A DNA stretch of 64,000 nucleotides from NCBI GenBank assembly GCA_026391005.1, contig JAPLEV010000051.1:1-64000 (forward strand), written 5' to 3'. The number at the start of each line of letters is the position of its first letter. Position 1 is the first letter of the stretch. The notes under the pieces are model-generated. The model made no database searches. It was not told the DNA's origin and saw nothing but the letters and a program-made list of their open reading frames with translations. Source of the stretch: Flavobacteriia bacterium. Its GTDB lineage: Bacteria > Bacteroidota > Bacteroidia > Flavobacteriales_D > Crocinitomicaceae. Shown here piece after piece: positions 1 to 64,000 of this stretch. A program made the position numbers and the translations under genes.

Positions 1-941
1 TAATTATTGGCAATTAAGGTTTGGGCCATACCTGGAATTACCGTAGTTAAAACATCTTGTGTTAAATCATAATTGACAAAATATCGATATAACTTAGAAC
101 AGATAAATTCAGCTACTTCAGCTTGTTGGAAGATTACATCGATATAATCTGAGTATTCACTTCCAGCATTATTAGTAACAATAAAATCATTGAAATGATA
201 GGAAAGTTGTTTGTTAGTTGTATCGTGTAAAATTGGTGTATAAGTAGAAATTGTAGATGTCATTGTTGAACTTCGAATACCTGATACTTGAAATCCAGTT
301 AATATTTTAGCTCCAGCTGCCACATCCATTTCTGTATAATTGGAATAATCTCCGGCACCAATTTGAGTGCCTTTCCCTATGGTAAATAATTCCAGTAATT
401 CTCTTGCAAAATTTTCATTTGGACTATAAACCGTATTGGAAGCACCATTAAGAAAAATTAACATCGATGGATCAATGGTAACATCTTTCACCAATTGCTT
501 AAAATTCCCTAAACAATTTTGACGCAATAATTCTAAAAAGTGGTACATCGCCCTTGCTTCGGTTACAGCTGAAACACCAAAATGATTCTGCCAAAAGAAT
601 AGCATTTTTTCAGTAATTGACAATGACTCTTGATTAATGTTTTGCATCATCCATGCAGCAAGGGATTTATAGCGAGCAGATTCAGCATTATTGCTTGCTA
701 CTACTTGAGCTGGATAAACTGAATTCACCCAAGTTGTACCCTGAGCAACAATTGTTTCTCCTGGATCAAAAGCCACAGGTGGAGGTATTGAAACAACTTG
801 CAACAAAGAAGCAACCGTTGCTGGTAAACCATTATTTACCGCATCAAGAATCTGTTGATTTGTTGCTCCGAACATGGTTCGTCTTAACAAATGTCCGGCT
901 TCCTTTTTGGTCCAAGGACCTACATATGGATTTAAACTCAT
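1..941 (-). CDS. DUF1800 family protein, partial (C-terminus beyond window)
   Basis: Manual reverse-strand translation from ATG at 941 is open to the window edge: MSLNPYVGPWTKKEAGHLLRRTMFGATNQQ...EKMLFFWQNHFGVSAV...NCLGNFKQLVKDVTIDPSMLIFLNGASNTVYSPNENFARELLELFTIG; DUF1800 hallmarks (FWxNHF, DPxML, PNENxARELLELFT). Absent from the ORF track because truncated. Confidence 0.93.
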   Translation of the reverse strand, partial: MSLNPYVGPWTKKEAGHLLRRTMFGATNQQILDAVNNGLPATVASLLQVVSIPPPVAFDPGETIVAQGTTWVNSVYPAQVVASNNAESARYKSLAAWMMQNINQESLSITEKMLFFWQNHFGVSAVTEARAMYHFLELLRQNCLGNFKQLVKDVTIDPSMLIFLNGASNTVYSPNENFARELLELFTIGKGTQIGAGDYSNYTEMDVAAGAKILTGFQVSGIRSSTMTSTISTYTPILHDTTNKQLSYHFNDFIVTNNAGSEYSDYIDVIFQQAEVAEFICSKLYRYFVNYDLTQDVLTTVIPGMAQTLIANN

Positions 942-1164
942 TTCACAAGAAATTATTAATTACTTATAAATGTAAAAATATAAAAAGCAACCGCATAAAC
1001 CATAATTCGTATAGAAAATAAAACAAAGGGTAATATAAAATTAATGAGTTCTAAATAATCGATAAAAGTCTATTATTGAAAAGATATAATTGATCTCTAT
1101 TAGTTTTTTTCGCTCTAATTTATAAAATTTGAGTAGTTTAGTAATTGATTAATTAAATATATAA

Positions 1165-3888
1165 ATGATAAAAATATACACCAAAACAAAAATTTTCTTT
1201 TTTAGTTTTATTTTTCTTTTAGGAACCCAGTCTCTTTTTTTATCTCAAACTGCTACTTTCAACTATACAGGAACCGTTCAAACTTGGACTGTTCCACCGT
1301 GTGTTTTTTGCCTCAATATTGACATGCGTGGCGCACAGGGTGGCGGTATATTGGGTAACCCATACGGGGGCTCGGGTCAAGGAGGTCGTGGCGCAAGGGT
1401 CATTCATCCATGTATTCCGGTACAGCCTGGTCAAGTTATAGAAATTCGTATTGGTGGTTGCCCGACAACGCATACAGGAGGTTATAATGGTGGTGGTAAC
1501 GGTCATACTTTTGGAACTGTTCAGATGGCTTCAAAAGGTGGTGGTGGAGCAACCGATATACGTGTAGCGCCATATGCTTTGGCTAATCGTATTGCAGTAG
1601 CAGGAGGAGGAGGTGGCCGTTCAGGTGGTTCCTCACAACAAGGTTATCAAGCAACTGGAGGAGGAGGAGGATGCGCTTCAGGCCAACAAGGTTTTGGTTC
1701 CCCTTTCACTGGTGTTGGTGGCGGAGGTGGAACACAAGCGGCCGGTGGCAATGGCGGACCACCGTGGGGTGGCGGACAACCAGGAACAGCGGGCAGCTTA
1801 GGTCAAGGAGGGAATGGTGGTTTTTATTCCTCTGCGTCAGGCGGTGGTGGCGGTGGTGGATATTACGGTGGTGGAGGTGGTGGAGCCGATAATTGCTGTC
1901 AAGGAGCAAACGGAGGAGGTGCTGGTGGTGGTGGATCATCTTTTTACCCTGCAGGAGCAACATGCACACAAGGTTTTCAAACTAGTGATGGACAGTTAGT
2001 TATTACCTACGCAGCAGGTGGAGCTTTGATTACAGCATCTAATACTGGTCCATATTGCGTTGGACAAACGATAAATTTAAGTGCTTCGAATGGCGCATCA
2101 TCTTATTCTTGGACAGGTCCTAACGGATTTACTTCTAATGTTCAAAATCCAACTATTCCAAATTCTACAGCACTTGATGCAGGAATATATACCTTGAATT
2201 ATGTTACTCCAGCGTGTAACGGCTCAACGACAACTAACGTGGTTGTGAATATTCCGGTTAACCCATTATTTACCCAAATTACTCCAATTTGCGAAGGTGG
2301 ACAAGTTCCCCTATTGACAGGAGCATCAAACAATAACCCTGTTATAACAGGGACTTGGTCTCCAGCAGTTATTTCTTCTGCAGTAGCTGGCACACAAGTT
2401 TATACATTTACTCCAGCACCAAATTTTTGTGCCAACGTAGCTACCATGAACATTGTTATATTACCAAATGAAATTCCAACTTTCACGCAGATTAACCCAC
2501 TTTGTATAAATGATCCTGCGCCTATTTTACCCAATCCTTCAACCAATCTCACTCCTTACACAGGAACTTGGTCACCCCCAACTGTGATAACCAATACAGC
2601 GGGTATTTATACTTACGGTTTTACGCCTACAGTAGGTCAATGCGCAGTAGCGACAACCATGGATATTGCTATTTTAAACTACACTATCCCGACATTTGCT
2701 CAAATTGGTCCAATATGTCAATTCACACAAGGCGTAGTTTTACCTGGAAGTTCGACGAATCTAGTTCCAATCACAGGGACATGGAATCCGGCAATTATAA
2801 ATACCCAAATTCCAAATACAACAGTTTATAACTTTACGCCTGATCCTTTTCAGTGTTCTGCAACTGGGCAAATGACCATAGTGATTGACCCTTTAAATAT
2901 TCCGCAATTTGCACAAATTGCACCAGTATGTCAAGGTGATGTGCCCCCATTAATTCCAACGGTTTCAAACAATGCTCAGGGTATTGTAGGGAATTGGACA
3001 CCGCCTACAATTGATAGTTCAATAGACGGAACCTTTACATTTACTTTTGCTCCCAATCCGAATCAATGTGCGGATACAGTTACTATGGACATTGTCGTTA
3101 TTGCAGCAATGCCACCTTCTTTCCTTGCGGATACCTTAACGGGTTGTAATCCACTGATGGTAAATCTATCTACCCAACAAGTTCAAAATGCTAATTATAC
3201 GTGGGTTTGGAATGGCAATACAATAGGCACTGGCAATAGTTTAGATTATTTATTTACAAGCGCTGGTTGTCACGATATTACTTTGATCTACAATTTACAG
3301 GGCTGTCTTGAGACTACCACCTACAATTCATACATCTGTATGGAAAATTATCCAGTCGCTTCTTTTACGAGTAACCCTAATGTATTATCTTCTCAGAGTG
3401 AAGTGATTCAATTCAACAACAATACTTTGGGAGCAGTAAGTTATTTCTGGGAATTTGGTGATGGGGAAGTTTCTTCTGAATTTGATCCTAACCATCCGTA
3501 TGTTGGTGTTTCTGAAAACATGCTTGTTACATTAACAGCATCAACTCCACTTGGTTGTACAGATATCTATGAATTAACATTGGTAGTGATTAGCGATCCG
3601 ATATTCTATGTTCCTAATACGTTCACGCCTGATCAAGATGAAAATAATCAAACATGGTTTCCTGTATTTACAACTGGGTTTGACCCCTATAAATTTTCTC
3701 TTCTTATATTCAATAGATGGGGTGAAATCATATGGGAGAGTCTAAATGCTGAGGGACAATGGGATGGCACATACGGTATAAATGGACTTGATGTACCGAT
3801 AGGAACATATACTTGGATGATCAATTATTCCAATAAAGAAACAGATGATAAGAAAGTAATTACAGGCACGGTAAACCTTATTCGATAA
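1165..3888 (+). CDS. Secreted glycine-rich multidomain protein with four ~70-aa repeats, PKD-like domain and T9SS type B (CHU_C) sorting domain
   Basis: Signal peptide; TFNYTGTVQTWTVP Gly-rich domain; four 'xPxFxQIxPxC...GTWxPxxI...YxFTPxxxxCA' repeats; 'YFWEFGDGEVSSE' PKD motif; C-terminus 'FYVPNTFTPDQDENN...FNRWGEIIWES...WDGTYG...PIGTYTW'. Confidence 0.88.
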   Translation: MIKIYTKTKIFFFSFIFLLGTQSLFLSQTATFNYTGTVQTWTVPPCVFCLNIDMRGAQGGGILGNPYGGSGQGGRGARVIHPCIPVQPGQVIEIRIGGCPTTHTGGYNGGGNGHTFGTVQMASKGGGGATDIRVAPYALANRIAVAGGGGGRSGGSSQQGYQATGGGGGCASGQQGFGSPFTGVGGGGGTQAAGGNGGPPWGGGQPGTAGSLGQGGNGGFYSSASGGGGGGGYYGGGGGGADNCCQGANGGGAGGGGSSFYPAGATCTQGFQTSDGQLVITYAAGGALITASNTGPYCVGQTINLSASNGASSYSWTGPNGFTSNVQNPTIPNSTALDAGIYTLNYVTPACNGSTTTNVVVNIPVNPLFTQITPICEGGQVPLLTGASNNNPVITGTWSPAVISSAVAGTQVYTFTPAPNFCANVATMNIVILPNEIPTFTQINPLCINDPAPILPNPSTNLTPYTGTWSPPTVITNTAGIYTYGFTPTVGQCAVATTMDIAILNYTIPTFAQIGPICQFTQGVVLPGSSTNLVPITGTWNPAIINTQIPNTTVYNFTPDPFQCSATGQMTIVIDPLNIPQFAQIAPVCQGDVPPLIPTVSNNAQGIVGNWTPPTIDSSIDGTFTFTFAPNPNQCADTVTMDIVVIAAMPPSFLADTLTGCNPLMVNLSTQQVQNANYTWVWNGNTIGTGNSLDYLFTSAGCHDITLIYNLQGCLETTTYNSYICMENYPVASFTSNPNVLSSQSEVIQFNNNTLGAVSYFWEFGDGEVSSEFDPNHPYVGVSENMLVTLTASTPLGCTDIYELTLVVISDPIFYVPNTFTPDQDENNQTWFPVFTTGFDPYKFSLLIFNRWGEIIWESLNAEGQWDGTYGINGLDVPIGTYTWMINYSNKETDDKKVITGTVNLIR

Positions 3889-3905
3889 GAATAAGTAAGC
3901 TTCAA

Positions 3906-5216
3906 TTATTTCTTACGGAAGAAAATCTTAATCGGAACTCCTTTAAAATCAAAAACTTCACGCATACGATTTTCTAAAAATCGTCGGTAAGCTTCTGTTA
4001 AGTATTGCGGCAAATTACAAAAGAATGCAAAAGCTGGTGCATGTGTCGGTAATTGTTGAACAAACTTAATTTTGATGTATTTCCCTTTATTTGCTGGAGG
4101 AGGTGTTTGTTGAATAATTTCCAACATCACATCATTTAATTTTGAAGTAGGTATTTTCTTCGTGCGATTTGCAAAAACCTCCATTGCCGTTTCTAGCGCT
4201 TTATGGATTCGTTGTTTTGTAATCGTTGAAGTAAAAATAATGGGAACATCATTGTAAGGCGCTAATTGATTTCGTAGATTTTCCTCGTATTCCACCATCG
4301 TTCTGTGGTCTTTTTCTACTAAATCCCATTTATTTACAAGCACCACTACCCCCTTAGAATTTTTTTCAATCATGTAATAAATACTCAGATCCTGTTTTTG
4401 AATTCCTTCAGAAGCATCAATTAAAAAAAGGCAAACATCAGCATTTTCAATGGTTCGAATAGAACGAAGTACAGAATAAAACTCAATATCTTCCGTGACT
4501 TTTGCTTTTTTGCGAATACCCGCCGTATCGATTAAAATAAAATCGAATCCAAATGATTTATATCGTGTATGGATAGAGTCGCGTGTTGTTCCTGAAATAT
4601 CTGTAACGATATTTCTTTCTTGTCCCGTAAACGCGTTAATGAGAGAGGACTTCCCAACATTTGGTCGACCAACGATAGCGAACCTTGGTAAATCATCTTC
4701 CTCACGAATTGATTCATTTTCCTTGTCAAAATAAGGAACAAGTGTATCTAAAATTTCACCTGTTCCACTTCCATTCGCTGCTGAAAGATCAAATACCTCA
4801 CCAAGTCCTAGCGAGTAAAACTCAGCAGACATTCCTACACGATCATTACTATCCACCTTATTGGCAACAACGATTATTTTCTTCTTACTTTTTCGTAGCA
4901 ATTGTGCCACCACATTATCCATTTCGACAATTCCAGTAGTAACATCGAGCATGAACAGAATAACATTGGCTTCTTCAACCGCTAATTCAACCTGCTTTCT
5001 AATTTCACCCTCAAAAATATCTTCTTTTGTAGTAGCGTACCCACCTGTATCAATAACAGAAAACTGATAACCATTCCATTCCCCTTTGCCATAAAGACGA
5101 TCGCGCGTAACACCACTAATTTCTTTTACGATGGCATCCCGAGACTCTGTTAAACGATTAAAAAGTGTAGATTTTCCAACATTTGGTCTTCCAACAATGG
5201 CGACTATATTGCTCAT
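3906..5216 (-). CDS. der: Ribosome biogenesis GTPase Der (EngA), two tandem G domains
   Basis: Two GRPNVGKS P-loops, two DT(A/G)G motifs, NKVD/NKWD and a C-terminal KH-like domain. Confidence 0.98.
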
Positions 5217-5237
5217 TTTTTATTCTCCTATTGACTA

Positions 5238-6113
5238 TTAATATCCGTATTTTTTTAGCTTCGCTTCTGTTGATCGCCAATCTTTATCTACTTTAACAAA
5301 AGTATCCAAATAGACTTTCTTATCAAGAAATTTTTGAATTTCAAAGCGCGCACTACTTCCGATTTTCTTCAGCATCTCCCCCCCTTTACCGATTACGATC
5401 CCTTTTTGGGATTCTCTTTCCACAATGATTATTGCTCTAATTCGCGTTATGTTTTCCTCTTCAATAAATTCCTCAATTTCAATTTGACAACTGTAAGGAA
5501 CTTCTTTTTGACAAAGGTAAAAAATCTTACCGCGGATAATCTCTGACACAAAAAATCGCATGGGACGATCAGATATCTCTTCCTTATCGTAATAGGGAGG
5601 ATTTTCAGGAATTAGCGATAAAATTTTTAACCAAACAGCATCAATGCTAAAATTATGCAAGGCAGAAATTGGAAAAACCAGCGCATCCGGCAATTCATTT
5701 TGCCAGTACAACGCCTTTTCCATTACCTCTTCTTGGTTTGACAAATCAATTTTATTGATTAAACACAAAACAGGCACCTTCAATTTTTTGATCTTCTCAA
5801 GTGTTGCCTTGTGATTCATTTCATTTTCCTGTGTATCGGTAATGAACAAAACTAAGTCTGCATCTTGTAAAGAAGCATTTACATACTCCATCATGTTTTC
5901 ATGAAGTTTATATGCGGCATTAATAACACCTGGAGTATCTGAAAAAACGATCTGATAATCCTCTTCATTTACAATTCCAAGGATCCGATGGCGCGTTGTT
6001 TGAGCCTTAGCTGTAACAATCGATAACTTTTCACCAACCAAATGATTCATTAATGTAGACTTACCTACATTTGGACTTCCAACAATACTTACAAAACCAG
6101 ATTTATGTGCCAT
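5238..6113 (-). CDS. era: GTPase Era
   Basis: [21 protein letters not shown]-terminal KH 'GKGGEMLKKIGSSAR'. Confidence 0.98.
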   Translation of the reverse strand: MAHKSGFVSIVGSPNVGKSTLMNHLVGEKLSIVTAKAQTTRHRILGIVNEEDYQIVFSDTPGVINAAYKLHENMMEYVNASLQDADLVLFITDTQENEMNHKATLEKIKKLKVPVLCLINKIDLSNQEEVMEKALYWQNELPDALVFPISALHNFSIDAVWLKILSLIPENPPYYDKEEISDRPMRFFVSEIIRGKIFYLCQKEVPYSCQIEIEEFIEEENITRIRAIIIVERESQKGIVIGKGGEMLKKIGSSARFEIQKFLDKKVYLDTFVKVDKDWRSTEAKLKKYGY

Positions 6114-6215
6114 TCATTTAAACTAGCTGCAAAGGTAAGGAATTAAACACAGCCTTAAAATTAGAATTCCGGAAATAAGCCAAGTATTCCCTAAATAATT
6201 AACTTTACTACCTAA

Positions 6216-7250
6216 ATGGAACACGAAATTTTTATGCAACGTTGCGTTGACCTCGCTTATTTAGGGCAGGGAAATGTCAGTCCAAACCCAATGGTGGGAT
6301 GTGTTATCGTTAAAAATGGTCTGGTAATCGGAGAAGGATATCATTCAGAATACGGTGGAAAACATGCCGAAATAAAAGCAATAGAAAGTGTTATAGATCA
6401 GAAAGAAATAGAAAATTCAACCGTATATATTTCTTTAGAACCTTGCGTTCATCATGGAAAAACACCTCCTTGTGTAGCAGAGTTGATTAGTAGAAAAATT
6501 AAAACAGCTGTAATTGGAAGCAGGGACAGTAATCCAATTGTTGGAGGAAAAGGCATAGAATCCTTAAAAAGAGCAGAGATAGAAGTAATTGAAAATGTCC
6601 TTGAAGAAGAATGTCGGAAATTAAACAAGCGATTTTTCACCTTTCATGAAAAAAGAAGGCCATATGTAATATTAAAATGGGCGCAGACATCCGATGGTTA
6701 TTTAGATAAAAATCGAGAAACGGACGAAAAGGGTATCAATTGGATTTCCTCCCCTGAATCGAAAGTCCTTGTTCATAAATGGAGAAGCGAAGAGCAAAGT
6801 ATTCTCGTAGGTAGAAATACCATATTGAATGATAATCCATCACTTACTGTTCGTGAGATCAGCGGTAAAAATCCAACTAGAATTGTAATTGATAGTCAAA
6901 TGCAATTGAGTAAAGATGTCAATATTTTTTCCAATGATGCACCAACCCTTGTCTTCAATAGAATTCAAAATAAAAAGTTAGATGGTGTGGAATGGATAAA
7001 AATACAAGAAACATCCACAAAATATATTTTAGAAGAATTGTATAAGCGCAATATCCAATCCGTCTTAGTGGAAGGAGGCAGTCGAACACTCCAATATTTT
7101 ATTATTGATAATGTGTGGGATGAAGCACGAGTAATTGTTGGTGACATTAAGTTTGGAGATGGTGTTAAAGCGCCCATAATTAACAAAGTTCCAGTTCGGG
7201 CACATCAATTTAGCGATCACGACACCATATTTTACTTTACTAGAAGATGA
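6216..7250 (+). CDS. ribD: Bifunctional riboflavin biosynthesis deaminase/reductase RibD
   Basis: N-terminal deaminase (SPNPMVGCVIVK, HAEIKAI, EPCVHHGKTPPC) plus RibD reductase domain (LVEGGSRTLQYFI). Confidence 0.97.
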   Translation: MEHEIFMQRCVDLAYLGQGNVSPNPMVGCVIVKNGLVIGEGYHSEYGGKHAEIKAIESVIDQKEIENSTVYISLEPCVHHGKTPPCVAELISRKIKTAVIGSRDSNPIVGGKGIESLKRAEIEVIENVLEEECRKLNKRFFTFHEKRRPYVILKWAQTSDGYLDKNRETDEKGINWISSPESKVLVHKWRSEEQSILVGRNTILNDNPSLTVREISGKNPTRIVIDSQMQLSKDVNIFSNDAPTLVFNRIQNKKLDGVEWIKIQETSTKYILEELYKRNIQSVLVEGGSRTLQYFIIDNVWDEARVIVGDIKFGDGVKAPIINKVPVRAHQFSDHDTIFYFTRR

Positions 7251-8119
7251 TAGAACTAATAAGTTGCATCTTGTGCTCCAGTCTAATTTTTGTGGTCTTT
7301 AAACTGTTCCCAAAATATAAAATAGATACCTTTCAAGCTATTGTCTTCAACTATTTTACCGCTGCATCTTGTGGCATATTGTTTTTTCATTCGGAATTTA
7401 AGGGAGTAACGGCGAGTGATCTTGACATCCTAAAGTATGCGTTTTATTGCGCTGTATTATTTATTTCCTTGTTTTTAATTATGGGCATAAGTTCCCAGCG
7501 AAATGGTGTTGCTTCCACCTCTGTCGCTGTTAAAATGTCCATGTCGATTTCGATGTTAGCTATGATTTATTACAACAATGAATCGCTCTCAATTCTTAAA
7601 ATTAGTGGCTTGATCGCTGCCATTTTAGGGGTAATTCTTGTTTCTTTACCTAGTAAAAGTGCTGCGAATGGCAAACAAGCAATTTGGATGCTATTTGTTT
7701 TATTTTTTGGAAGTGGCTTATTAGATTTTTTACTAAACGTCATCCAAAAAAGCAAACTCAGCGGATGGCATCCTGGTTTATTTTCAGCGCTGGGCTTCTT
7801 AATGGCAGGAATCATGGGCATAGTTATAATTGGCATCCAATTGCTTCGAAAAAAAATGAAAATACAACTCAAAAATATAGTCGCAGGAATCGTTTTGGGT
7901 GTGCCCAATTATTTCTCAATCTATCTTTTACTTGCAGCTTATCAAACGACAGGTTGGTCGGACTCTACCGTTTTAGCCATCATTAATGTAAGTGTTGTCC
8001 TTACAGCTTCGATTATTGGCTTGTCCCTATTTTCAGAAAAATTAAATCTTAAAAAAACGATTGGACTTTGTTTTTCAATTCTAGCCATTATCATTTTGTA
8101 TATTTCCAATGCTCGCTAG
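7247..8119 (+). CDS. EamA/DMT-family transporter, start overlapping ribD stop
   Basis: About ten hydrophobic segments in DMT-like order; ATGA overlap with the upstream gene. Confidence 0.82.
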   Translation: MIELISCILCSSLIFVVFKLFPKYKIDTFQAIVFNYFTAASCGILFFHSEFKGVTASDLDILKYAFYCAVLFISLFLIMGISSQRNGVASTSVAVKMSMSISMLAMIYYNNESLSILKISGLIAAILGVILVSLPSKSAANGKQAIWMLFVLFFGSGLLDFLLNVIQKSKLSGWHPGLFSALGFLMAGIMGIVIIGIQLLRKKMKIQLKNIVAGIVLGVPNYFSIYLLLAAYQTTGWSDSTVLAIINVSVVLTASIIGLSLFSEKLNLKKTIGLCFSILAIIILYISNAR

Positions 8120-8192
8120 AAAAGAGTATTTATACCTCATTGATTAATGAAATAAGCTATATATTTCTTAATTTAGCTGAAACAAAATTTAC

Positions 8193-11100
8193 ATGCGGAA
8201 ATTTATACTTCTAATTTTCTTATTACCGGTTGGCTTCTTGTTTTCTCAATTTAATATCAATGAAGCGAGTAATGCAAATGGAAATACCATTGTATTGCCG
8301 AACGGAAGCACCCCAGATTGGATAGAAATTTATAATAGCTCAGCAATCCCTGCTAATATTGGAGGTTGTGGGCTCAGTGACGATCGAAACTTGCCCTTGA
8401 AATGGACTTTTCCTACCACTATGATTAGTCCATTAGGATTTTTAGTGGTCCATGCAGTAAATAAAAACACCGTAAGTTTTATTGATCATTATGAAACAGC
8501 CGTATTTGCAGATTCTATTTGGCAGTATGAAACACCCATTGCCGAGATACCCCAATGGAATAGTAGCACCTTTAACAGCAGCTCATGGTCGATTGGACCC
8601 GCAAGCATTGGTTATGGTGACGGCGATGATGCAACAGATATAATTGGACCTTTCGCAACCATTTATTCTAGAATCAATTTTCAATGCACGAATATAAATG
8701 CCATAAAAAAAACAATCCTAGACATCGATTATGACGATGGATTTGTGGCCTACTTGAATGGTATTGAAATAGCTCGTGCAGGTCTAACAGGTACGCCACC
8801 AACATGGGATGAATTGGCGAGTGATCATGAAGCAACACTCCCACAAGGCGCTGCAATTCCATCTTTTGAAATTGACACGTCAATTATTCAAGCTGCCCTA
8901 ATCCTTGGGAATAATGTGCTAGCCATTGAAATTCACAATACAGATCCAAATTCATCAGATTTAACCGGAAAGCCCTATTTAACATTTGGCTATGACTCCC
9001 CAGGTTTATTTGCAAGCGGAACAACACATCCCTATTTCACTGCAACTGTTGGAGGAACACTAGAGACAAATTTTGGCATCTCAACAGGTGGAGAAATGCT
9101 TTACCTTTCAGATCCAACTGGTGTTTTTGTTGATTCATTGCTTTTAATTGATCTTGAACCTAACATGTCGAATGGTAAACTTTTAGATGGTGGCATTCCA
9201 ACTGCTACTTTTACTATACCAACACCCAATGCTACTAACAATACCTCCATTGGTTATGATGGCTATGAAAATCAAGCAACCATCACCAATACTGGCGGCG
9301 TATTTCAAGGACCTATTCTTGCTAATATCGTTAATAATTCTGTTGCCAATGGAGAACTTAGGTACACCCTAACAGGGGTTAATCCAAGCATAAATTCCCC
9401 TTTGGTAGCAGGTCCCATCTTACTTTCGACGAATTGTGTGTTGAAAGTAAGATGTTTCCCAGTTGGAACGAATTTACTTCCAAGTTTAATTAGCACAGAA
9501 ACATTTTTATTTCAAGAAGATTTTACTTTGCCCATTATTTCCTTGACCATAGATTCATTGGATCTTTATGGAGGCAATGGAATTTTTGATAATTGGTGGA
9601 CAGACTGGAGAAAGCCTTGTGTGGTAGAATATTTTGACGCAAATGGGATCAAACAGTTTGAAACAAGAGCCTCGGTAAAACCAGATGGAGGGGCAGGTGG
9701 AAGCCGATCTAACCCGCAACATAGCGTTACTATCGAACCTGCGAATTCCTTATATGGTGAAGGTCAACCGATTCATTATCCTATTATTCCTCAGAAGCCA
9801 TTTATTAAAGATTTTTATGCGCTCTATATTCGTAATGGTAGTAATTTTTGGAATCAAAGCCCACAAAGAGACGCAACCTTTTGCCGCATAATGGCAAAAA
9901 CCAATGTTAATTCACAAGCATATACCCCAGCTAACGTATTTTTAAACGGCCAATACTTTGGTGTTTATGAAGTGCGTGAAAAAGCCAACGAAGGCTATTT
10001 TAAAAACAACTATAATAACGACATGGACAGCTTGGATTTACTTTCAGTAAGTTATTTTTATGGCGCTGGGGTGATTAGAATAGTAAAAGGATCGGATACA
10101 TCATTTTACTCCATGCGCGATTACATCACTACAGCAGATGCAACAAGTCCTACCTATTTTAATGAAAGTAATAAAAAATTAGACTTGTATAATTTCACAG
10201 ATTACATAGCCGGAGAAAACTGGTATGCAAATGCCGATTGGATCTACAATAACATGAAAATGGCGAGGACACGTACAACTGATAACAAATGGCGTTTCTT
10301 TTTACAAGATTTAGAATGGGGCCTAGGTGGTTGGACCGATTATAATGCCAATATGTTTGATTGGTTTAGGTATAACCAACAACCAAATCCATTTTGGCAA
10401 ATTTATGATGCCTTGGTTCAAAATATAGAATTTAAAAATTATTTTGTGAATCGCTACGCAGACCTTATGAATTTCACTTTTCAAAGTAATAAATACACGC
10501 CAATTATTGATAGCATGTACAACGAATTGCTGCCAGATTTGCCTAGGCATTTTCAATTATGGACAGGAGACGTTGCCGGAGGAATGTCAACCTTTGCCTA
10601 TTGGCGGAACGTACACATAGCCCAATTTAATAATCGAAATGCCGTCGTACGAAATCAAATGGTTACTGAATTTAACTTAGTAAAAAAAGTAGATGTTAGT
10701 TTAGATGTATTTCCTGCAGGCGCAGGATATATCAAAATTTCAACCATAGTACCCGAAACACTTCCATGGACAGGCGTTTATTTTGACGGTGTTCCCGTAA
10801 AAATTACAGCCATCGCAAATCCTGGTTATACCTTCCAAAATTGGACCCCCAATTTAACACTTCCTGCAGGGAGTTTATTACAGTCCAGTATTACCCAAAA
10901 CATCGATCAAAATGATTTATTTAGAGCAGTATTTATTGGATCACCGGAAGAACCATCTTTAACTATTTCAGAGATTAATTACAATCCAGACGCAACAGTA
11001 GATGGCGGAAATTGGATTGAATTACACAATTTTGGAACTACGGCCATGGATTTAACAGCATGGCATATAAAGACAAAGAACCATTACGATAAATTTAGTT

Positions 11101-12188
11101 TTGAGGACCAAACCATTATTCCAGCTAATGGATATTTGGTGGTTTGTGAAAACATGGCACTTTTTAATAGCATGTATCCCCAAGTTCAAAATGTAGTGGG
11201 AGGAACTGGCTTTGTTTGGAGCAATAAATACGACTCCATTCGAATTTTCAATCCTTTTGATAGTATGGCCTTAGTAGCGGTTTATTCAGATGAAGCCCCC
11301 TACCCTAAGTGTGCAGATGGTTGGGGGAGAACCTTAGAAAATAAACATACCTCCATTTCCTTGCTTGATGAAAATTCATGGTTCTGTGGTTGCATCGGAG
11401 GATCACCTGGAAAAGCATACGAAGAATGTGAAGAGCCAATATATGTGAGTGAATTTAGCTACAATAACACCAACCAAATTTATAATGCTGGCGATTGGAT
11501 TGAGCTCTACAACAATACTTCAAGCGACATTAATCTAATTGGCTACGTTTTCAAAGATTCCAAAAACGACCATGAATACATCTTTCCAGCCATAAACCTA
11601 GCTCCTAATGCCTTTCTTGTTGTAGGGAATGACCTTACCGCTTTTAATTTAAGAAATCCCTTAGTTCAAAATGTAATTGGACAATTTGACTTTGGCCTGT
11701 CACCAAAAGATGGGATTCGCTTGTACGATAATACTGGGATCTTAATCAGTAGTTTTAATTACGATACGATAGCTCCTTGGTCAATTATTCCAAGTTTCCA
11801 AGACTTTACGAATGAATATAATTTCTATGATGGCTACCTTAACCCCAACAATGGTTTATCTTGGTTTATTGGGTGTGAAGGAGGATCTCCGGGCACAAAA
11901 TTCTTACCCTGTCCTGTTTTACCAGATGGTGAATTTGCTTTTTTATATCCAAATCCAAGTTCATCTAACATCACCATTACCATTAATAACACAGCATCCG
12001 GTGTCGGATTAACTGAGTTGGAAATTTACAATTTAAATGGTCAACTAGTATACAAGCAACTCTTGGATAAAGTTCAAGAATCAGTGATGAGTGCAGAAAT
12101 AGATGTTACACATTTCCTCCAAGGCGTTTATTATGTAAAAATTATACAAGCAGATCAAAGCAAGACGTTACCGTTTGTGAAATTATAG
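8193..12188 (+). CDS. Secreted CotH-kinase-family protein with lamin-tail (LTD) domains and T9SS type A sorting domain
   Basis: Signal peptide; 'NVFLNGQYFGVYEVREKANEGYFKNNY' and 'RFFLQDLEWGLGGW' CotH motifs; repeated 'xxxISEINYNP...NWIELHN' LTD motifs; 'FLYPNPSSSNITI...VYYVKI' CTD. Confidence 0.92.
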   Translation: MRKFILLIFLLPVGFLFSQFNINEASNANGNTIVLPNGSTPDWIEIYNSSAIPANIGGCGLSDDRNLPLKWTFPTTMISPLGFLVVHAVNKNTVSFIDHYETAVFADSIWQYETPIAEIPQWNSSTFNSSSWSIGPASIGYGDGDDATDIIGPFATIYSRINFQCTNINAIKKTILDIDYDDGFVAYLNGIEIARAGLTGTPPTWDELASDHEATLPQGAAIPSFEIDTSIIQAALILGNNVLAIEIHNTDPNSSDLTGKPYLTFGYDSPGLFASGTTHPYFTATVGGTLETNFGISTGGEMLYLSDPTGVFVDSLLLIDLEPNMSNGKLLDGGIPTATFTIPTPNATNNTSIGYDGYENQATITNTGGVFQGPILANIVNNSVANGELRYTLTGVNPSINSPLVAGPILLSTNCVLKVRCFPVGTNLLPSLISTETFLFQEDFTLPIISLTIDSLDLYGGNGIFDNWWTDWRKPCVVEYFDANGIKQFETRASVKPDGGAGGSRSNPQHSVTIEPANSLYGEGQPIHYPIIPQKPFIKDFYALYIRNGSNFWNQSPQRDATFCRIMAKTNVNSQAYTPANVFLNGQYFGVYEVREKANEGYFKNNYNNDMDSLDLLSVSYFYGAGVIRIVKGSDTSFYSMRDYITTADATSPTYFNESNKKLDLYNFTDYIAGENWYANADWIYNNMKMARTRTTDNKWRFFLQDLEWGLGGWTDYNANMFDWFRYNQQPNPFWQIYDALVQNIEFKNYFVNRYADLMNFTFQSNKYTPIIDSMYNELLPDLPRHFQLWTGDVAGGMSTFAYWRNVHIAQFNNRNAVVRNQMVTEFNLVKKVDVSLDVFPAGAGYIKISTIVPETLPWTGVYFDGVPVKITAIANPGYTFQNWTPNLTLPAGSLLQSSITQNIDQNDLFRAVFIGSPEEPSLTISEINYNPDATVDGGNWIELHNFGTTAMDLTAWHIKTKNHYDKFSFEDQTIIPANGYLVVCENMALFNSMYPQVQNVVGGTGFVWSNKYDSIRIFNPFDSMALVAVYSDEAPYPKCADGWGRTLENKHTSISLLDENSWFCGCIGGSPGKAYEECEEPIYVSEFSYNNTNQIYNAGDWIELYNNTSSDINLIGYVFKDSKNDHEYIFPAINLAPNAFLVVGNDLTAFNLRNPLVQNVIGQFDFGLSPKDGIRLYDNTGILISSFNYDTIAPWSIIPSFQDFTNEYNFYDGYLNPNNGLSWFIGCEGGSPGTKFLPCPVLPDGEFAFLYPNPSSSNITITINNTASGVGLTELEIYNLNGQLVYKQLLDKVQESVMSAEIDVTHFLQGVYYVKIIQADQSKTLPFVKL

Positions 12189-12194
12189 GTAAAA

Positions 12195-12677
12195 TTAGGC
12201 GTTTATTTGGGCTCTATTCAGCAATGAGATCATGCCAATCGTAACAATAAAGAGTTGAGATGATGTTTCTTCACTCAAAGAGCTACCATCTTCATCATCA
12301 GTGGAAACTTCAATGGCCATGAATTGTGCTAGATACGGTTGATCACAAAAGGATTCCAATTCCTCCTCATCTTCCGATTCGAAATAGCTATCCAACATCT
12401 CGAAATACGGATCCTGCATTTCATCGATGTCGGCTTCCACAATCGGTCTTAAGTTAAGTCCCTCCATCTCAAATGAAGACATGATTAAGCAGAAATAATA
12501 AATCAACAATCCTTCTAATTCATCATTTTCGTATTCTGTAGAAGCAGACATAATATAATCTAACAAATCCGGTTGTGCTAAAGCATAGCGTTCAGACAAT
12601 GCTTCTAACGCATCATCATCAAGGTGATCCACATGCTCAATCGCTTTTTCTATACTTTTAATGGTTACCTGGCTCAT
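12195..12677 (-). CDS. Conserved-looking strongly acidic hypothetical protein
   Basis: Long acidic ORF beginning MSQVTIKSIEKAIEHVDHLDDDALEALSERYAL; no family recognised. Confidence 0.7.
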   Translation of the reverse strand: MSQVTIKSIEKAIEHVDHLDDDALEALSERYALAQPDLLDYIMSASTEYENDELEGLLIYYFCLIMSSFEMEGLNLRPIVEADIDEMQDPYFEMLDSYFESEDEEELESFCDQPYLAQFMAIEVSTDDEDGSSLSEETSSQLFIVTIGMISLLNRAQINA

Positions 12678-12838
12678 AGCTTTGATATTTTAATTTTTAC
12701 AAAAGTAAAAATATGAGTTTAATTAACACATTTAATTTTTCCGATATAAAGAAACTTAATATGAATGCTACTTATTTACAAAGAATATAAATTAGCCTAT
12801 TGTAGCCATCCCTTGATGCGTTTACTATCCAATATCAC

Positions 12839-12846
12839 TACATTTG
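12839..12846 (+). promoter_or_regulatory. Bacteroidota-type -7 box (TACATTTG) upstream of trhO
   Basis: Matches TAnnTTTG, 27 nt before the ATG. Confidence 0.55.
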
Positions 12847-12873
12847 TAACTCTTAATTTAAACTATACATAGT

Positions 12874-13956
12874 ATGCAACTGTGGAATACCTTAAATAAA
12901 GAGGAATTAGAAACAAAAATGCGTGAGCTTGGGCAGCAATTTGTCACTATCTCATTTTATCAATACGCAAATATTGTTGTTCCTCAATTATTTCGTGATC
13001 ACCTGTTTCAAATGTGGTCTAAATACAATATCGTTGGAAGAGTTTATGTAGCCCATGAGGGAATTAATGCTCAAATTTCAGTGCCATCCAACTACATTGG
13101 TGTCTTTCGAGAGGAATTATATCAAATAGAATTTCTAGATGGTATTCGCTTAAATTTCTCGGTGGAGGATTCAGCTGCCGAATTCTCTTTTTTAAAATTA
13201 AAAATAAAGGTGCGTGATAAAATTTTAGCCGATGGCTTAAACGATACTACCTTTGATGTAAGAAAAATTGGAAAACACCTAAAAGCGGAAGAATTTAATG
13301 CCCTTACCGACGATCCGGAAACTATCTTGATAGATTTTAGAAACCACTACGAACATGAAGTAGGCTATTTCAAAGGCGCAATATTACCAGATGTTGACAC
13401 ATTCAGAGAAAGCTTACCCATTATAGAAGAAACGTATTTAAAAGGAAATGAGGACAAGAATATAGTTATGTATTGTACCGGTGGCATACGCTGTGAAAAA
13501 GCATCTGCATGGTTCAAGCATAGGGGCTTTGAAAATGTACATCAATTAGAAGGAGGTATAATAAAGTATGCCAATGATGCCAAAGAAAGAGGGATTGAAA
13601 ATAAATTTATCGGAAAGAATTTTGTTTTTGATGAACGAAGAGGTGAACGAATTACGGAAGATATTGTTTCTATTTGCCATCAATGCGGAAAACCTGCCGA
13701 TGTTCACACGAATTGCGTGAACGATGCCTGTCATTTGTTATTTATCCAATGCGATGAGTGTAAGGAAAAAATAGAGAATTGCTGTTCTTCAGAATGTCAG
13801 GAAATGATTCATTTAAGTGAGGAGGAACAAAAAGAATTTAGAAAAGGGAAAAATAACAGCAATAAAATTTTCAAAAAAGGGCGATCAAATAAGTTGATTT
13901 TCAAATTGAATGCAGAAAAACCATTAACTTTGATTCCAACTCAAACTAATAAATAA
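12874..13956 (+). CDS. trhO: tRNA uridine hydroxylase TrhO-like (rhodanese domain)
   Basis: YceA/UPF0176-like N-terminus, rhodanese loop 'MYCTGGIRCEKASAW', Cys-rich C-terminus. Confidence 0.93.
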   Translation: MQLWNTLNKEELETKMRELGQQFVTISFYQYANIVVPQLFRDHLFQMWSKYNIVGRVYVAHEGINAQISVPSNYIGVFREELYQIEFLDGIRLNFSVEDSAAEFSFLKLKIKVRDKILADGLNDTTFDVRKIGKHLKAEEFNALTDDPETILIDFRNHYEHEVGYFKGAILPDVDTFRESLPIIEETYLKGNEDKNIVMYCTGGIRCEKASAWFKHRGFENVHQLEGGIIKYANDAKERGIENKFIGKNFVFDERRGERITEDIVSICHQCGKPADVHTNCVNDACHLLFIQCDECKEKIENCCSSECQEMIHLSEEEQKEFRKGKNNSNKIFKKGRSNKLIFKLNAEKPLTLIPTQTNK

Positions 13957-14769
13957 GTGATTTTAGCAATTAATTGGACGGTCAGTTCTGAAATAATAGA
14001 GGGTTGGCGAACGCCCAATTGGTACGGTTTATTGTTTGTCTCTGGTTTAATCATTGGCTACTTTGTGATCAAGAGAATGTTTCAAAAAGAAAACATCTCA
14101 AATGAATTACTCGATAAATTGGTCATGTATACTGTTCTTGCTACCATTATTGGGGCACGCTTAGGACACGTTTTTTTTTACGATTGGGAACATTATAGCC
14201 AGCATCCCGAGCAGATTATAATGATTTGGAAAGGGGGTCTTGCTAGCCATGGTGCAGCAATTGCGATTTTGATTTCTCTCTACCTATACGCTAAATACCC
14301 CTTAAAAAAACCTTTTTTATGGATCCTTGATCGGATGGCAGCTCCCATTGCGATTGGCGCAACTTTTATTCGACTGGGAAATTTAATGAATCAAGAGATT
14401 GTTGGACATGTTACCAATGTTCCATGGGCTTTCAAATTCCAACGCTATTACAATGAAACGCTCGGTGATTACGATGCTTTACCTAGACATCCTTCGCAAT
14501 TATATGAAGCCCTAATCTATTTGATCATTTTTGGAGTGCTACTTTTTTTATTTTGGAAGAGAAATTTGTGGCAAAAACCGGGGTTTATTTTTGGGACTTT
14601 TTTAATCCTCGTTTTTACTGCACGTTTTTTTATTGAATTTACCAAAGAAGGACAAACCGCGCGCGATTTTGAATTAGTACTTAACACAGGTCAATTGCTT
14701 AGTATCCCTTTTGTACTGGCTGGTTGCATAATACTTATTCGATCAATAAAGACGAAAAAAACTGCCTAG
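13957..14769 (+). CDS. lgt: Prolipoprotein diacylglyceryl transferase, GTG start
   Basis: 'GARLGHVFFYDWEHY', 'GGLASHGAAIAI', 'RLGNLMNQEIVGHVTNVPWAF', 'RHPSQLYEAL'. Confidence 0.97.
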   Translation: MILAINWTVSSEIIEGWRTPNWYGLLFVSGLIIGYFVIKRMFQKENISNELLDKLVMYTVLATIIGARLGHVFFYDWEHYSQHPEQIIMIWKGGLASHGAAIAILISLYLYAKYPLKKPFLWILDRMAAPIAIGATFIRLGNLMNQEIVGHVTNVPWAFKFQRYYNETLGDYDALPRHPSQLYEALIYLIIFGVLLFLFWKRNLWQKPGFIFGTFLILVFTARFFIEFTKEGQTARDFELVLNTGQLLSIPFVLAGCIILIRSIKTKKTA

Positions 14770-14882
14770 CTTATTGGCATACAACAATTCTGCTTTCTTA
14801 AAAATCAAGCGTTTCCTATTCTTTTTCAATCGCGTATACTATACCTATTCGTTTAATTAGTTTAAAGTATAATTTTCCTTCT

Positions 14883-14890
14883 TATATTTG
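14883..14890 (+). promoter_or_regulatory. Bacteroidota-type -7 box (TATATTTG) upstream of pdhA
   Basis: Matches TAnnTTTG, 24 nt before the ATG. Confidence 0.6.
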
Positions 14891-14914
14891 TAGCGTAAAT
14901 TAAACTAACACTAA

Positions 14915-15967
14915 ATGGCTGAGAAATCTGCAACCTCTAAACTTAGCTCTACTGCCAAAAAAAGCACTGCTGTAAAAACAAAATTTTCAAAGGAAACCTA
15001 TATAAAATGGTATAAAGATATGTTGCTCATTCGTCGCTTCGAAGAGAAAACAGGTCAATTATATATTCAACAAAAATTTGGTGGATTTTGTCATTTATAC
15101 ATTGGACAAGAAGCTATCGTTGTCGGAACAGCAAGCGCATGTCGACCAAGCGATAAACACATGACGGCTTACCGCGATCACGCACATCCAATTGCATTGG
15201 GTACAAATCCAAGAGTATTAATGGCGGAACTTTACGGAAGAACAACAGGTTGTTCTAAAGGAAAAGGTGGATCCATGCACTTTTTTGATAAAGAAAAAAA
15301 CTTTATGGGTGGACACGGAATTGTGGGAGCTCAAATAGCTATGGGAACAGGTGTTGCGTTTGCTGAGCAATACAATGGGACAGACAATATTGCTGTTGTA
15401 TCAATGGGTGATGGTGCTGTACGACAAGGTGCTTTGCATGAAACTTTTAATATGGCGATGCTATGGAAACTTCCAGTGGTTTACATTATTGAAAATAATA
15501 ATTATGCCATGGGGACCTCTGTTGAAAGAACCACCAACGTAACCGATTTATCAAAAATTGGACTTTCCTATGAGATGCCTTCCAAAATTGTTAATGGAAT
15601 GCGTCCCGAAGATGTTCATGATGCCATTGAAGAAGCGGCAAATCGCGCAAGACGAGGAGATGGACCAACTTTATTAGACATTAGAACTTACCGCTATAAA
15701 GGTCATTCCATGTCTGACCCTCAAAAATACCGTTCAAAAGATGAAGTAAGCGATTGGATGGATAAAGATCCGATTGATCATGTTTTAGAGATAATAAAAG
15801 CCAATAAGTGGCTTTCAGAAAAAGAAATAGAAGCAATTGATGTTTGGGTAAAAAAAGAAGTGGATGAATCAGTAGAATTTGCTGAAAATTCTCCGTACCC
15901 AGAAGCGCACGAGCTATATGAAGATGTTTATACTCAAACGGATTATCCATATATCAAAGAATATTAA
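14915..15967 (+). CDS. pdhA: Pyruvate dehydrogenase E1 component alpha subunit
   Basis: 'RRFEEKTGQLY', 'GHGIVGAQIAMGTGVAFA', TPP motif 'GDGAVRQGALHETFNMAMLWKLPVVYIIENNNYAMGT', 'RYKGHSMSDP'. Confidence 0.97.
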   Translation: MAEKSATSKLSSTAKKSTAVKTKFSKETYIKWYKDMLLIRRFEEKTGQLYIQQKFGGFCHLYIGQEAIVVGTASACRPSDKHMTAYRDHAHPIALGTNPRVLMAELYGRTTGCSKGKGGSMHFFDKEKNFMGGHGIVGAQIAMGTGVAFAEQYNGTDNIAVVSMGDGAVRQGALHETFNMAMLWKLPVVYIIENNNYAMGTSVERTTNVTDLSKIGLSYEMPSKIVNGMRPEDVHDAIEEAANRARRGDGPTLLDIRTYRYKGHSMSDPQKYRSKDEVSDWMDKDPIDHVLEIIKANKWLSEKEIEAIDVWVKKEVDESVEFAENSPYPEAHELYEDVYTQTDYPYIKEY

Positions 15968-15984
15968 ATAATAAAAATAAGATT

Positions 15985-17229
15985 ATGGCTGAAATAGTTT
16001 ACATGCCGAAATTAAGCGATACCATGACTGAAGGTGTGGTGGCTTCATGGTTAAAAAACGTTGGCGACACGGTCAAAAATGGGGAGATAATTGCAGAAAT
16101 CGAAACCGATAAAGCAACTATGGAGTTTGAATCATTTTATGATGGTGTGCTTCTTTATATTGGTGTTGAAACAGGAAAAGCAGCTCCTGTAAATGAAATT
16201 CTTGCCATTATTGGTAATAAAGATGAAGATATATCCGCTATGATTAACGCATCGCCTGCACCAACTATCACAAGCAACGAAAAAATTGAAGTGCCTGCTC
16301 CTACTCCTGCTCCAAAAGCAGAACCTGTAATAGCAGCACCAGCACAGGCAGCAGTTATTATCCCACAGAACACCTCAACTGATCGAATTTTTGCATCGCC
16401 TTTAGCTAAAAAACTAGCAATGGAAAAAGGAATTGATATTAGTTTTGTTGCTGGGACTGGCGAAAATGGTAGAATCGTAAAACGAGATGTAGATCATTAT
16501 GTTCCGTATAATGGCCAACAACAAGCACCAAAAGGAAATTATGTTGGAATAGAATCCTTTGTAGATGAGCCGATTAGCCAAATGCGAAAAACAATTGCAA
16601 AAAGATTGGCGGAAAGTAAATTTACAGCACCACATTTTTATCTTACCATGGATATCGATATGGATGTTGCCATTCAAACTAGAAAATCGTTGAGTGCTCT
16701 CGAAGTTAAAGTTTCTTATAATGATTTCGTTGTAAAAGCAGTTGCTCTTGCCTTAATAAAACACCCGAATGTAAATAGTTCGTGGTTGGGAGATGTGATC
16801 CGCAGAAACCAACACGTACATATTGGTGTTGCAGTAGCAGTAGAAGACGGTCTTTTAGTGCCTGTTATTCGATTTGCAGATGGTAAAAGTCTGAGTGAAA
16901 TTTCTTCAGAAGTAAAAGATCTCGCTGGTAAAGCAAAAACCAAAAAATTGCAGCCAAGTGATTGGGAAGGAAATACATTCACCATTTCTAATTTAGGAAT
17001 GTTTGGAATTGAGTCTTTCACTGCGATTGTTAATCCACCAGACAGCTGCATTTTAGCGATTGGAGGAATTAAAGAAATTCCAGTAGTAAAAAATGGACAA
17101 GTTGTACCTGGAAATGTTATGAAAGTAACACTTTCTTGTGATCATCGTGTCGTTGACGGTGCAACAGGCTCCGCTTTTTTACTTACTTTTAAAGAGTATA
17201 TGGAGAATACCATTGCCTTGCTACTTTAA
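15985..17229 (+). CDS. pdhC: Dihydrolipoamide acetyltransferase (E2) of pyruvate dehydrogenase complex
   Basis: Lipoyl 'ETDKATMEFES', Ala/Pro linker, peripheral subunit-binding domain 'ASPLAKKLAMEKGID', catalytic 'SCDHRVVDGATGS'. Confidence 0.96.
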   Translation: MAEIVYMPKLSDTMTEGVVASWLKNVGDTVKNGEIIAEIETDKATMEFESFYDGVLLYIGVETGKAAPVNEILAIIGNKDEDISAMINASPAPTITSNEKIEVPAPTPAPKAEPVIAAPAQAAVIIPQNTSTDRIFASPLAKKLAMEKGIDISFVAGTGENGRIVKRDVDHYVPYNGQQQAPKGNYVGIESFVDEPISQMRKTIAKRLAESKFTAPHFYLTMDIDMDVAIQTRKSLSALEVKVSYNDFVVKAVALALIKHPNVNSSWLGDVIRRNQHVHIGVAVAVEDGLLVPVIRFADGKSLSEISSEVKDLAGKAKTKKLQPSDWEGNTFTISNLGMFGIESFTAIVNPPDSCILAIGGIKEIPVVKNGQVVPGNVMKVTLSCDHRVVDGATGSAFLLTFKEYMENTIALLL

Positions 17230-17249
17230 AAATAAAGAAACTGAGCATA

Positions 17250-20200
17250 ATGAGGATAACTAATCGGTTTATACATTTTTTTCTTCTTGCTATTGCCGGC
17301 TTAACTTACGCTCCTTCCTTCTCGCAAGCAACCATTCGTGTTACGGTGGTTTCTGTTCAGTCACTTAACTATGCAGATTGTGATGGCCTATTTTTTGGAA
17401 ATAGTGATTTCGTTTGGGAATTTACAGCAACAGATAATACCATTGGTTATTCCAATAACAATCCTGCCTTATTTGGTATTTTTAATTTTAATTATGGCTA
17501 TAAAAATAACGACAATGGGCCGTACACGATGTCTTCACCAAATGGTGGGTTTTCCCCAACAAATGGCTTGTTTTTCGACCATGATTTCTTATGTCCCACA
17601 ACCGTTCCTACCTCGATTAATTTAGCTTGGGAAGCTTACGAAAATGATGATATAGGAAACTATGATATCTTAGGCTTGAACGACGGTCAAACAGGAATGC
17701 AAAATGTTAGTATGGCCGTTCCTGCAGCAGGAGGATCCCTTAACTACACGTTTAATGCTAACTCAGTTGATCCCTCTTGCAATGAGCAATATCGAATTAA
17801 TTTGAGAGTCGATCGAATTCCCATCGTGGTCAATTACCTGGATGATTTTATTTGTAATGCAACGCCTGTTTCTCTTAATACAACCTATACTTTTGGATGG
17901 TGTGCTGCCACCTTAGAACCCAATGAACCTGCTGCAAATGACGTGCAAAATGCGGGTTCTACGTGGGCGAAATTTATTGCGCCAGCAAGTGGCTCTGTTC
18001 AAGTAAGTACTGATTTAGCAGGAACACAAATTGGGACGTATATCGAAATTTATCACGCTTCAGATGGAATGAATTGTACCGATGGAATTCATGCAGTAAC
18101 AGGAGCCTTGATAAAAAATAAATTTGAATACCTTTCACATGTAGATTTTTCTGATGGAATTGACTTTCTAGGAATAGACCCTGAGAGTGATATCACCTTT
18201 GATGCTTGCGACCCCATTCCATTAATCAGTTATCAAAAATTAATCCCCGGACAAACTTATTACATTCAGGTTACAGCAGACAATGCTGGTGACCACGGTT
18301 ATTATCAGCTTCGAGTAAATGGCTTGGGAGGAGGAGCTCCAAATCTCGAAGATATTCCTTGCTTATCGTCACCTGTTGCTATCAATACCGCAGCAATCTC
18401 TTCAGCAAGTAATAATTCGCCATCAGCAACACTTAGTTTCGGCTGTGCATTTGACGGTGGAAATACGGCAGGAGAAACTGGGCAGCAACATACATCATCG
18501 AATCCAAACCAATACCATGCATATGATTACCAACATATCGCTGCCAATAATCCGGTGATGAATGAAAGTGTTTGGTTAAATTTCATTGCGCCAAATCAAG
18601 GAAGAATCTCGTATGAGACAGATTATCAAAACGCACTTTATGGCGAAAGTGCTGCCTTATTTGGCTTTGACAAAGTTTTTGGACCCGGTGTTCCCAATGA
18701 TTATTTATGTACCAACTTAAAATTTATTGATTCCGATGAAGGCGGAACGAATAGCTTTTTAGGAGGAGATCCCAGTGCGCTTATCAATGGACAATGTTTA
18801 GAGCCAGGATATCGCTATTATGGAATGGTTGACCCATCTGATAACATTACTGTTTTTAGTCCTCAAAATATAAAAACATGGTTGTTTGACCCGAGTATTG
18901 TTGATCCAACATTAAATCCACCCGGAAATGATATTTTGTGTTTGACCATGCAAAATCCTTTGTACCAAGTTCCCGTAATTTTAGCAGGGACGAATCCTAC
19001 TTTTCAAGCAGTCGCTGGATCAAATGTACTTGCTTGCCGTGAATACCTCGCTGGTGAACCACCCATCGATCCAAATCCAGCGAATTGTGCGGATCAAACG
19101 GTTTGGCATTATTTCGTTTGTCCCCCTTCAGGTGCTGTTGAATTAAGTATTCGTGCCTACATAGGCATGAATTTATTGCGCTTTAATATCTTTGAATTAT
19201 TAAACGGAACAAATTGTTATGGTGGATTACAACCAGCAACATTTACCACAAACGGCACAAGATATTCGCCTCCAATTACACCCATAGCTTCTGGATCCGC
19301 CACTTTTAATGGTCACCAAGAAACAATGTGCTGTTTGGATTCAGGAAAAATATATGCCATTCAAATTGATGGGGGCTCACCAGGAGATGAAGGTCAATAC
19401 ATTATTGAATATATTAAAGAATTGGAAAGTGACGCAGGAGATGTATTTGGAAATATTTCCAACGGAGAGTACGTTAATATTACTACTCCAGACACAGCCT
19501 TTGTTTGTTTTGGAGACCAAATAACCCCAGGAATCCTATTAGATGGAAATGGAATTTCTACCGCTTCCCTCCCCTCCTGTTTATTACCCGGATATGTCTT
19601 GCATCAAACCCAACCATTACCCGACCCCATAGCGAATACTGGCTTTACTTTCATTGATTCTATTCAAGGATTAACAGGTTCATTTAGCAACACTGGAACG
19701 GGATCAGGAGTGTTTGGAGATCCATTATTTAATTCGGTCTATTTTCTTTCGCCAGCAGGTGATATCCCTTCAAATTGGGGGACTTTTAGCTGTTTGACTT
19801 CTACCGTTGAAACTGGAATTCCAGTCGTATTTTTACAAGCCCTTTCAACAAATTTCAATTACAATAATACAACCTGTTCCGTGTCCTTTTCCGCCAGCGG
19901 TGGACTGAATAGCTTTTACAATCAGCCATACGCTTACACAATCACAAATCCATTAGGCTTAATAGCGCAGAGCGGTTCCATAACTCCTGGACAAACCATT
20001 AATTATACAGCAGCAATAATTGGAGTTTATACCGTATTGATAAACGATGGCGCCTGTCCTCAAACCTACACTTTCGATGCAACAGGGTGTTTGAATCCAT
20101 GCATTCCGACAACTATAAACATTGATTATTCCATTTGCGCTGGTGACAGTTTATATTTAGAAGCAAACTGGCAAAGTGTGCCGGGTGTATTCACGGATAC

Positions 20201-20996
20201 GCTTTTATCCGTAATGGGATGTGATAGCATTGTTGTTACCAATTTATCATTATTTGCCAACCCCGTATATGGATTTCAAGAATACACAATTTGCCAAGGA
20301 GAAAGTATTTCAGTTGCTGATAATTCCTATAATAGTAATGGTTTGTACATTGATACACTCCAAACTATAAATGGATGTGATAGCATTCTCACAACAGGAA
20401 TTTTTGTAATTACACCTGTAGTGGTGAACTCAGAAGTGCATCTTTGCAATGGAAGTTCATACACCTTCAATGGCACTACCTACAATTCCGAAGGAGTTTA
20501 TTTTGACACGATAAGTACCGTGCAAGGATGTGATTCTGTTTTAGTCCTTTCCTTGTTTTTAAATGATACCTATGAAGTTTTCATTCAAGATACCATTTGT
20601 TTGGGAGATCGAATTATTTTCGGAATAGACACCATTTATTTTGCCGGATCCTACCAACTTCCATTGGTGGCAGATAATGGCTGCGATTCAACAATTAATT
20701 TGTTGGTTAATACCATCGATTGTGACTTAGTAAGCGTTTATGCTCCTAATTCATTTACTCCGGATGGAGATGAGCTGAATGAAATATGGATGCCCATAAT
20801 AATGAATGTGAAATCCTTTGAATTTTTAATTTACAACCGTTGGGGAGAGTTAGTGACTCATTCCTATGGAGAAGGTTGGGACGGAAAATATAAAGGAGAC
20901 GATTGTCCTATTGGTGTATATGCTTATGTCCTTAGTTGGATAGATAAAGACAATCTTGAGCATCAAGTAACAGGTCACATTACCTTAATCAGGTAA
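17250..20996 (+). CDS. Large secreted protein, paralog 1 of tandem pair; four 'GCDS' modules and T9SS type B sorting domain
   Basis: Signal peptide; very similar along its length to the 21047-24784 product; four CxGxx...GCDSI modules; C-terminus 'VYAPNSFTPDGDELNEIW...YNRWGELV...GWDGKYKG...PIGVYAY'. Confidence 0.9.
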   Translation: MRITNRFIHFFLLAIAGLTYAPSFSQATIRVTVVSVQSLNYADCDGLFFGNSDFVWEFTATDNTIGYSNNNPALFGIFNFNYGYKNNDNGPYTMSSPNGGFSPTNGLFFDHDFLCPTTVPTSINLAWEAYENDDIGNYDILGLNDGQTGMQNVSMAVPAAGGSLNYTFNANSVDPSCNEQYRINLRVDRIPIVVNYLDDFICNATPVSLNTTYTFGWCAATLEPNEPAANDVQNAGSTWAKFIAPASGSVQVSTDLAGTQIGTYIEIYHASDGMNCTDGIHAVTGALIKNKFEYLSHVDFSDGIDFLGIDPESDITFDACDPIPLISYQKLIPGQTYYIQVTADNAGDHGYYQLRVNGLGGGAPNLEDIPCLSSPVAINTAAISSASNNSPSATLSFGCAFDGGNTAGETGQQHTSSNPNQYHAYDYQHIAANNPVMNESVWLNFIAPNQGRISYETDYQNALYGESAALFGFDKVFGPGVPNDYLCTNLKFIDSDEGGTNSFLGGDPSALINGQCLEPGYRYYGMVDPSDNITVFSPQNIKTWLFDPSIVDPTLNPPGNDILCLTMQNPLYQVPVILAGTNPTFQAVAGSNVLACREYLAGEPPIDPNPANCADQTVWHYFVCPPSGAVELSIRAYIGMNLLRFNIFELLNGTNCYGGLQPATFTTNGTRYSPPITPIASGSATFNGHQETMCCLDSGKIYAIQIDGGSPGDEGQYIIEYIKELESDAGDVFGNISNGEYVNITTPDTAFVCFGDQITPGILLDGNGISTASLPSCLLPGYVLHQTQPLPDPIANTGFTFIDSIQGLTGSFSNTGTGSGVFGDPLFNSVYFLSPAGDIPSNWGTFSCLTSTVETGIPVVFLQALSTNFNYNNTTCSVSFSASGGLNSFYNQPYAYTITNPLGLIAQSGSITPGQTINYTAAIIGVYTVLINDGACPQTYTFDATGCLNPCIPTTINIDYSICAGDSLYLEANWQSVPGVFTDTLLSVMGCDSIVVTNLSLFANPVYGFQEYTICQGESISVADNSYNSNGLYIDTLQTINGCDSILTTGIFVITPVVVNSEVHLCNGSSYTFNGTTYNSEGVYFDTISTVQGCDSVLVLSLFLNDTYEVFIQDTICLGDRIIFGIDTIYFAGSYQLPLVADNGCDSTINLLVNTIDCDLVSVYAPNSFTPDGDELNEIWMPIIMNVKSFEFLIYNRWGELVTHSYGEGWDGKYKGDDCPIGVYAYVLSWIDKDNLEHQVTGHITLIR

Positions 20997-21046
20997 GAGT
21001 AATTTATTATTTTTCATTATATTAGCCAATTAAAAATGCTGAATTT

Positions 21047-24000
21047 ATGAAAATTGTAGTTTTTAGTTTTCTTGCTTTACTCTTCCTTTTTAACCAATAT
21101 TTCTTCGCTCAAGCTACAATCAAAGTAAAAGTAGTATCTGTTCAAACAATGAATAATGTAGATTGTGATGGGCTTTTCTTGGGAAATAGCGATTTTGTTT
21201 GGGAATTTACGGCGACAGATAACACCATCGGATTAACCAATAATAATCCTGCATTATTTGGCATCTTTAATTTTAATTATGGGTACAAAAATAATGACAA
21301 TGGCCCTTACACCGTGTCTTCTCCCAACGGAGGGTTTTCACCCAATGATGGATTATTTTTTGACAGAGAATATATCTGTGTTACCGATGTACCGACCTTA
21401 ATCAATCTTGCTTGGGAAGCTTACGAAAATGATGATGCAGGAAACTACGATATTTTAGGATTGACTGATGGACAAACAGGGATTCAAAATGTAAGCATGG
21501 CAGTGCCACTTGCCGCGGGTATATTAAATTATACCTTCATTGCCAATAGCAATGATGCAGGATGTAATCAACAGTATCGCATTAACTTATCCGTTGAAAG
21601 ATTACCAATTGTCGTAAGTTATTTAGATGATAATATTTGCAATGCCAATCTATTAGCGCTAAACACTACCTATGCCTTAGGTTGGTGTAACTCTACCCTT
21701 GAAGTTAATGAGCCTGCTGCGAGTGACGTCCAAAATGCAGGGTCTGCATGGGCTAAATTTGTGGCTCCTGCTAGCGGTTCTGTTCAAGTTACGACCGATT
21801 TAGCTGGAACAGACATTGGGACATACGTTGAAATCTATCATGCAGCAGACGGATTAACCTGTACAACAGGTATTCATCCAGTGACAAATGTTCTACTTAA
21901 AGATAAATTTGAATTCCTTTCACACGTAGATTACTCAGATGGTATCGATTTATTAGGACTAGATCCTGAAAGTGATATTACATTTGATGCCTGTGACCCG
22001 ATTCCTTTTATCTCGTATCAAAAATTAATTCCCGGTGAGACCTATTACATTCAAGTAACTTCGGATGACGTTAATGATCACGGTTATTATCAATTAAGAG
22101 TGAATGGTTTAGGCGGTGGCGCTCCCGATTTAGAAGACATTCCTTGCTTATCTAACACAGTTAACTTTACGACAAATGCCATTTCTTCTAGTCAAAACAA
22201 TCCCCCGACTGCCAACTTAAATTTTGGCTGTGCATTTGATGGTGGGAATGCTGCTGGGGAAACCGGACAACAACACACATCCGCTAACCCGAATCAATAC
22301 CACGCCTATGATTACCAACACATTGCAGGTGGAAATCCAGTAATGAACGAAAGTGTTTGGGTAAATTTCATCGCGCCAAATCAAGGCAGAATATCCTTTG
22401 AAGGGGATTATCAAAACGCACTTTACGGTGAAAGTGGAGCCGTATTCGGATTTGACAAGCAATTTGGACCCGGCGTGCCAAACGATTACCTGTGTGCCAA
22501 TCTAAAATTCATCGATTCAGATGAAGGAGGAACCAATAGTTTTCTTGGTGGTGACCCAAGTGCAATTGTCATGTCGAGATGCTTAGAACCGGGTTATAAA
22601 TATTATGGAATGATTGACCCTTCCGATAATGTTACCCCCCTTAGCCCTCAAAACATTAAAGCGTGGGTTTTCGATCCTTCCGTTTCAGATCCTGCATTAA
22701 ATCCTCCTGGGAATGACATTTTATGCTTGACTATACAGGATACTTTATATGAGGTTCCAGTAATTCCAGCCGGTACCAACCCAACATTTCAAGCGGTAGC
22801 TGGATCAAATGTATTGGCTTGTCGCGAATACTTGGCAGGTGAACCAGCCATAAATCCAAATCCAAACAATTGTGCCAATCAAACGGTATGGCATTATTTC
22901 GTTGGACCGCCATCTGGTGCAGTTGAATTGAGCATCCGCGCGTATATTGGAATGAATTTATTGCGTTTCAATGTATTTGAATTACTAAATGGAGTAGATT
23001 GTTACGGAGGACTGCAACCAGCCACTTTTACGGTAAATGGAACACGTTATACACCACCAATAACCCCGTTGATTTCAGGTTCAGCCAATTACAATGGTCA
23101 CCAAGAATCAATTTGCTGTTTGGATTCCGGGAAAATTTATGCGATTCAAATAGATGGTGGTTCACCAGGAGATGAAGGCCAATATATTATTGAATACATT
23201 CAGGAACTTGAAAGTGATGCGGGGGACATTTTAGCCAATCTTTCTAATGGAGATTATGTCGACATTACCACGGGAGATACCGCATTTGTTTGTTTTGGAG
23301 ACGATCTTACACCTGGCATTATGCTCAATGGAATTGGTGTTTCGACGGCATCACTTCCGGCTTGTTTGACACCCGGTTATGTCTTACACCAAACACAACC
23401 CTTACCAAATCCGATACAAAACTCAGGTTTTACTTACATTGATTCTTTACAGGGCAATAATGGTTTCATTACCAACAATGGCAACGGCTCAGGATCATTT
23501 GGTAATCCACTCTTCAATACCATTTATTATTTATCCCCTGCTGGAGATATCAGTCCAAATTGGGGCTTGTTTGATTGTCAAACTGCCACAGTTGAAACAG
23601 GCATACCGGTGGTCTTTCTACAAAGCTTAACAGCTAATTTTAATTATAACAATGCCAACTGTACCGTTTCCTTTTCCGCTTCAGGAGGAATGGCAGGGTA
23701 CATGAATAATCAAGCTTATTCCTACACCATTACCAATCCACTTGGAAATGTGGCGCAAACTGGCACTGTAAACCCAAATCAAGTAATAAACTACACAGCA
23801 GGAATTGCAGGCATATATTCCGTTGTAATTGATGACGGTGCTTGTACCCAAAACTACACTTTTGATGCAAGCGGATGTTTCAATCCATGTACACCATCCA
23901 TCAATAATGCCTCACTTGCTATTTGTGCAGGAACCAGCGCACTATTGGCAGGACAACTACAAACAACACCGGGAGTTTACATCGATAGCCTTCTAACTCC

Positions 24001-24784
24001 ACTCGGTTGCGATAGTATTATTATCACCAACTTAACGCTTTATCCAGCTATCATTCCCGTAAATCAACAAATTAATTTGTGTGTTGGAGGATCTTATACC
24101 GTAAATGGAAATACCTATGCTGCTGCAGGAATTTATGTAGACACAGTTCTTACCGCAACAGGCTGTGATAGTATTATTACAACAGGTATTTTCTTTAACC
24201 CAATAATTACTAGCCAACAAACCATTCATATTTGTGCAGGAAGTTCCTACAATTTGAACGGTACTATCTTGACTCAAGATGGTTTATATACCGATACATT
24301 AACAACCTCAACAGGTTGTGACTCCCTTGTAATTCTTGCCTTACTAATTGACGCTGCACCCGTAAATTACATAGCTGAAAACATCTGCGAGGATGGCTTC
24401 TATGATTTTGCAGGACAGCAACTCAATCAAAGTGGAATTTATCATGATACCCTAAGTGATGCAAATGGTTGTGATTCCATACTTACCTTAGAACTTTCAA
24501 TAATAACTTGTGCAGGAGATTTTGAAATTAGCAATTTACTAACACCAAACGGTGATGGTCAAAATGATACCTGGCAAATTGAAAATCCAAACCTGATTAT
24601 TGGTTGCACGGTTACCATCTACAATCGATGGGGACAGCCCGTTTATGAAACAACGGATTACCATAACGAATGGGACGGAACAAAAGAAGGCGATGCATTA
24701 CCTGATGGCGTCTACTTCTATTCCATAAATTGTCAAGACAAAAAATATTCAGGATCTATTAATCTATTACGATTAAAAAAATAA
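21047..24784 (+). CDS. Large secreted protein, paralog 2 of tandem pair; four 'GCDS' modules and T9SS type B sorting domain
   Basis: Signal peptide; shared blocks such as 'DCDGLF(F/L)GNSDFVWEFTATDNTIG' and 'NLKFIDSDEGGTNSFLGGDPSA'; C-terminus 'NLLTPNGDGQNDTW...YNRWGQPVYET...EWDGTKEG...PDGVYFY'. Confidence 0.9.
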   Translation: MKIVVFSFLALLFLFNQYFFAQATIKVKVVSVQTMNNVDCDGLFLGNSDFVWEFTATDNTIGLTNNNPALFGIFNFNYGYKNNDNGPYTVSSPNGGFSPNDGLFFDREYICVTDVPTLINLAWEAYENDDAGNYDILGLTDGQTGIQNVSMAVPLAAGILNYTFIANSNDAGCNQQYRINLSVERLPIVVSYLDDNICNANLLALNTTYALGWCNSTLEVNEPAASDVQNAGSAWAKFVAPASGSVQVTTDLAGTDIGTYVEIYHAADGLTCTTGIHPVTNVLLKDKFEFLSHVDYSDGIDLLGLDPESDITFDACDPIPFISYQKLIPGETYYIQVTSDDVNDHGYYQLRVNGLGGGAPDLEDIPCLSNTVNFTTNAISSSQNNPPTANLNFGCAFDGGNAAGETGQQHTSANPNQYHAYDYQHIAGGNPVMNESVWVNFIAPNQGRISFEGDYQNALYGESGAVFGFDKQFGPGVPNDYLCANLKFIDSDEGGTNSFLGGDPSAIVMSRCLEPGYKYYGMIDPSDNVTPLSPQNIKAWVFDPSVSDPALNPPGNDILCLTIQDTLYEVPVIPAGTNPTFQAVAGSNVLACREYLAGEPAINPNPNNCANQTVWHYFVGPPSGAVELSIRAYIGMNLLRFNVFELLNGVDCYGGLQPATFTVNGTRYTPPITPLISGSANYNGHQESICCLDSGKIYAIQIDGGSPGDEGQYIIEYIQELESDAGDILANLSNGDYVDITTGDTAFVCFGDDLTPGIMLNGIGVSTASLPACLTPGYVLHQTQPLPNPIQNSGFTYIDSLQGNNGFITNNGNGSGSFGNPLFNTIYYLSPAGDISPNWGLFDCQTATVETGIPVVFLQSLTANFNYNNANCTVSFSASGGMAGYMNNQAYSYTITNPLGNVAQTGTVNPNQVINYTAGIAGIYSVVIDDGACTQNYTFDASGCFNPCTPSINNASLAICAGTSALLAGQLQTTPGVYIDSLLTPLGCDSIIITNLTLYPAIIPVNQQINLCVGGSYTVNGNTYAAAGIYVDTVLTATGCDSIITTGIFFNPIITSQQTIHICAGSSYNLNGTILTQDGLYTDTLTTSTGCDSLVILALLIDAAPVNYIAENICEDGFYDFAGQQLNQSGIYHDTLSDANGCDSILTLELSIITCAGDFEISNLLTPNGDGQNDTWQIENPNLIIGCTVTIYNRWGQPVYETTDYHNEWDGTKEGDALPDGVYFYSINCQDKKYSGSINLLRLKK

Positions 24785-24790
24785 GCAATC

Positions 24791-26158
24791 ATGAAAAAAT
24801 TAACCTTGTTTTTATTGGTAAGTATTTCGGCGGTTACTTATGCACAACAAATGCCACAAACCACCTTGTATGGCTACAACATGTACGCTGTCAATCCTGC
24901 CTATGCTGGACTCAATAATTGCACACAAATTGCTATATCCCATTTAAATCAATGGGTAAAAGTAGATGGTGCTCCGGCCACAAGCATGATTAATCTATCC
25001 ACTTCTTTAGGACAACGCTTTGGAATCGGTGGTCAACTGTTGATAGACAAAATTGGCATGTTGCAGCAATTCTCTGGCCTTGGTTCATTATCATACGGAA
25101 TGAAGTTAGGAGAGCATAGATTTAGAGCAGGATTATCCATTGGTTACAATCAATACCGATTAAATCCATCTACGGCCATCGTTTTTGATCCCTTAGATCC
25201 CATCGTTAATGGTGGGAATCAATCGGCTGGAGCAGTAAATACAGATCTTGGAGTACTATATACATTTGAAAATATAGAATTGGCTGCCTCAACCAAACAA
25301 GTTTTACATACCTCATCAAATTTTGGCTATTCGAATACCACAGGTTATGGATTACGAAGACACTTTACCGGCTATGCCGCTTATGACATCATTCTTACTA
25401 ATAAATGGGATCTTAAGCCATCCGTATTTTTAAAAGGAATTAATCACGTGCTCCAAGCAGACATTAACGCAAGTGCTACTTACAATAAATTTCTGAATGT
25501 AGGTATTGGCTATCGTACGCAAGTTGGCTTGATTGGAAGAATTGGAATTACATTAAAAGACAGGTACATGTTCGGTTATGCGTACGAAGCGCCCATGGCG
25601 AATATGGCATCTTACAGTTCAGGGTCCCATGAATTGATGCTAAAAATCACCATTTGCCGTCCCGAAAAAGCAGCCAAAATCTCGAAAAATAAAATCGATA
25701 CCATCTATCGTGAAATTCATAGCGTTGACACCGTATTTATTACCAAAACAGAATACAAAATTGATACACTCATCATTGATAATTCCGTAACTAAAACAAT
25801 TCCTGAAACAGAAGTATTATCAGGTTCCGTATCGAAGACTATTTTATTTGAATTTGATAAATCGTTGGTGAAAAAGGAAAGTTTTGGCGAATTGGAGAGC
25901 ATGGTAAATTTACTCCAAGCCAACCCAACATTCAAGCTTTCCTTGGAAGGACATACCGATGCGTTAGGAACAGAGGTATACAATGTCGATTTATCTAAAA
26001 ACCGGGTAAATGCCGTTAAAGACTTCTTGATAATGAACGGAATAAATGCTGATCGAATTATCATCAAACATTTTGGTGAAACCCAACCAAAAACCTCCAA
26101 TGATACACCGCTAGGACGAAAAGATAATCGTCGAGTGGATGTGATGATTATTAAGTAA
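24791..26158 (+). CDS. PorP/SprF family membrane protein fused to C-terminal OmpA peptidoglycan-binding domain
   Basis: N-terminus 'QQMPQTTLYGYNMYAVNPAYAGLNNCTQIAISHLNQWVKVDGAP' (PorP/SprF); C-terminus 'ILFEFDKSLV...LSLEGHTDALGTEVYNVDLSKNRVNAVKDFL...RRVDVMI' (OmpA). Confidence 0.93.
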   Translation: MKKLTLFLLVSISAVTYAQQMPQTTLYGYNMYAVNPAYAGLNNCTQIAISHLNQWVKVDGAPATSMINLSTSLGQRFGIGGQLLIDKIGMLQQFSGLGSLSYGMKLGEHRFRAGLSIGYNQYRLNPSTAIVFDPLDPIVNGGNQSAGAVNTDLGVLYTFENIELAASTKQVLHTSSNFGYSNTTGYGLRRHFTGYAAYDIILTNKWDLKPSVFLKGINHVLQADINASATYNKFLNVGIGYRTQVGLIGRIGITLKDRYMFGYAYEAPMANMASYSSGSHELMLKITICRPEKAAKISKNKIDTIYREIHSVDTVFITKTEYKIDTLIIDNSVTKTIPETEVLSGSVSKTILFEFDKSLVKKESFGELESMVNLLQANPTFKLSLEGHTDALGTEVYNVDLSKNRVNAVKDFLIMNGINADRIIIKHFGETQPKTSNDTPLGRKDNRRVDVMIIK

Positions 26159-26234
26159 CTGTTAAAAATAGTTTCGCAACTATAAGAAATAATTTACGCT
26201 CACATCTTCCATAAGTCGGAAAACTAGGCTAGCT

Positions 26235-26297
26235 TCAATTAAGCTTATCGAGCGCATCTCGACTTGCGCTGATTTACAATCTGATGTATCAATAAAT
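26235..26297. repeat. Intergenic mosaic repeat copy A
   Basis: TCAATTAAGCTTATCGAGCGCATCTCGACTTGCGCTGATTTACAATCTGATGTATCAATAAA shares both ends with 29575-29688. Confidence 0.65.
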
Positions 26298-26344
26298 GAA
26301 TCGATTTTTCAAGAAAATTAATATTTTTTTTTATAGATAAACCA

Positions 26345-28111
26345 GTGATTTTCACCTTATATTTACTAAAAATAAATAAAATAAGAAATTCAAATCGTTT
26401 AAAGACTTTTTTTGCGACCCTTTTAGTAGCAGTATGTTGCTTATTTGCTACTTCGAATAGCTATTCACAAGCACCCGATGGTATCAACTATCAGGCTGTA
26501 ATTCGAAACTTTTCCAATACATTAGTTGCCAATACCACGATAGCAATTCGTATTCAAATCAAGCAAACTTCTGCCTCGGGTACGATAGTATTTCAAGAAA
26601 GACACAGTGTGACAACTTCCCCGCTAGGTGTTGTTAATTTAGTGATCGGACAAGGAACCTTGCTAGGCGGAAACTTTTCTACCATAAACTGGGCGACAGG
26701 TCCTTATTTTGTGAGTTTAGGCGTAAGTTTTACCAATGGAACCAATTACCTTGATTACGGATCTCAACAATTAATGAGTGTGCCGTATGCGTTGTATGCT
26801 AAAAATTCAGGGAATCAATTAAATCAATGGCGCTACGGTACTACCGTACCGGCTGCGGCATTAGGTACCTTGGGCGATTTTTATCTGAACATGACCGATG
26901 GTAATGTATATTACAAATCAAATGCAACAACTTGGATTTTAACCGGTAACATCACCGGACCTGCAGGTGCAACTGGACCAATTGGTCCTCAAGGTGCTAC
27001 AGGAACTCAAGGCTCAACAGGATCTCAGGGACTAACGGGTCCAACTGGTCCTCAAGGAGCAACAGGGCCAACTGGTCCTCAAGGTGCAACAGGTGCCACT
27101 GGTCCAACAGGCGCTACTGGTTCGATAGGTTTAACGGGTCCAACAGGTGCCACTGGTTCACAAGGTATTCAAGGTTTAACGGGTGCTAATGGTACACAAG
27201 GAATACAGGGTTTACCAGGCCCTTCGGGAGCCTCAGGGACTAATGGGACAAACGGTGCTGTTGGTGCAACTGGTCCAATAGGTGCACAAGGTTTACCAGG
27301 AACAAATGGTGCTACAGGTCCAATAGGTTTAACTGGCCCGGCTGGGCCTCAAGGAATTCAAGGATTGCCTGGAACTAATGGAACTGCTGGTGCTAACGGA
27401 ACAAACGGGTTAACAGCCTTAGTAAAAACAACAGCTGAGCCTGCAGGTCCCAATTGCGTTGCGGGAGGTACCAAAGTAGAGAATGGATTGGATGCTAACA
27501 TTAACGGAATTCTTGATGCAGGGGAAGTGAATAGTGTGCAAACAACTTATGTGTGCAATGGATCTGGAGGTGGAAACAATATAATTTCTAGTCATGGCTC
27601 ATTTAGTGTCTCCTCTGGTCAATCAACAAATTGGACTGTACCGATTGGAGTAAATATTATTGAAGTTGATTTGAGGGGTGGTAATGGGTCCTCCGGTCAA
27701 TCTATATCGACCTGTGCTTATAATCAAAATGGACCTGCATCAGGATGTCCAGGTGGCCCAGGAGGAAGTTGCCGAATATTATTATCAGTAAGCACAGGAG
27801 ATGCTTTACAGTTTTTTGCTGGTAGTAGTGCTTCTCCCCCGCCAAATTTAATTGGACAGAACTGCAATTATGGCGGCGGTCAAGCCGGAAATAACGGAAC
27901 GGCATCTTATTTAACAGTTAATGGAAATACTGTTATTAGTGCCTTGGGTGGTTTAGGTGGAGGAGGATTTTATTGTCAATGTGCTTCAGGCACCGCTTCC
28001 TGTTATACACCCGGATCATCAGGAGGAATCTCGGGCCCAACCCAGAATTCAGGAGGAATACTTTTGACTCAAGGAACTTTAGGTGGTGGTGCAATCACAG
28101 TTAGATATTGA
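26345..28111 (+). CDS. Secreted collagen-like (Gly-X-Y) protein with C-terminal glycine-rich domain; start codon uncertain
   Basis: N-terminal '[13 protein letters not shown]...SVPYALYAK' domain; long [10 protein letters not shown] repeat; short '[21 protein letters not shown]...YVCNG' domain; Gly-rich end. No T9SS CTD seen. Confidence 0.87.
26957..27415 (+). repeat. Collagen-like Gly-X-Y coding repeat
   Basis: Continuous G-X-Y triplets ([13 protein letters not shown]...GTNGTAGANGTNG), 9-nt periodicity. Confidence 0.93.
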
Positions 28112-28121
28112 ATTCCATAAA

Positions 28122-29030
28122 GTGAAAATAAATCCCAAATTCAAATCATTATTAAAGGACCCTGAGTTAAAGTTTACGATTATTTTGGGCTCGGGTTTTC
28201 ATCAACATTTTTTGGGTAAAGATTCCATTTTAAGTTCATGGAAATTACTATTACAAAAGTTAAGTCCTGAAACAAAACTATCTGGTGAATATCATCTTGA
28301 TTTTGAAAAAATAATTGAAGCTAAGAAAATACCATGTGAAGATTCAAGCAAAACTGAAGAACGTTTAATTAATTGTGTTAAAGAACTTCTACAAAAAGAA
28401 CAAGAATGTATATTATCTGATTTTAAAGATTGTTATCCAACTTGGCTTTTCAATCCAAAGTATGTCTCTGATGTAATTTCTTTAAATTTTGATGAAATTC
28501 CTGAATTACTTTTAAATCGAACTGAAGGAGTATCGCTTAGTGAATTTAAAAATGACTCCAGTTTTAAGAAAGAATCAAAAACATCATACGCATATCTAAG
28601 TACAAGATACAAAACCGTTTATTTTGGGAAAAATGAAACCATACGTTTTTGGCATCCCCACGGTATAATTTCTAATAAAAAAAGCATCGTATTAGGTCTT
28701 CATCGCTATGCCCATATGGTTGAAAACAGTTTAAGAATTCGAAATCACCATATGGAAGCCAAAAGGAATAATAACCAAGACAATACTTGGTATTATAAAT
28801 TACTCGATAATCCAATAATTATATTAGGTGCAGGAATGTCACAATCAGAATGGGACCTTTGGTTCGCCTTGACCTCTAGGAATCGAACAAACGGTGAAAA
28901 ACTCCCCCTCTTCCAAATGCGCGATTGTGAATGTAAAAATGATGCCCAACACCAATGGTTTGAGCCGCTTTTTACTGGAATGAAATTCGATGAACAATGG
29001 AAAAAATTAGAAAAACTATTTAAAAAATAA
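28122..29030 (+). CDS. SIR2-like domain protein (candidate NAD-binding/NADase; possible defence gene)
   Basis: Likely GTG start 11 nt after the upstream stop; ordered 'FTIILGSGFHQHF', 'VISLNFDEIPE', 'RFWHPHGI', 'IILGAGMSQSEWDLWFAL', resembling SIR2-like motifs GxGxS / NxD / HxHG / GxSxxExDL. Confidence 0.68.
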   Translation: MKINPKFKSLLKDPELKFTIILGSGFHQHFLGKDSILSSWKLLLQKLSPETKLSGEYHLDFEKIIEAKKIPCEDSSKTEERLINCVKELLQKEQECILSDFKDCYPTWLFNPKYVSDVISLNFDEIPELLLNRTEGVSLSEFKNDSSFKKESKTSYAYLSTRYKTVYFGKNETIRFWHPHGIISNKKSIVLGLHRYAHMVENSLRIRNHHMEAKRNNNQDNTWYYKLLDNPIIILGAGMSQSEWDLWFALTSRNRTNGEKLPLFQMRDCECKNDAQHQWFEPLFTGMKFDEQWKKLEKLFKK

Positions 29031-29033
29031 CCC

Positions 29034-29444
29034 ATGAAACATATTTTAACCTTTAGTTTCCTCTTACTTTTTGGAACATTCTTTTCTCAAGGGAACTTGC
29101 AGTTTAACCAGGTGTTGACATTTACAGGAACCGTAACTTCAGACAATGGTTTTGTTAATTCGCCCATCAATAGCGTTCCTGCAGGAAAGGTATGGAAAAT
29201 CGAGCATGTAGGAGGATCAACGGCATTGATGGGAAACAGCACGCAATATGGTATAAGAATCAATAATGCAACAACCGTTGGTTATTGGGGGAATTCGCCC
29301 TCAAATTATCAACTTCAAATAAAAGACATTTGCCCAATTTGGCTAAAAACTGGGGATGACCTAAGCTTTTATTGGTCACAATACAATGGAACCCAAAGTT
29401 GTGATTTTGTTATATCAATTGTAGAATTCAACATTGTACCATGA
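29034..29444 (+). CDS. Small secreted hypothetical protein
   Basis: Signal peptide MKHILTFSFLLLFGTFFSQG; starts 4 nt after the SIR2-like gene ends. Confidence 0.72.
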   Translation: MKHILTFSFLLLFGTFFSQGNLQFNQVLTFTGTVTSDNGFVNSPINSVPAGKVWKIEHVGGSTALMGNSTQYGIRINNATTVGYWGNSPSNYQLQIKDICPIWLKTGDDLSFYWSQYNGTQSCDFVISIVEFNIVP

Positions 29445-29563
29445 TTTCTTGATATCGCATTTTGAGATATCAAATTTAACCATTCTCCGGTGGTAAGTTG
29501 AAAGATGAAGTCAACAGGAAATCGTTCTAAATTTCGTTTAACTTGTTCATTTAATCGACTTGT
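29435..29563 (-). pseudogene. ORF6N (phage/KilA-N-associated) domain remnant
   Basis: Within the antisense ORF 29369-29599: 'TSRLNEQVKRNLERFPVDFIFQLTTGEWLNLISQNAISRNHGT' resembles ORF6N 'xxRLNEQVKRNxxRFPxDFMFQLTxxExxNLxSQxAxS'; no N- or C-terminal remainder. Confidence 0.72.
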
Positions 29564-29574
29564 TGGAAAGCTTT

Positions 29575-29688
29575 CCAATAAGCATATCGAGAGAAGCACA
29601 CAGCTAGCCTCGTCCGCCTAGGCGGACATTCTCCCCCTTGGTCAGAACACTCGACTTGCGATGATTTCCAATCTGACGAACCAATAAA
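29575..29688. repeat. Intergenic mosaic repeat copy B with 16-bp perfect palindrome insert
   Basis: Shares 'AATAAGCATATCGAG' and 'CTCGACTTGCGATGATTTCCAATCTGACG..CCAATAAA' with copy A; contains GTCCGCCTAGGCGGAC at 29612-29627. Confidence 0.65.
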
Positions 29689-29698
29689 ATGGTACAAT

Positions 29699-29750
29699 TT
29701 GCTTTTTTATATAGCAATAAAATTGTATATTTGCTTTTATAAGAAGCAAA
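29699..29750 (+). promoter_or_regulatory. Promoter with two identical-arm dyads (TTGCT-N9-AGCAA) abutting the AAA_14 gene start
   Basis: TTGCT/AGCAA at 29699-29717 and 29731-29749, 32 bp apart; -7 box TATATTTG at 29726-29733; ATG at 29751. Confidence 0.65.
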
Positions 29751-30938
29751 ATGGAAAGATTAGTAGAAAAATCAGCACGCAAAATAAACCATGTGTCAAT
29801 GGTATTTAAACGCTATTTATACCATGAAATCAATACATCCAACAGATTAACAGCGATAAAGGGAGCTCGAGGAACTGGAAAAACAACCTTATTGCTTCAA
29901 CTTGCAAAAGATTACCACTCCGATGAGGTGCTTTATGTCGCTTTGGATGATTTATTTTTTTCTGAAAACACCTTATACGGTCTTGCTGAAAAATTCACCA
30001 AAATTGGTGGTAAGCTAATATTAATCGATGAAGTTCATAAATATCCAAATTGGTCGCGTGAACTAAAATTAATTTACGACGATTTCCTTGATTTAAATGT
30101 CATTTTTACCTCTTCATCCATATTGGATATTTATAAAGGAGAGTCTGATTTGAGCAGAAGAGCAGTAACTTATAATTTAGCTGAACTTTCATTCAGAGAA
30201 TATTTGTTGTTGTATGAAAAAATCGAATTGCCTGTTTTAACCCTTCAAGAAATTTTAAACAACCATACAGCTCTTAGCTTAGCATTTTTGAAGCAAATTA
30301 CCCCACTTAAACATTTTCCCAAGTATTTAAAAATTGGTAATTATCCATATTTTGAGAACAATGAGGAAGAATATTTTCAAAAACTTAGAAATACTGTCAA
30401 TCTCATTTTAGAAGTAGATCTCCAGACTACTGAAAATTTAGATTTCCATACCCTCGCAAAATTGAAACGTTTACTGTTTGTTATCGCATCAAATGTTCCT
30501 TTTACGCCCAATATCCAAAAGATTAGTGATACGATTCAATTGAATCGAAATGCGCTTGTTCGTTCGTTGCAATTACTCGATAGAGCTGCGTTAACTCGTA
30601 TGATTTACAAGCAAACAAGAAGTATCAGTCTTTTAAATAAACCCGATAAAATTTGGATGCATAATACCAATTTGATGTTTGCAATCAGTGGAGATAATGT
30701 TGAAATAGGCACAGTTAGAGAAACGTTTTTTATGCAAAACTTAGCGCATAACCATGAGCTCTCATTGCCTGACAAAGGTGATGTTTTGGTTGATAATACG
30801 TACATCTTTGAAATTGGAGGGAAAAATAAAACGAAAAAACAAATTGCGAATTTAGAAAATGCTTTTGTTGTACATGATGGTATTGAAATTGGATTTCAAA
30901 ATAGCATTCCCTTATGGCTTTTCGGGTTTCTTTATTGA
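29751..30938 (+). CDS. AAA_14/DUF4143-type ATPase
   Basis: 'AIKGARGTGKTTLLLQLA' Walker A, 'LILIDEVHKYPNWSRELK' Walker B, 'VIFTSSSILDIYKGESDLSRRAVTYNLAELSFREYL'. Confidence 0.9.
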   Translation: MERLVEKSARKINHVSMVFKRYLYHEINTSNRLTAIKGARGTGKTTLLLQLAKDYHSDEVLYVALDDLFFSENTLYGLAEKFTKIGGKLILIDEVHKYPNWSRELKLIYDDFLDLNVIFTSSSILDIYKGESDLSRRAVTYNLAELSFREYLLLYEKIELPVLTLQEILNNHTALSLAFLKQITPLKHFPKYLKIGNYPYFENNEEEYFQKLRNTVNLILEVDLQTTENLDFHTLAKLKRLLFVIASNVPFTPNIQKISDTIQLNRNALVRSLQLLDRAALTRMIYKQTRSISLLNKPDKIWMHNTNLMFAISGDNVEIGTVRETFFMQNLAHNHELSLPDKGDVLVDNTYIFEIGGKNKTKKQIANLENAFVVHDGIEIGFQNSIPLWLFGFLY

Positions 30939-30950
30939 TACCGGTTGTTG

Positions 30951-31006
30951 AATCGAGCGGCTTGTGCTGAGCCCGCCGAAGTAAGTCGAGAGGCACGGAA
31001 CGGACG
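30951..31006. repeat. Intergenic mosaic repeat copy C
   Basis: AATCGAGCGGCTTGTGCTGAGCCCGCCGAAGTAAGTCGAGAGGCACGGAACGGACG shares TCGAG and CGAGAG blocks with A/B. Confidence 0.45.
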
Positions 31007-31083
31007 AGAGAAGTTATCCCCACGCATACAACAAAAAAAAAAGTAGAGCGTTAGTGCAACTACTAACCCCCTAATTTTTTTAT

Positions 31084-31674
31084 ATGAAAGTTAAAGTAAT
31101 GATTAGCATGATTTGTGCGATTGGAATGTTTGTGGTAAGCTGTACGAAAGATGCGGACGGTCCATCTCCAAGTCCTTGTAACACCTCAAATCCCGATTTT
31201 GTCAGTTTATATAGTGTTACCGCACAAAATCAGCAGTGCCTTGATCAACACATGTACGATAGCGAAGTTCATTCGTATTCGTTTGAAGTAAATGTTCCGA
31301 AAACAATTTGTTCAATTGGTTACCAAAGCCAGCCTGCAATAAGCCAAACGCCCTATTTATTTGAAATTTGGGATAGTGTTGCCAATACAATTGTTTACAG
31401 CGGAAGCCATGTTTTTAGCGCCACTGCTACTAGCTATGCTAGTATCCCACCTTTGTCGTTAATTCCAAACCACACCTACACTGTGAAAAGAATTCAAACA
31501 AATTACACGATGTTTCATGAAATTATCGGTAGGATAATTTATAAACCACAATTTCAACAAATGCAATTTCCTATTATGCAAGGTGCCTTAAAAATTACCA
31601 GCTCTCGGTTCTACGGAAACGCCGGTCTACTAATTGATGCAGCTATACCTTGCATAGACCTTGTGTATCAATAG
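31084..31674 (+). CDS. Hypothetical lipoprotein
   Basis: MKVKVMISMICAIGMFVVSCTKDADG: signal peptide with lipobox Cys. Confidence 0.75.
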   Translation: MKVKVMISMICAIGMFVVSCTKDADGPSPSPCNTSNPDFVSLYSVTAQNQQCLDQHMYDSEVHSYSFEVNVPKTICSIGYQSQPAISQTPYLFEIWDSVANTIVYSGSHVFSATATSYASIPPLSLIPNHTYTVKRIQTNYTMFHEIIGRIIYKPQFQQMQFPIMQGALKITSSRFYGNAGLLIDAAIPCIDLVYQ

Positions 31675-31686
31675 ATTTTATGTAGT

Positions 31687-31730
31687 AAAAAAGGTGTGTG
31701 AACGAATGCGTTTACACACCTTTTTTTTTT
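31687..31730. terminator. Bidirectional rho-independent terminator
   Basis: AAAAAAGGTGTGT...ACACACCTTTTTTTTTT hairpin between convergent genes. Confidence 0.85.
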
Positions 31731-32205
31731 ATAAATCCTTTCCCATAGAGTGAATGTCTCCATGATTTTCCTCAATTTGATCCTTGATAAACTGAATGCT
31801 TTTTGCCAACATGAATAAATCAGGCGTAGCAAATTTTTTCAGCCATTCCCAACTTTCTGGATTATGATCTACGGCTCTACCGATATGAAATAATAAATCA
31901 AACTTATTTGCTGCTAACCATTCTCCAGCTGAAGGAAGTCCCTCTGCAGCATTTATCATTGCCATCAATTGACCGTAACCATTTTCAATAAGCCAATCTC
32001 TCGAAACTTGTCGCAAAAAAATTGCTTCAGTGGCATGAAATAATTCGGGGAAACCATTTTCCTTAAGACCCAATTGAATTAGTTTATCCCCTTCAATGGC
32101 TTTGGCCCAAGCTAATATAACCTTCGGTTCATATTGAATTGATTTTAATTTAATCGGCTTGAGCTCCTCTTCCTTATTACTCTTACGTTTGAAAAAACTA
32201 AACAT
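31729..32205 (-). CDS. Hypothetical protein
   Basis: 158-aa ORF with ordinary coding composition; ends at the terminator. Confidence 0.7.
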   Translation of the reverse strand: MFSFFKRKSNKEEELKPIKLKSIQYEPKVILAWAKAIEGDKLIQLGLKENGFPELFHATEAIFLRQVSRDWLIENGYGQLMAMINAAEGLPSAGEWLAANKFDLLFHIGRAVDHNPESWEWLKKFATPDLFMLAKSIQFIKDQIEENHGDIHSMGKDL

Positions 32206-32214
32206 TATTTTACC

Positions 32215-33654
32215 TTAAAAAAACCATAAAGCCACAAAAATTGCAGCAATAACGCATATAAAATCGACCAATAGCATAGTGGAAAGGGTATACCTTGTAT
32301 TTTGAACCTTTATTGACCCAAAATAAACGGCTACTACGTAAAAAGTAGTTTCTGCACTGCATTGAAAAATACAACTTAGTCTCGCAGTAAAGGAATCTGG
32401 TCCGTATACACGCATTGCATCAATCATAAAACCACGAGATCCCCCAGAACTGAATGGGCGCAATAGCGCGACTGGAAAAGACTCAGTAATTGGTTTTGGA
32501 ACACCTACATTTGAGAAACACCAGGTAAGGCCATGGCTCAAAATTTCAAAAAGTCCACTGTTACGAAATAGCGAAATAGCAACCAACATTCCTAAAATGT
32601 ATGGGAAAACGGTTACTGCGGTATTTACACCATTTCTAGCGCCAGCAACAAAAGAGTCGAATATATTAGTTTGTTTTTCTGTGAATTTTTTTTCCTTGTA
32701 AAAAGCATAGCCAAGCGTGAGTAAAATAATCCCAAGTAACAAGATTCCCGAAAAGTTACCTGTAAATAAATTTTTACCAATAAAATCAAGGGAATTGATG
32801 TACCACAATAAACCTATCATAGCACCAACAATACTAAAGATGACTGCTAATAATAGCCCGCTTAATAAATTTATTCGTTGGCGCAAACCCACTATAATAA
32901 GGGCTGCTATGGTACCAATAAAAGAAGTGATGATGCAAGGTAACATTACATCTGCAGGGTTAGCTGCATGCTCGGCGGCTCGGTAACCAATAATTGAAGT
33001 TGGAATTAGCGTGAGACCAGCAGCGTGTAAACAAAGGAACATGATTTGAGCATCGCTAGCTTTTTCCTTTTCGGTATTAATCTCTTGTAAACTCTCCATG
33101 GCTTTTAATCCAAAAGGAGTAGCGGCAGAATCCAAGCCCAGAAAATTTGCTGCAAAATTTAAAGTCATATAAGAAATAGAAGGATGGTCTTTGGGAACGG
33201 ACGGAAAAACCTTAATAAAAAATGGACTTAGCCAGCGAGCCATTCCTTCTGCAGCCCCTGAATCAATGAGCAACTGCATTAATCCTGCAAAAAATGCGAG
33301 ATAAGCCAAAAGTGGTAAAATAATATCTAACAAACTATTTTTAGCGGTCGGTAAAAGACCATCCGTTTTTTGAATACCACTAAATATACGTACCGATTTT
33401 TCTCCCAAAATATAAGTGGTATCTATGTCTTTTGTATTTAAATTGATGATTACAATACCAGATTCAGTTTTCTTCAAAGAATCACGAACCAAGGGAGAAA
33501 GAGAACTTACATATGACTCACCAATCAAAAACGGATCGTCTTTTTTTCCATTTAATACATGGTCTATGGTATAGCTCTGATGCGTAAAGAGTCCTATTAA
33601 GACGAAACAAAGCGATGAAATAAAAATTACCAACCAAAATCTACTTAATACCAT
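32215..33654 (-). CDS. Nucleoside-recognition (Gate) domain membrane protein, SpmA/SpmB-like fusion
   Basis: 'LNFAANFLGLDSAATPFGLKAMESLQEIN' and 'RPFSSGGSRGFMIDAMRVYGPDSFTARLSCIFQCSAETTFYVVAVYFG'. Confidence 0.9.
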   Translation of the reverse strand: MVLSRFWLVIFISSLCFVLIGLFTHQSYTIDHVLNGKKDDPFLIGESYVSSLSPLVRDSLKKTESGIVIINLNTKDIDTTYILGEKSVRIFSGIQKTDGLLPTAKNSLLDIILPLLAYLAFFAGLMQLLIDSGAAEGMARWLSPFFIKVFPSVPKDHPSISYMTLNFAANFLGLDSAATPFGLKAMESLQEINTEKEKASDAQIMFLCLHAAGLTLIPTSIIGYRAAEHAANPADVMLPCIITSFIGTIAALIIVGLRQRINLLSGLLLAVIFSIVGAMIGLLWYINSLDFIGKNLFTGNFSGILLLGIILLTLGYAFYKEKKFTEKQTNIFDSFVAGARNGVNTAVTVFPYILGMLVAISLFRNSGLFEILSHGLTWCFSNVGVPKPITESFPVALLRPFSSGGSRGFMIDAMRVYGPDSFTARLSCIFQCSAETTFYVVAVYFGSIKVQNTRYTLSTMLLVDFICVIAAIFVALWFF

Positions 33655-33767
33655 GAAACGAATTTCGTTATTTATTTTGGGACAAAGCGGAACGATCTCG
33701 AAAAACTATTAACATTCGATATTGAATTAAATAACGACTTCAAACAAAGCAGTATAAACATTCTAAG

Positions 33768-33775
33768 TAATTTTG
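33768..33775 (+). promoter_or_regulatory. -7 box TAATTTTG upstream of pirin-family gene
   Basis: Matches TAnnTTTG, 12 nt before ATG 33788. Confidence 0.5.
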
Positions 33776-33787
33776 TGTTTTATATTT

Positions 33788-34501
33788 ATGAAAATTGTAT
33801 TTCACCCTGAAAATTCTAGAGGTCATGCCAACCACGGCTGGTTATTAGCGAAGCACTCTTTTAGTTTTGCTTCTTGGCAAAATAGAGAAAGAATGAATTT
33901 CGGTGCCTTGAGGGTATTAAACGACGATAGTATAGCCGGTGGAGAAGGATTTGGACAACATCCCCATGAGAATATGGAAATCATTACCATTCCATTAGAG
34001 GGCGCACTTAGACATGAAGACAGCATGGGACATTCAGAAGTTATTCATGCTGGAGAAGTACAAGTAATGAGCGCAGGAAGTGGTGTTTATCACAGTGAAT
34101 TCAATGCAAGTCCAAGCGAAAAAATTACGCTTTTTCAATTGTGGATTTTCCCAAATAAACAGCAAGTAAAACCGCGCTATGATCAAATAAGTTATGATAT
34201 TATTGATGCGAAAGATAAATTTCTTCAATTAGTTTCACCGAATAAAGACGATGCCGGAACTTGGATTCATCAAGATGCCTGGATTTCAATTGTTGATCTA
34301 TCGCTTCAAAACTCCATAAATTACGCGCTTCATTTACCAACTAATGGTGTTTATATCATGGCGATTGAAGGCCAACATCAAATTGGTGAGCATACACTTA
34401 ATAAAAGAGATGCAATTGGCATTTCAGAATGCGAAACAATAATTATTAATAATATACAACCAGGCCGCCTGCTTCTTGTGGAGGTGCCCATGATATTTTA
34501 G
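33788..34501 (+). CDS. Pirin family protein
   Basis: 'RGHANHGWLLAKHSFSFASW', 'NFGALRVLNDDSIAGGEGFGQHPHENMEIITIPLEGALRHEDSMGH'. ATG at 33788 preferred over the listed TTG. Confidence 0.95.
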   Translation: MKIVFHPENSRGHANHGWLLAKHSFSFASWQNRERMNFGALRVLNDDSIAGGEGFGQHPHENMEIITIPLEGALRHEDSMGHSEVIHAGEVQVMSAGSGVYHSEFNASPSEKITLFQLWIFPNKQQVKPRYDQISYDIIDAKDKFLQLVSPNKDDAGTWIHQDAWISIVDLSLQNSINYALHLPTNGVYIMAIEGQHQIGEHTLNKRDAIGISECETIIINNIQPGRLLLVEVPMIF

Positions 34502-34504
34502 AAT

Positions 34505-35140
34505 ATGAATAATAAAATTATTGACGATTTGAATTGGCGCTATGCGACAAAAAAGTTCAATCCAGAAATGAAAATATCATCGGAAGATTTTGATACCATT
34601 TGCGAATCACTGCGACTTGTCCCGAGTTCGTATGGTCTTCAACCCGTAAAATATATAGTTGTTAACGATAAAAGTATGCGAGAGAAACTCCTTCCTCTTG
34701 CATATAACCAACCGCAAATAACAGCTGCATCTCACTTAATTGTTATTTGCTCCTATCGTAATATAAGTCCAAATATGGTTGGTGAACATCTTTCCTTAAT
34801 GAGTGAAACAAGAAATATACCATTGGAAGACCTTAGTAAATTTGGTGAAAACATGAACGCTTCCTTCGCAAAACTCAGTACGGAAGAGCTATGCGAATGG
34901 ACAGCAAAACAAGCGTACATTTCTTTAGGTCACATTATGCATTCCTGCGCTAACCTTAGAATTGATGCTACACCAATGGAGGGATTTAACAAAAAATCCT
35001 TTGATGAAGCACTTGATTTAACATCAAAAAATTTACAAAGTGTGCTTCTCTTAGCTGTTGGATATAGAAGCCCCGAAGATAATTTGGCAAGAATGGCAAA
35101 AGTTCGGAAATCAACAGAGGATTTATTTGAAACCATATAG
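34505..35140 (+). CDS. Nitroreductase-family NAD(P)H-dependent oxidoreductase
   Basis: 'WRYATKKFNPEMKIS...LRLVPSSYGLQPVKYIVV', 'KQAYISLGHIMHSCANLRIDATPMEGFN', 'AVGYRSPEDN'. Confidence 0.93.
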   Translation: MNNKIIDDLNWRYATKKFNPEMKISSEDFDTICESLRLVPSSYGLQPVKYIVVNDKSMREKLLPLAYNQPQITAASHLIVICSYRNISPNMVGEHLSLMSETRNIPLEDLSKFGENMNASFAKLSTEELCEWTAKQAYISLGHIMHSCANLRIDATPMEGFNKKSFDEALDLTSKNLQSVLLLAVGYRSPEDNLARMAKVRKSTEDLFETI

Positions 35141-35238
35141 ATCATTCTCAAGTTTTGAAGTAATCATTGTTTAAAAAAATAGATTTCTAATTCAAAAGTC
35201 ATACTTTCTAATCGATTAATTACCTATTTTTGGAAGAT

Positions 35239-37410
35239 ATGAAATTATTGCTTCCACTTATAGTGCTTTTTATTGTTGGATATTCCACATCTTTTGCTCA
35301 ACTTCGTTTAAGTGCTAGTGACCGGACTGATATTAAGTTAATTACAAGTGAACGTTTAAAAATAAGCGATTCGAAGTCAACCGAAATAGCAAACTATTTC
35401 CCCATTAATAAAATCAATAATGATTGGTATTTATCATTCATCGGGAAAATAAATAATGAATTCGACAAGTCTTATTTTCAGAAGCACGGAATGATCGTTG
35501 GCTCTCCGATTGCATCAGTGGTGAGCTTAAAAATAAAACTAGATGACCTTGCTTCTATCCAAGATCTTAAAGGAATCGATTATCTAAAAATTGCCGATAG
35601 AATTAATCATCAATTAGACAAAGCAATTATTGATATGCATGTCGATAGCGTTCATGCCGGCATTAACTTACCTCAAGGATACACAGGAAAAAATGTTTAT
35701 ATCGGTGTGACAGATTGGGGATTTGATTATACCTCTCCTGTTTTCTATGACACAGCGCTCAATCAAACACGAATTGTTGCTGCTTGGGATCAATTCAAAA
35801 CAAGTGGCCCTGCCCCACAAGGTTTTTCCTACGGAACTGAGTACAATACAATCGGATCTTTATTGGCCGCTCAAACCGATACGGCCAATATTTATAGCCA
35901 CTCTACACATGGTACCCATGTCGCGTCAATTGCAGGTGGAAGTGGCGGAGGAACAAACTACCGAGGTGTTGCCTACGAAGCTAATTTTCTTTTTGCAACT
36001 TTCCTTGTCGATGAATCGGCGGTGCTGGATGCTTGGGAATGGATGTATCAAAAAGCACAAGCAGATGGAAAAAGATTGATCATTAATATGAGTTGGGGCT
36101 TATATCACTTCGGAACCTTGGATGGTAATTCATTGTTAAGTCAAGCAATTTCTGCTTATTCAGCGCTTGGAGTTGTTTTTTCAAATGCTGGCGGAAACAA
36201 TGGAAACGTAAATTTTCATATCAAGAAAGTATTCAATAATGACCTAATGAAATCGAGGGTGGAATTCTACCCCTACGCATCTAACCCGAATATGTGGGGA
36301 CAAAGCATCCATGCGTGGGGAGAACCAAATCACCATTTCTCTAATGGCATCATTGTGACAAACTCATCCAACTCAACCTTGATTGAGAGTCCGTTTTATA
36401 GTACCCTAAATACAAACAACTATATCGATACCTTTTTGGTTACTGGAAATGATACAATTAGATATAATATCTCCGCTGATGCTGCGCACCCATTGAATGG
36501 CAAACCACAGATGCGATTACGCGTAAAGAACACCAATACAAGCTTGAGGATCTTATTAAAATCGCAAGCCGATTCAGGCACTGTTCATTATTGGAATGTT
36601 ACCGAATTATCCAACGATGTTGGGAATTGGGGAATGGGATTCTTAACTGGTGGAAGTGGTACAATTTCAGGAGATGCAAACAATGGCATCAGTGAGCCAT
36701 CTTGTTCCGATGATGTTATAAGCGTAGCTGCCTATGCGACTAGTTATCAAACAAGCGGCGGGAATTATGTTGGTGGAGGTATTGCTTCCTTTTCTAGTCG
36801 GGGGCCCCGTTACGATGGCGTTATGAAACCTGATGTTGCGGCACCTGGTGTAGCAATCGTTTCCGCAATATCTTCCTTTACTGATTCTCCTTTTACCTCA
36901 GTAGCCAACATAACATTTAACAACACTACCTATCATTTTGCGAAATTTTCTGGTACCTCCATGTCCTCGCCAATGGTAGCAGGTGTAGCCGCCTTAATTT
37001 TAGAAGCAAATCCTTATCTATCGGCAAGTCAAGTGAAGCAAATTATCATGGAAACAGCCAGAACAGATAATTTCACAGGTGTCATTCCACCGGGAGGAAG
37101 CCCAATTTGGGGAGCGGGGAAAATTAACGGGTACCAAGCCGTAAAAATGGCGCTTACTATGCTAGGAACTGGAAACATCACGGGTGACTTATCCTGGTCA
37201 GTTTACCCGAATCCAGTGCAAAAAGAATTGTATTTTACCATAGTGGATGAATTACCAACTAGCTGTGAGGTAATTACGGAAAATGGTATTGTTATTACGA
37301 AAAGAATCAGTGATGGAAAGATAAATGTTAGTGACTTAGCACCCGGTAAATACTGGATTAGACTTCTAGTTAATTCACATATAGAGCAAGATCTATTTAT
37401 CAAAAATTAA
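35239..37410 (+). CDS. Secreted subtilisin-like S8 peptidase with T9SS type A sorting domain
   Basis: 'IGVTDWGFDYTSP' (Asp), 'HGTHVASIAGG' (His), 'FSGTSMSSPMVAGVAALI' (Ser); C-terminus 'WSVYPNPVQKELYFTI...PGKYWIRL'. Confidence 0.95.
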   Translation: MKLLLPLIVLFIVGYSTSFAQLRLSASDRTDIKLITSERLKISDSKSTEIANYFPINKINNDWYLSFIGKINNEFDKSYFQKHGMIVGSPIASVVSLKIKLDDLASIQDLKGIDYLKIADRINHQLDKAIIDMHVDSVHAGINLPQGYTGKNVYIGVTDWGFDYTSPVFYDTALNQTRIVAAWDQFKTSGPAPQGFSYGTEYNTIGSLLAAQTDTANIYSHSTHGTHVASIAGGSGGGTNYRGVAYEANFLFATFLVDESAVLDAWEWMYQKAQADGKRLIINMSWGLYHFGTLDGNSLLSQAISAYSALGVVFSNAGGNNGNVNFHIKKVFNNDLMKSRVEFYPYASNPNMWGQSIHAWGEPNHHFSNGIIVTNSSNSTLIESPFYSTLNTNNYIDTFLVTGNDTIRYNISADAAHPLNGKPQMRLRVKNTNTSLRILLKSQADSGTVHYWNVTELSNDVGNWGMGFLTGGSGTISGDANNGISEPSCSDDVISVAAYATSYQTSGGNYVGGGIASFSSRGPRYDGVMKPDVAAPGVAIVSAISSFTDSPFTSVANITFNNTTYHFAKFSGTSMSSPMVAGVAALILEANPYLSASQVKQIIMETARTDNFTGVIPPGGSPIWGAGKINGYQAVKMALTMLGTGNITGDLSWSVYPNPVQKELYFTIVDELPTSCEVITENGIVITKRISDGKINVSDLAPGKYWIRLLVNSHIEQDLFIKN

Positions 37411-37415
37411 TCCTT

Positions 37416-37919
37416 TTGCAAATTACTACCAAACAACTTAAGCGATCGGACTTATCATTTGTTAGAGATTTAGCTTACACTGTTTGGCCTGTGTCTTATG
37501 CATTGATTATCACGGAACATCAAATCAATTATATGTTAGATGCCATGTATTCTACCAAAAAACTTGAAGAAGATTTTGACGCAGGGCAGCAATTTTATGG
37601 GTGTTTCAAAAAGGAAAAACTGATTGGATTTATTACCTTTGAAAATAATCACCCTGGCAGTAAACAAATGAAAATTCATAAATTATATGTTGATACCCTC
37701 TCCACCAAAAAAGGAATAGGTAACGCACTCGTTAATTGTGCCAAAGATTGCGCAAAAAAAACAGATATGAATGAAATCGTTCTGAATGTAAATCGTAAAA
37801 ATCCGGCAATAAAGTTCTATCAAAAAATAGATTTCATCATCGATAGAGAGGAAATTATCGACATTGGAGAAGGATTTATAATGGATGATTACATCATGAA
37901 ATACACACTTCCATGTTAA
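37416..37919 (+). CDS. GNAT family N-acetyltransferase
   Basis: 'IGFITFENN', 'HKLYVDTLSTKKGIGNALV', 'VLNVNRKNPAIKFYQKIDF'. Apparent TTG start. Confidence 0.88.
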   Translation: MQITTKQLKRSDLSFVRDLAYTVWPVSYALIITEHQINYMLDAMYSTKKLEEDFDAGQQFYGCFKKEKLIGFITFENNHPGSKQMKIHKLYVDTLSTKKGIGNALVNCAKDCAKKTDMNEIVLNVNRKNPAIKFYQKIDFIIDREEIIDIGEGFIMDDYIMKYTLPC

Positions 37920-38920
37920 AAATAGATATGCATACGCACATTCTTCCAAAGGCAATGCCCAATTGGACAGAAAAATTTGGGTATGGTAAATTCATTCATT
38001 TGGAGCACCAAGAAGATGGAACTGCCAACATGATGCAAGGCGGTCAATTTTTCCGAAACATTCAAGAAAATTGTTGGGACGAGAGCATCAGAATAACAGA
38101 TTACGAAAGCTTCGCGACAAAAGTACAAGTAGTTTGTACCATTCCCGTTATGTTTTCCTATTGGGCAAAAACAGCCGATTGCGTCTCCCTTTCTCAATTT
38201 TTAAATGATCATATTGCTGAATTGGTACAGCGCTATCCCCAAAACTATATTGGCCTTGGCACGATTCCGATGCAAGATACAGAAGAGGCAATTAAAGAAT
38301 TAGAACGAATAAAATCCATTGGTCTGGTGGGTATTCAAATTGGCTCCAACATCAACGATGAAAACCTCAGCGAAGAGAAGTTTTTTCCAATTTTTGAAGC
38401 GTGTGAACGTCTTGGTTTAGCAGTAATGGTGCATCCTTGGCAAATGATGGGATTTGATAGCATGAAAAAATACTGGTTGCCGTGGTTAGTGGGAATGCCA
38501 GCAGAAACATCAAGAGCCGCTTGTTCACTTATTTTTGGAGGCGTATTGGAGCGTTTACCCAATCTTCGAATATGCTTTTCCCATGCCGGTGGATCTTTTC
38601 TTCCGACAATTGGCAGAATCGAACATGGATATAATTGTCGCCCTGATTTAGTGGCCATTGACAATCCCATTAATCCAAGAGAATACCTCGGTAAATTTTG
38701 GGTGGATTCAATAACGCATGATCTAGACGCTTTAAAATATATTTTACAATTACAAGGGTCAAATAGAGTTTGCTTAGGCAGCGATTATCCTTTTCCATTA
38801 GGCGACCTTGAAATAGGCAAATTCATAGAAGAAAGCGACTTAAGTTCAATTGATAAAGCTAATATCTTTCACAATTCAACTTTAGAATGGTTGAATTTGG
38901 ATAAAAAGGCGTTTATCTAA
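37913..38920 (+). CDS. Amidohydrolase, 2-amino-3-carboxymuconate-6-semialdehyde decarboxylase (ACMSD)-like
   Basis: 'KIDMHTHILPKAMPNW', 'YIGLGTIPMQDTEEAIKELERI', 'VMVHPWQMMG', 'CFSHAGGSFLPTIGRIEHGYNCRPDL', 'RVCLGSDYPFPLGDLE'. Confidence 0.88.
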   Translation: MLKIDMHTHILPKAMPNWTEKFGYGKFIHLEHQEDGTANMMQGGQFFRNIQENCWDESIRITDYESFATKVQVVCTIPVMFSYWAKTADCVSLSQFLNDHIAELVQRYPQNYIGLGTIPMQDTEEAIKELERIKSIGLVGIQIGSNINDENLSEEKFFPIFEACERLGLAVMVHPWQMMGFDSMKKYWLPWLVGMPAETSRAACSLIFGGVLERLPNLRICFSHAGGSFLPTIGRIEHGYNCRPDLVAIDNPINPREYLGKFWVDSITHDLDALKYILQLQGSNRVCLGSDYPFPLGDLEIGKFIEESDLSSIDKANIFHNSTLEWLNLDKKAFI

Positions 38921-39020
38921 AAAAACGTAATCTTTATTCTAAAGCTGTTTTTATAGCATTTTCTTCCAAAAGCAATGAATGGAGACTTATGCAAAAAAAA
39001 ATACAGCTCACGTTTAAGGA

Positions 39021-40184
39021 TTATTTACTGATACACCGCAAACCACTTTTTACGAGAGTAGCTTTTGCCTTAATCTCCTCCATCGATTTCCCTAGTATAG
39101 TTACATGTCCCATCTTTCTATTCGGAGAAGTTTTTTCTTTGCGATATAAATGAACGAATACACCTGGAATTTCTTCGATAGCTGCTAAGCCTTCAAAATA
39201 CGCCAAACCATTGTATGATGGCTCTCCCAATAAATTAACCATTGCTGCCGGACAAATCAATCGTGTTGAACCAAGCTCCAAATTTAATACAGCTCGAAGA
39301 TGTTGCTCAAATTGCGACGTCTCACAACACTCGATCGTATGATGACCGCTATTATGGGTTCGTGGTGCAATTTCATTGACTAAAAGATCACCCTGCTTTG
39401 TTAGAAAAAATTCTACGGCTAAGATCCCAACTAGATCTAAAGATTGTATAATCGACGATGCAATTTCAATCGCTTTTTGCTCAATTTCTAAAGAGATAGC
39501 CGCAGGTGAGAATTGAAATTCCACCAAATTTGCTTCTTTACTAAATTCACATTCAACAGCTGGAAAAACAGCTAATTGACCTGAAACATTTCGCGCCACA
39601 ATTATGGAAATTTCCTTTTCAAAATCAATCATTGACTCAATAACACTCGGGGCATCAAAAGCGAAGTTTAATTCTTCCTTATTTCTGATTACCTGAACAC
39701 CTTTTCCATCGTAACCACCCACTCGAAGTTTTTGAACAAAAGGATAACTCAAATCACCCTGAACAAGTGCCGCTTTTCCCTCCACCAATTGAAAGGGAGC
39801 CGTGGGAACATTTGAATCAATATAAAATTGCTTTTGAACTCCTTTATCTTTAATTATCTTAAGTACAGCTGGTTGTGGATAAACTTTCACCCCTTCCTTT
39901 TCCAATACTTCCAATGCCTCGATGTTTACATTTTCTATTTCAATAGTCAGTACTTTTTTATTTTTGCCAAATTGATAGACATCTTCATAATTATTGAAAT
40001 CACCTACGGTAAAAGTATCCGCTATTTTAGCACACGGTGCAGATGGATTTGGGTCTAAACAATGTACCTCTACCCCCATCTTTTTGGCAGCCTCAATCAT
40101 CATCATCCCCAATTGACCACCGCCTAACACACCTATTGAAGCTGTTTGAACAATTTTAATTTTCTCCTGTTTTTGCTGATGCAT
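39021..40184 (-). CDS. purK: 5-(carboxyamino)imidazole ribonucleotide synthase
   Basis: 'IGVLGGGQLGMMMIEAAKKMG', ATP-grasp body, 'NEIAPRTHNSGHHTIE'. Confidence 0.96.
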   Translation of the reverse strand: MHQQKQEKIKIVQTASIGVLGGGQLGMMMIEAAKKMGVEVHCLDPNPSAPCAKIADTFTVGDFNNYEDVYQFGKNKKVLTIEIENVNIEALEVLEKEGVKVYPQPAVLKIIKDKGVQKQFYIDSNVPTAPFQLVEGKAALVQGDLSYPFVQKLRVGGYDGKGVQVIRNKEELNFAFDAPSVIESMIDFEKEISIIVARNVSGQLAVFPAVECEFSKEANLVEFQFSPAAISLEIEQKAIEIASSIIQSLDLVGILAVEFFLTKQGDLLVNEIAPRTHNSGHHTIECCETSQFEQHLRAVLNLELGSTRLICPAAMVNLLGEPSYNGLAYFEGLAAIEEIPGVFVHLYRKEKTSPNRKMGHVTILGKSMEEIKAKATLVKSGLRCISK

Positions 40185-40253
40185 TATGCAAAGATAAACA
40201 ACCTAATTCAATTCAAATCTCAAATCATCTTTTCTTATGTAATCAAAAATGAG

Positions 40254-40261
40254 TACTTTTG
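40254..40261 (+). promoter_or_regulatory. -7 box TACTTTTG upstream of hpt
   Basis: Matches TAnnTTTG, 13 nt before the ATG. Confidence 0.5.
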
Positions 40262-40274
40262 ATTTTGCATTTGT

Positions 40275-40814
40275 ATGAAAGAGGTACAACTTCACGACAA
40301 ACATTTTGAATTATTTATTTCTTCCGAAGAAATATTAACCAAAGTAGCTGACCTAGCAAAAAAAATAGAGGTCGACTATCAGGGTAAAGAAATACTATTT
40401 CTTTCCATTTTAAATGGTTCCTTTATGTTCACAAGCGACTTAATGAAGAACATCACAAGGCAAGCGGAGATATCCTTCATCAAAGTTAGTTCGTATTCTG
40501 GTACTAGCACTACAGGACGAGTTGATGAATTAATAGGCTTAGCAACATCGATAACGGATAAACACATTATTGTAGTGGAAGACATTGTCGATACAGGTAT
40601 TACGATTGATAAAGTAATTACCCTATTGAACGCTTCAAATCCTGCCTCAATTTCGATTTGCACCTTCTTGTATAAACCTTCCGCATTCAAAGGAAATAAC
40701 ATTCCGGATTATGTTGGATTCGAAATACCAAATAAATTTGTTGTTGGCTATGGTTTAGATTATAACCAATTAGGAAGAAATTTAGATTCGCTTTACGAAT
40801 TAAAAAACAATTAG
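40275..40814 (+). CDS. hpt: Hypoxanthine phosphoribosyltransferase
   Basis: 'LFLSILNGSFMFTSDLMK', PRPP loop 'IIVVEDIVDTGITID', 'PDYVGFEIPNKFVVGYGLDYN'. Confidence 0.96.
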   Translation: MKEVQLHDKHFELFISSEEILTKVADLAKKIEVDYQGKEILFLSILNGSFMFTSDLMKNITRQAEISFIKVSSYSGTSTTGRVDELIGLATSITDKHIIVVEDIVDTGITIDKVITLLNASNPASISICTFLYKPSAFKGNNIPDYVGFEIPNKFVVGYGLDYNQLGRNLDSLYELKNN

Positions 40815-40815
40815 C

Positions 40816-41394
40816 ATGTTAAATATTGTATTATTTGGACCACCAGGTGCTGGTAAAGGAACGCAATCGGAGCGATTAATTGAGAAATTTAAGCTAATAC
40901 ATCTCTCCACAGGAGATATTTTTAGAGCGAATCTAAAAAACGAAACCTCATTAGGTGAACTTGCGAGAACCTACATGGACAAAGGTCAATTAGTACCGGA
41001 TGAAGTTACCATTGAAATGTTAAAAGCAGAAGTGCTAAAACATTCCTCACCGATCGGATTTATTTTTGATGGTTTTCCGAGAACGAATGCACAAGCTATA
41101 GCACTGGACGAACTATTAACAAGTTTAGAAACTGAAATTTCTATCATGTTGGCCTTAGAAGTGGAAGAAGAAGAACTAAAAAAACGATTATTAGCAAGAG
41201 CTGAACAAAGTGGGAGAGCAGACGATGCCGATCCTGCCATTATTGAAAACAGAATAGCCGTTTACAATAAGGATACAGCTCCAGTAAAAACATATTATCA
41301 AGGTCAAAATAAATTCACTTCAATTCAAGGAACAGGATCTATCGATGAGATTACTCAACGAATTTTCAACGCTTTGGAAAACATACAAGCCTAA
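40816..41394 (+). CDS. adk: Adenylate kinase
   Basis: '[16 protein letters not shown]', 'HLSTGDIFR', '[11 protein letters not shown]', 'GRADDADP'. Confidence 0.98.
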
Positions 41395-41396
41395 CA

Positions 41397-42389
41397 ATGG
41401 CATCAGACAATTTTGTAGATTACGTAAAAATTCATTGCACATCAGGTACTGGTGGTGGTGGATCAACTCACTTCAGAAGGGAGAAATACATTCCTAAAGG
41501 TGGGCCAGATGGTGGCGATGGTGGTCGAGGTGGACATGTAATTGTAAAGGGAAATAAGCAATTGTGGACTTTACTACATCTAAAATTTAAAAAACACATC
41601 AAAGCGAGCCATGGCGGACATGGGGCAGGAAACCTAAAAACTGGTTCACAAGGAAATGATGTTTACATCGATGTGCCCCTCGGCACGATTGCCAAAGATG
41701 CTGAAACTGGTGAAATACTCTTTGAAATCAGTTCGGACGGAGAAGAAATGATTATCCAACGAGGCGGAAGAGGTGGATTAGGAAATGATCAATTCAAATC
41801 ACCCACCAACCAGACTCCTCGCTATGCACAACCTGGCGAAGAAGGTTTAGAAAGCTGGAAAATACTGGAATTAAAATTATTAGCTGATGTTGGCCTTGTT
41901 GGTTTTCCAAACGCTGGAAAAAGCACCTTGTTGTCCGTCATCTCTTCAGCAAAACCTGAGATAGGCGATTACGCCTTCACTACCTTAAGACCGAATCTTG
42001 GAATGGTTTTCTACCGTGATTTTAGATCCTTTATTATGGCTGATATTCCAGGGATAATCGAAGGAGCTCACACTGGAAAAGGATTAGGGTTGAAATTCTT
42101 AAGACATATTGAAAGAAATTCGCTTCTGCTGTTTATGATTCCAGCAGATAGTCCGAATATTATTAATGAATTCAATATTTTACTTCGAGAACTTGAAATG
42201 TTCAACCCAGAATTGTTGGAGAAAGAACGTGTTTTAGCGATTACAAAATGTGATATGCTAGATGATGAAATGATTGAACAAATGAAGTCTGATCTCCCTG
42301 AAATACCCTATATATTTATTTCATCTGTTGCCCAAAAAGGATTGACTGAATTAAAAGATATGATTTGGAAGCATCTCGATAATGATTGA
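41397..42389 (+). CDS. obgE: GTPase ObgE/CgtA
   Basis: Gly-rich Obg domain, '[12 protein letters not shown]', '[26 protein letters not shown]', 'TKCD'. Confidence 0.98.
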
Positions 42390-42975
42390 ATTTCTTAAAG
42401 ATATTGACGCTACTATATTGCTTTTTATAAATGGATTTCACAATCCATTTACGGACAGTTTAATGTGGTTTTTATCCGGTAAAGTAATCCTCGTTCCAAT
42501 TATCATAATTACTTATTTCTTCCTTTGGAAGAAATACAATTGGAAAGGTCTCCTGTTAATTACAATCAGTATTATCTGCACGATAATTCTTACTGATCAA
42601 CTCTCTGTTCATTTATTCAAAGAAGTATTCCTGCGATATCGCCCCTCACACAATACAGAAATTAGTCCCTTATTGCACTTCTATGAATTCAAACCCGGCG
42701 AACTTTATTTAGGAGGACAATACGGATTTATTTCTTCACATGCCGCGAATTACTTTGGATTTATTGGACTGGCAACTCCCCTATTCTACCTAAAAAACAA
42801 AGGTTTTTTTACATTTTTAGTATCCATGGGATTACTAATAGGTCTAAGTAGAATATACTTGGGCGTGCATTATCCTAGCGATGTGGTAGTCGGTGCTATT
42901 TTTGGTTTTGCAATTGGAATGTTTGTGTACGCTGTGATTAAAAAGAACTTGTTAAAATTTTCGATACAAAAATGA
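42382..42975 (+). CDS. PAP2-family phosphatase
   Basis: '[11 protein letters not shown]', '[11 protein letters not shown]', '[20 protein letters not shown]'. Confidence 0.93.
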
Positions 42976-43328
42976 CGTGGTTACTGGTATTTATTGGTGG
43001 CGGATTAGGGAGCCTTCTTCGTTTTGCGATTGGTAAATTAATCGTTTTTAAAGGCCTTGGATTTCCTTGGGGGACTTTCATCTCAAATAGTTTAGCCTGC
43101 TTATTGTTTGCATTCATCTACCTTACCTTAATGAAGTTGCCTAAAAACGAATGGATACAGCCCTTACTTTTAGTTGGCTTTTGCGGTGGATTTAGTACAT
43201 TCAGTACCTTTTCATTTGAGAATATTCAACTCATTCAGCAAGGAAATTGGAGTATCGCAATAGTTAACATCTCCTTATCACTGATTATTGGCTTTAGTAG
43301 TATCTATTTACTGGCATCAAAAATTTAA
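42972..43328 (+). CDS. crcB: Fluoride channel CrcB
   Basis: 'GGGLGSLLRFAIG', 'PWGTFISNSLACLLFAF', 'GFCGGFSTFSTFSFE'. Confidence 0.95.
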   Translation: MTWLLVFIGGGLGSLLRFAIGKLIVFKGLGFPWGTFISNSLACLLFAFIYLTLMKLPKNEWIQPLLLVGFCGGFSTFSTFSFENIQLIQQGNWSIAIVNISLSLIIGFSSIYLLASKI

Positions 43329-43331
43329 CAC

Positions 43332-43496
43332 ATGCTTAGATTCTTTATTCCTTTAGCATTTCTTTTAATATACATCGCTTGGTTATTCTACATCATCTTT
43401 ATCCAAAAAAGCTTTAAAAGAAATTTAAACGGCGTGTATTTTGGCCTTTTCTTTTTTTCGATTTGGGCAATTATCGGTCTACTTATTTTTTCTTAA
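43332..43496 (+). CDS. Small membrane protein (54 aa), below ORF-track cutoff
   Basis: Manual translation MLRFFIPLAFLLIYIAWLFYIIFIQKSFKRNLNGVYFGLFFFSIWAIIGLLIFS*; 3 nt after crcB; two hydrophobic helices. Confidence 0.6.
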   Translation: MLRFFIPLAFLLIYIAWLFYIIFIQKSFKRNLNGVYFGLFFFSIWAIIGLLIFS

Positions 43497-43499
43497 TCT

Positions 43500-46400
43500 T
43501 TATTTCCAAAAACGGCTTAATGTCTTAGTATACGGAATCGGAACGGTGTTCAGTTTTTCCTGTAGTGCCTTCATTCGATTACTTATTACACCAAGGGAAA
43601 TGCTTAGGGCATTATATTGCTCTTCCGCTATTGCTTTATTTGCTCGATGAGTATTGGAAACACCCGCTGTATTTTCATATAGTTGATATTCCACCATTCC
43701 CATACGATCGTTTATACTTGGTAGCGTTTCGAATTCTCTTGAAGACTTGATCTTATCGCCCCAAAGAACTAAAGCAGCTTCATCATAAAGCAACTTCAAA
43801 GCTCTGGTTTCAGAAAGTAAACTCAATTCAGTATTTGGATAATTAATGAGAGTTGACTGCATTTCTTGTAACACATCATTTACTTCATCCAACCAATTAC
43901 TAGCATTGTTTATTTTCTGATTTAAAGCTGCTACATCATTTCGAAATAAAACCAAATCAGCAGGATCCTTAGCGAGTAATGTCTGATTGTTTAAGCCGTT
44001 AACAGTAAATGATTGCTTCGTAATTAACTCTTCAACTAGGCCATTTTGTACAAGGGAAATAGATATAAAATAGTTCCCTGGCTTCACCAAAAATCCATTT
44101 GATGTTGCGCCAATGGATGTGGATGAATTCGAACGAAGGTTCCAACTCATTCTCACAATACCTTTAGTCGGACTTGAAGTCAGTCGTCGAATTTCTTTTC
44201 CAGTTTGGTCTGTAATTACCCAAATCAAATTTGCGGCTTCATCTAATGCCTCCTTCCTAAGCTCATCGAAAGTTGGATAAAACACATCCTTTTTTTCTTT
44301 CTCTAATGCTTTTTCTTTCTCCTGTCGAATATCTTTCAGCGTTTTATACTCATCTTTAATGTATAATGAGAAAGTAGCACCAAAGGTAGGGTTACTAGCA
44401 GCCCACATGTTATGTCCTTGAAAACCTGTACCATCTAAGCCCAATGGATCGGCTGGAACATATTGCAAAGCTGGTTTAACAGGAAATAAAAAGGCCTTTT
44501 TATCCAAATTCTCCTTCGTCAAACTGCGCAAAGGTGAATAATTATCAAGTACGTAGAATCCTCTTCCAAAAGTTGCTGCAACAAGATCATTTTCTCTTTT
44601 TTGAATGTCTAAATCATATACCGCTGTGATTGGCAAACCACTAATTTTTGTCCAAACTTTCCCATTGTCGTTTGAAAAATAAGCCCCAAACTCAGTCCCA
44701 ACAAATAATAAATTGGGATCCACATGGTCTTGCTTGATGCAATAAACATTTCCGCGCTCCGGTAAATTAGAAGAAATGGAAGTCCACGTTTTACCTTTAT
44801 CATTGGAGGTAAACAAATACGGCTTAAAATCACCCTGACGTTGAGAATTAAACGCTACATAAACAGTATTTTCGTCGTGTAAGGATGCCGTAAGCATATT
44901 AACGCGTGTATTTGCCGGCACTCCAAGAAAGACATTGTATTTTGTCCAAGTACCACCATCATTTTCCGATACTTGAATTAAGCCATCATCCGTGCCAACA
45001 TATAAAAGACCTTTTTTCTTCGGCGATTCATCCAAGGCAATGACGTTTCCATAAATAGTTGTAGAAGCATTTTTCATTACCGCATCGATGGTCCAAACTT
45101 GATCCATTACTTCTAATTTATTTCGGTCAATTTGTTGACTTAAATCAGGTGAAACTACCTGCCAATCATCGCCCTTATTCGTAGACTTGAATAATTTATT
45201 TGCCGCAAAATACAAGGTGGAGGCATCGTGAGATGAAACAATTAAAGGAGCATCCCAATTCCATCGATACGCCTCCTCGCCTTTTCCTGGCATTGGCTGA
45301 ATCGGCACTTTCTCTCCCGACGCTTTATCATAACGAACTAACCAACCGTGTTGAGCCTGTGCGTAAACGATATTATTATTTGACCAGTCAGTTGCTGATT
45401 CGAATCCATCGCCACCATTCGTAATGTACCAATCTGAATTAAGAATCCCAGCTGCATTATTAGTTGCAGAAGGTCCACCCATTGAATTATTATCCTGCGT
45501 ACCGCCAAATATATTGTAAAAAGGAGCCGCGTTATCAGTGGTTACCTTATAAAATTGAATGATCGGAAGATTAGCGTAATACTTCCATTCTTTAGCGTGG
45601 GTATAGGTTTCATAAACACCGCCATCGCAACCCGCAATCCAATGGTTCGTATTTTTAGGATCTATCCAAATGCAATGGTTATCGACATGCTTATTTTTTT
45701 CACCCGTCGGCTTAAAAGTCTTACCACCATCTTCACTATGGTGCATATAGGTATCCATCGCAAAAACTTTATTTTTATCCATCGGATCAACAAAAATCTC
45801 TTGATAATAATTTCCACTGGTATTATAATCTCCTTGTTTTGACCAACTTTCGCCTTTATTTACTGAACGATAAACTCCTCCTTTCCCATATCGACCTTCA
45901 ATAATTGCATAGACATAATTAGCATCGCTTTCAGATACAGCCAATCCAATACGACCCATGTCTCCGGCAGGTAAACCTGATTTAATCTCGCGCCAAGTTA
46001 ATCCACCATCTGTAGATTTGTAAAGCGTAGATTCAGGACCACCGCCAATATATGTCCATTCGTGTCTTCTACGTTGATGAGCGGCAGCATATAAAATAGA
46101 TGGATTGGAAGGATCGATCGCTATTTCTGAAATACCGGTATTTTCTGAAACGAACAACGTGCGTTCCCAGGTTTTTCCACCATCGATCGACTTATAAACC
46201 CCTCTTTCTCCACCACTCTTCCACAAAGGACCATATGCAGCAACCCAAAGAATATTTTCATTTGTAGGATGGATTATAATATTGCCGATGTGCTCAGAAT
46301 TTTTTAATCCCATGTTAGTAAAAGACTTTCCTCCATCCAAAGACTTGTAAACACCATCGCCATACGCAACTGATCGTTGATTATTATTTTCTCCTGTTCC

Positions 46401-46736
46401 CACCCAAAGTGTATTCGGATTGGAAGGAGCTAATTCAACACAAGCAATCGAAAATGATCCTTGACCGTCAAAAATAGGCGAGAATGTGATTCCATGATTA
46501 TTGGTTTGCCAAACGCCACCACACGCAGCTGCCACATACCATTGGTCGTTATTGGTAGGATGAATTGCCAAATCAACCACACGACCAGAAGTTAAGGCAG
46601 GCCCCACCAAACGAAATGATAAAGCAGAAACAGTTGAAGCATCAAATAAGGAAACTGGCTTAGTAACAATAGGCTTGTTCTTTTGAGAAATACAGATAGA
46701 AGAAACAAACAATGCAAAGAATAATAGTTTATACAT
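43500..46736 (-). CDS. Secreted VPS10/sortilin-like BNR-repeat (glycosyl hydrolase-type) protein
   Basis: Signal peptide; repeated Asp-box-like 'GVYKSIDGGKTWERT', 'LYKSTDGGLTWREI', 'VYRSVNKGESWSKQ' motifs. Confidence 0.93.
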   Translation of the reverse strand: MYKLLFFALFVSSICISQKNKPIVTKPVSLFDASTVSALSFRLVGPALTSGRVVDLAIHPTNNDQWYVAAACGGVWQTNNHGITFSPIFDGQGSFSIACVELAPSNPNTLWVGTGENNNQRSVAYGDGVYKSLDGGKSFTNMGLKNSEHIGNIIIHPTNENILWVAAYGPLWKSGGERGVYKSIDGGKTWERTLFVSENTGISEIAIDPSNPSILYAAAHQRRRHEWTYIGGGPESTLYKSTDGGLTWREIKSGLPAGDMGRIGLAVSESDANYVYAIIEGRYGKGGVYRSVNKGESWSKQGDYNTSGNYYQEIFVDPMDKNKVFAMDTYMHHSEDGGKTFKPTGEKNKHVDNHCIWIDPKNTNHWIAGCDGGVYETYTHAKEWKYYANLPIIQFYKVTTDNAAPFYNIFGGTQDNNSMGGPSATNNAAGILNSDWYITNGGDGFESATDWSNNNIVYAQAQHGWLVRYDKASGEKVPIQPMPGKGEEAYRWNWDAPLIVSSHDASTLYFAANKLFKSTNKGDDWQVVSPDLSQQIDRNKLEVMDQVWTIDAVMKNASTTIYGNVIALDESPKKKGLLYVGTDDGLIQVSENDGGTWTKYNVFLGVPANTRVNMLTASLHDENTVYVAFNSQRQGDFKPYLFTSNDKGKTWTSISSNLPERGNVYCIKQDHVDPNLLFVGTEFGAYFSNDNGKVWTKISGLPITAVYDLDIQKRENDLVAATFGRGFYVLDNYSPLRSLTKENLDKKAFLFPVKPALQYVPADPLGLDGTGFQGHNMWAASNPTFGATFSLYIKDEYKTLKDIRQEKEKALEKEKKDVFYPTFDELRKEALDEAANLIWVITDQTGKEIRRLTSSPTKGIVRMSWNLRSNSSTSIGATSNGFLVKPGNYFISISLVQNGLVEELITKQSFTVNGLNNQTLLAKDPADLVLFRNDVAALNQKINNASNWLDEVNDVLQEMQSTLINYPNTELSLLSETRALKLLYDEAALVLWGDKIKSSREFETLPSINDRMGMVEYQLYENTAGVSNTHRANKAIAEEQYNALSISLGVISNRMKALQEKLNTVPIPYTKTLSRFWK

Positions 46737-46826
46737 AGCGATAAATGATAATAAAAATTAAGTGGTGCTAAAATTACAAAAAATGGATAATCTATCGGAA
46801 GACAATGGGATTTTTAAATCTAAAAA

Positions 46827-49472
46827 TTACCTCACTAAGTGAAAATAAGTAATGTCCTTTCGAATATCCCAATCAATTCCTATCATAGTAAATTGGACAT
46901 AATACACGCCTTCAACGGCATCAACGCCATCTACTTTACCATCCCAACTATAACTCAAATCATTATAATCAGCTATTTTTACGCCCCATCGATTATAAAT
47001 TGCCCCTTCGATAGACACCACATTTTTCATTTCAAAAAAATAAGTGTCATTATCGCCATCACCATTAGGCGAAAAAATATTTGGAATATTCGCCTCTATT
47101 GAATCCAAATGAATAACCGTAATATTTCCTTGCCAGACATCTTCACAATAGCCATTCGATGCTGTTAAGGTAATCGTAAATGTCCCGGTATCTGAATAAG
47201 TGGTATTGACATAAGCGGCAGTATTAATAGTTGTAATGTAATTATTGCCGAAGTCCCAGGTGTAATGATTAGCGTATAAACTCTCATTGTTTACTGCGAC
47301 GAATAAATTGGCATATCCATAAATCACATCAGGAATTGCCAAAGCGATGGGCTCTGGAATCACATCGATAAAGACCGAACTTGTTGCCGTGCAACCATAT
47401 AAATCAACAATAGTTAAATAAAAAGTAGTATCATCATTTCCTACCACAAAGACCCCATTTCCATTGATTCCATTACTCCAATAATAGGAATAGGGTTTAG
47501 TTCCACCATATCCACTTCCTTGCAGCACAGTTTCATACCCTTGACAAGCGACAATATCAGGCATTTCATTCGCATATAAAATACCTGGCTCAATGACCGT
47601 TGTGTCAATCAAATAGGTGCATCCATCGCCATCCGTTCCTATGATAGTATAATTGCCTGGTATTAGATTAAAAAAATCATTGGATGCTTGAGGAGCGCCT
47701 CCGTTTATCGTATAAGAAAAGGGCCCTTCACCAAATTGCCTTTTAATATAAATTCTTCCATCGAGCATCCCAAAACAACTCACACTAAATACGGAATCAA
47801 AGGTCAAGTAGATGGGTGGTTTGGCATCGATTAAAACATTTATTTGTGAAAGACATCCTAAAGTATCGGTCACATTTACCAGATAATAACCGGCACTTAA
47901 ATTCATGAATAAACCACTGTTTTGTGGTATAGCCAACGAATCCAAGGCATATGAAAAGCCCCCAGCTCCACCAAATGCGTTCACTTGCAAACCTCCATTT
48001 GAGCCATAACACGTGGTGGTAAATGTCGTATCTTCTTGCAGAAATAACATGTTTGGCGCTGCTAAGAAAGTCGACAAAGTAAGAAAACAGCCCATTTGAT
48101 CTGTAATAGTAACTGAATAAGGCCCAGGACTTAAGCTATCGAATTGACTACTATATATCGCCATTCCATTGTTTAATGAATAAGAATATGGACCTGTGTT
48201 ACCTAGAACCTGAATGATTATTTCACCATTTGCTAATCCCACACAACTTGGGGCTATAGGTACTAAATTCGCAGTAAAAGAAAGCGAATCAGTAATGACA
48301 GCATTAATCAATCCACTACAACCAATGGAATCGTTGACAAATATCGTATACGAACCCGCTGCTAAATTAGGAAAGGAATTGATAGGAGAAAAATTAATCC
48401 CATCTATTGAATAGGTATAATTTCCTGATCCACCAATTCCAAGAACAGTTAAACTACCATTTGCTTGACCACAAACTGAACTATTATTGGCAATTTCAAT
48501 AACGTTTAAAGCATTAGGAGAAGGAGAGATTAAAACCGAATCTACATAATTTAATATCGTTCCATTGCAAAGCGTATAATTAATGTTCGCAACGTAATTG
48601 GTGGGAACATTTGGACATACTAAAAGTGTGTCGTTCGTTCCAACAACGGAACCATTAACCGACCAATTGAAAGCGTATTGCGGCAAGCCCGCTGGTTTAA
48701 ATCGCCATGCTTCTGGTGATGTTACATTCCATGAAGGCGAAGTATTCCTACCTGGTGCTGAAATGCCGACATTTCCAGTTGGATTTTGAATTCCAATGAT
48801 TGCATTTCCACTATTCCAATTCGAGCAAGTTGGTTTGCTTGCCACATAAACTTCGATATTATTGGAAGTTTCGTTTAACACAATCATGTGCCGACTAGTC
48901 AAATTTCCACACGAAAAGTGACAAACAAAATCGTACGAGACAATGAATTTACGACAAGGTGCGGCTCCAACAAAATAGTAAGCAATATTACCACAAACAG
49001 AAGGAGCGATATCATGGTAAACTCCGAAGATGTTTCCTGCTGAAACCAAGGCTGGAGAAGGGCAATTACTTGAAAATTGTCCGGAAGAAATTCCACTAGC
49101 ATTGGCTAAATCAAAATTTAGGTTGCCATTTGAACCCACTAAAATTGAATTGTAATTCACTCCATAAAAACAAAAATTAAAAGGTAAGTTGATGGCAGAA
49201 CTCCAAACATCTCCCGCATTAACCGACAAAGCATTTCCTAAGGGTTCATTGTAAAGTATTGGTGGTGTGTGTGCAATTGATTCAACATTATAACTTGTAG
49301 TTTCGCGAAGATCAATAAACGCAGCATCTAAGGTAGTACAAGATTGATTGCAAAGCAATACCTGATTTACACCAGCATTAATTGAGGGACACAAATTACC
49401 AGATTGAGCAAATAAATTTGAGAAACTAATCAAAACCACAATTAGTGGATATAAAAGTTTGAACTGTTTCAA
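46827..49472 (-). CDS. Secreted SprB-repeat protein with PKD-like domain and T9SS type B sorting domain
   Basis: Repeated 'G(N/G)YTYS(I/L)(D/N)G...NLxxGxYxxxVxDxxGC' SprB-type repeats; 'ANIPNIFSPNGDGDNDTYFFEMKNVVSIEGAIYNRWGVKI...WDGKVDG'. Confidence 0.92.
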   Translation of the reverse strand: MKQFKLLYPLIVVLISFSNLFAQSGNLCPSINAGVNQVLLCNQSCTTLDAAFIDLRETTSYNVESIAHTPPILYNEPLGNALSVNAGDVWSSAINLPFNFCFYGVNYNSILVGSNGNLNFDLANASGISSGQFSSNCPSPALVSAGNIFGVYHDIAPSVCGNIAYYFVGAAPCRKFIVSYDFVCHFSCGNLTSRHMIVLNETSNNIEVYVASKPTCSNWNSGNAIIGIQNPTGNVGISAPGRNTSPSWNVTSPEAWRFKPAGLPQYAFNWSVNGSVVGTNDTLLVCPNVPTNYVANINYTLCNGTILNYVDSVLISPSPNALNVIEIANNSSVCGQANGSLTVLGIGGSGNYTYSIDGINFSPINSFPNLAAGSYTIFVNDSIGCSGLINAVITDSLSFTANLVPIAPSCVGLANGEIIIQVLGNTGPYSYSLNNGMAIYSSQFDSLSPGPYSVTITDQMGCFLTLSTFLAAPNMLFLQEDTTFTTTCYGSNGGLQVNAFGGAGGFSYALDSLAIPQNSGLFMNLSAGYYLVNVTDTLGCLSQINVLIDAKPPIYLTFDSVFSVSCFGMLDGRIYIKRQFGEGPFSYTINGGAPQASNDFFNLIPGNYTIIGTDGDGCTYLIDTTVIEPGILYANEMPDIVACQGYETVLQGSGYGGTKPYSYYWSNGINGNGVFVVGNDDTTFYLTIVDLYGCTATSSVFIDVIPEPIALAIPDVIYGYANLFVAVNNESLYANHYTWDFGNNYITTINTAAYVNTTYSDTGTFTITLTASNGYCEDVWQGNITVIHLDSIEANIPNIFSPNGDGDNDTYFFEMKNVVSIEGAIYNRWGVKIADYNDLSYSWDGKVDGVDAVEGVYYVQFTMIGIDWDIRKDITYFHLVR

Positions 49473-49483
49473 TTGGAGGGAAA

Positions 49484-50026
49484 TTAAATTTTCAGACCAC
49501 GAACAACCCGCTCTTTTCGCTTACTTCTTTCAAGTTTCTTTCGTGCCACCATTAAAACAGCACTTCGAGGACTGCCACGCAATAAATCTACCTTGTAAAC
49601 ATTGTCACCATAATTAATTTTAGGACCGCCCTGTTGAGCCCAATCTACATCAAAATAAAAACGTTTTGATGCATCAGACTTCGAAAAAAAACGCAGCACC
49701 CGACCATCTCCATTTTCAAAACGAACAAATATTTCACCTTTAGGACCATAGTGATCAAAGAGACAACGTGTACTAGCAGGAATGATGATGGATTCTTTTT
49801 CGCTGTTCGAACTGGAAACAAGGGTGCCATTTTGGGTGGTTACTTGGTTATCGGCTTTTAATTCTTGATTAAGAATTATCGTTGCAGAAGTAAAAAACTG
49901 AACCTTGCCCATTTTTTCATCTGAGTCTAAACCAAACTCTTCTTTGATTGCGTTTGTGTAGGGAACTTTCATCCCACAAGAAGTGAGAACTAAAATTAAA
50001 GAACTAATTATAAGAGTGATTTTCAT
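49484..50026 (-). CDS. Hypothetical lipoprotein
   Basis: MKITLIISSLILVLTSCGMK lipobox. Confidence 0.75.
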   Translation of the reverse strand: MKITLIISSLILVLTSCGMKVPYTNAIKEEFGLDSDEKMGKVQFFTSATIILNQELKADNQVTTQNGTLVSSSNSEKESIIIPASTRCLFDHYGPKGEIFVRFENGDGRVLRFFSKSDASKRFYFDVDWAQQGGPKINYGDNVYKVDLLRGSPRSAVLMVARKKLERSKRKERVVRGLKI

Positions 50027-50105
50027 AGTATAAAATTTACATCAAAATTAATAAAACTCTTTGAATATATCATCCTTAGACATGCAAATGATTAAATTTG
50101 TGATC

Positions 50106-50735
50106 ATGAAGCAAGTATGTTATTTTTCGATAGCGCTATCAATCCTTTTTTTAATGGCTTGTTCGTCAAAAGGCGATGAGAAACCTAAAAAGTTTGACCC
50201 CTCAAAAAAGACAAATAGCGAATATAAAGTTGAAATAGTTGCTGGGCCAGATTCTTTATTATTTTGGAAAGAGCGTTACCAAAGTGACAGTGTTAAAATT
50301 AAATTTGATAGTATTTCTCCCTCCTTCACGCGTCATTTCATCGATCGTTTTAATGCCAAAACGTTCATTAAAAATAAATTATATTACGAAAATGATAGCA
50401 TTAACCACTTTAGGTGGGGCTTCAAAGATTCCACCGACAAAAAAAATGCTTTTTATAATTGGCTGGACTGTTTTGGAAAAGAGTGCAAACAAGTAAAATT
50501 ATATGAGACATTTAAATCTGAAAGACAAAATGCATTAATTTTCATCAGTCAAAAATCAATTTCCTATATTGCTGGGAGGCAAATTTTATCAAAAGATCTT
50601 TGGATGAATTTTGAAAAGACCGCCTTCGCTAAAGATTCATTACATCTTTTAATAGTTCAACAACCCGGAAAAAATGCCGTTTGGTATCGCTATCAAAAAA
50701 ACAAATTTAATCTTATAAAAAATGAAAATCGTTAA
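50106..50735 (+). CDS. Hypothetical lipoprotein (start trimmed from ORF track)
   Basis: MKQVCYFSIALSILFLMACSSKGDEKPKK signal peptide/lipobox begins at ATG 50106. Confidence 0.75.
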   Translation: MKQVCYFSIALSILFLMACSSKGDEKPKKFDPSKKTNSEYKVEIVAGPDSLLFWKERYQSDSVKIKFDSISPSFTRHFIDRFNAKTFIKNKLYYENDSINHFRWGFKDSTDKKNAFYNWLDCFGKECKQVKLYETFKSERQNALIFISQKSISYIAGRQILSKDLWMNFEKTAFAKDSLHLLIVQQPGKNAVWYRYQKNKFNLIKNENR

Positions 50736-51051
50736 CAGAGGTTACCTTTCTATACTTCCTAGCGCAATGTTTTGGGAATGGGCAAACACAAATTGCCCAG
50801 CTGATAATTTATTATTTCAAAACGACGAACCCTCTATTTACCTTATCGAAGAGGATTTTTGGGAGGAGGATGCCGTTATTACCACTTACTTTTCTAAAAT
50901 TGCTAAAAGTGAATTTGAAACCGTTAATCCAAATAAAGAAACTTGGCCAATTATCTCGAATGCCGAGGAGTTTAATGCTTACTTTAGATACTTTTCTGGT
51001 AATATGGTATTTGATTTATTGAGTATTGGAATTAACAGCGAGGAAGTTTAA
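50722..51051 (+). CDS. Hypothetical protein (109 aa)
   Basis: Overlaps the upstream CDS end by 14 nt; no family recognised. Confidence 0.6.
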   Translation: MKIVNRGYLSILPSAMFWEWANTNCPADNLLFQNDEPSIYLIEEDFWEEDAVITTYFSKIAKSEFETVNPNKETWPIISNAEEFNAYFRYFSGNMVFDLLSIGINSEEV

Positions 51052-51527
51052 CATCGATCAATTAAATTAACATTAAGGTAAGCTGGATTTTCGGTAACCT
51101 CCTCGCCTATCCATTCTGGTAAAATAAAAGCAGTGTTTATTTCAGGCAATTCAATTTCAGCAAGAATTAAACCTTCCAATTTTCCACCAAAAACATCGAT
51201 TTCCCAATACAAATCATCCTGCTGAAGTAAATAGCGTTTCTTTATTAAGATTTTGTCGCAAAATAAATTCATCATTTCTGTGCCTTCATCAACTGGAATT
51301 TCAAATTCAAACTCATCCCTGCAAAGCGGATTACTTCCCCCTTTAATTGTTAAAAAAGCTTTATTATCAAGTAGTCTAATACGAGTACTTAAATTTGATG
51401 TTTTAAAAACATATGCTTGCATTATATTTTTTGGAACAATCTCTTCAATAAAATGCATTAGTGTGACGTTAACTTTAAATTTTCGCTCTATTTCTTTCAA
51501 TTTTTCAATTTTATCAAATTTATTCAA
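51048..51527 (-). CDS. CYTH domain protein
   Basis: N-terminal 'EIERKFKV', 'STRIRLLDNKAFLTIKGG', 'KKRYLLQQDDLYWEIDVFGGKLEGLILAEIEL'. Confidence 0.92.
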   Translation of the reverse strand: MNKFDKIEKLKEIERKFKVNVTLMHFIEEIVPKNIMQAYVFKTSNLSTRIRLLDNKAFLTIKGGSNPLCRDEFEFEIPVDEGTEMMNLFCDKILIKKRYLLQQDDLYWEIDVFGGKLEGLILAEIELPEINTAFILPEWIGEEVTENPAYLNVNLIDRC

Positions 51528-51600
51528 TAATTTTATGAAATCAACGCAACAAATTTTTAATTTTACTCGTCAATTGAACCTCAACCTAAAAAACTACACC

Positions 51601-52035
51601 ATGCGTAATCTTATAGTACTAAGCCTAACATTACTTCTTTCTAGTATGAGTGCTTTTTCACAGAAACTTATCACTACAGTTATATCCCCTGCAAAAGTTT
51701 TTTATAATGAGGGGGGCATTACAATCTCTGCCAAAGAAGTGAATTGTTTTGATCCAAAAAGAAATGAAAATATGGTCTACCAATTATTAATTCTTGAAAA
51801 TAAATCTGATGCCATAATTAACTTAAAGGCGAAGCAGGAATTATATTATGATAACGTTTGCGTTACTTGTCCGAACGATGAATATAATTTTACCTACCAG
51901 TTAGATCCTAAAGAAAAGCTAGAAGGCACTTGCGATTTGGATTCACATGAATCGGTTAAAATATGGGACCATCAGGTAAATGGCCAATACAAACAAATTT
52001 TAACGGACTATAAACTACAAGTCGTTCGCTTTTAA
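51601..52035 (+). CDS. Secreted hypothetical protein (start corrected)
   Basis: MRNLIVLSLTLLLSSMSAFSQ signal peptide at ATG 51601; the listed 51253 start reads antisense through the CYTH gene. Confidence 0.75.
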   Translation: MRNLIVLSLTLLLSSMSAFSQKLITTVISPAKVFYNEGGITISAKEVNCFDPKRNENMVYQLLILENKSDAIINLKAKQELYYDNVCVTCPNDEYNFTYQLDPKEKLEGTCDLDSHESVKIWDHQVNGQYKQILTDYKLQVVRF

Positions 52036-52079
52036 GTTTTGTTACTCCTTAACTAATTAACATTCTATTTCTTGCAACT

Positions 52080-52087
52080 TAATTTTG
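52080..52087 (+). promoter_or_regulatory. -7 box TAATTTTG upstream of the polysaccharide biosynthesis gene
   Basis: Matches TAnnTTTG, 32 nt before the ATG; a second match TATTTTTG at 52109-52116 abuts the start. Confidence 0.4.
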
Positions 52088-52119
52088 TGCTTTCGTGCTG
52101 ATTATTTATATTTTTGTAA

Positions 52120-53994
52120 ATGATTCAATTTAGGGCACGAACTCCAAGATGGATAATAATAGTGATTGACTTGTTAATCGCTGCGGTATCTTTAATGCTT
52201 TCTTATCTTATTCGTTTTGATTTAAATACAGAATTTAGTATTATTAAAACAGAATGGGAAGTTTTATCAAAATCAATCCTTGTTTATTTCTTAATAAAGT
52301 TCTTAGTCTTCTATGCGCTAAAAATTCACAAAGGACTCGTGAGGTATACCTCAACTCAAGATCTTCGTCGAATTCTCTTAGCAAGTATTATTGCAAGTTT
52401 AATTTTCTTGATCCTTAGTCTTATCCGCAAGAAATTTCTTGACGATTATTACCTCTTTCCCATGAGTATATTGATCATGGAATTTATTTTTAGCCTTTCT
52501 TTTATTGTAGGCAGCAGATTTGTTATTAAACTATTATACTTAGAATCTATTAAATCCAAACAAACGAAAGAAAATGTATTGATTTATGGTGCTGGTACAA
52601 TGGGAATGATTACCAAAAGAACCATCGAAAACGACACTAGAAACAACCAAGTGGTGCTTGGTTTTATAGACGGCAACGAAAAGTTGGTAGGAAATAGAAT
52701 AGATGGCCAGCAAATCTATTCTCCTGAAAAAATCATTGAACTTCAAAAGCAATTAAGTATTACATCACTTATCATTTCAATACGAAATCCTGCTGCTGAT
52801 CAACTTAAAAAAGTCATTGAAAATTGCTTCGAAGCTGGGATAAAAGTTCAAAAAGTGCCCGACCCAAAGACATGGGTAAATGGAGAATTAAGTGCACTTC
52901 AAATTGTGAAGATACCTATTGAGGATTTATTAGGGAGGGCACCCATTGCACTCAATCAAGAAAAAATGCAAGTAAACCTTTCTGATAAAATTATTTTAGT
53001 CACCGGTGCTGCTGGTTCAATTGGTAGCGGTTTAGTTTTGGAATTATTGCGTTATAATCCAAAAAAAATAATCCTCTTAGACCAAGCAGAATCCCCTTTG
53101 TACGATTTAGAGAATCATCTTAGGCAAATTGAATCAAAAACACAACTTGAGTTTGTTATCGGTGATATTTGCTCACTTGAACGTATGCAAAAATTATTCG
53201 AGACATTTTTCCCTCAAATTATATTTCACGCAGCGGCCTATAAGCATGTGCCTATGATGGAAAATAACCCATCTGAAGCAATACAAACTAATATCTTGGG
53301 AACTAAGCATTTAGTCGACCTTGCTTGTCTTCATAATGTCCAAAAATTCATCTTTATTTCAACGGATAAAGCTGTAAATCCAACCAATGTGATGGGTGCA
53401 AGTAAACGTATTGCTGAAATGTATGCACAACAGAAAAACAAATTAGGAGCTACCAAATTTATCACGACTAGGTTTGGAAATGTACTTGGATCGAATGGCT
53501 CAGTTATTCCTCTCTTTCAAAAACAAATTGAAAATGGCGGCCCAGTTACCGTTACTGACGAAAGAGTGACACGCTTTTTCATGACTATTCCTGAAGCTTG
53601 TCAATTAGTTTTAGAAGCATTTGCAATGGGCGAAGGAGGAGAAATCTTTGTTTTTGATATGGGTGAATCAATTAAAATTATTGATTTAGCAAAAAAAATG
53701 GTGCAACTAAGCGGACTTGAATTAGACAAAGACATAAGCATTAAAATTATCGGCCTTCGACCAGGCGAAAAACTCTATGAAGAATTACTTGCAGATGATG
53801 AAAATACAATGCCTACTCATCATCCCAAAATATTAATTGCAAAAACACGCGACAACTCAAGTAAATTAAGTCAAGAAATAGATGCATTAACAGCCCTGTT
53901 TGTTCAGCAAGATAATAAAGAAATAGTTCGTAAAATGAAGGAGATTGTTCCCGAATTTATTAGCCAAAATTCCACCTTCGAAAAATTAGATTAA
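52120..53994 (+). CDS. Membrane NDP-sugar 4,6-dehydratase/epimerase (CapD/PglF/WbpM-like)
   Basis: N-terminal TM helices, CoA-binding-like 'VLIYGAGTMG', 'ILVTGAAGSIGSGLVLELL', 'AAAYKHVPMMENNPSEAIQTNILGT'. Confidence 0.95.
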   Translation: MIQFRARTPRWIIIVIDLLIAAVSLMLSYLIRFDLNTEFSIIKTEWEVLSKSILVYFLIKFLVFYALKIHKGLVRYTSTQDLRRILLASIIASLIFLILSLIRKKFLDDYYLFPMSILIMEFIFSLSFIVGSRFVIKLLYLESIKSKQTKENVLIYGAGTMGMITKRTIENDTRNNQVVLGFIDGNEKLVGNRIDGQQIYSPEKIIELQKQLSITSLIISIRNPAADQLKKVIENCFEAGIKVQKVPDPKTWVNGELSALQIVKIPIEDLLGRAPIALNQEKMQVNLSDKIILVTGAAGSIGSGLVLELLRYNPKKIILLDQAESPLYDLENHLRQIESKTQLEFVIGDICSLERMQKLFETFFPQIIFHAAAYKHVPMMENNPSEAIQTNILGTKHLVDLACLHNVQKFIFISTDKAVNPTNVMGASKRIAEMYAQQKNKLGATKFITTRFGNVLGSNGSVIPLFQKQIENGGPVTVTDERVTRFFMTIPEACQLVLEAFAMGEGGEIFVFDMGESIKIIDLAKKMVQLSGLELDKDISIKIIGLRPGEKLYEELLADDENTMPTHHPKILIAKTRDNSSKLSQEIDALTALFVQQDNKEIVRKMKEIVPEFISQNSTFEKLD

Positions 53995-54401
53995 TGCATA
54001 TACCTCCCCTAAAAATACAAGTCCGATTTTCCGACCTCGATATTCTTGGTCATGTCAACAATGTTATCTATTTAAGCTATTTTGAAATGGCAAGAATACA
54101 CTATTTCACCGCTTTAGTTGGCCCTGAATGGGATTGGTTAAAACAAGGCGTATTACTAGTTAAAAATGAGGTGGAATATCATATTCCTATTTTATTACAC
54201 GATAAGCCAATAATTTCTCTTTTTGTTGAAAAAATTGGTAACAAAAGTTTTTCTTTAGGTTATAAAATTATGATAAACGAGAAACTACATACTACAGGAG
54301 GTTCAACCTTAGTATGTTTTGATAGTACGATTCAACAATCCATTGCCATTCCACCAATCATGCGTGAGGGACTCTCAAAACTTATAAAAGATGAAAATTA
54401 A
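53994..54401 (+). CDS. Acyl-CoA thioesterase, hot-dog (4HBT) fold
   Basis: 'QVRFSDLDILGHVNNVIYLSYFEMARI'. Confidence 0.9.
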   Translation: MHIPPLKIQVRFSDLDILGHVNNVIYLSYFEMARIHYFTALVGPEWDWLKQGVLLVKNEVEYHIPILLHDKPIISLFVEKIGNKSFSLGYKIMINEKLHTTGGSTLVCFDSTIQQSIAIPPIMREGLSKLIKDEN

Positions 54402-55419
54402 AATCATTGTTTGTTTAAGTTACCTGCTTGTTACGAGTAGTTTAGTTGGACAAAAACAAGGAACTTGTTATGCAAAAAAAAGAATGTGCGACCGTAGGGT
54501 ATACATTGATGCCTACGATAAAATAGCTTTCGATGAAGAATCTGAAACTTATTTATTGAAATCAGATTACAGAACACGCTTTGAAGGAACTTGTGAGACT
54601 TGCTACCGAAATAACGTACTAATGGAAAGGATTACCATAAAAAACGGAAAAAGAGATGGTTCCGATACGTCTTTCTTTAAATCCGGATGCATACAATCGA
54701 TACAAAGCCATACCTTGGGTATTAAAAATGGTAAATTCCTTGTTTTCTACGATAGTACGGGAAGAATAGCAAGCGAAAGTAATTATTTAGCGGGCAAAAA
54801 AAATGGGGAATTTGTGAATTTTGAGGTCAATGGTGATAGTATTGAAAGCGAAAATTTTATCAATGATATTAAAAGTGGTGAACAAAAAGAATACTATGTC
54901 GGTGGAAAAATAAGAAAAGTAGTTCATTATCAAAATGGATTACAACATGGTTCGCAAAAAACCTTTGATAAAAATGGCAAAATTGAAGTCGATCTCAATT
55001 TTAAAGAAGGAAAAAACCATGGTGTTTGGAAGTATTACCACTATAATGGAAAAGAAGCAACTATTCAAAATTGGAATAATGGATTAAAAGATGGACTCTT
55101 TTTATTCACTGATGATAAAGGAGCCTTAATGAAAAAGGAAAGTTATAAGAAAAATGTAGCAGACGGTGAGTTCATTGAAAATTACCCAAACGGTAAATTA
55201 AAGCATCAGATTATCTACAAAGCAGGTGAAATAATCCGTGAGCAAAAAATTGATGACTACGGTAAAATCACCTACACTTTTGATAAGGCATTGAATAAAG
55301 CTAAAGAAAAAGAAGATAAGAAAAAAGCCAAAGATGGATCTGAGGACGACGAAATTCAAGATGTAATTGACGAGAAAGGGAAAAAAGGAAAAAAAGACAA
55401 GAAGAAAAAGAAGGATTAA
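54391..55419 (+). CDS. Secreted MORN-like/YwqK-type repeat protein with Lys-rich C-terminal tail
   Basis: Signal peptide; repeated 'NG...DG.f..yy.nGk...' units; tail GKKGKKDKKKKKD. Confidence 0.85.
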   Translation: MKIKIIVCLSYLLVTSSLVGQKQGTCYAKKRMCDRRVYIDAYDKIAFDEESETYLLKSDYRTRFEGTCETCYRNNVLMERITIKNGKRDGSDTSFFKSGCIQSIQSHTLGIKNGKFLVFYDSTGRIASESNYLAGKKNGEFVNFEVNGDSIESENFINDIKSGEQKEYYVGGKIRKVVHYQNGLQHGSQKTFDKNGKIEVDLNFKEGKNHGVWKYYHYNGKEATIQNWNNGLKDGLFLFTDDKGALMKKESYKKNVADGEFIENYPNGKLKHQIIYKAGEIIREQKIDDYGKITYTFDKALNKAKEKEDKKKAKDGSEDDEIQDVIDEKGKKGKKDKKKKKD

Positions 55420-56186
55420 ATCAATCCAGATAATATACTTAAACCGAGAGCAATAAGGGCAAAACATACCATCTTTTGTATTGCTTTCATGGTCGTTTTT
55501 TCAACTAATTTCTTTCCTAAAACGGAGCCAGTTATTGCGGATAAAACACCTACTATTAGCAAAGTATATGGTATTTCTAATTCTGAAAAATGTACCTTAT
55601 AAAAAATAAGTCGAGTCAAATCCACTAGCAGAGAAACGCAAACACCGGTAGCAATAAAAACCTCTTTTTTTAAATTTCTATGTGCTAAAAAAGCGCTTCG
55701 TAGGGCACCCTGATGACCAGATAATCCACCAAAGAAACCCGAGATAAAACCACCTATCAATAAAGGGATAGAAGCAATTTTAATTTTTGGATAAAATTCA
55801 ATAATAGCGAAAAAAAGCATCAGTATTCCAATGGTAAACTCAATAAAATTTACCTCCCTCGAACTTCCCCAAATCGTGGTTTTGTAAAATAAGCCAAGGT
55901 CGCTAATTAGGGTCAATAAGAATGACCCAATGCCCGCGCCAATCAATGCCCCTACTCCGAAATAACATAAAATTGTAAGGTTAATTCCCCGAAATACCAA
56001 GCCCAATTTTAGTATATTATTAGCCAAATGAACAATAGCTGTCATCGCAATTGCCAATTCCAAATTTACGAATAAGGCAAAAGCTGGTAGTAATAAGGTC
56101 CCTAACCCAAAGCCAGAGAAAAACGTTAGAATAGCTGCGCTAAACGCAACTAAACCAATAATAAGGTAAGGGATAAAATCAGCCAA
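55416..56186 (-). CDS. TSUP (TauE/SafE) family permease
   Basis: 'SGFGLGTLLLPAFALF', 'GGFISGFFGGLSGHQGALRSAFL'. Confidence 0.92.
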   Translation of the reverse strand: MADFIPYLIIGLVAFSAAILTFFSGFGLGTLLLPAFALFVNLELAIAMTAIVHLANNILKLGLVFRGINLTILCYFGVGALIGAGIGSFLLTLISDLGLFYKTTIWGSSREVNFIEFTIGILMLFFAIIEFYPKIKIASIPLLIGGFISGFFGGLSGHQGALRSAFLAHRNLKKEVFIATGVCVSLLVDLTRLIFYKVHFSELEIPYTLLIVGVLSAITGSVLGKKLVEKTTMKAIQKMVCFALIALGLSILSGLI

Positions 56187-56218
56187 TTATTTTTAACTTT
56201 GAAGCAAATTTACACATC

Positions 56219-57244
56219 ATGATTGATTTACGAAGCGATACGCTTACCAAACCTTGCGCGGAAATGATAAAAGCAATGGCAGCAGCCGCGGTGGGGGATG
56301 ATGTTTTTGGCGAAGACCCTACCGTAAATGAATTAGAATCTTTTGCTGCAAATTACTTCGGTAAAGAAGCTGCCTTATTTTGCTCGTCGGGAACACAAAC
56401 AAACCAAATAGCCATAAATGTTCACGTTCAACCGGGGGGTGAGGTGATTTGCCATGAAGAAAGTCATGTTTATAAATATGAAGGCGGTGGAATTGCTCGT
56501 AATTCCGGTGCATCGGTTCGACTTTTGCGCGGAGATCGTGGGAGAATTACAGCTGCTGAAATAGAAAAATACATGAACCCTGTTCATGATGTTCATTTTC
56601 CGCTCACTCAATTAGTATCAATTGAAGATACCGCAAACAGAGGAGGCGGAGCAGTCTATGACTTTAATGAAATACTAAGAATTAAAGATGTTTGCTTGTC
56701 TAATAAACTTCCATTGCATTTAGATGGTGCAAGGCTGATGAATGCACTTGCAGTAAATGGTATCGATGCAAAAGTATATTGTGCGCCCTTTGATTCTATC
56801 TCTATTTGTTTATCCAAAGGACTTGGTGCGCCAGTAGGATCAATATTATTGGGTTCAGCTGATTTTATCTTGAAAGCACGCAGGGTTCGAAAAGTTTTTG
56901 GCGGTGGCATGCGACAAGCAGGATTTATCGCAGCTGGAGGATTGTTTGCCTTGAAGTATAATGTTGATCGATTGATTCATGACCACAGTCACGCAAAACT
57001 TTTGGAAATTGGCTTGAAAAAATGTGACTGGGTGGCCGATATTATGCCGGTAGAAACTAATATCGTCGTGATATTACTTAAAGAACCAAATAAAAGAGAC
57101 GACTTAATTCACGCGCTAGCGCAACATGGTATCAAAGTAATTGCTTTTGGTCCAGGAATGATCCGCATGGTTACCCACTTGCACATAACGAAAGAAGACA
57201 TTGATTTTGTGTGCAACGCGATTACCCAAATCGATCTGTCTTAA
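56219..57244 (+). CDS. ltaE: Low-specificity threonine aldolase / beta-eliminating lyase family
   Basis: 'IDLRSDTLTKPC', 'GDDVFGEDPTVNELE', 'LPLHLDGARLMNA', 'SICLSKGLGAPVGS', 'RKVFGGGMRQAG'. Confidence 0.93.
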   Translation: MIDLRSDTLTKPCAEMIKAMAAAAVGDDVFGEDPTVNELESFAANYFGKEAALFCSSGTQTNQIAINVHVQPGGEVICHEESHVYKYEGGGIARNSGASVRLLRGDRGRITAAEIEKYMNPVHDVHFPLTQLVSIEDTANRGGGAVYDFNEILRIKDVCLSNKLPLHLDGARLMNALAVNGIDAKVYCAPFDSISICLSKGLGAPVGSILLGSADFILKARRVRKVFGGGMRQAGFIAAGGLFALKYNVDRLIHDHSHAKLLEIGLKKCDWVADIMPVETNIVVILLKEPNKRDDLIHALAQHGIKVIAFGPGMIRMVTHLHITKEDIDFVCNAITQIDLS

Positions 57245-57363
57245 ATAGAGCTACCGGTCAAATACTAAAATGTACTAACTATTTTTAGCCAAAACATAGT
57301 GCTCGCATAAAAGTCGCTCAACACTAAGGTCGGTGCTATCCATTGTTACCTTTTTACCTATTT

Positions 57364-58545
57364 CTACAATAAAAGAAAATATGCGGCGGCAGCAGCACAA
57401 GAAGCCGCACCGCCCTCAGAATTGGCAATTTGGTGTTGAGAACTTGTGTACTTTCCGCTATAAATTTTCCCATTTTCAAAAGTTGCAACCTGGTGTTGAG
57501 AACTGGTATACTTTCCGCTATAAATTTTATTTCCCTCTATGTTTCCGATTTGGTGTTGAGAACTTGTATACTTTCCCCTATATATTTTATTTCCCTCAAT
57601 GATTCCGATTTGGTGTTGAGAACTTGTATACTTTCCTCGATAAATTTTCCCATTTTCAAAAGTTGCAACCTGGTGTTGAGAACTTGAATACTTCCCAGAA
57701 AATATTCGAGATCCTCGTCCTGAAGATGTAAAAGATCCCGTAGAATAAGATGGGGATGAGGCAGCTATTTCTTTTTGCTCTTTATCTATTTTAAGTGCAT
57801 TTTCTATAAGTTCATCTGCCAACAAAGCTATTATTTTTTCAATTTCTTCAGGGGTTTCTGTTGTTATTTCTAAAAATTGTGGGTTTTTTCTAAGTGTTTT
57901 TAAAAGATAATCTTCCTTGAATTTTACTGAAATTTCCTCATTGCTATAAATCTCTCTAAAAAGCTCTTTGTAGATACTTATAAAAAACTCTTTTCCATCT
58001 GAAGGAGTTTGGATTTCATCGCTATCCTCTAACTGTTTGTATTCCATAAGGTCTTCATCAATTTCATCATCTTCCTCAGAAAGTTCTCCCTCTTGTTCTT
58101 CAACAACTTGATTTTTAGAAACTTGCTGTTCATAAAGACCCGGAAATAATTTAGTTGCGATAGCTGTATTAATAATCAAAACTCCTGTGCCATAAGCATA
58201 CCAGCCCCACAACAAAGCCACTCTGTCGGAGAAATAAAACCCTAAACCACCAATGAACATCGTTATTATGAAGCTTCCAAATAAAAGAGGGATCAATTTC
58301 TTAGTATTTATAAAGGCAGAGATACAAAAAGCAGGACCCGAAATTAAAACCAAGTTGAGGTGAAAAGAATAACGTTGCATAAACGCAAAATCGTTCAACA
58401 AACTGAAAGTCTTATCATTTAGAAGTGAATATTGAATGGGTTCAAACTTCCACATAGGGAGAAGTAGGCTTATGGCCCAAGCAAGCATAATGAGCAGGCT
58501 ATAAAGCATTTTATTTTTAAACGGAATATGAATATTCTCTGTCAT
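57364..58545 (-). CDS. Membrane protein with C-terminal 5 x 20-aa repeat domain and hydrophobic C-terminus (beta-flower-like)
   Basis: TM segments in residues ~10-130, acidic linker, then (G/N)xIYxGKYTSSQHQ(I/V)xxxE(G/N) x5 and GAASCAAAAAYFLLL. Confidence 0.85.
   Translation of the reverse strand: MTENIHIPFKNKMLYSLLIMLAWAISLLLPMWKFEPIQYSLLNDKTFSLLNDFAFMQRYSFHLNLVLISGPAFCISAFINTKKLIPLLFGSFIITMFIGGLGFYFSDRVALLWGWYAYGTGVLIINTAIATKLFPGLYEQQVSKNQVVEEQEGELSEEDDEIDEDLMEYKQLEDSDEIQTPSDGKEFFISIYKELFREIYSNEEISVKFKEDYLLKTLRKNPQFLEITTETPEEIEKIIALLADELIENALKIDKEQKEIAASSPSYSTGSFTSSGRGSRIFSGKYSSSQHQVATFENGKIYRGKYTSSQHQIGIIEGNKIYRGKYTSSQHQIGNIEGNKIYSGKYTSSQHQVATFENGKIYSGKYTSSQHQIANSEGGAASCAAAAAYFLLL
57412..57711 (-). 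repeat. Five 60-bp in-frame coding tandem repeats
   Basis: 'ggtgttgagaact' recurs exactly every 60 bp in the lines starting at 57421, 57481, 57541, 57601 and 57661. Confidence 0.95.
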
Positions 58546-58917
58546 ATGTTTTATTATTTTTCTTATTGATAAAAGCTGTATAATTATTATTTTTCTTTTG
58601 CTTCAGGGATACTAGGCGTGAAAATAAATTCCGACTCAAATTTAAAACCTATTTTTACATTTACTTACAAAGCAACAGATAATTCTTTACCTTTTGAATA
58701 TTCATTAAAAAACAGCAACAAATAAAATTCATATGAATCTTTCGCAAATGTTGGTAAGAATTTGTTACGTAATTATAGGTAAAGAAACTTCTCGTTTGCA
58801 GTCAATATTTATTAAATAATTAAACTTTTGCAAGAAAAAATCGCTTGAATTAGCAGCTTAGAAAGAAAATATCAAAATATTTATTTAACTTTATTTATAA
58901 ATCATAACCATTCAACA

Positions 58918-60879
58918 ATGTATTTAATTAAAATTATCAAATATAAATTCGGAAAAATAATTAGCAAAAAACCAAAGTTATTTTTGTTAATAATCTCACT
59001 CTCTTTACTATTATTCATCTTTTTTCTATCCCTTCTTAAATTATTATTTATAACGCAGAATAATGTTTCAACAATAGTTTTAGTCAAAGAAAATAAACCA
59101 AAATTATTTTTTGATTTTTTTTTAGAAACAATTAATATTGCTCTATCTCCTAGTTTGAGTGTTGAGAAGAATGCGCCATTGGGCACATTTATCAATATTA
59201 TAGCTGCCATTTGTGGCTTGATCTTTTTAGGTGCTTTAATTGGAATGATTTCTAATATTATAGAAAACAAAATATCTGATTTAAAAAGAGGGAAATCTGT
59301 TGTTATTGAAAAAAATCACTCCATCTTTCTTGGCTGGTCTAATAAACTTAAAACTGCTATAAAGGAATTATCAGAGGCGAATAGAAGTATGACTCATTCA
59401 AGTATAGTTATTCTAGCATTAAAGGATAAAGTATTTATGGAGGAAAACCTTCTACCAGAATTGCCTAAATGGTCAACTACTGATGTTATTTGTCGTTCAG
59501 GTGATTCAAGTGATTATTTAGATTTAAAATTGGTAAATGCAAGTAGTGCTAAAAGCATCGTTTTATTGTCTACTGATGATGCAAATAGTGATTCGATATT
59601 ATTAAAAAGAGCCCTTGCATTGCAAAGGTTTGAAAATATCACTTGCCCTATTATTATCGAAGTTCATTCTACAGATAATTCAGAAGCAATTAAATTAATG
59701 GATAAGTTTACTGTAATTCAGCCCAAAAACTTTATAATGCGCGTAATTGCGCAAACAATTAAAGACCCGGGATTAAGTAAGCTTTATTATGAATTACTTT
59801 CATTTAAAGGCAAGGAAATTTATTTTTGGCCACCAATACCTGAAAAAGATGACCATTCAAGGAATCCAATTTTTGAAGAAAATTTTGTTGGAAAAACCTT
59901 CAGAGAGGTTATTTTTAATTTTTCAACATCTTCTTTAATTGGAATTGTAAACAACGATAAAAGCAATAATAAAAAAGAAATAAATATTCTTCCTGATTTT
60001 TCAACGATTATTAAGAAAAATGACCAACTTATTTTAATAAGTGAAGATGATTCGACTATTGGTAAACTAAAGAATTTATTTAAGCCCATTGACTATAATC
60101 CACATATTCAAACTAATATTCTAAGTAAAAAGCAAGAAACGAAATACATAACATTAATTGGGTGGAATAGTTGGTCTCATGTTTTAATGGAAGAACTTAA
60201 TTTACAATTGGAAATTGGATCACAGATAGATATTATATTCAGTAATAAAATACAAAATCAACCAGATGAATCATTTTTTAGTAGTTACCAAAATATCAAG
60301 ATAAATTTAATACCTATCAAAGTCATAAACAAAGAGTCTTTAAGCCATGTGAATTTGGATAAAAGCAATTCTATTGTCATTTTGAGTTATCGCGATGATT
60401 TTGATATTCAAGAGGCAGATGCCATATCGCTCATGGCTTTTACGCACGTTAAATACCAAAGAGATCTAAATAAATTAAATTGTAATATTTGTTGTGAGTT
60501 ATTAGACCCAAAAAATCAAAAATTAATTGAAGGTAATCGAGACGATGAATTCATAACGGGAGAAGAGTTAATCGCTATGTATTTAGTGCAACTATCTGAA
60601 AATAAATATTTAAAAGAAGTTTATACTGATTTATTGGATGAAACTGGTGCAGAATTCTATTTAAGGTCAGCAGGTAATTACATAAATGATTTTGAATCAG
60701 AAGTTTATTTTGGTGAACTTGTGAATGAAGGCCTAAAACGTAATGAAATTGTGATCGGTATTCAAGATAGAAAATCTATTGACAATCTCTCAAGTTATAA
60801 ATCAATATTGTCTCCTAACAAATTAACCAAATTTAAACTAGGACCAGAGGATAAATTAGTAGTTATAGCATATAACTAA
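58918..60879 (+). CDS. CASTOR/POLLUX-type ion channel with RCK-like NAD-binding domains
   Basis: N-terminal TM helices, 'GTFINIIAAICGLIFLGALIGMISNIIENKISDLKRGKSVVIEKNHSIFLGWSNKL' and 'KSIVLLSTDDANSDS...IIEVHSTDNSEAIKLM' resemble CASTOR/POLLUX/DMI1 channel proteins. Confidence 0.85.
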   Translation: MYLIKIIKYKFGKIISKKPKLFLLIISLSLLLFIFFLSLLKLLFITQNNVSTIVLVKENKPKLFFDFFLETINIALSPSLSVEKNAPLGTFINIIAAICGLIFLGALIGMISNIIENKISDLKRGKSVVIEKNHSIFLGWSNKLKTAIKELSEANRSMTHSSIVILALKDKVFMEENLLPELPKWSTTDVICRSGDSSDYLDLKLVNASSAKSIVLLSTDDANSDSILLKRALALQRFENITCPIIIEVHSTDNSEAIKLMDKFTVIQPKNFIMRVIAQTIKDPGLSKLYYELLSFKGKEIYFWPPIPEKDDHSRNPIFEENFVGKTFREVIFNFSTSSLIGIVNNDKSNNKKEINILPDFSTIIKKNDQLILISEDDSTIGKLKNLFKPIDYNPHIQTNILSKKQETKYITLIGWNSWSHVLMEELNLQLEIGSQIDIIFSNKIQNQPDESFFSSYQNIKINLIPIKVINKESLSHVNLDKSNSIVILSYRDDFDIQEADAISLMAFTHVKYQRDLNKLNCNICCELLDPKNQKLIEGNRDDEFITGEELIAMYLVQLSENKYLKEVYTDLLDETGAEFYLRSAGNYINDFESEVYFGELVNEGLKRNEIVIGIQDRKSIDNLSSYKSILSPNKLTKFKLGPEDKLVVIAYN

Positions 60880-60887
60880 AACTCCTG

Positions 60888-61682
60888 TTATTTTAAGGAT
60901 TTAAGATGATCATTAAATAAATCTAGATTAATCTCAGAACCTGTTTCTCCATTGGCTTTATAATCAAATGGATCATCGATGTCTTTAATTAAAGCTACCA
61001 TATAAAAAATAAGAAACGCTACCATCAAAGTAAAAAATAATTCCGAAAATATTTTTCCTGCAGCAGAATCAATATTTATAAATATAAGTCCTAATGCAAT
61101 TATAAAACCCATTGATTCAACAATAGCATATGCTGAACCGATGAAATCTGTCGCCCTTATCGTCTCAACCCGTAAAATTATTTTTCGCAAATTATTTTGT
61201 TCACTTTTCAATTTAATAATATAATTCGCTGGTATACCCTCCTGATCAAGTCGAATAAAAAATATATTCATACCAGAAATTAATTCAAGGATTTCTTCAT
61301 TGGAAATTTCTTTATATAACCAAGCCTTAATTTTGAAAGCAACAGTTGTCTGATATTCAAGCAAATCAGCTGCAGCTGCAGCCGCAGCTGAACCCTCCTT
61401 AATTTTTGAAAGCGTGTATGCATCATCTCTCAAGTTTTTTAAAGATGCTGTTAATTCAGAAGGCATACGCTCACTCTCTTTGTAATCTGTTAAAACACCA
61501 GAAATTAAAAAACCAATTAGAAATATAGTTGCCGCAACTAAACTAGTAAACAAAGAATTTAATTCCATAAGCTCCCAATTATTGTAATGGACTATTAATT
61601 TTAATACCAACACAATAATTAGAAATGGCAATATCTTTATGAATAAATTCCATTTAATTAACAGCTTTTTTAAATAATTCAT
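60888..61682 (-). CDS. Polytopic membrane protein, bestrophin-like/DUF4239-like topology (tentative)
   Basis: Four hydrophobic segments; likely start MNYLKKLLIKWN at 61682 rather than the listed 61730. Confidence 0.65.
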   Translation of the reverse strand: MNYLKKLLIKWNLFIKILPFLIIVLVLKLIVHYNNWELMELNSLFTSLVAATIFLIGFLISGVLTDYKESERMPSELTASLKNLRDDAYTLSKIKEGSAAAAAAADLLEYQTTVAFKIKAWLYKEISNEEILELISGMNIFFIRLDQEGIPANYIIKLKSEQNNLRKIILRVETIRATDFIGSAYAIVESMGFIIALGLIFINIDSAAGKIFSELFFTLMVAFLIFYMVALIKDIDDPFDYKANGETGSEINLDLFNDHLKSLK

Positions 61683-61868
61683 TTTAATATTTTTAAATTG
61701 TTCAGTTCTTAGAATTTCAAAACTAATCAATAATTTTTTAATATTAATTTAATACTTTGTTAATTTAATAATGTGTGTGTTTTCAAATAACATGAATTAG
61801 AGTTAAGCCAAATAATTAATTTTATTAAATTTAATTATATATTTATATAAAATTTAAAATAATTATTT

Positions 61869-63716
61869 ATGAAGAAACAACTACATCTATCGCTATTTAG
61901 CAGTTTAATTGCGCTATTTCTTATTAGTATTATCACTCCGACGCTTAAAGCCCAAAGTGTAACATTTAGTTACAATGGGGCTATTCAAACGTATACCGTA
62001 CCTGCGGGTGTAACTTCCATAAACATAACAGCTGCCGGTGCTCAAGGTGGTGGCTTAATAAATGGAGGTGGTCTTGGCGCTTCAATGTCTGGGGCTTTTA
62101 CGGTAACTCCTGGTGAGATATTATATATTGTAGTTGGACAAAAAGGTCAATTACAACTTGGTGGTCAAACCCAAAATAGTTCCGGTGGTGGTGGCGGTAC
62201 TTTTGTTTATCGAAATGCCGCAAATCTTCTTATTGCTGCTGGTGGTGGTGGTGGCTTATGCAACTACAGCTTTTCAGGGCCAATACATGCTGATTGTCAT
62301 GGGAAAATAACGCCAAATGGCGGCAATGATGAGTCTGGTGTTTATTTGGGAGGAATGGCGGGAGCAGGTGGAGCTGCTGGACTTTGGGCCAATACGCCAT
62401 GTGCTGGAGGAGGAACTGGTTGGCTAAGCGTTGGCGGTGGACCTTACGGCGGTGGTGGAATTTCAAACAATTGGGTGGCAGGCTTACCGTTTTGCGGTGG
62501 CGGCGGCGGCGGTTGTGGTGGATACGGCGGATTGGGCGGCGGTGGCGGTGGCGGAAATCACTACGGTGGTGGCGGTGGAGGTGGCGGATATTCCGGTGGT
62601 GGAGGTGGAACAGATCCTACCCACGGAGGTGGAGGTGGATCTTTCAATGCAGGAACAAACCAAAACAATACACCAGGAATTAACCAAAATAATGGTGTTG
62701 TAACTATTTTACCTAACTGTATAGCTCCAACTGTTACGCTAAACAATGCTTCAATTTGTCAGGGGCAAACAGCGAATATTACTGCGACTACAGTGCTTGG
62801 TGGTACTTATATCTATACCTGGACCGTGCCAAATGGCGCAGTGAATCCTGGAAATGTTGCTACCTTTTCGAGTAATATCGCTGGAAACTATTCAGTAGTT
62901 GTAGTAAATGTATCTTCACCAAATTGTCCTAGTGCTGCGGTAAGCAGTACCATAACTGTGAATGCGCTTCCAATTGTTACACTAAACAATGCTTCAATTT
63001 GTCAAGGGCAAACAGCAAATATTACGGCGACTACTGCGCTTGGTGGTACTTATATCTATTCCTGGACCGTGCCAAATGGCGCAGTGAATCCTGGAAATGT
63101 TGCTACCTTTTCTAGTAATATCGCTGGAAACTATTCAGTAGTTGTAGTAAATGTATCTTCACCAAATTGTCCTAGTGCTGCGGTAAGCAGCACCATAACT
63201 GTGAATGCACTTCCAGATGTAAGTGCAGGAGCAGACCAAACGCTATGTAACGGTGAAAGTGTTTCACTCATTGCAAGTGGCGCTAACCAATACCAATGGA
63301 ATAATGGCATACTAAATAACACACCTTTCACTCCAACCGTTAGTGGGTCGTATACCGTAACTGGAACAGATATGAACGGTTGTATGGGTATGGATACGGT
63401 AAATATTACTGTGTTGCCATTAAGTTCGTCTAACCTTACACAGACAGCGATTGATTCCTTTAATTTAAATGGTCAAGTATATACACAAAGTGGCGTTTAC
63501 ACACAAACAATTGCTTCTGCAAATGGTTGTGACAGCTTAATTACCTTAACGCTAACACTTAGTTTTACCGGAATTAATGAATTAAACGCTGCAGATAAGT
63601 CGTTGGTAAGTATAACAGATTTGAATGGAAAATTGATTACACGAAGAAAAAATACCCTGATGTTTTTCATCTATTCAGATGGTAGCGTAAAACGTGTATT
63701 TGAAATGGAAGACTAA
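61869..63716 (+). CDS. Secreted glycine-rich protein with duplicated Ig-like module and C-terminal sorting-like tail
   Basis: Signal peptide; 'TFSYNGAIQTYTVPAGVTSINITAAGAQGGG' Gly-rich domain; two near-identical 81-aa modules; tail 'SLVSITDLNGKLITRRKNTLMFFIYSDGSVKRVFEMED'. Confidence 0.88.
   Translation: MKKQLHLSLFSSLIALFLISIITPTLKAQSVTFSYNGAIQTYTVPAGVTSINITAAGAQGGGLINGGGLGASMSGAFTVTPGEILYIVVGQKGQLQLGGQTQNSSGGGGGTFVYRNAANLLIAAGGGGGLCNYSFSGPIHADCHGKITPNGGNDESGVYLGGMAGAGGAAGLWANTPCAGGGTGWLSVGGGPYGGGGISNNWVAGLPFCGGGGGGCGGYGGLGGGGGGGNHYGGGGGGGGYSGGGGGTDPTHGGGGGSFNAGTNQNNTPGINQNNGVVTILPNCIAPTVTLNNASICQGQTANITATTVLGGTYIYTWTVPNGAVNPGNVATFSSNIAGNYSVVVVNVSSPNCPSAAVSSTITVNALPIVTLNNASICQGQTANITATTALGGTYIYSWTVPNGAVNPGNVATFSSNIAGNYSVVVVNVSSPNCPSAAVSSTITVNALPDVSAGADQTLCNGESVSLIASGANQYQWNNGILNNTPFTPTVSGSYTVTGTDMNGCMGMDTVNITVLPLSSSNLTQTAIDSFNLNGQVYTQSGVYTQTIASANGCDSLITLTLTLSFTGINELNAADKSLVSITDLNGKLITRRKNTLMFFIYSDGSVKRVFEMED
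62733..63218 (+). repeat. Direct 243-bp tandem duplication within the CDS
   Basis: VTLNNASICQGQTANITATT...SSTITVNALP encoded twice, at 62733 and 62976, with few nucleotide differences. Confidence 0.93.
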
Positions 63717-63772
63717 TCGTTGAACGATTTTCTAACGATTATTTAACGATAATCATTTAAACACATTATAAC

Positions 63773-63811
63773 AAAAGAACCCTGACTATGAATGTCAGGG
63801 TTCTTTTTTTT
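63773..63811. terminator. Rho-independent terminator
   Basis: AAAAGAACCCTGAC-TATGAAT-GTCAGGGTTCTTTTTTTT: 14-bp perfect stem and T-run. Confidence 0.9.
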
Positions 63812-63876
63812 CTACTTAAAGATTTTGTATGTTCATTATTGACATGCCATAATCGATGAATTATAGCGCCTTTAAC

Positions 63877-64000
63877 CTATCGCTTTCGCTTGGGCTTACC
63901 ATACTTTTCCAACATGGCTTTTTTATGGTCGTAACGCACGTTTACCTTTTTGTTTTTCGCTATTTTCTCATGAAAAGAAGGCCCTCTATTTTCGCTTGAA
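63877..64000 (-). CDS. Partial CDS, C-terminus of a basic protein
   Basis: Reverse-strand open frame to the window edge: SSENRGPSFHEKIAKNKKVNVRYDHKKAMLEKYGKPKRKR*. Confidence 0.55.
   Translation of the reverse strand, partial: SSENRGPSFHEKIAKNKKVNVRYDHKKAMLEKYGKPKRKR

Follow-up and report, generated by a model that had tools for sequence, protein, structure and literature searches.

Judged by its sequence, the protein encoded on the minus strand at positions 57364-58545 of the window, the whole 64,000-nucleotide stretch of a Flavobacteriia genome analysed here, belongs to the beta-flower family PF21786 (Tubby clan CL0395) and carries five repeat units. Since both the fold and its plug have already been published, a known family is recognised here and no new fold is described; the five-unit form with four transmembrane (TM) segments is a new variant of this family, and a rule linking petal number to plug, together with the homogeneity of the long loops within one protein, are additions worth following.

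Beta-flowers were described by Durairaj et al. (2023; PMC10584680) as shallow barrels that have four-, five- or six-fold symmetry and are built of 8, 10 or 12 strands; in many of them a C-terminal hydrophobic helix is enclosed. From the same work come the three Pfam entries made for the fold and placed in clan CL0395 (PF21784, PF21785 and PF21786), a semiconserved motif of the hairpin tip ([DNEQ]xxG), and the structural analogy with the Tubby C-terminal domain and the phospholipid scramblases of this clan, which likewise have a barrel around a hydrophobic helix and from which the beta-flower differs in that comparison by a circular permutation and shorter strands. The fold is also mentioned in the Encyclopedia of Domains paper. 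A literature search by family accessions returned no further paper on the three entries, and no experimental study of beta-flowers was found in the literature searched, where the fold is described from predicted structures only.

Gene organization and family assignment

The open reading frame comprises 393 aa and a stop codon, reading from an ATG at 58545 to the stop at 57364-57366, and all features given below lie on its strand. It begins with an N-terminal four-TM module (aa 1-137; 58135-58545), delimited by hydropathy and by a 36% identical free-standing paralogue, and continues with an acidic linker containing 18 D/E against 3 K/R (aa 141-185; 57991-58125). The middle region (aa 186-262; 57760-57990) is probably helical; searches of Pfam and NCBIfam gave it no confident family, and no Pfam family exceeded its cut-off there. 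An identity with the slr1658 superfamily for aa 178-260 was rejected, the NCBIfam score being 24 bits against a cut-off of 100 and the match lying in an acidic helical stretch. An S/T/G-rich linker (aa 263-279; 57709-57759) then leads to five adjoining 20-aa repeats (aa 280-379), which the PF21786 match and the unit count identify as beta-flower units 1 to 5: RIFSGKYSSSQHQVATFENG (57649-57708), KIYRGKYTSSQHQIGIIEGN (57589-57648), KIYRGKYTSSQHQIGNIEGN (57529-57588), KIYSGKYTSSQHQVATFENG (57469-57528) and KIYSGKYTSSQHQIANSEGG (57409-57468). The protein ends with a hydrophobic, alanine-rich tail, AASCAAAAAYFLLL (57367-57408), which runs to the last residue and is the proposed plug. The first-pass annotation, made from the DNA letters alone, had described N-terminal TM segments, an acidic linker, five 20-aa repeats and an abrupt C-terminus, all of which are present in this reading frame, and the unit that it quoted, NKIYRGKYTSSQHQIGNIEG, occurs verbatim in the translation.

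At the DNA level, the array was detected by Tandem Repeats Finder with a period of 60, 4.4 copies, 81% matches and a score of 268. The units differ from one another by 5 to 23 of 60 nucleotides, the smallest distance being that of units 2 and 3, and by 1 to 10 of 20 amino acids; any two of them also show 3 to 8 synonymous codon differences. Identical copies stacked up by mis-assembly would not vary in this way, so the array is a feature maintained in the gene. A decayed sixth unit in the S/T/G-rich linker was considered and found to be unsupported, since 18% of shuffles reach its score; five is therefore the supported unit count. The six-fold subtype of PF21786 calls for six units or twelve strands, and the window protein has five units.

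The repeats match PF21786 (Bflower_3, "6-fold beta flower") with 55.1 bits against a curated cut-off of 34 (E 8.9e-15), aa 281-378 being aligned to profile positions 1-98 of 125 with the tail outside the match; the resemblance to beta-flowers proposed in the first-pass annotation is thus right. With this family the window protein shares the unit sequence KIYxG...G/N, the period of 20 and the C-terminal hydrophobic tail, whereas it differs in having five units instead of six, an alanine-rich tail, and a four-TM module with an acidic arm in place of a signal peptide. Where the fetched sequence reaches the C-terminus, the periodicity and the hydrophobic tail occur together in nearly all relatives, so that homologs lacking both, which had been named beforehand as evidence against the assignment, were not the pattern found. 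The strict [DNEQ]xxG motif occurs in only two of the five units (NIEG in unit 3, NSEG in unit 5), but undoubted flowers carry it just as rarely (none in L002, L023 and L050; six matches in L003), so it does not discriminate.

The entry named for five-fold symmetry, PF21785 (Bflower_2, 5-fold beta-flower), resembles the window protein in that name and in its C-terminal hydrophobic tail, but in the members seen in this analysis the units number six and are 16-17 aa long, and the tails are rich in Phe; neither the window protein at E<=1 nor its own genome gave a PF21785 match. In the PF21785 matches (L047-L056, L059), the six sequence units disagree with the symmetry for which the Pfam entry is named.

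Petal number and proposed C-terminal plug

Flower reading frames were gathered from several hundred genomes, searched at the level of the class, the order and the genus. Units were counted by a fixed-threshold self-similarity chain with correction by eye in four cases (L044 to five; L046, L133 and L154 to six), and the counted set consists of the 94 flowers with an intact tail and a mean unit identity of at least 0.40, highly diverged flowers being left out as their units are uncountable in this way. A tail was called small-residue when its best 6-residue window held at least 5 A/G/S/C. Two points of the design bear on the result: profile A1, used in two of the searches, contained five-unit tails, although the matches L043, L044 and L045 came from PF21786 itself; and the tail rule had been noticed in part of the same sequences before it was counted in all 94.

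Six is the unit number in 84 of these 94 internally repetitive flowers; eight have five units and two have seven. A small-residue tail occurs in 8/8 five-unit flowers against 0/86 of the others (Fisher p 9e-12 for sequences not corrected for descent); there are 7 five-unit clusters against 71 others. The sequences are related, so the independent events behind this correlation may be very few. Read with this limit, the comparison of about 90 relatives suggests that petal number and plug size change together.

The nearest relative of the window protein is a C-terminal fragment in genome G004, ending in GGAATAAAAAAYLLLL. Secreted five-unit flowers of the same genus are encoded by two adjacent genes at L006, with tails GGGGCSAAASFLLLL and CGGMSFAAAAVACCL, and at L007, with tail GGDASGAAAAFLLLF. 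Like the window protein, these three have five units and small-residue tails, most of them ending in Leu/Phe; they differ from it in being secreted, in their loops (GTGYSAKQ, SSGYTV and TRKGYSDGL) and in lacking the TM module.

The pairing of five units with an alanine tail could instead reflect simple shared descent with no steric coupling of petal number and plug, an explanation to which the small number of five-unit clusters and the tail details shared by several of these proteins (GGMSFAAAAVACCL-type in L006, L043 and L090) lend some weight. It is confronted, however, with L044 and L045, which come from another family of the class and have different loops and different tails (TMTAAAAAVLVLL and MGGAVAAVIILL) that are still small-residue, and with the window's own genome, in which a second flower (L003), secreted and of six units, carries the bulky tail SLSITKIACLLYYIL. 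On balance, we regard descent alone as rather unlikely.

Several further observations were made on these relatives. L012 and L151 (genomes G056 and G468, of the same genus, g20) have seven units of about 20 aa with bulky tails, so a 14-strand flower may exist beside the published four-, five- and six-fold forms. L006, L016, L043 and L090 are closely similar five-unit flowers (CKVYSGSSGY..., tail CGGMSFAAAAVACCL) found in distant families of the class, a distribution that suggests horizontal transfer; in these proteins, moreover, unit 1 begins with a Cys and another Cys lies at the tail, possibly a disulfide that locks the plug. The flower at L007 adjoins a flower-like protein with six 16-aa repeats and the same leader peptide, which Pfam calls a Bactofilin (44 bits), possibly by mis-assignment. 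L039 (G217:C2) is a leaderless six-unit flower with a long C-terminal region that, by eye, appears to have a type IX secretion sorting domain at its end.

Likeness of the long loops within one protein

Identity between units was compared within and between proteins in 34 non-redundant flowers with 20-aa units, the long loop being positions 6-13. Within and between proteins, respectively, it was 0.71 and 0.36 for the long loop, 0.65 and 0.54 for strand 1, and 0.41 and 0.33 for strand 2, i.e. a difference of 0.35 for the loop against 0.11 and 0.09 for the two strands; the bootstrap 95% intervals for the excess of the loop over the strands are 0.17-0.31 and 0.20-0.32. The window protein follows the same pattern: pairwise, its units are 95% identical in the loop and only 43% identical in the stretch made up of the second strand and the turn. 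Its flower contains 12 K/R against 5 D/E, and each KYTSSQHQ loop has a Lys, a Tyr and a His.

Recent copying of repeats, without any selection for a symmetric binding rim, would be another source of such likeness, and in the window gene part of the loop DNA is indeed identical in all five units, and units 2 and 3 are only 5 nucleotides apart. Copying alone would homogenise strands and loops alike, yet strand 2 is nearly as diverse within proteins as between them while the loops are not, and we therefore think it improbable that copying accounts for the whole pattern. From this comparison we infer selection for equal loops within a protein, as would be expected of a symmetric multivalent rim.

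Membrane anchor and orientation

Hydropathy places TM1 at aa 13-32, TM2 at 61-80, TM3 at 84-104 and TM4 at about 114-134, the first three being clear and the fourth weaker (19-residue hydropathy 1.22). The free-standing 130-aa paralogue of the module lies elsewhere in the genome (G000:C3:1722-2117, L015) and has a stronger TM4 (1.74). Another free copy of the module gene is found in G457, and the module is absent from all other genomes among the 86 of the genus, in which its fusion to a flower occurs only in the window gene. Within this sample, the window gene is accordingly a lineage-specific fusion, by its sequence, in which a rare four-TM module is followed by an acidic arm, then by an orphan helical stretch, and finally by a flower of five units.

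With respect to orientation, two observations favour a predicted N-in/C-in topology, which would put the flower on the cytoplasmic side: the loop joining TM2 to TM3 has positive residues (NTKK/NPKK), and the paralogue's TM4 is clear. We hold this with moderate confidence. Were TM4 of the window protein, with its weak hydropathy, not to span the membrane, the three remaining helices would leave the flower in the periplasm, where it might act on cell-wall or outer-membrane material like its relatives, most of which carry signal peptides. Leaderless flowers exist in the group as well (L018, L022, L044, L045, L055 and L096), so either compartment is plausible for such a domain, but the paralogue's TM4 and the positive TM2-TM3 residues both fit the N-in/C-in arrangement, and a periplasmic flower seems to us unlikely, at about the same level as the copying explanation of the loops.

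Predicted fold and proposed mechanism

A single-sequence AlphaFold2 model of aa 262-393 has ten strands, mostly with pLDDT above 85 (mean 76.6, pTM 0.62), and five units with ten strands agree with a five-fold flower, given the published counts of 8, 10 or 12. Most of the tail has a pLDDT under 50, and the model does not place it. A two-row run with one six-unit relative is uninformative, with a pLDDT of 37.6 and a helix at 104-112 of the 114-aa fragment only below pLDDT 50. The first-pass annotation had proposed that five hairpin units could close a ten-strand barrel around a central tail, and that a predicted structure showing disorder or an unrelated fold would speak against it: the repeats are predicted as ten ordered strands, whereas closure and a central tail are not visible in the model and its nearest PDB structures are open OspA sheets. 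No PDB match by Foldseek had an E below 1e-3, and the best match among viral structure predictions gave a TM-score of 0.60 over 95 columns. Tubby was absent from the PDB sequence matches and from the 50 listed Foldseek PDB matches, a weak test as the query was a single-sequence model.

That the repeats form an open single-layer beta-meander, OspA-like or MORN-like, with the tail as a separate membrane anchor, is quite improbable in our opinion. In its favour, OspA is the best PDB similarity of the model, one viral match is a MORN-repeat protein, and one five-unit relative has MORN_2 as its nearest Pfam match. Against it, TM-scores to the PDB structures reach only 0.2-0.4, AlphaFold models of closed form were the basis on which the sequence family was defined (PMC10584680), and the repeat number is 5 or 6 in 92/94 flowers, near-fixed as a closed ring explains and an open sheet does not, near-identical tandem repeats being otherwise free to vary in number.

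We consider it fairly probable that the window protein is, as a whole, a membrane-anchored five-petal beta-flower with a small-residue plug and five equal loops. Its ten strands would likely form a closed shallow barrel, less wide than one of twelve strands, with the C-terminal helix likely as its plug; alanine and glycine would be used in this plug because the space inside five petals is smaller than that inside six, where the tails are bulky. With the acidic arm as a flexible tether, the four TM helices may hold this flower to the inner membrane on its cytoplasmic side. More speculatively, the five identical KYTSSQHQ loops could make up a rim with five binding sites for a ligand that is repetitive or anionic; by analogy with Tubby, a lipid head group or membrane surface would be the most likely candidate, otherwise a glycan or a protein, and selection would keep these loops equal inside one protein while letting them change between proteins. 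The protein is accordingly viewed as a putative multivalent binder at the inner membrane.

More tentative is the general statement that joins these elements, which we think somewhat likelier to fail than to hold: that petal number and plug co-vary for steric reasons, five petals needing Ala/Gly and six allowing Ile/Leu/Phe/Trp, and that an n-valent rim of loops, like that of a symmetric lectin or receptor, is carried here on a private four-helix anchor. If the petal/plug rule is true, a tail swap or the deletion of a unit breaks the fold unless both are changed, and the homogeneity of the loops predicts that the function is seated in them. As the membrane-anchored form fixes the domain at the membrane, the lipid-binding idea is directly testable with it.

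Genomic neighbourhood

A phage or defence role was considered and found to be unsupported, since tblastn against phages and PADLOC gave no match and PHROGs gave weak matches only. The neighbouring genes encode a TauE/SafE permease, a beta-eliminating lyase, a Castor/Pollux-like channel and a weakly Bestrophin-like protein, and give no functional hint. The channel gene, for a protein of the Castor/Pollux RCK type, lies at 58918-60879 on the plus strand and is divergently transcribed from the flower gene. At 54391-55419, also on the plus strand and 2 kb from the flower gene, a MORN_2 repeat protein with a Lys-rich C-terminus is encoded, which bears no sign of relatedness to the flower.
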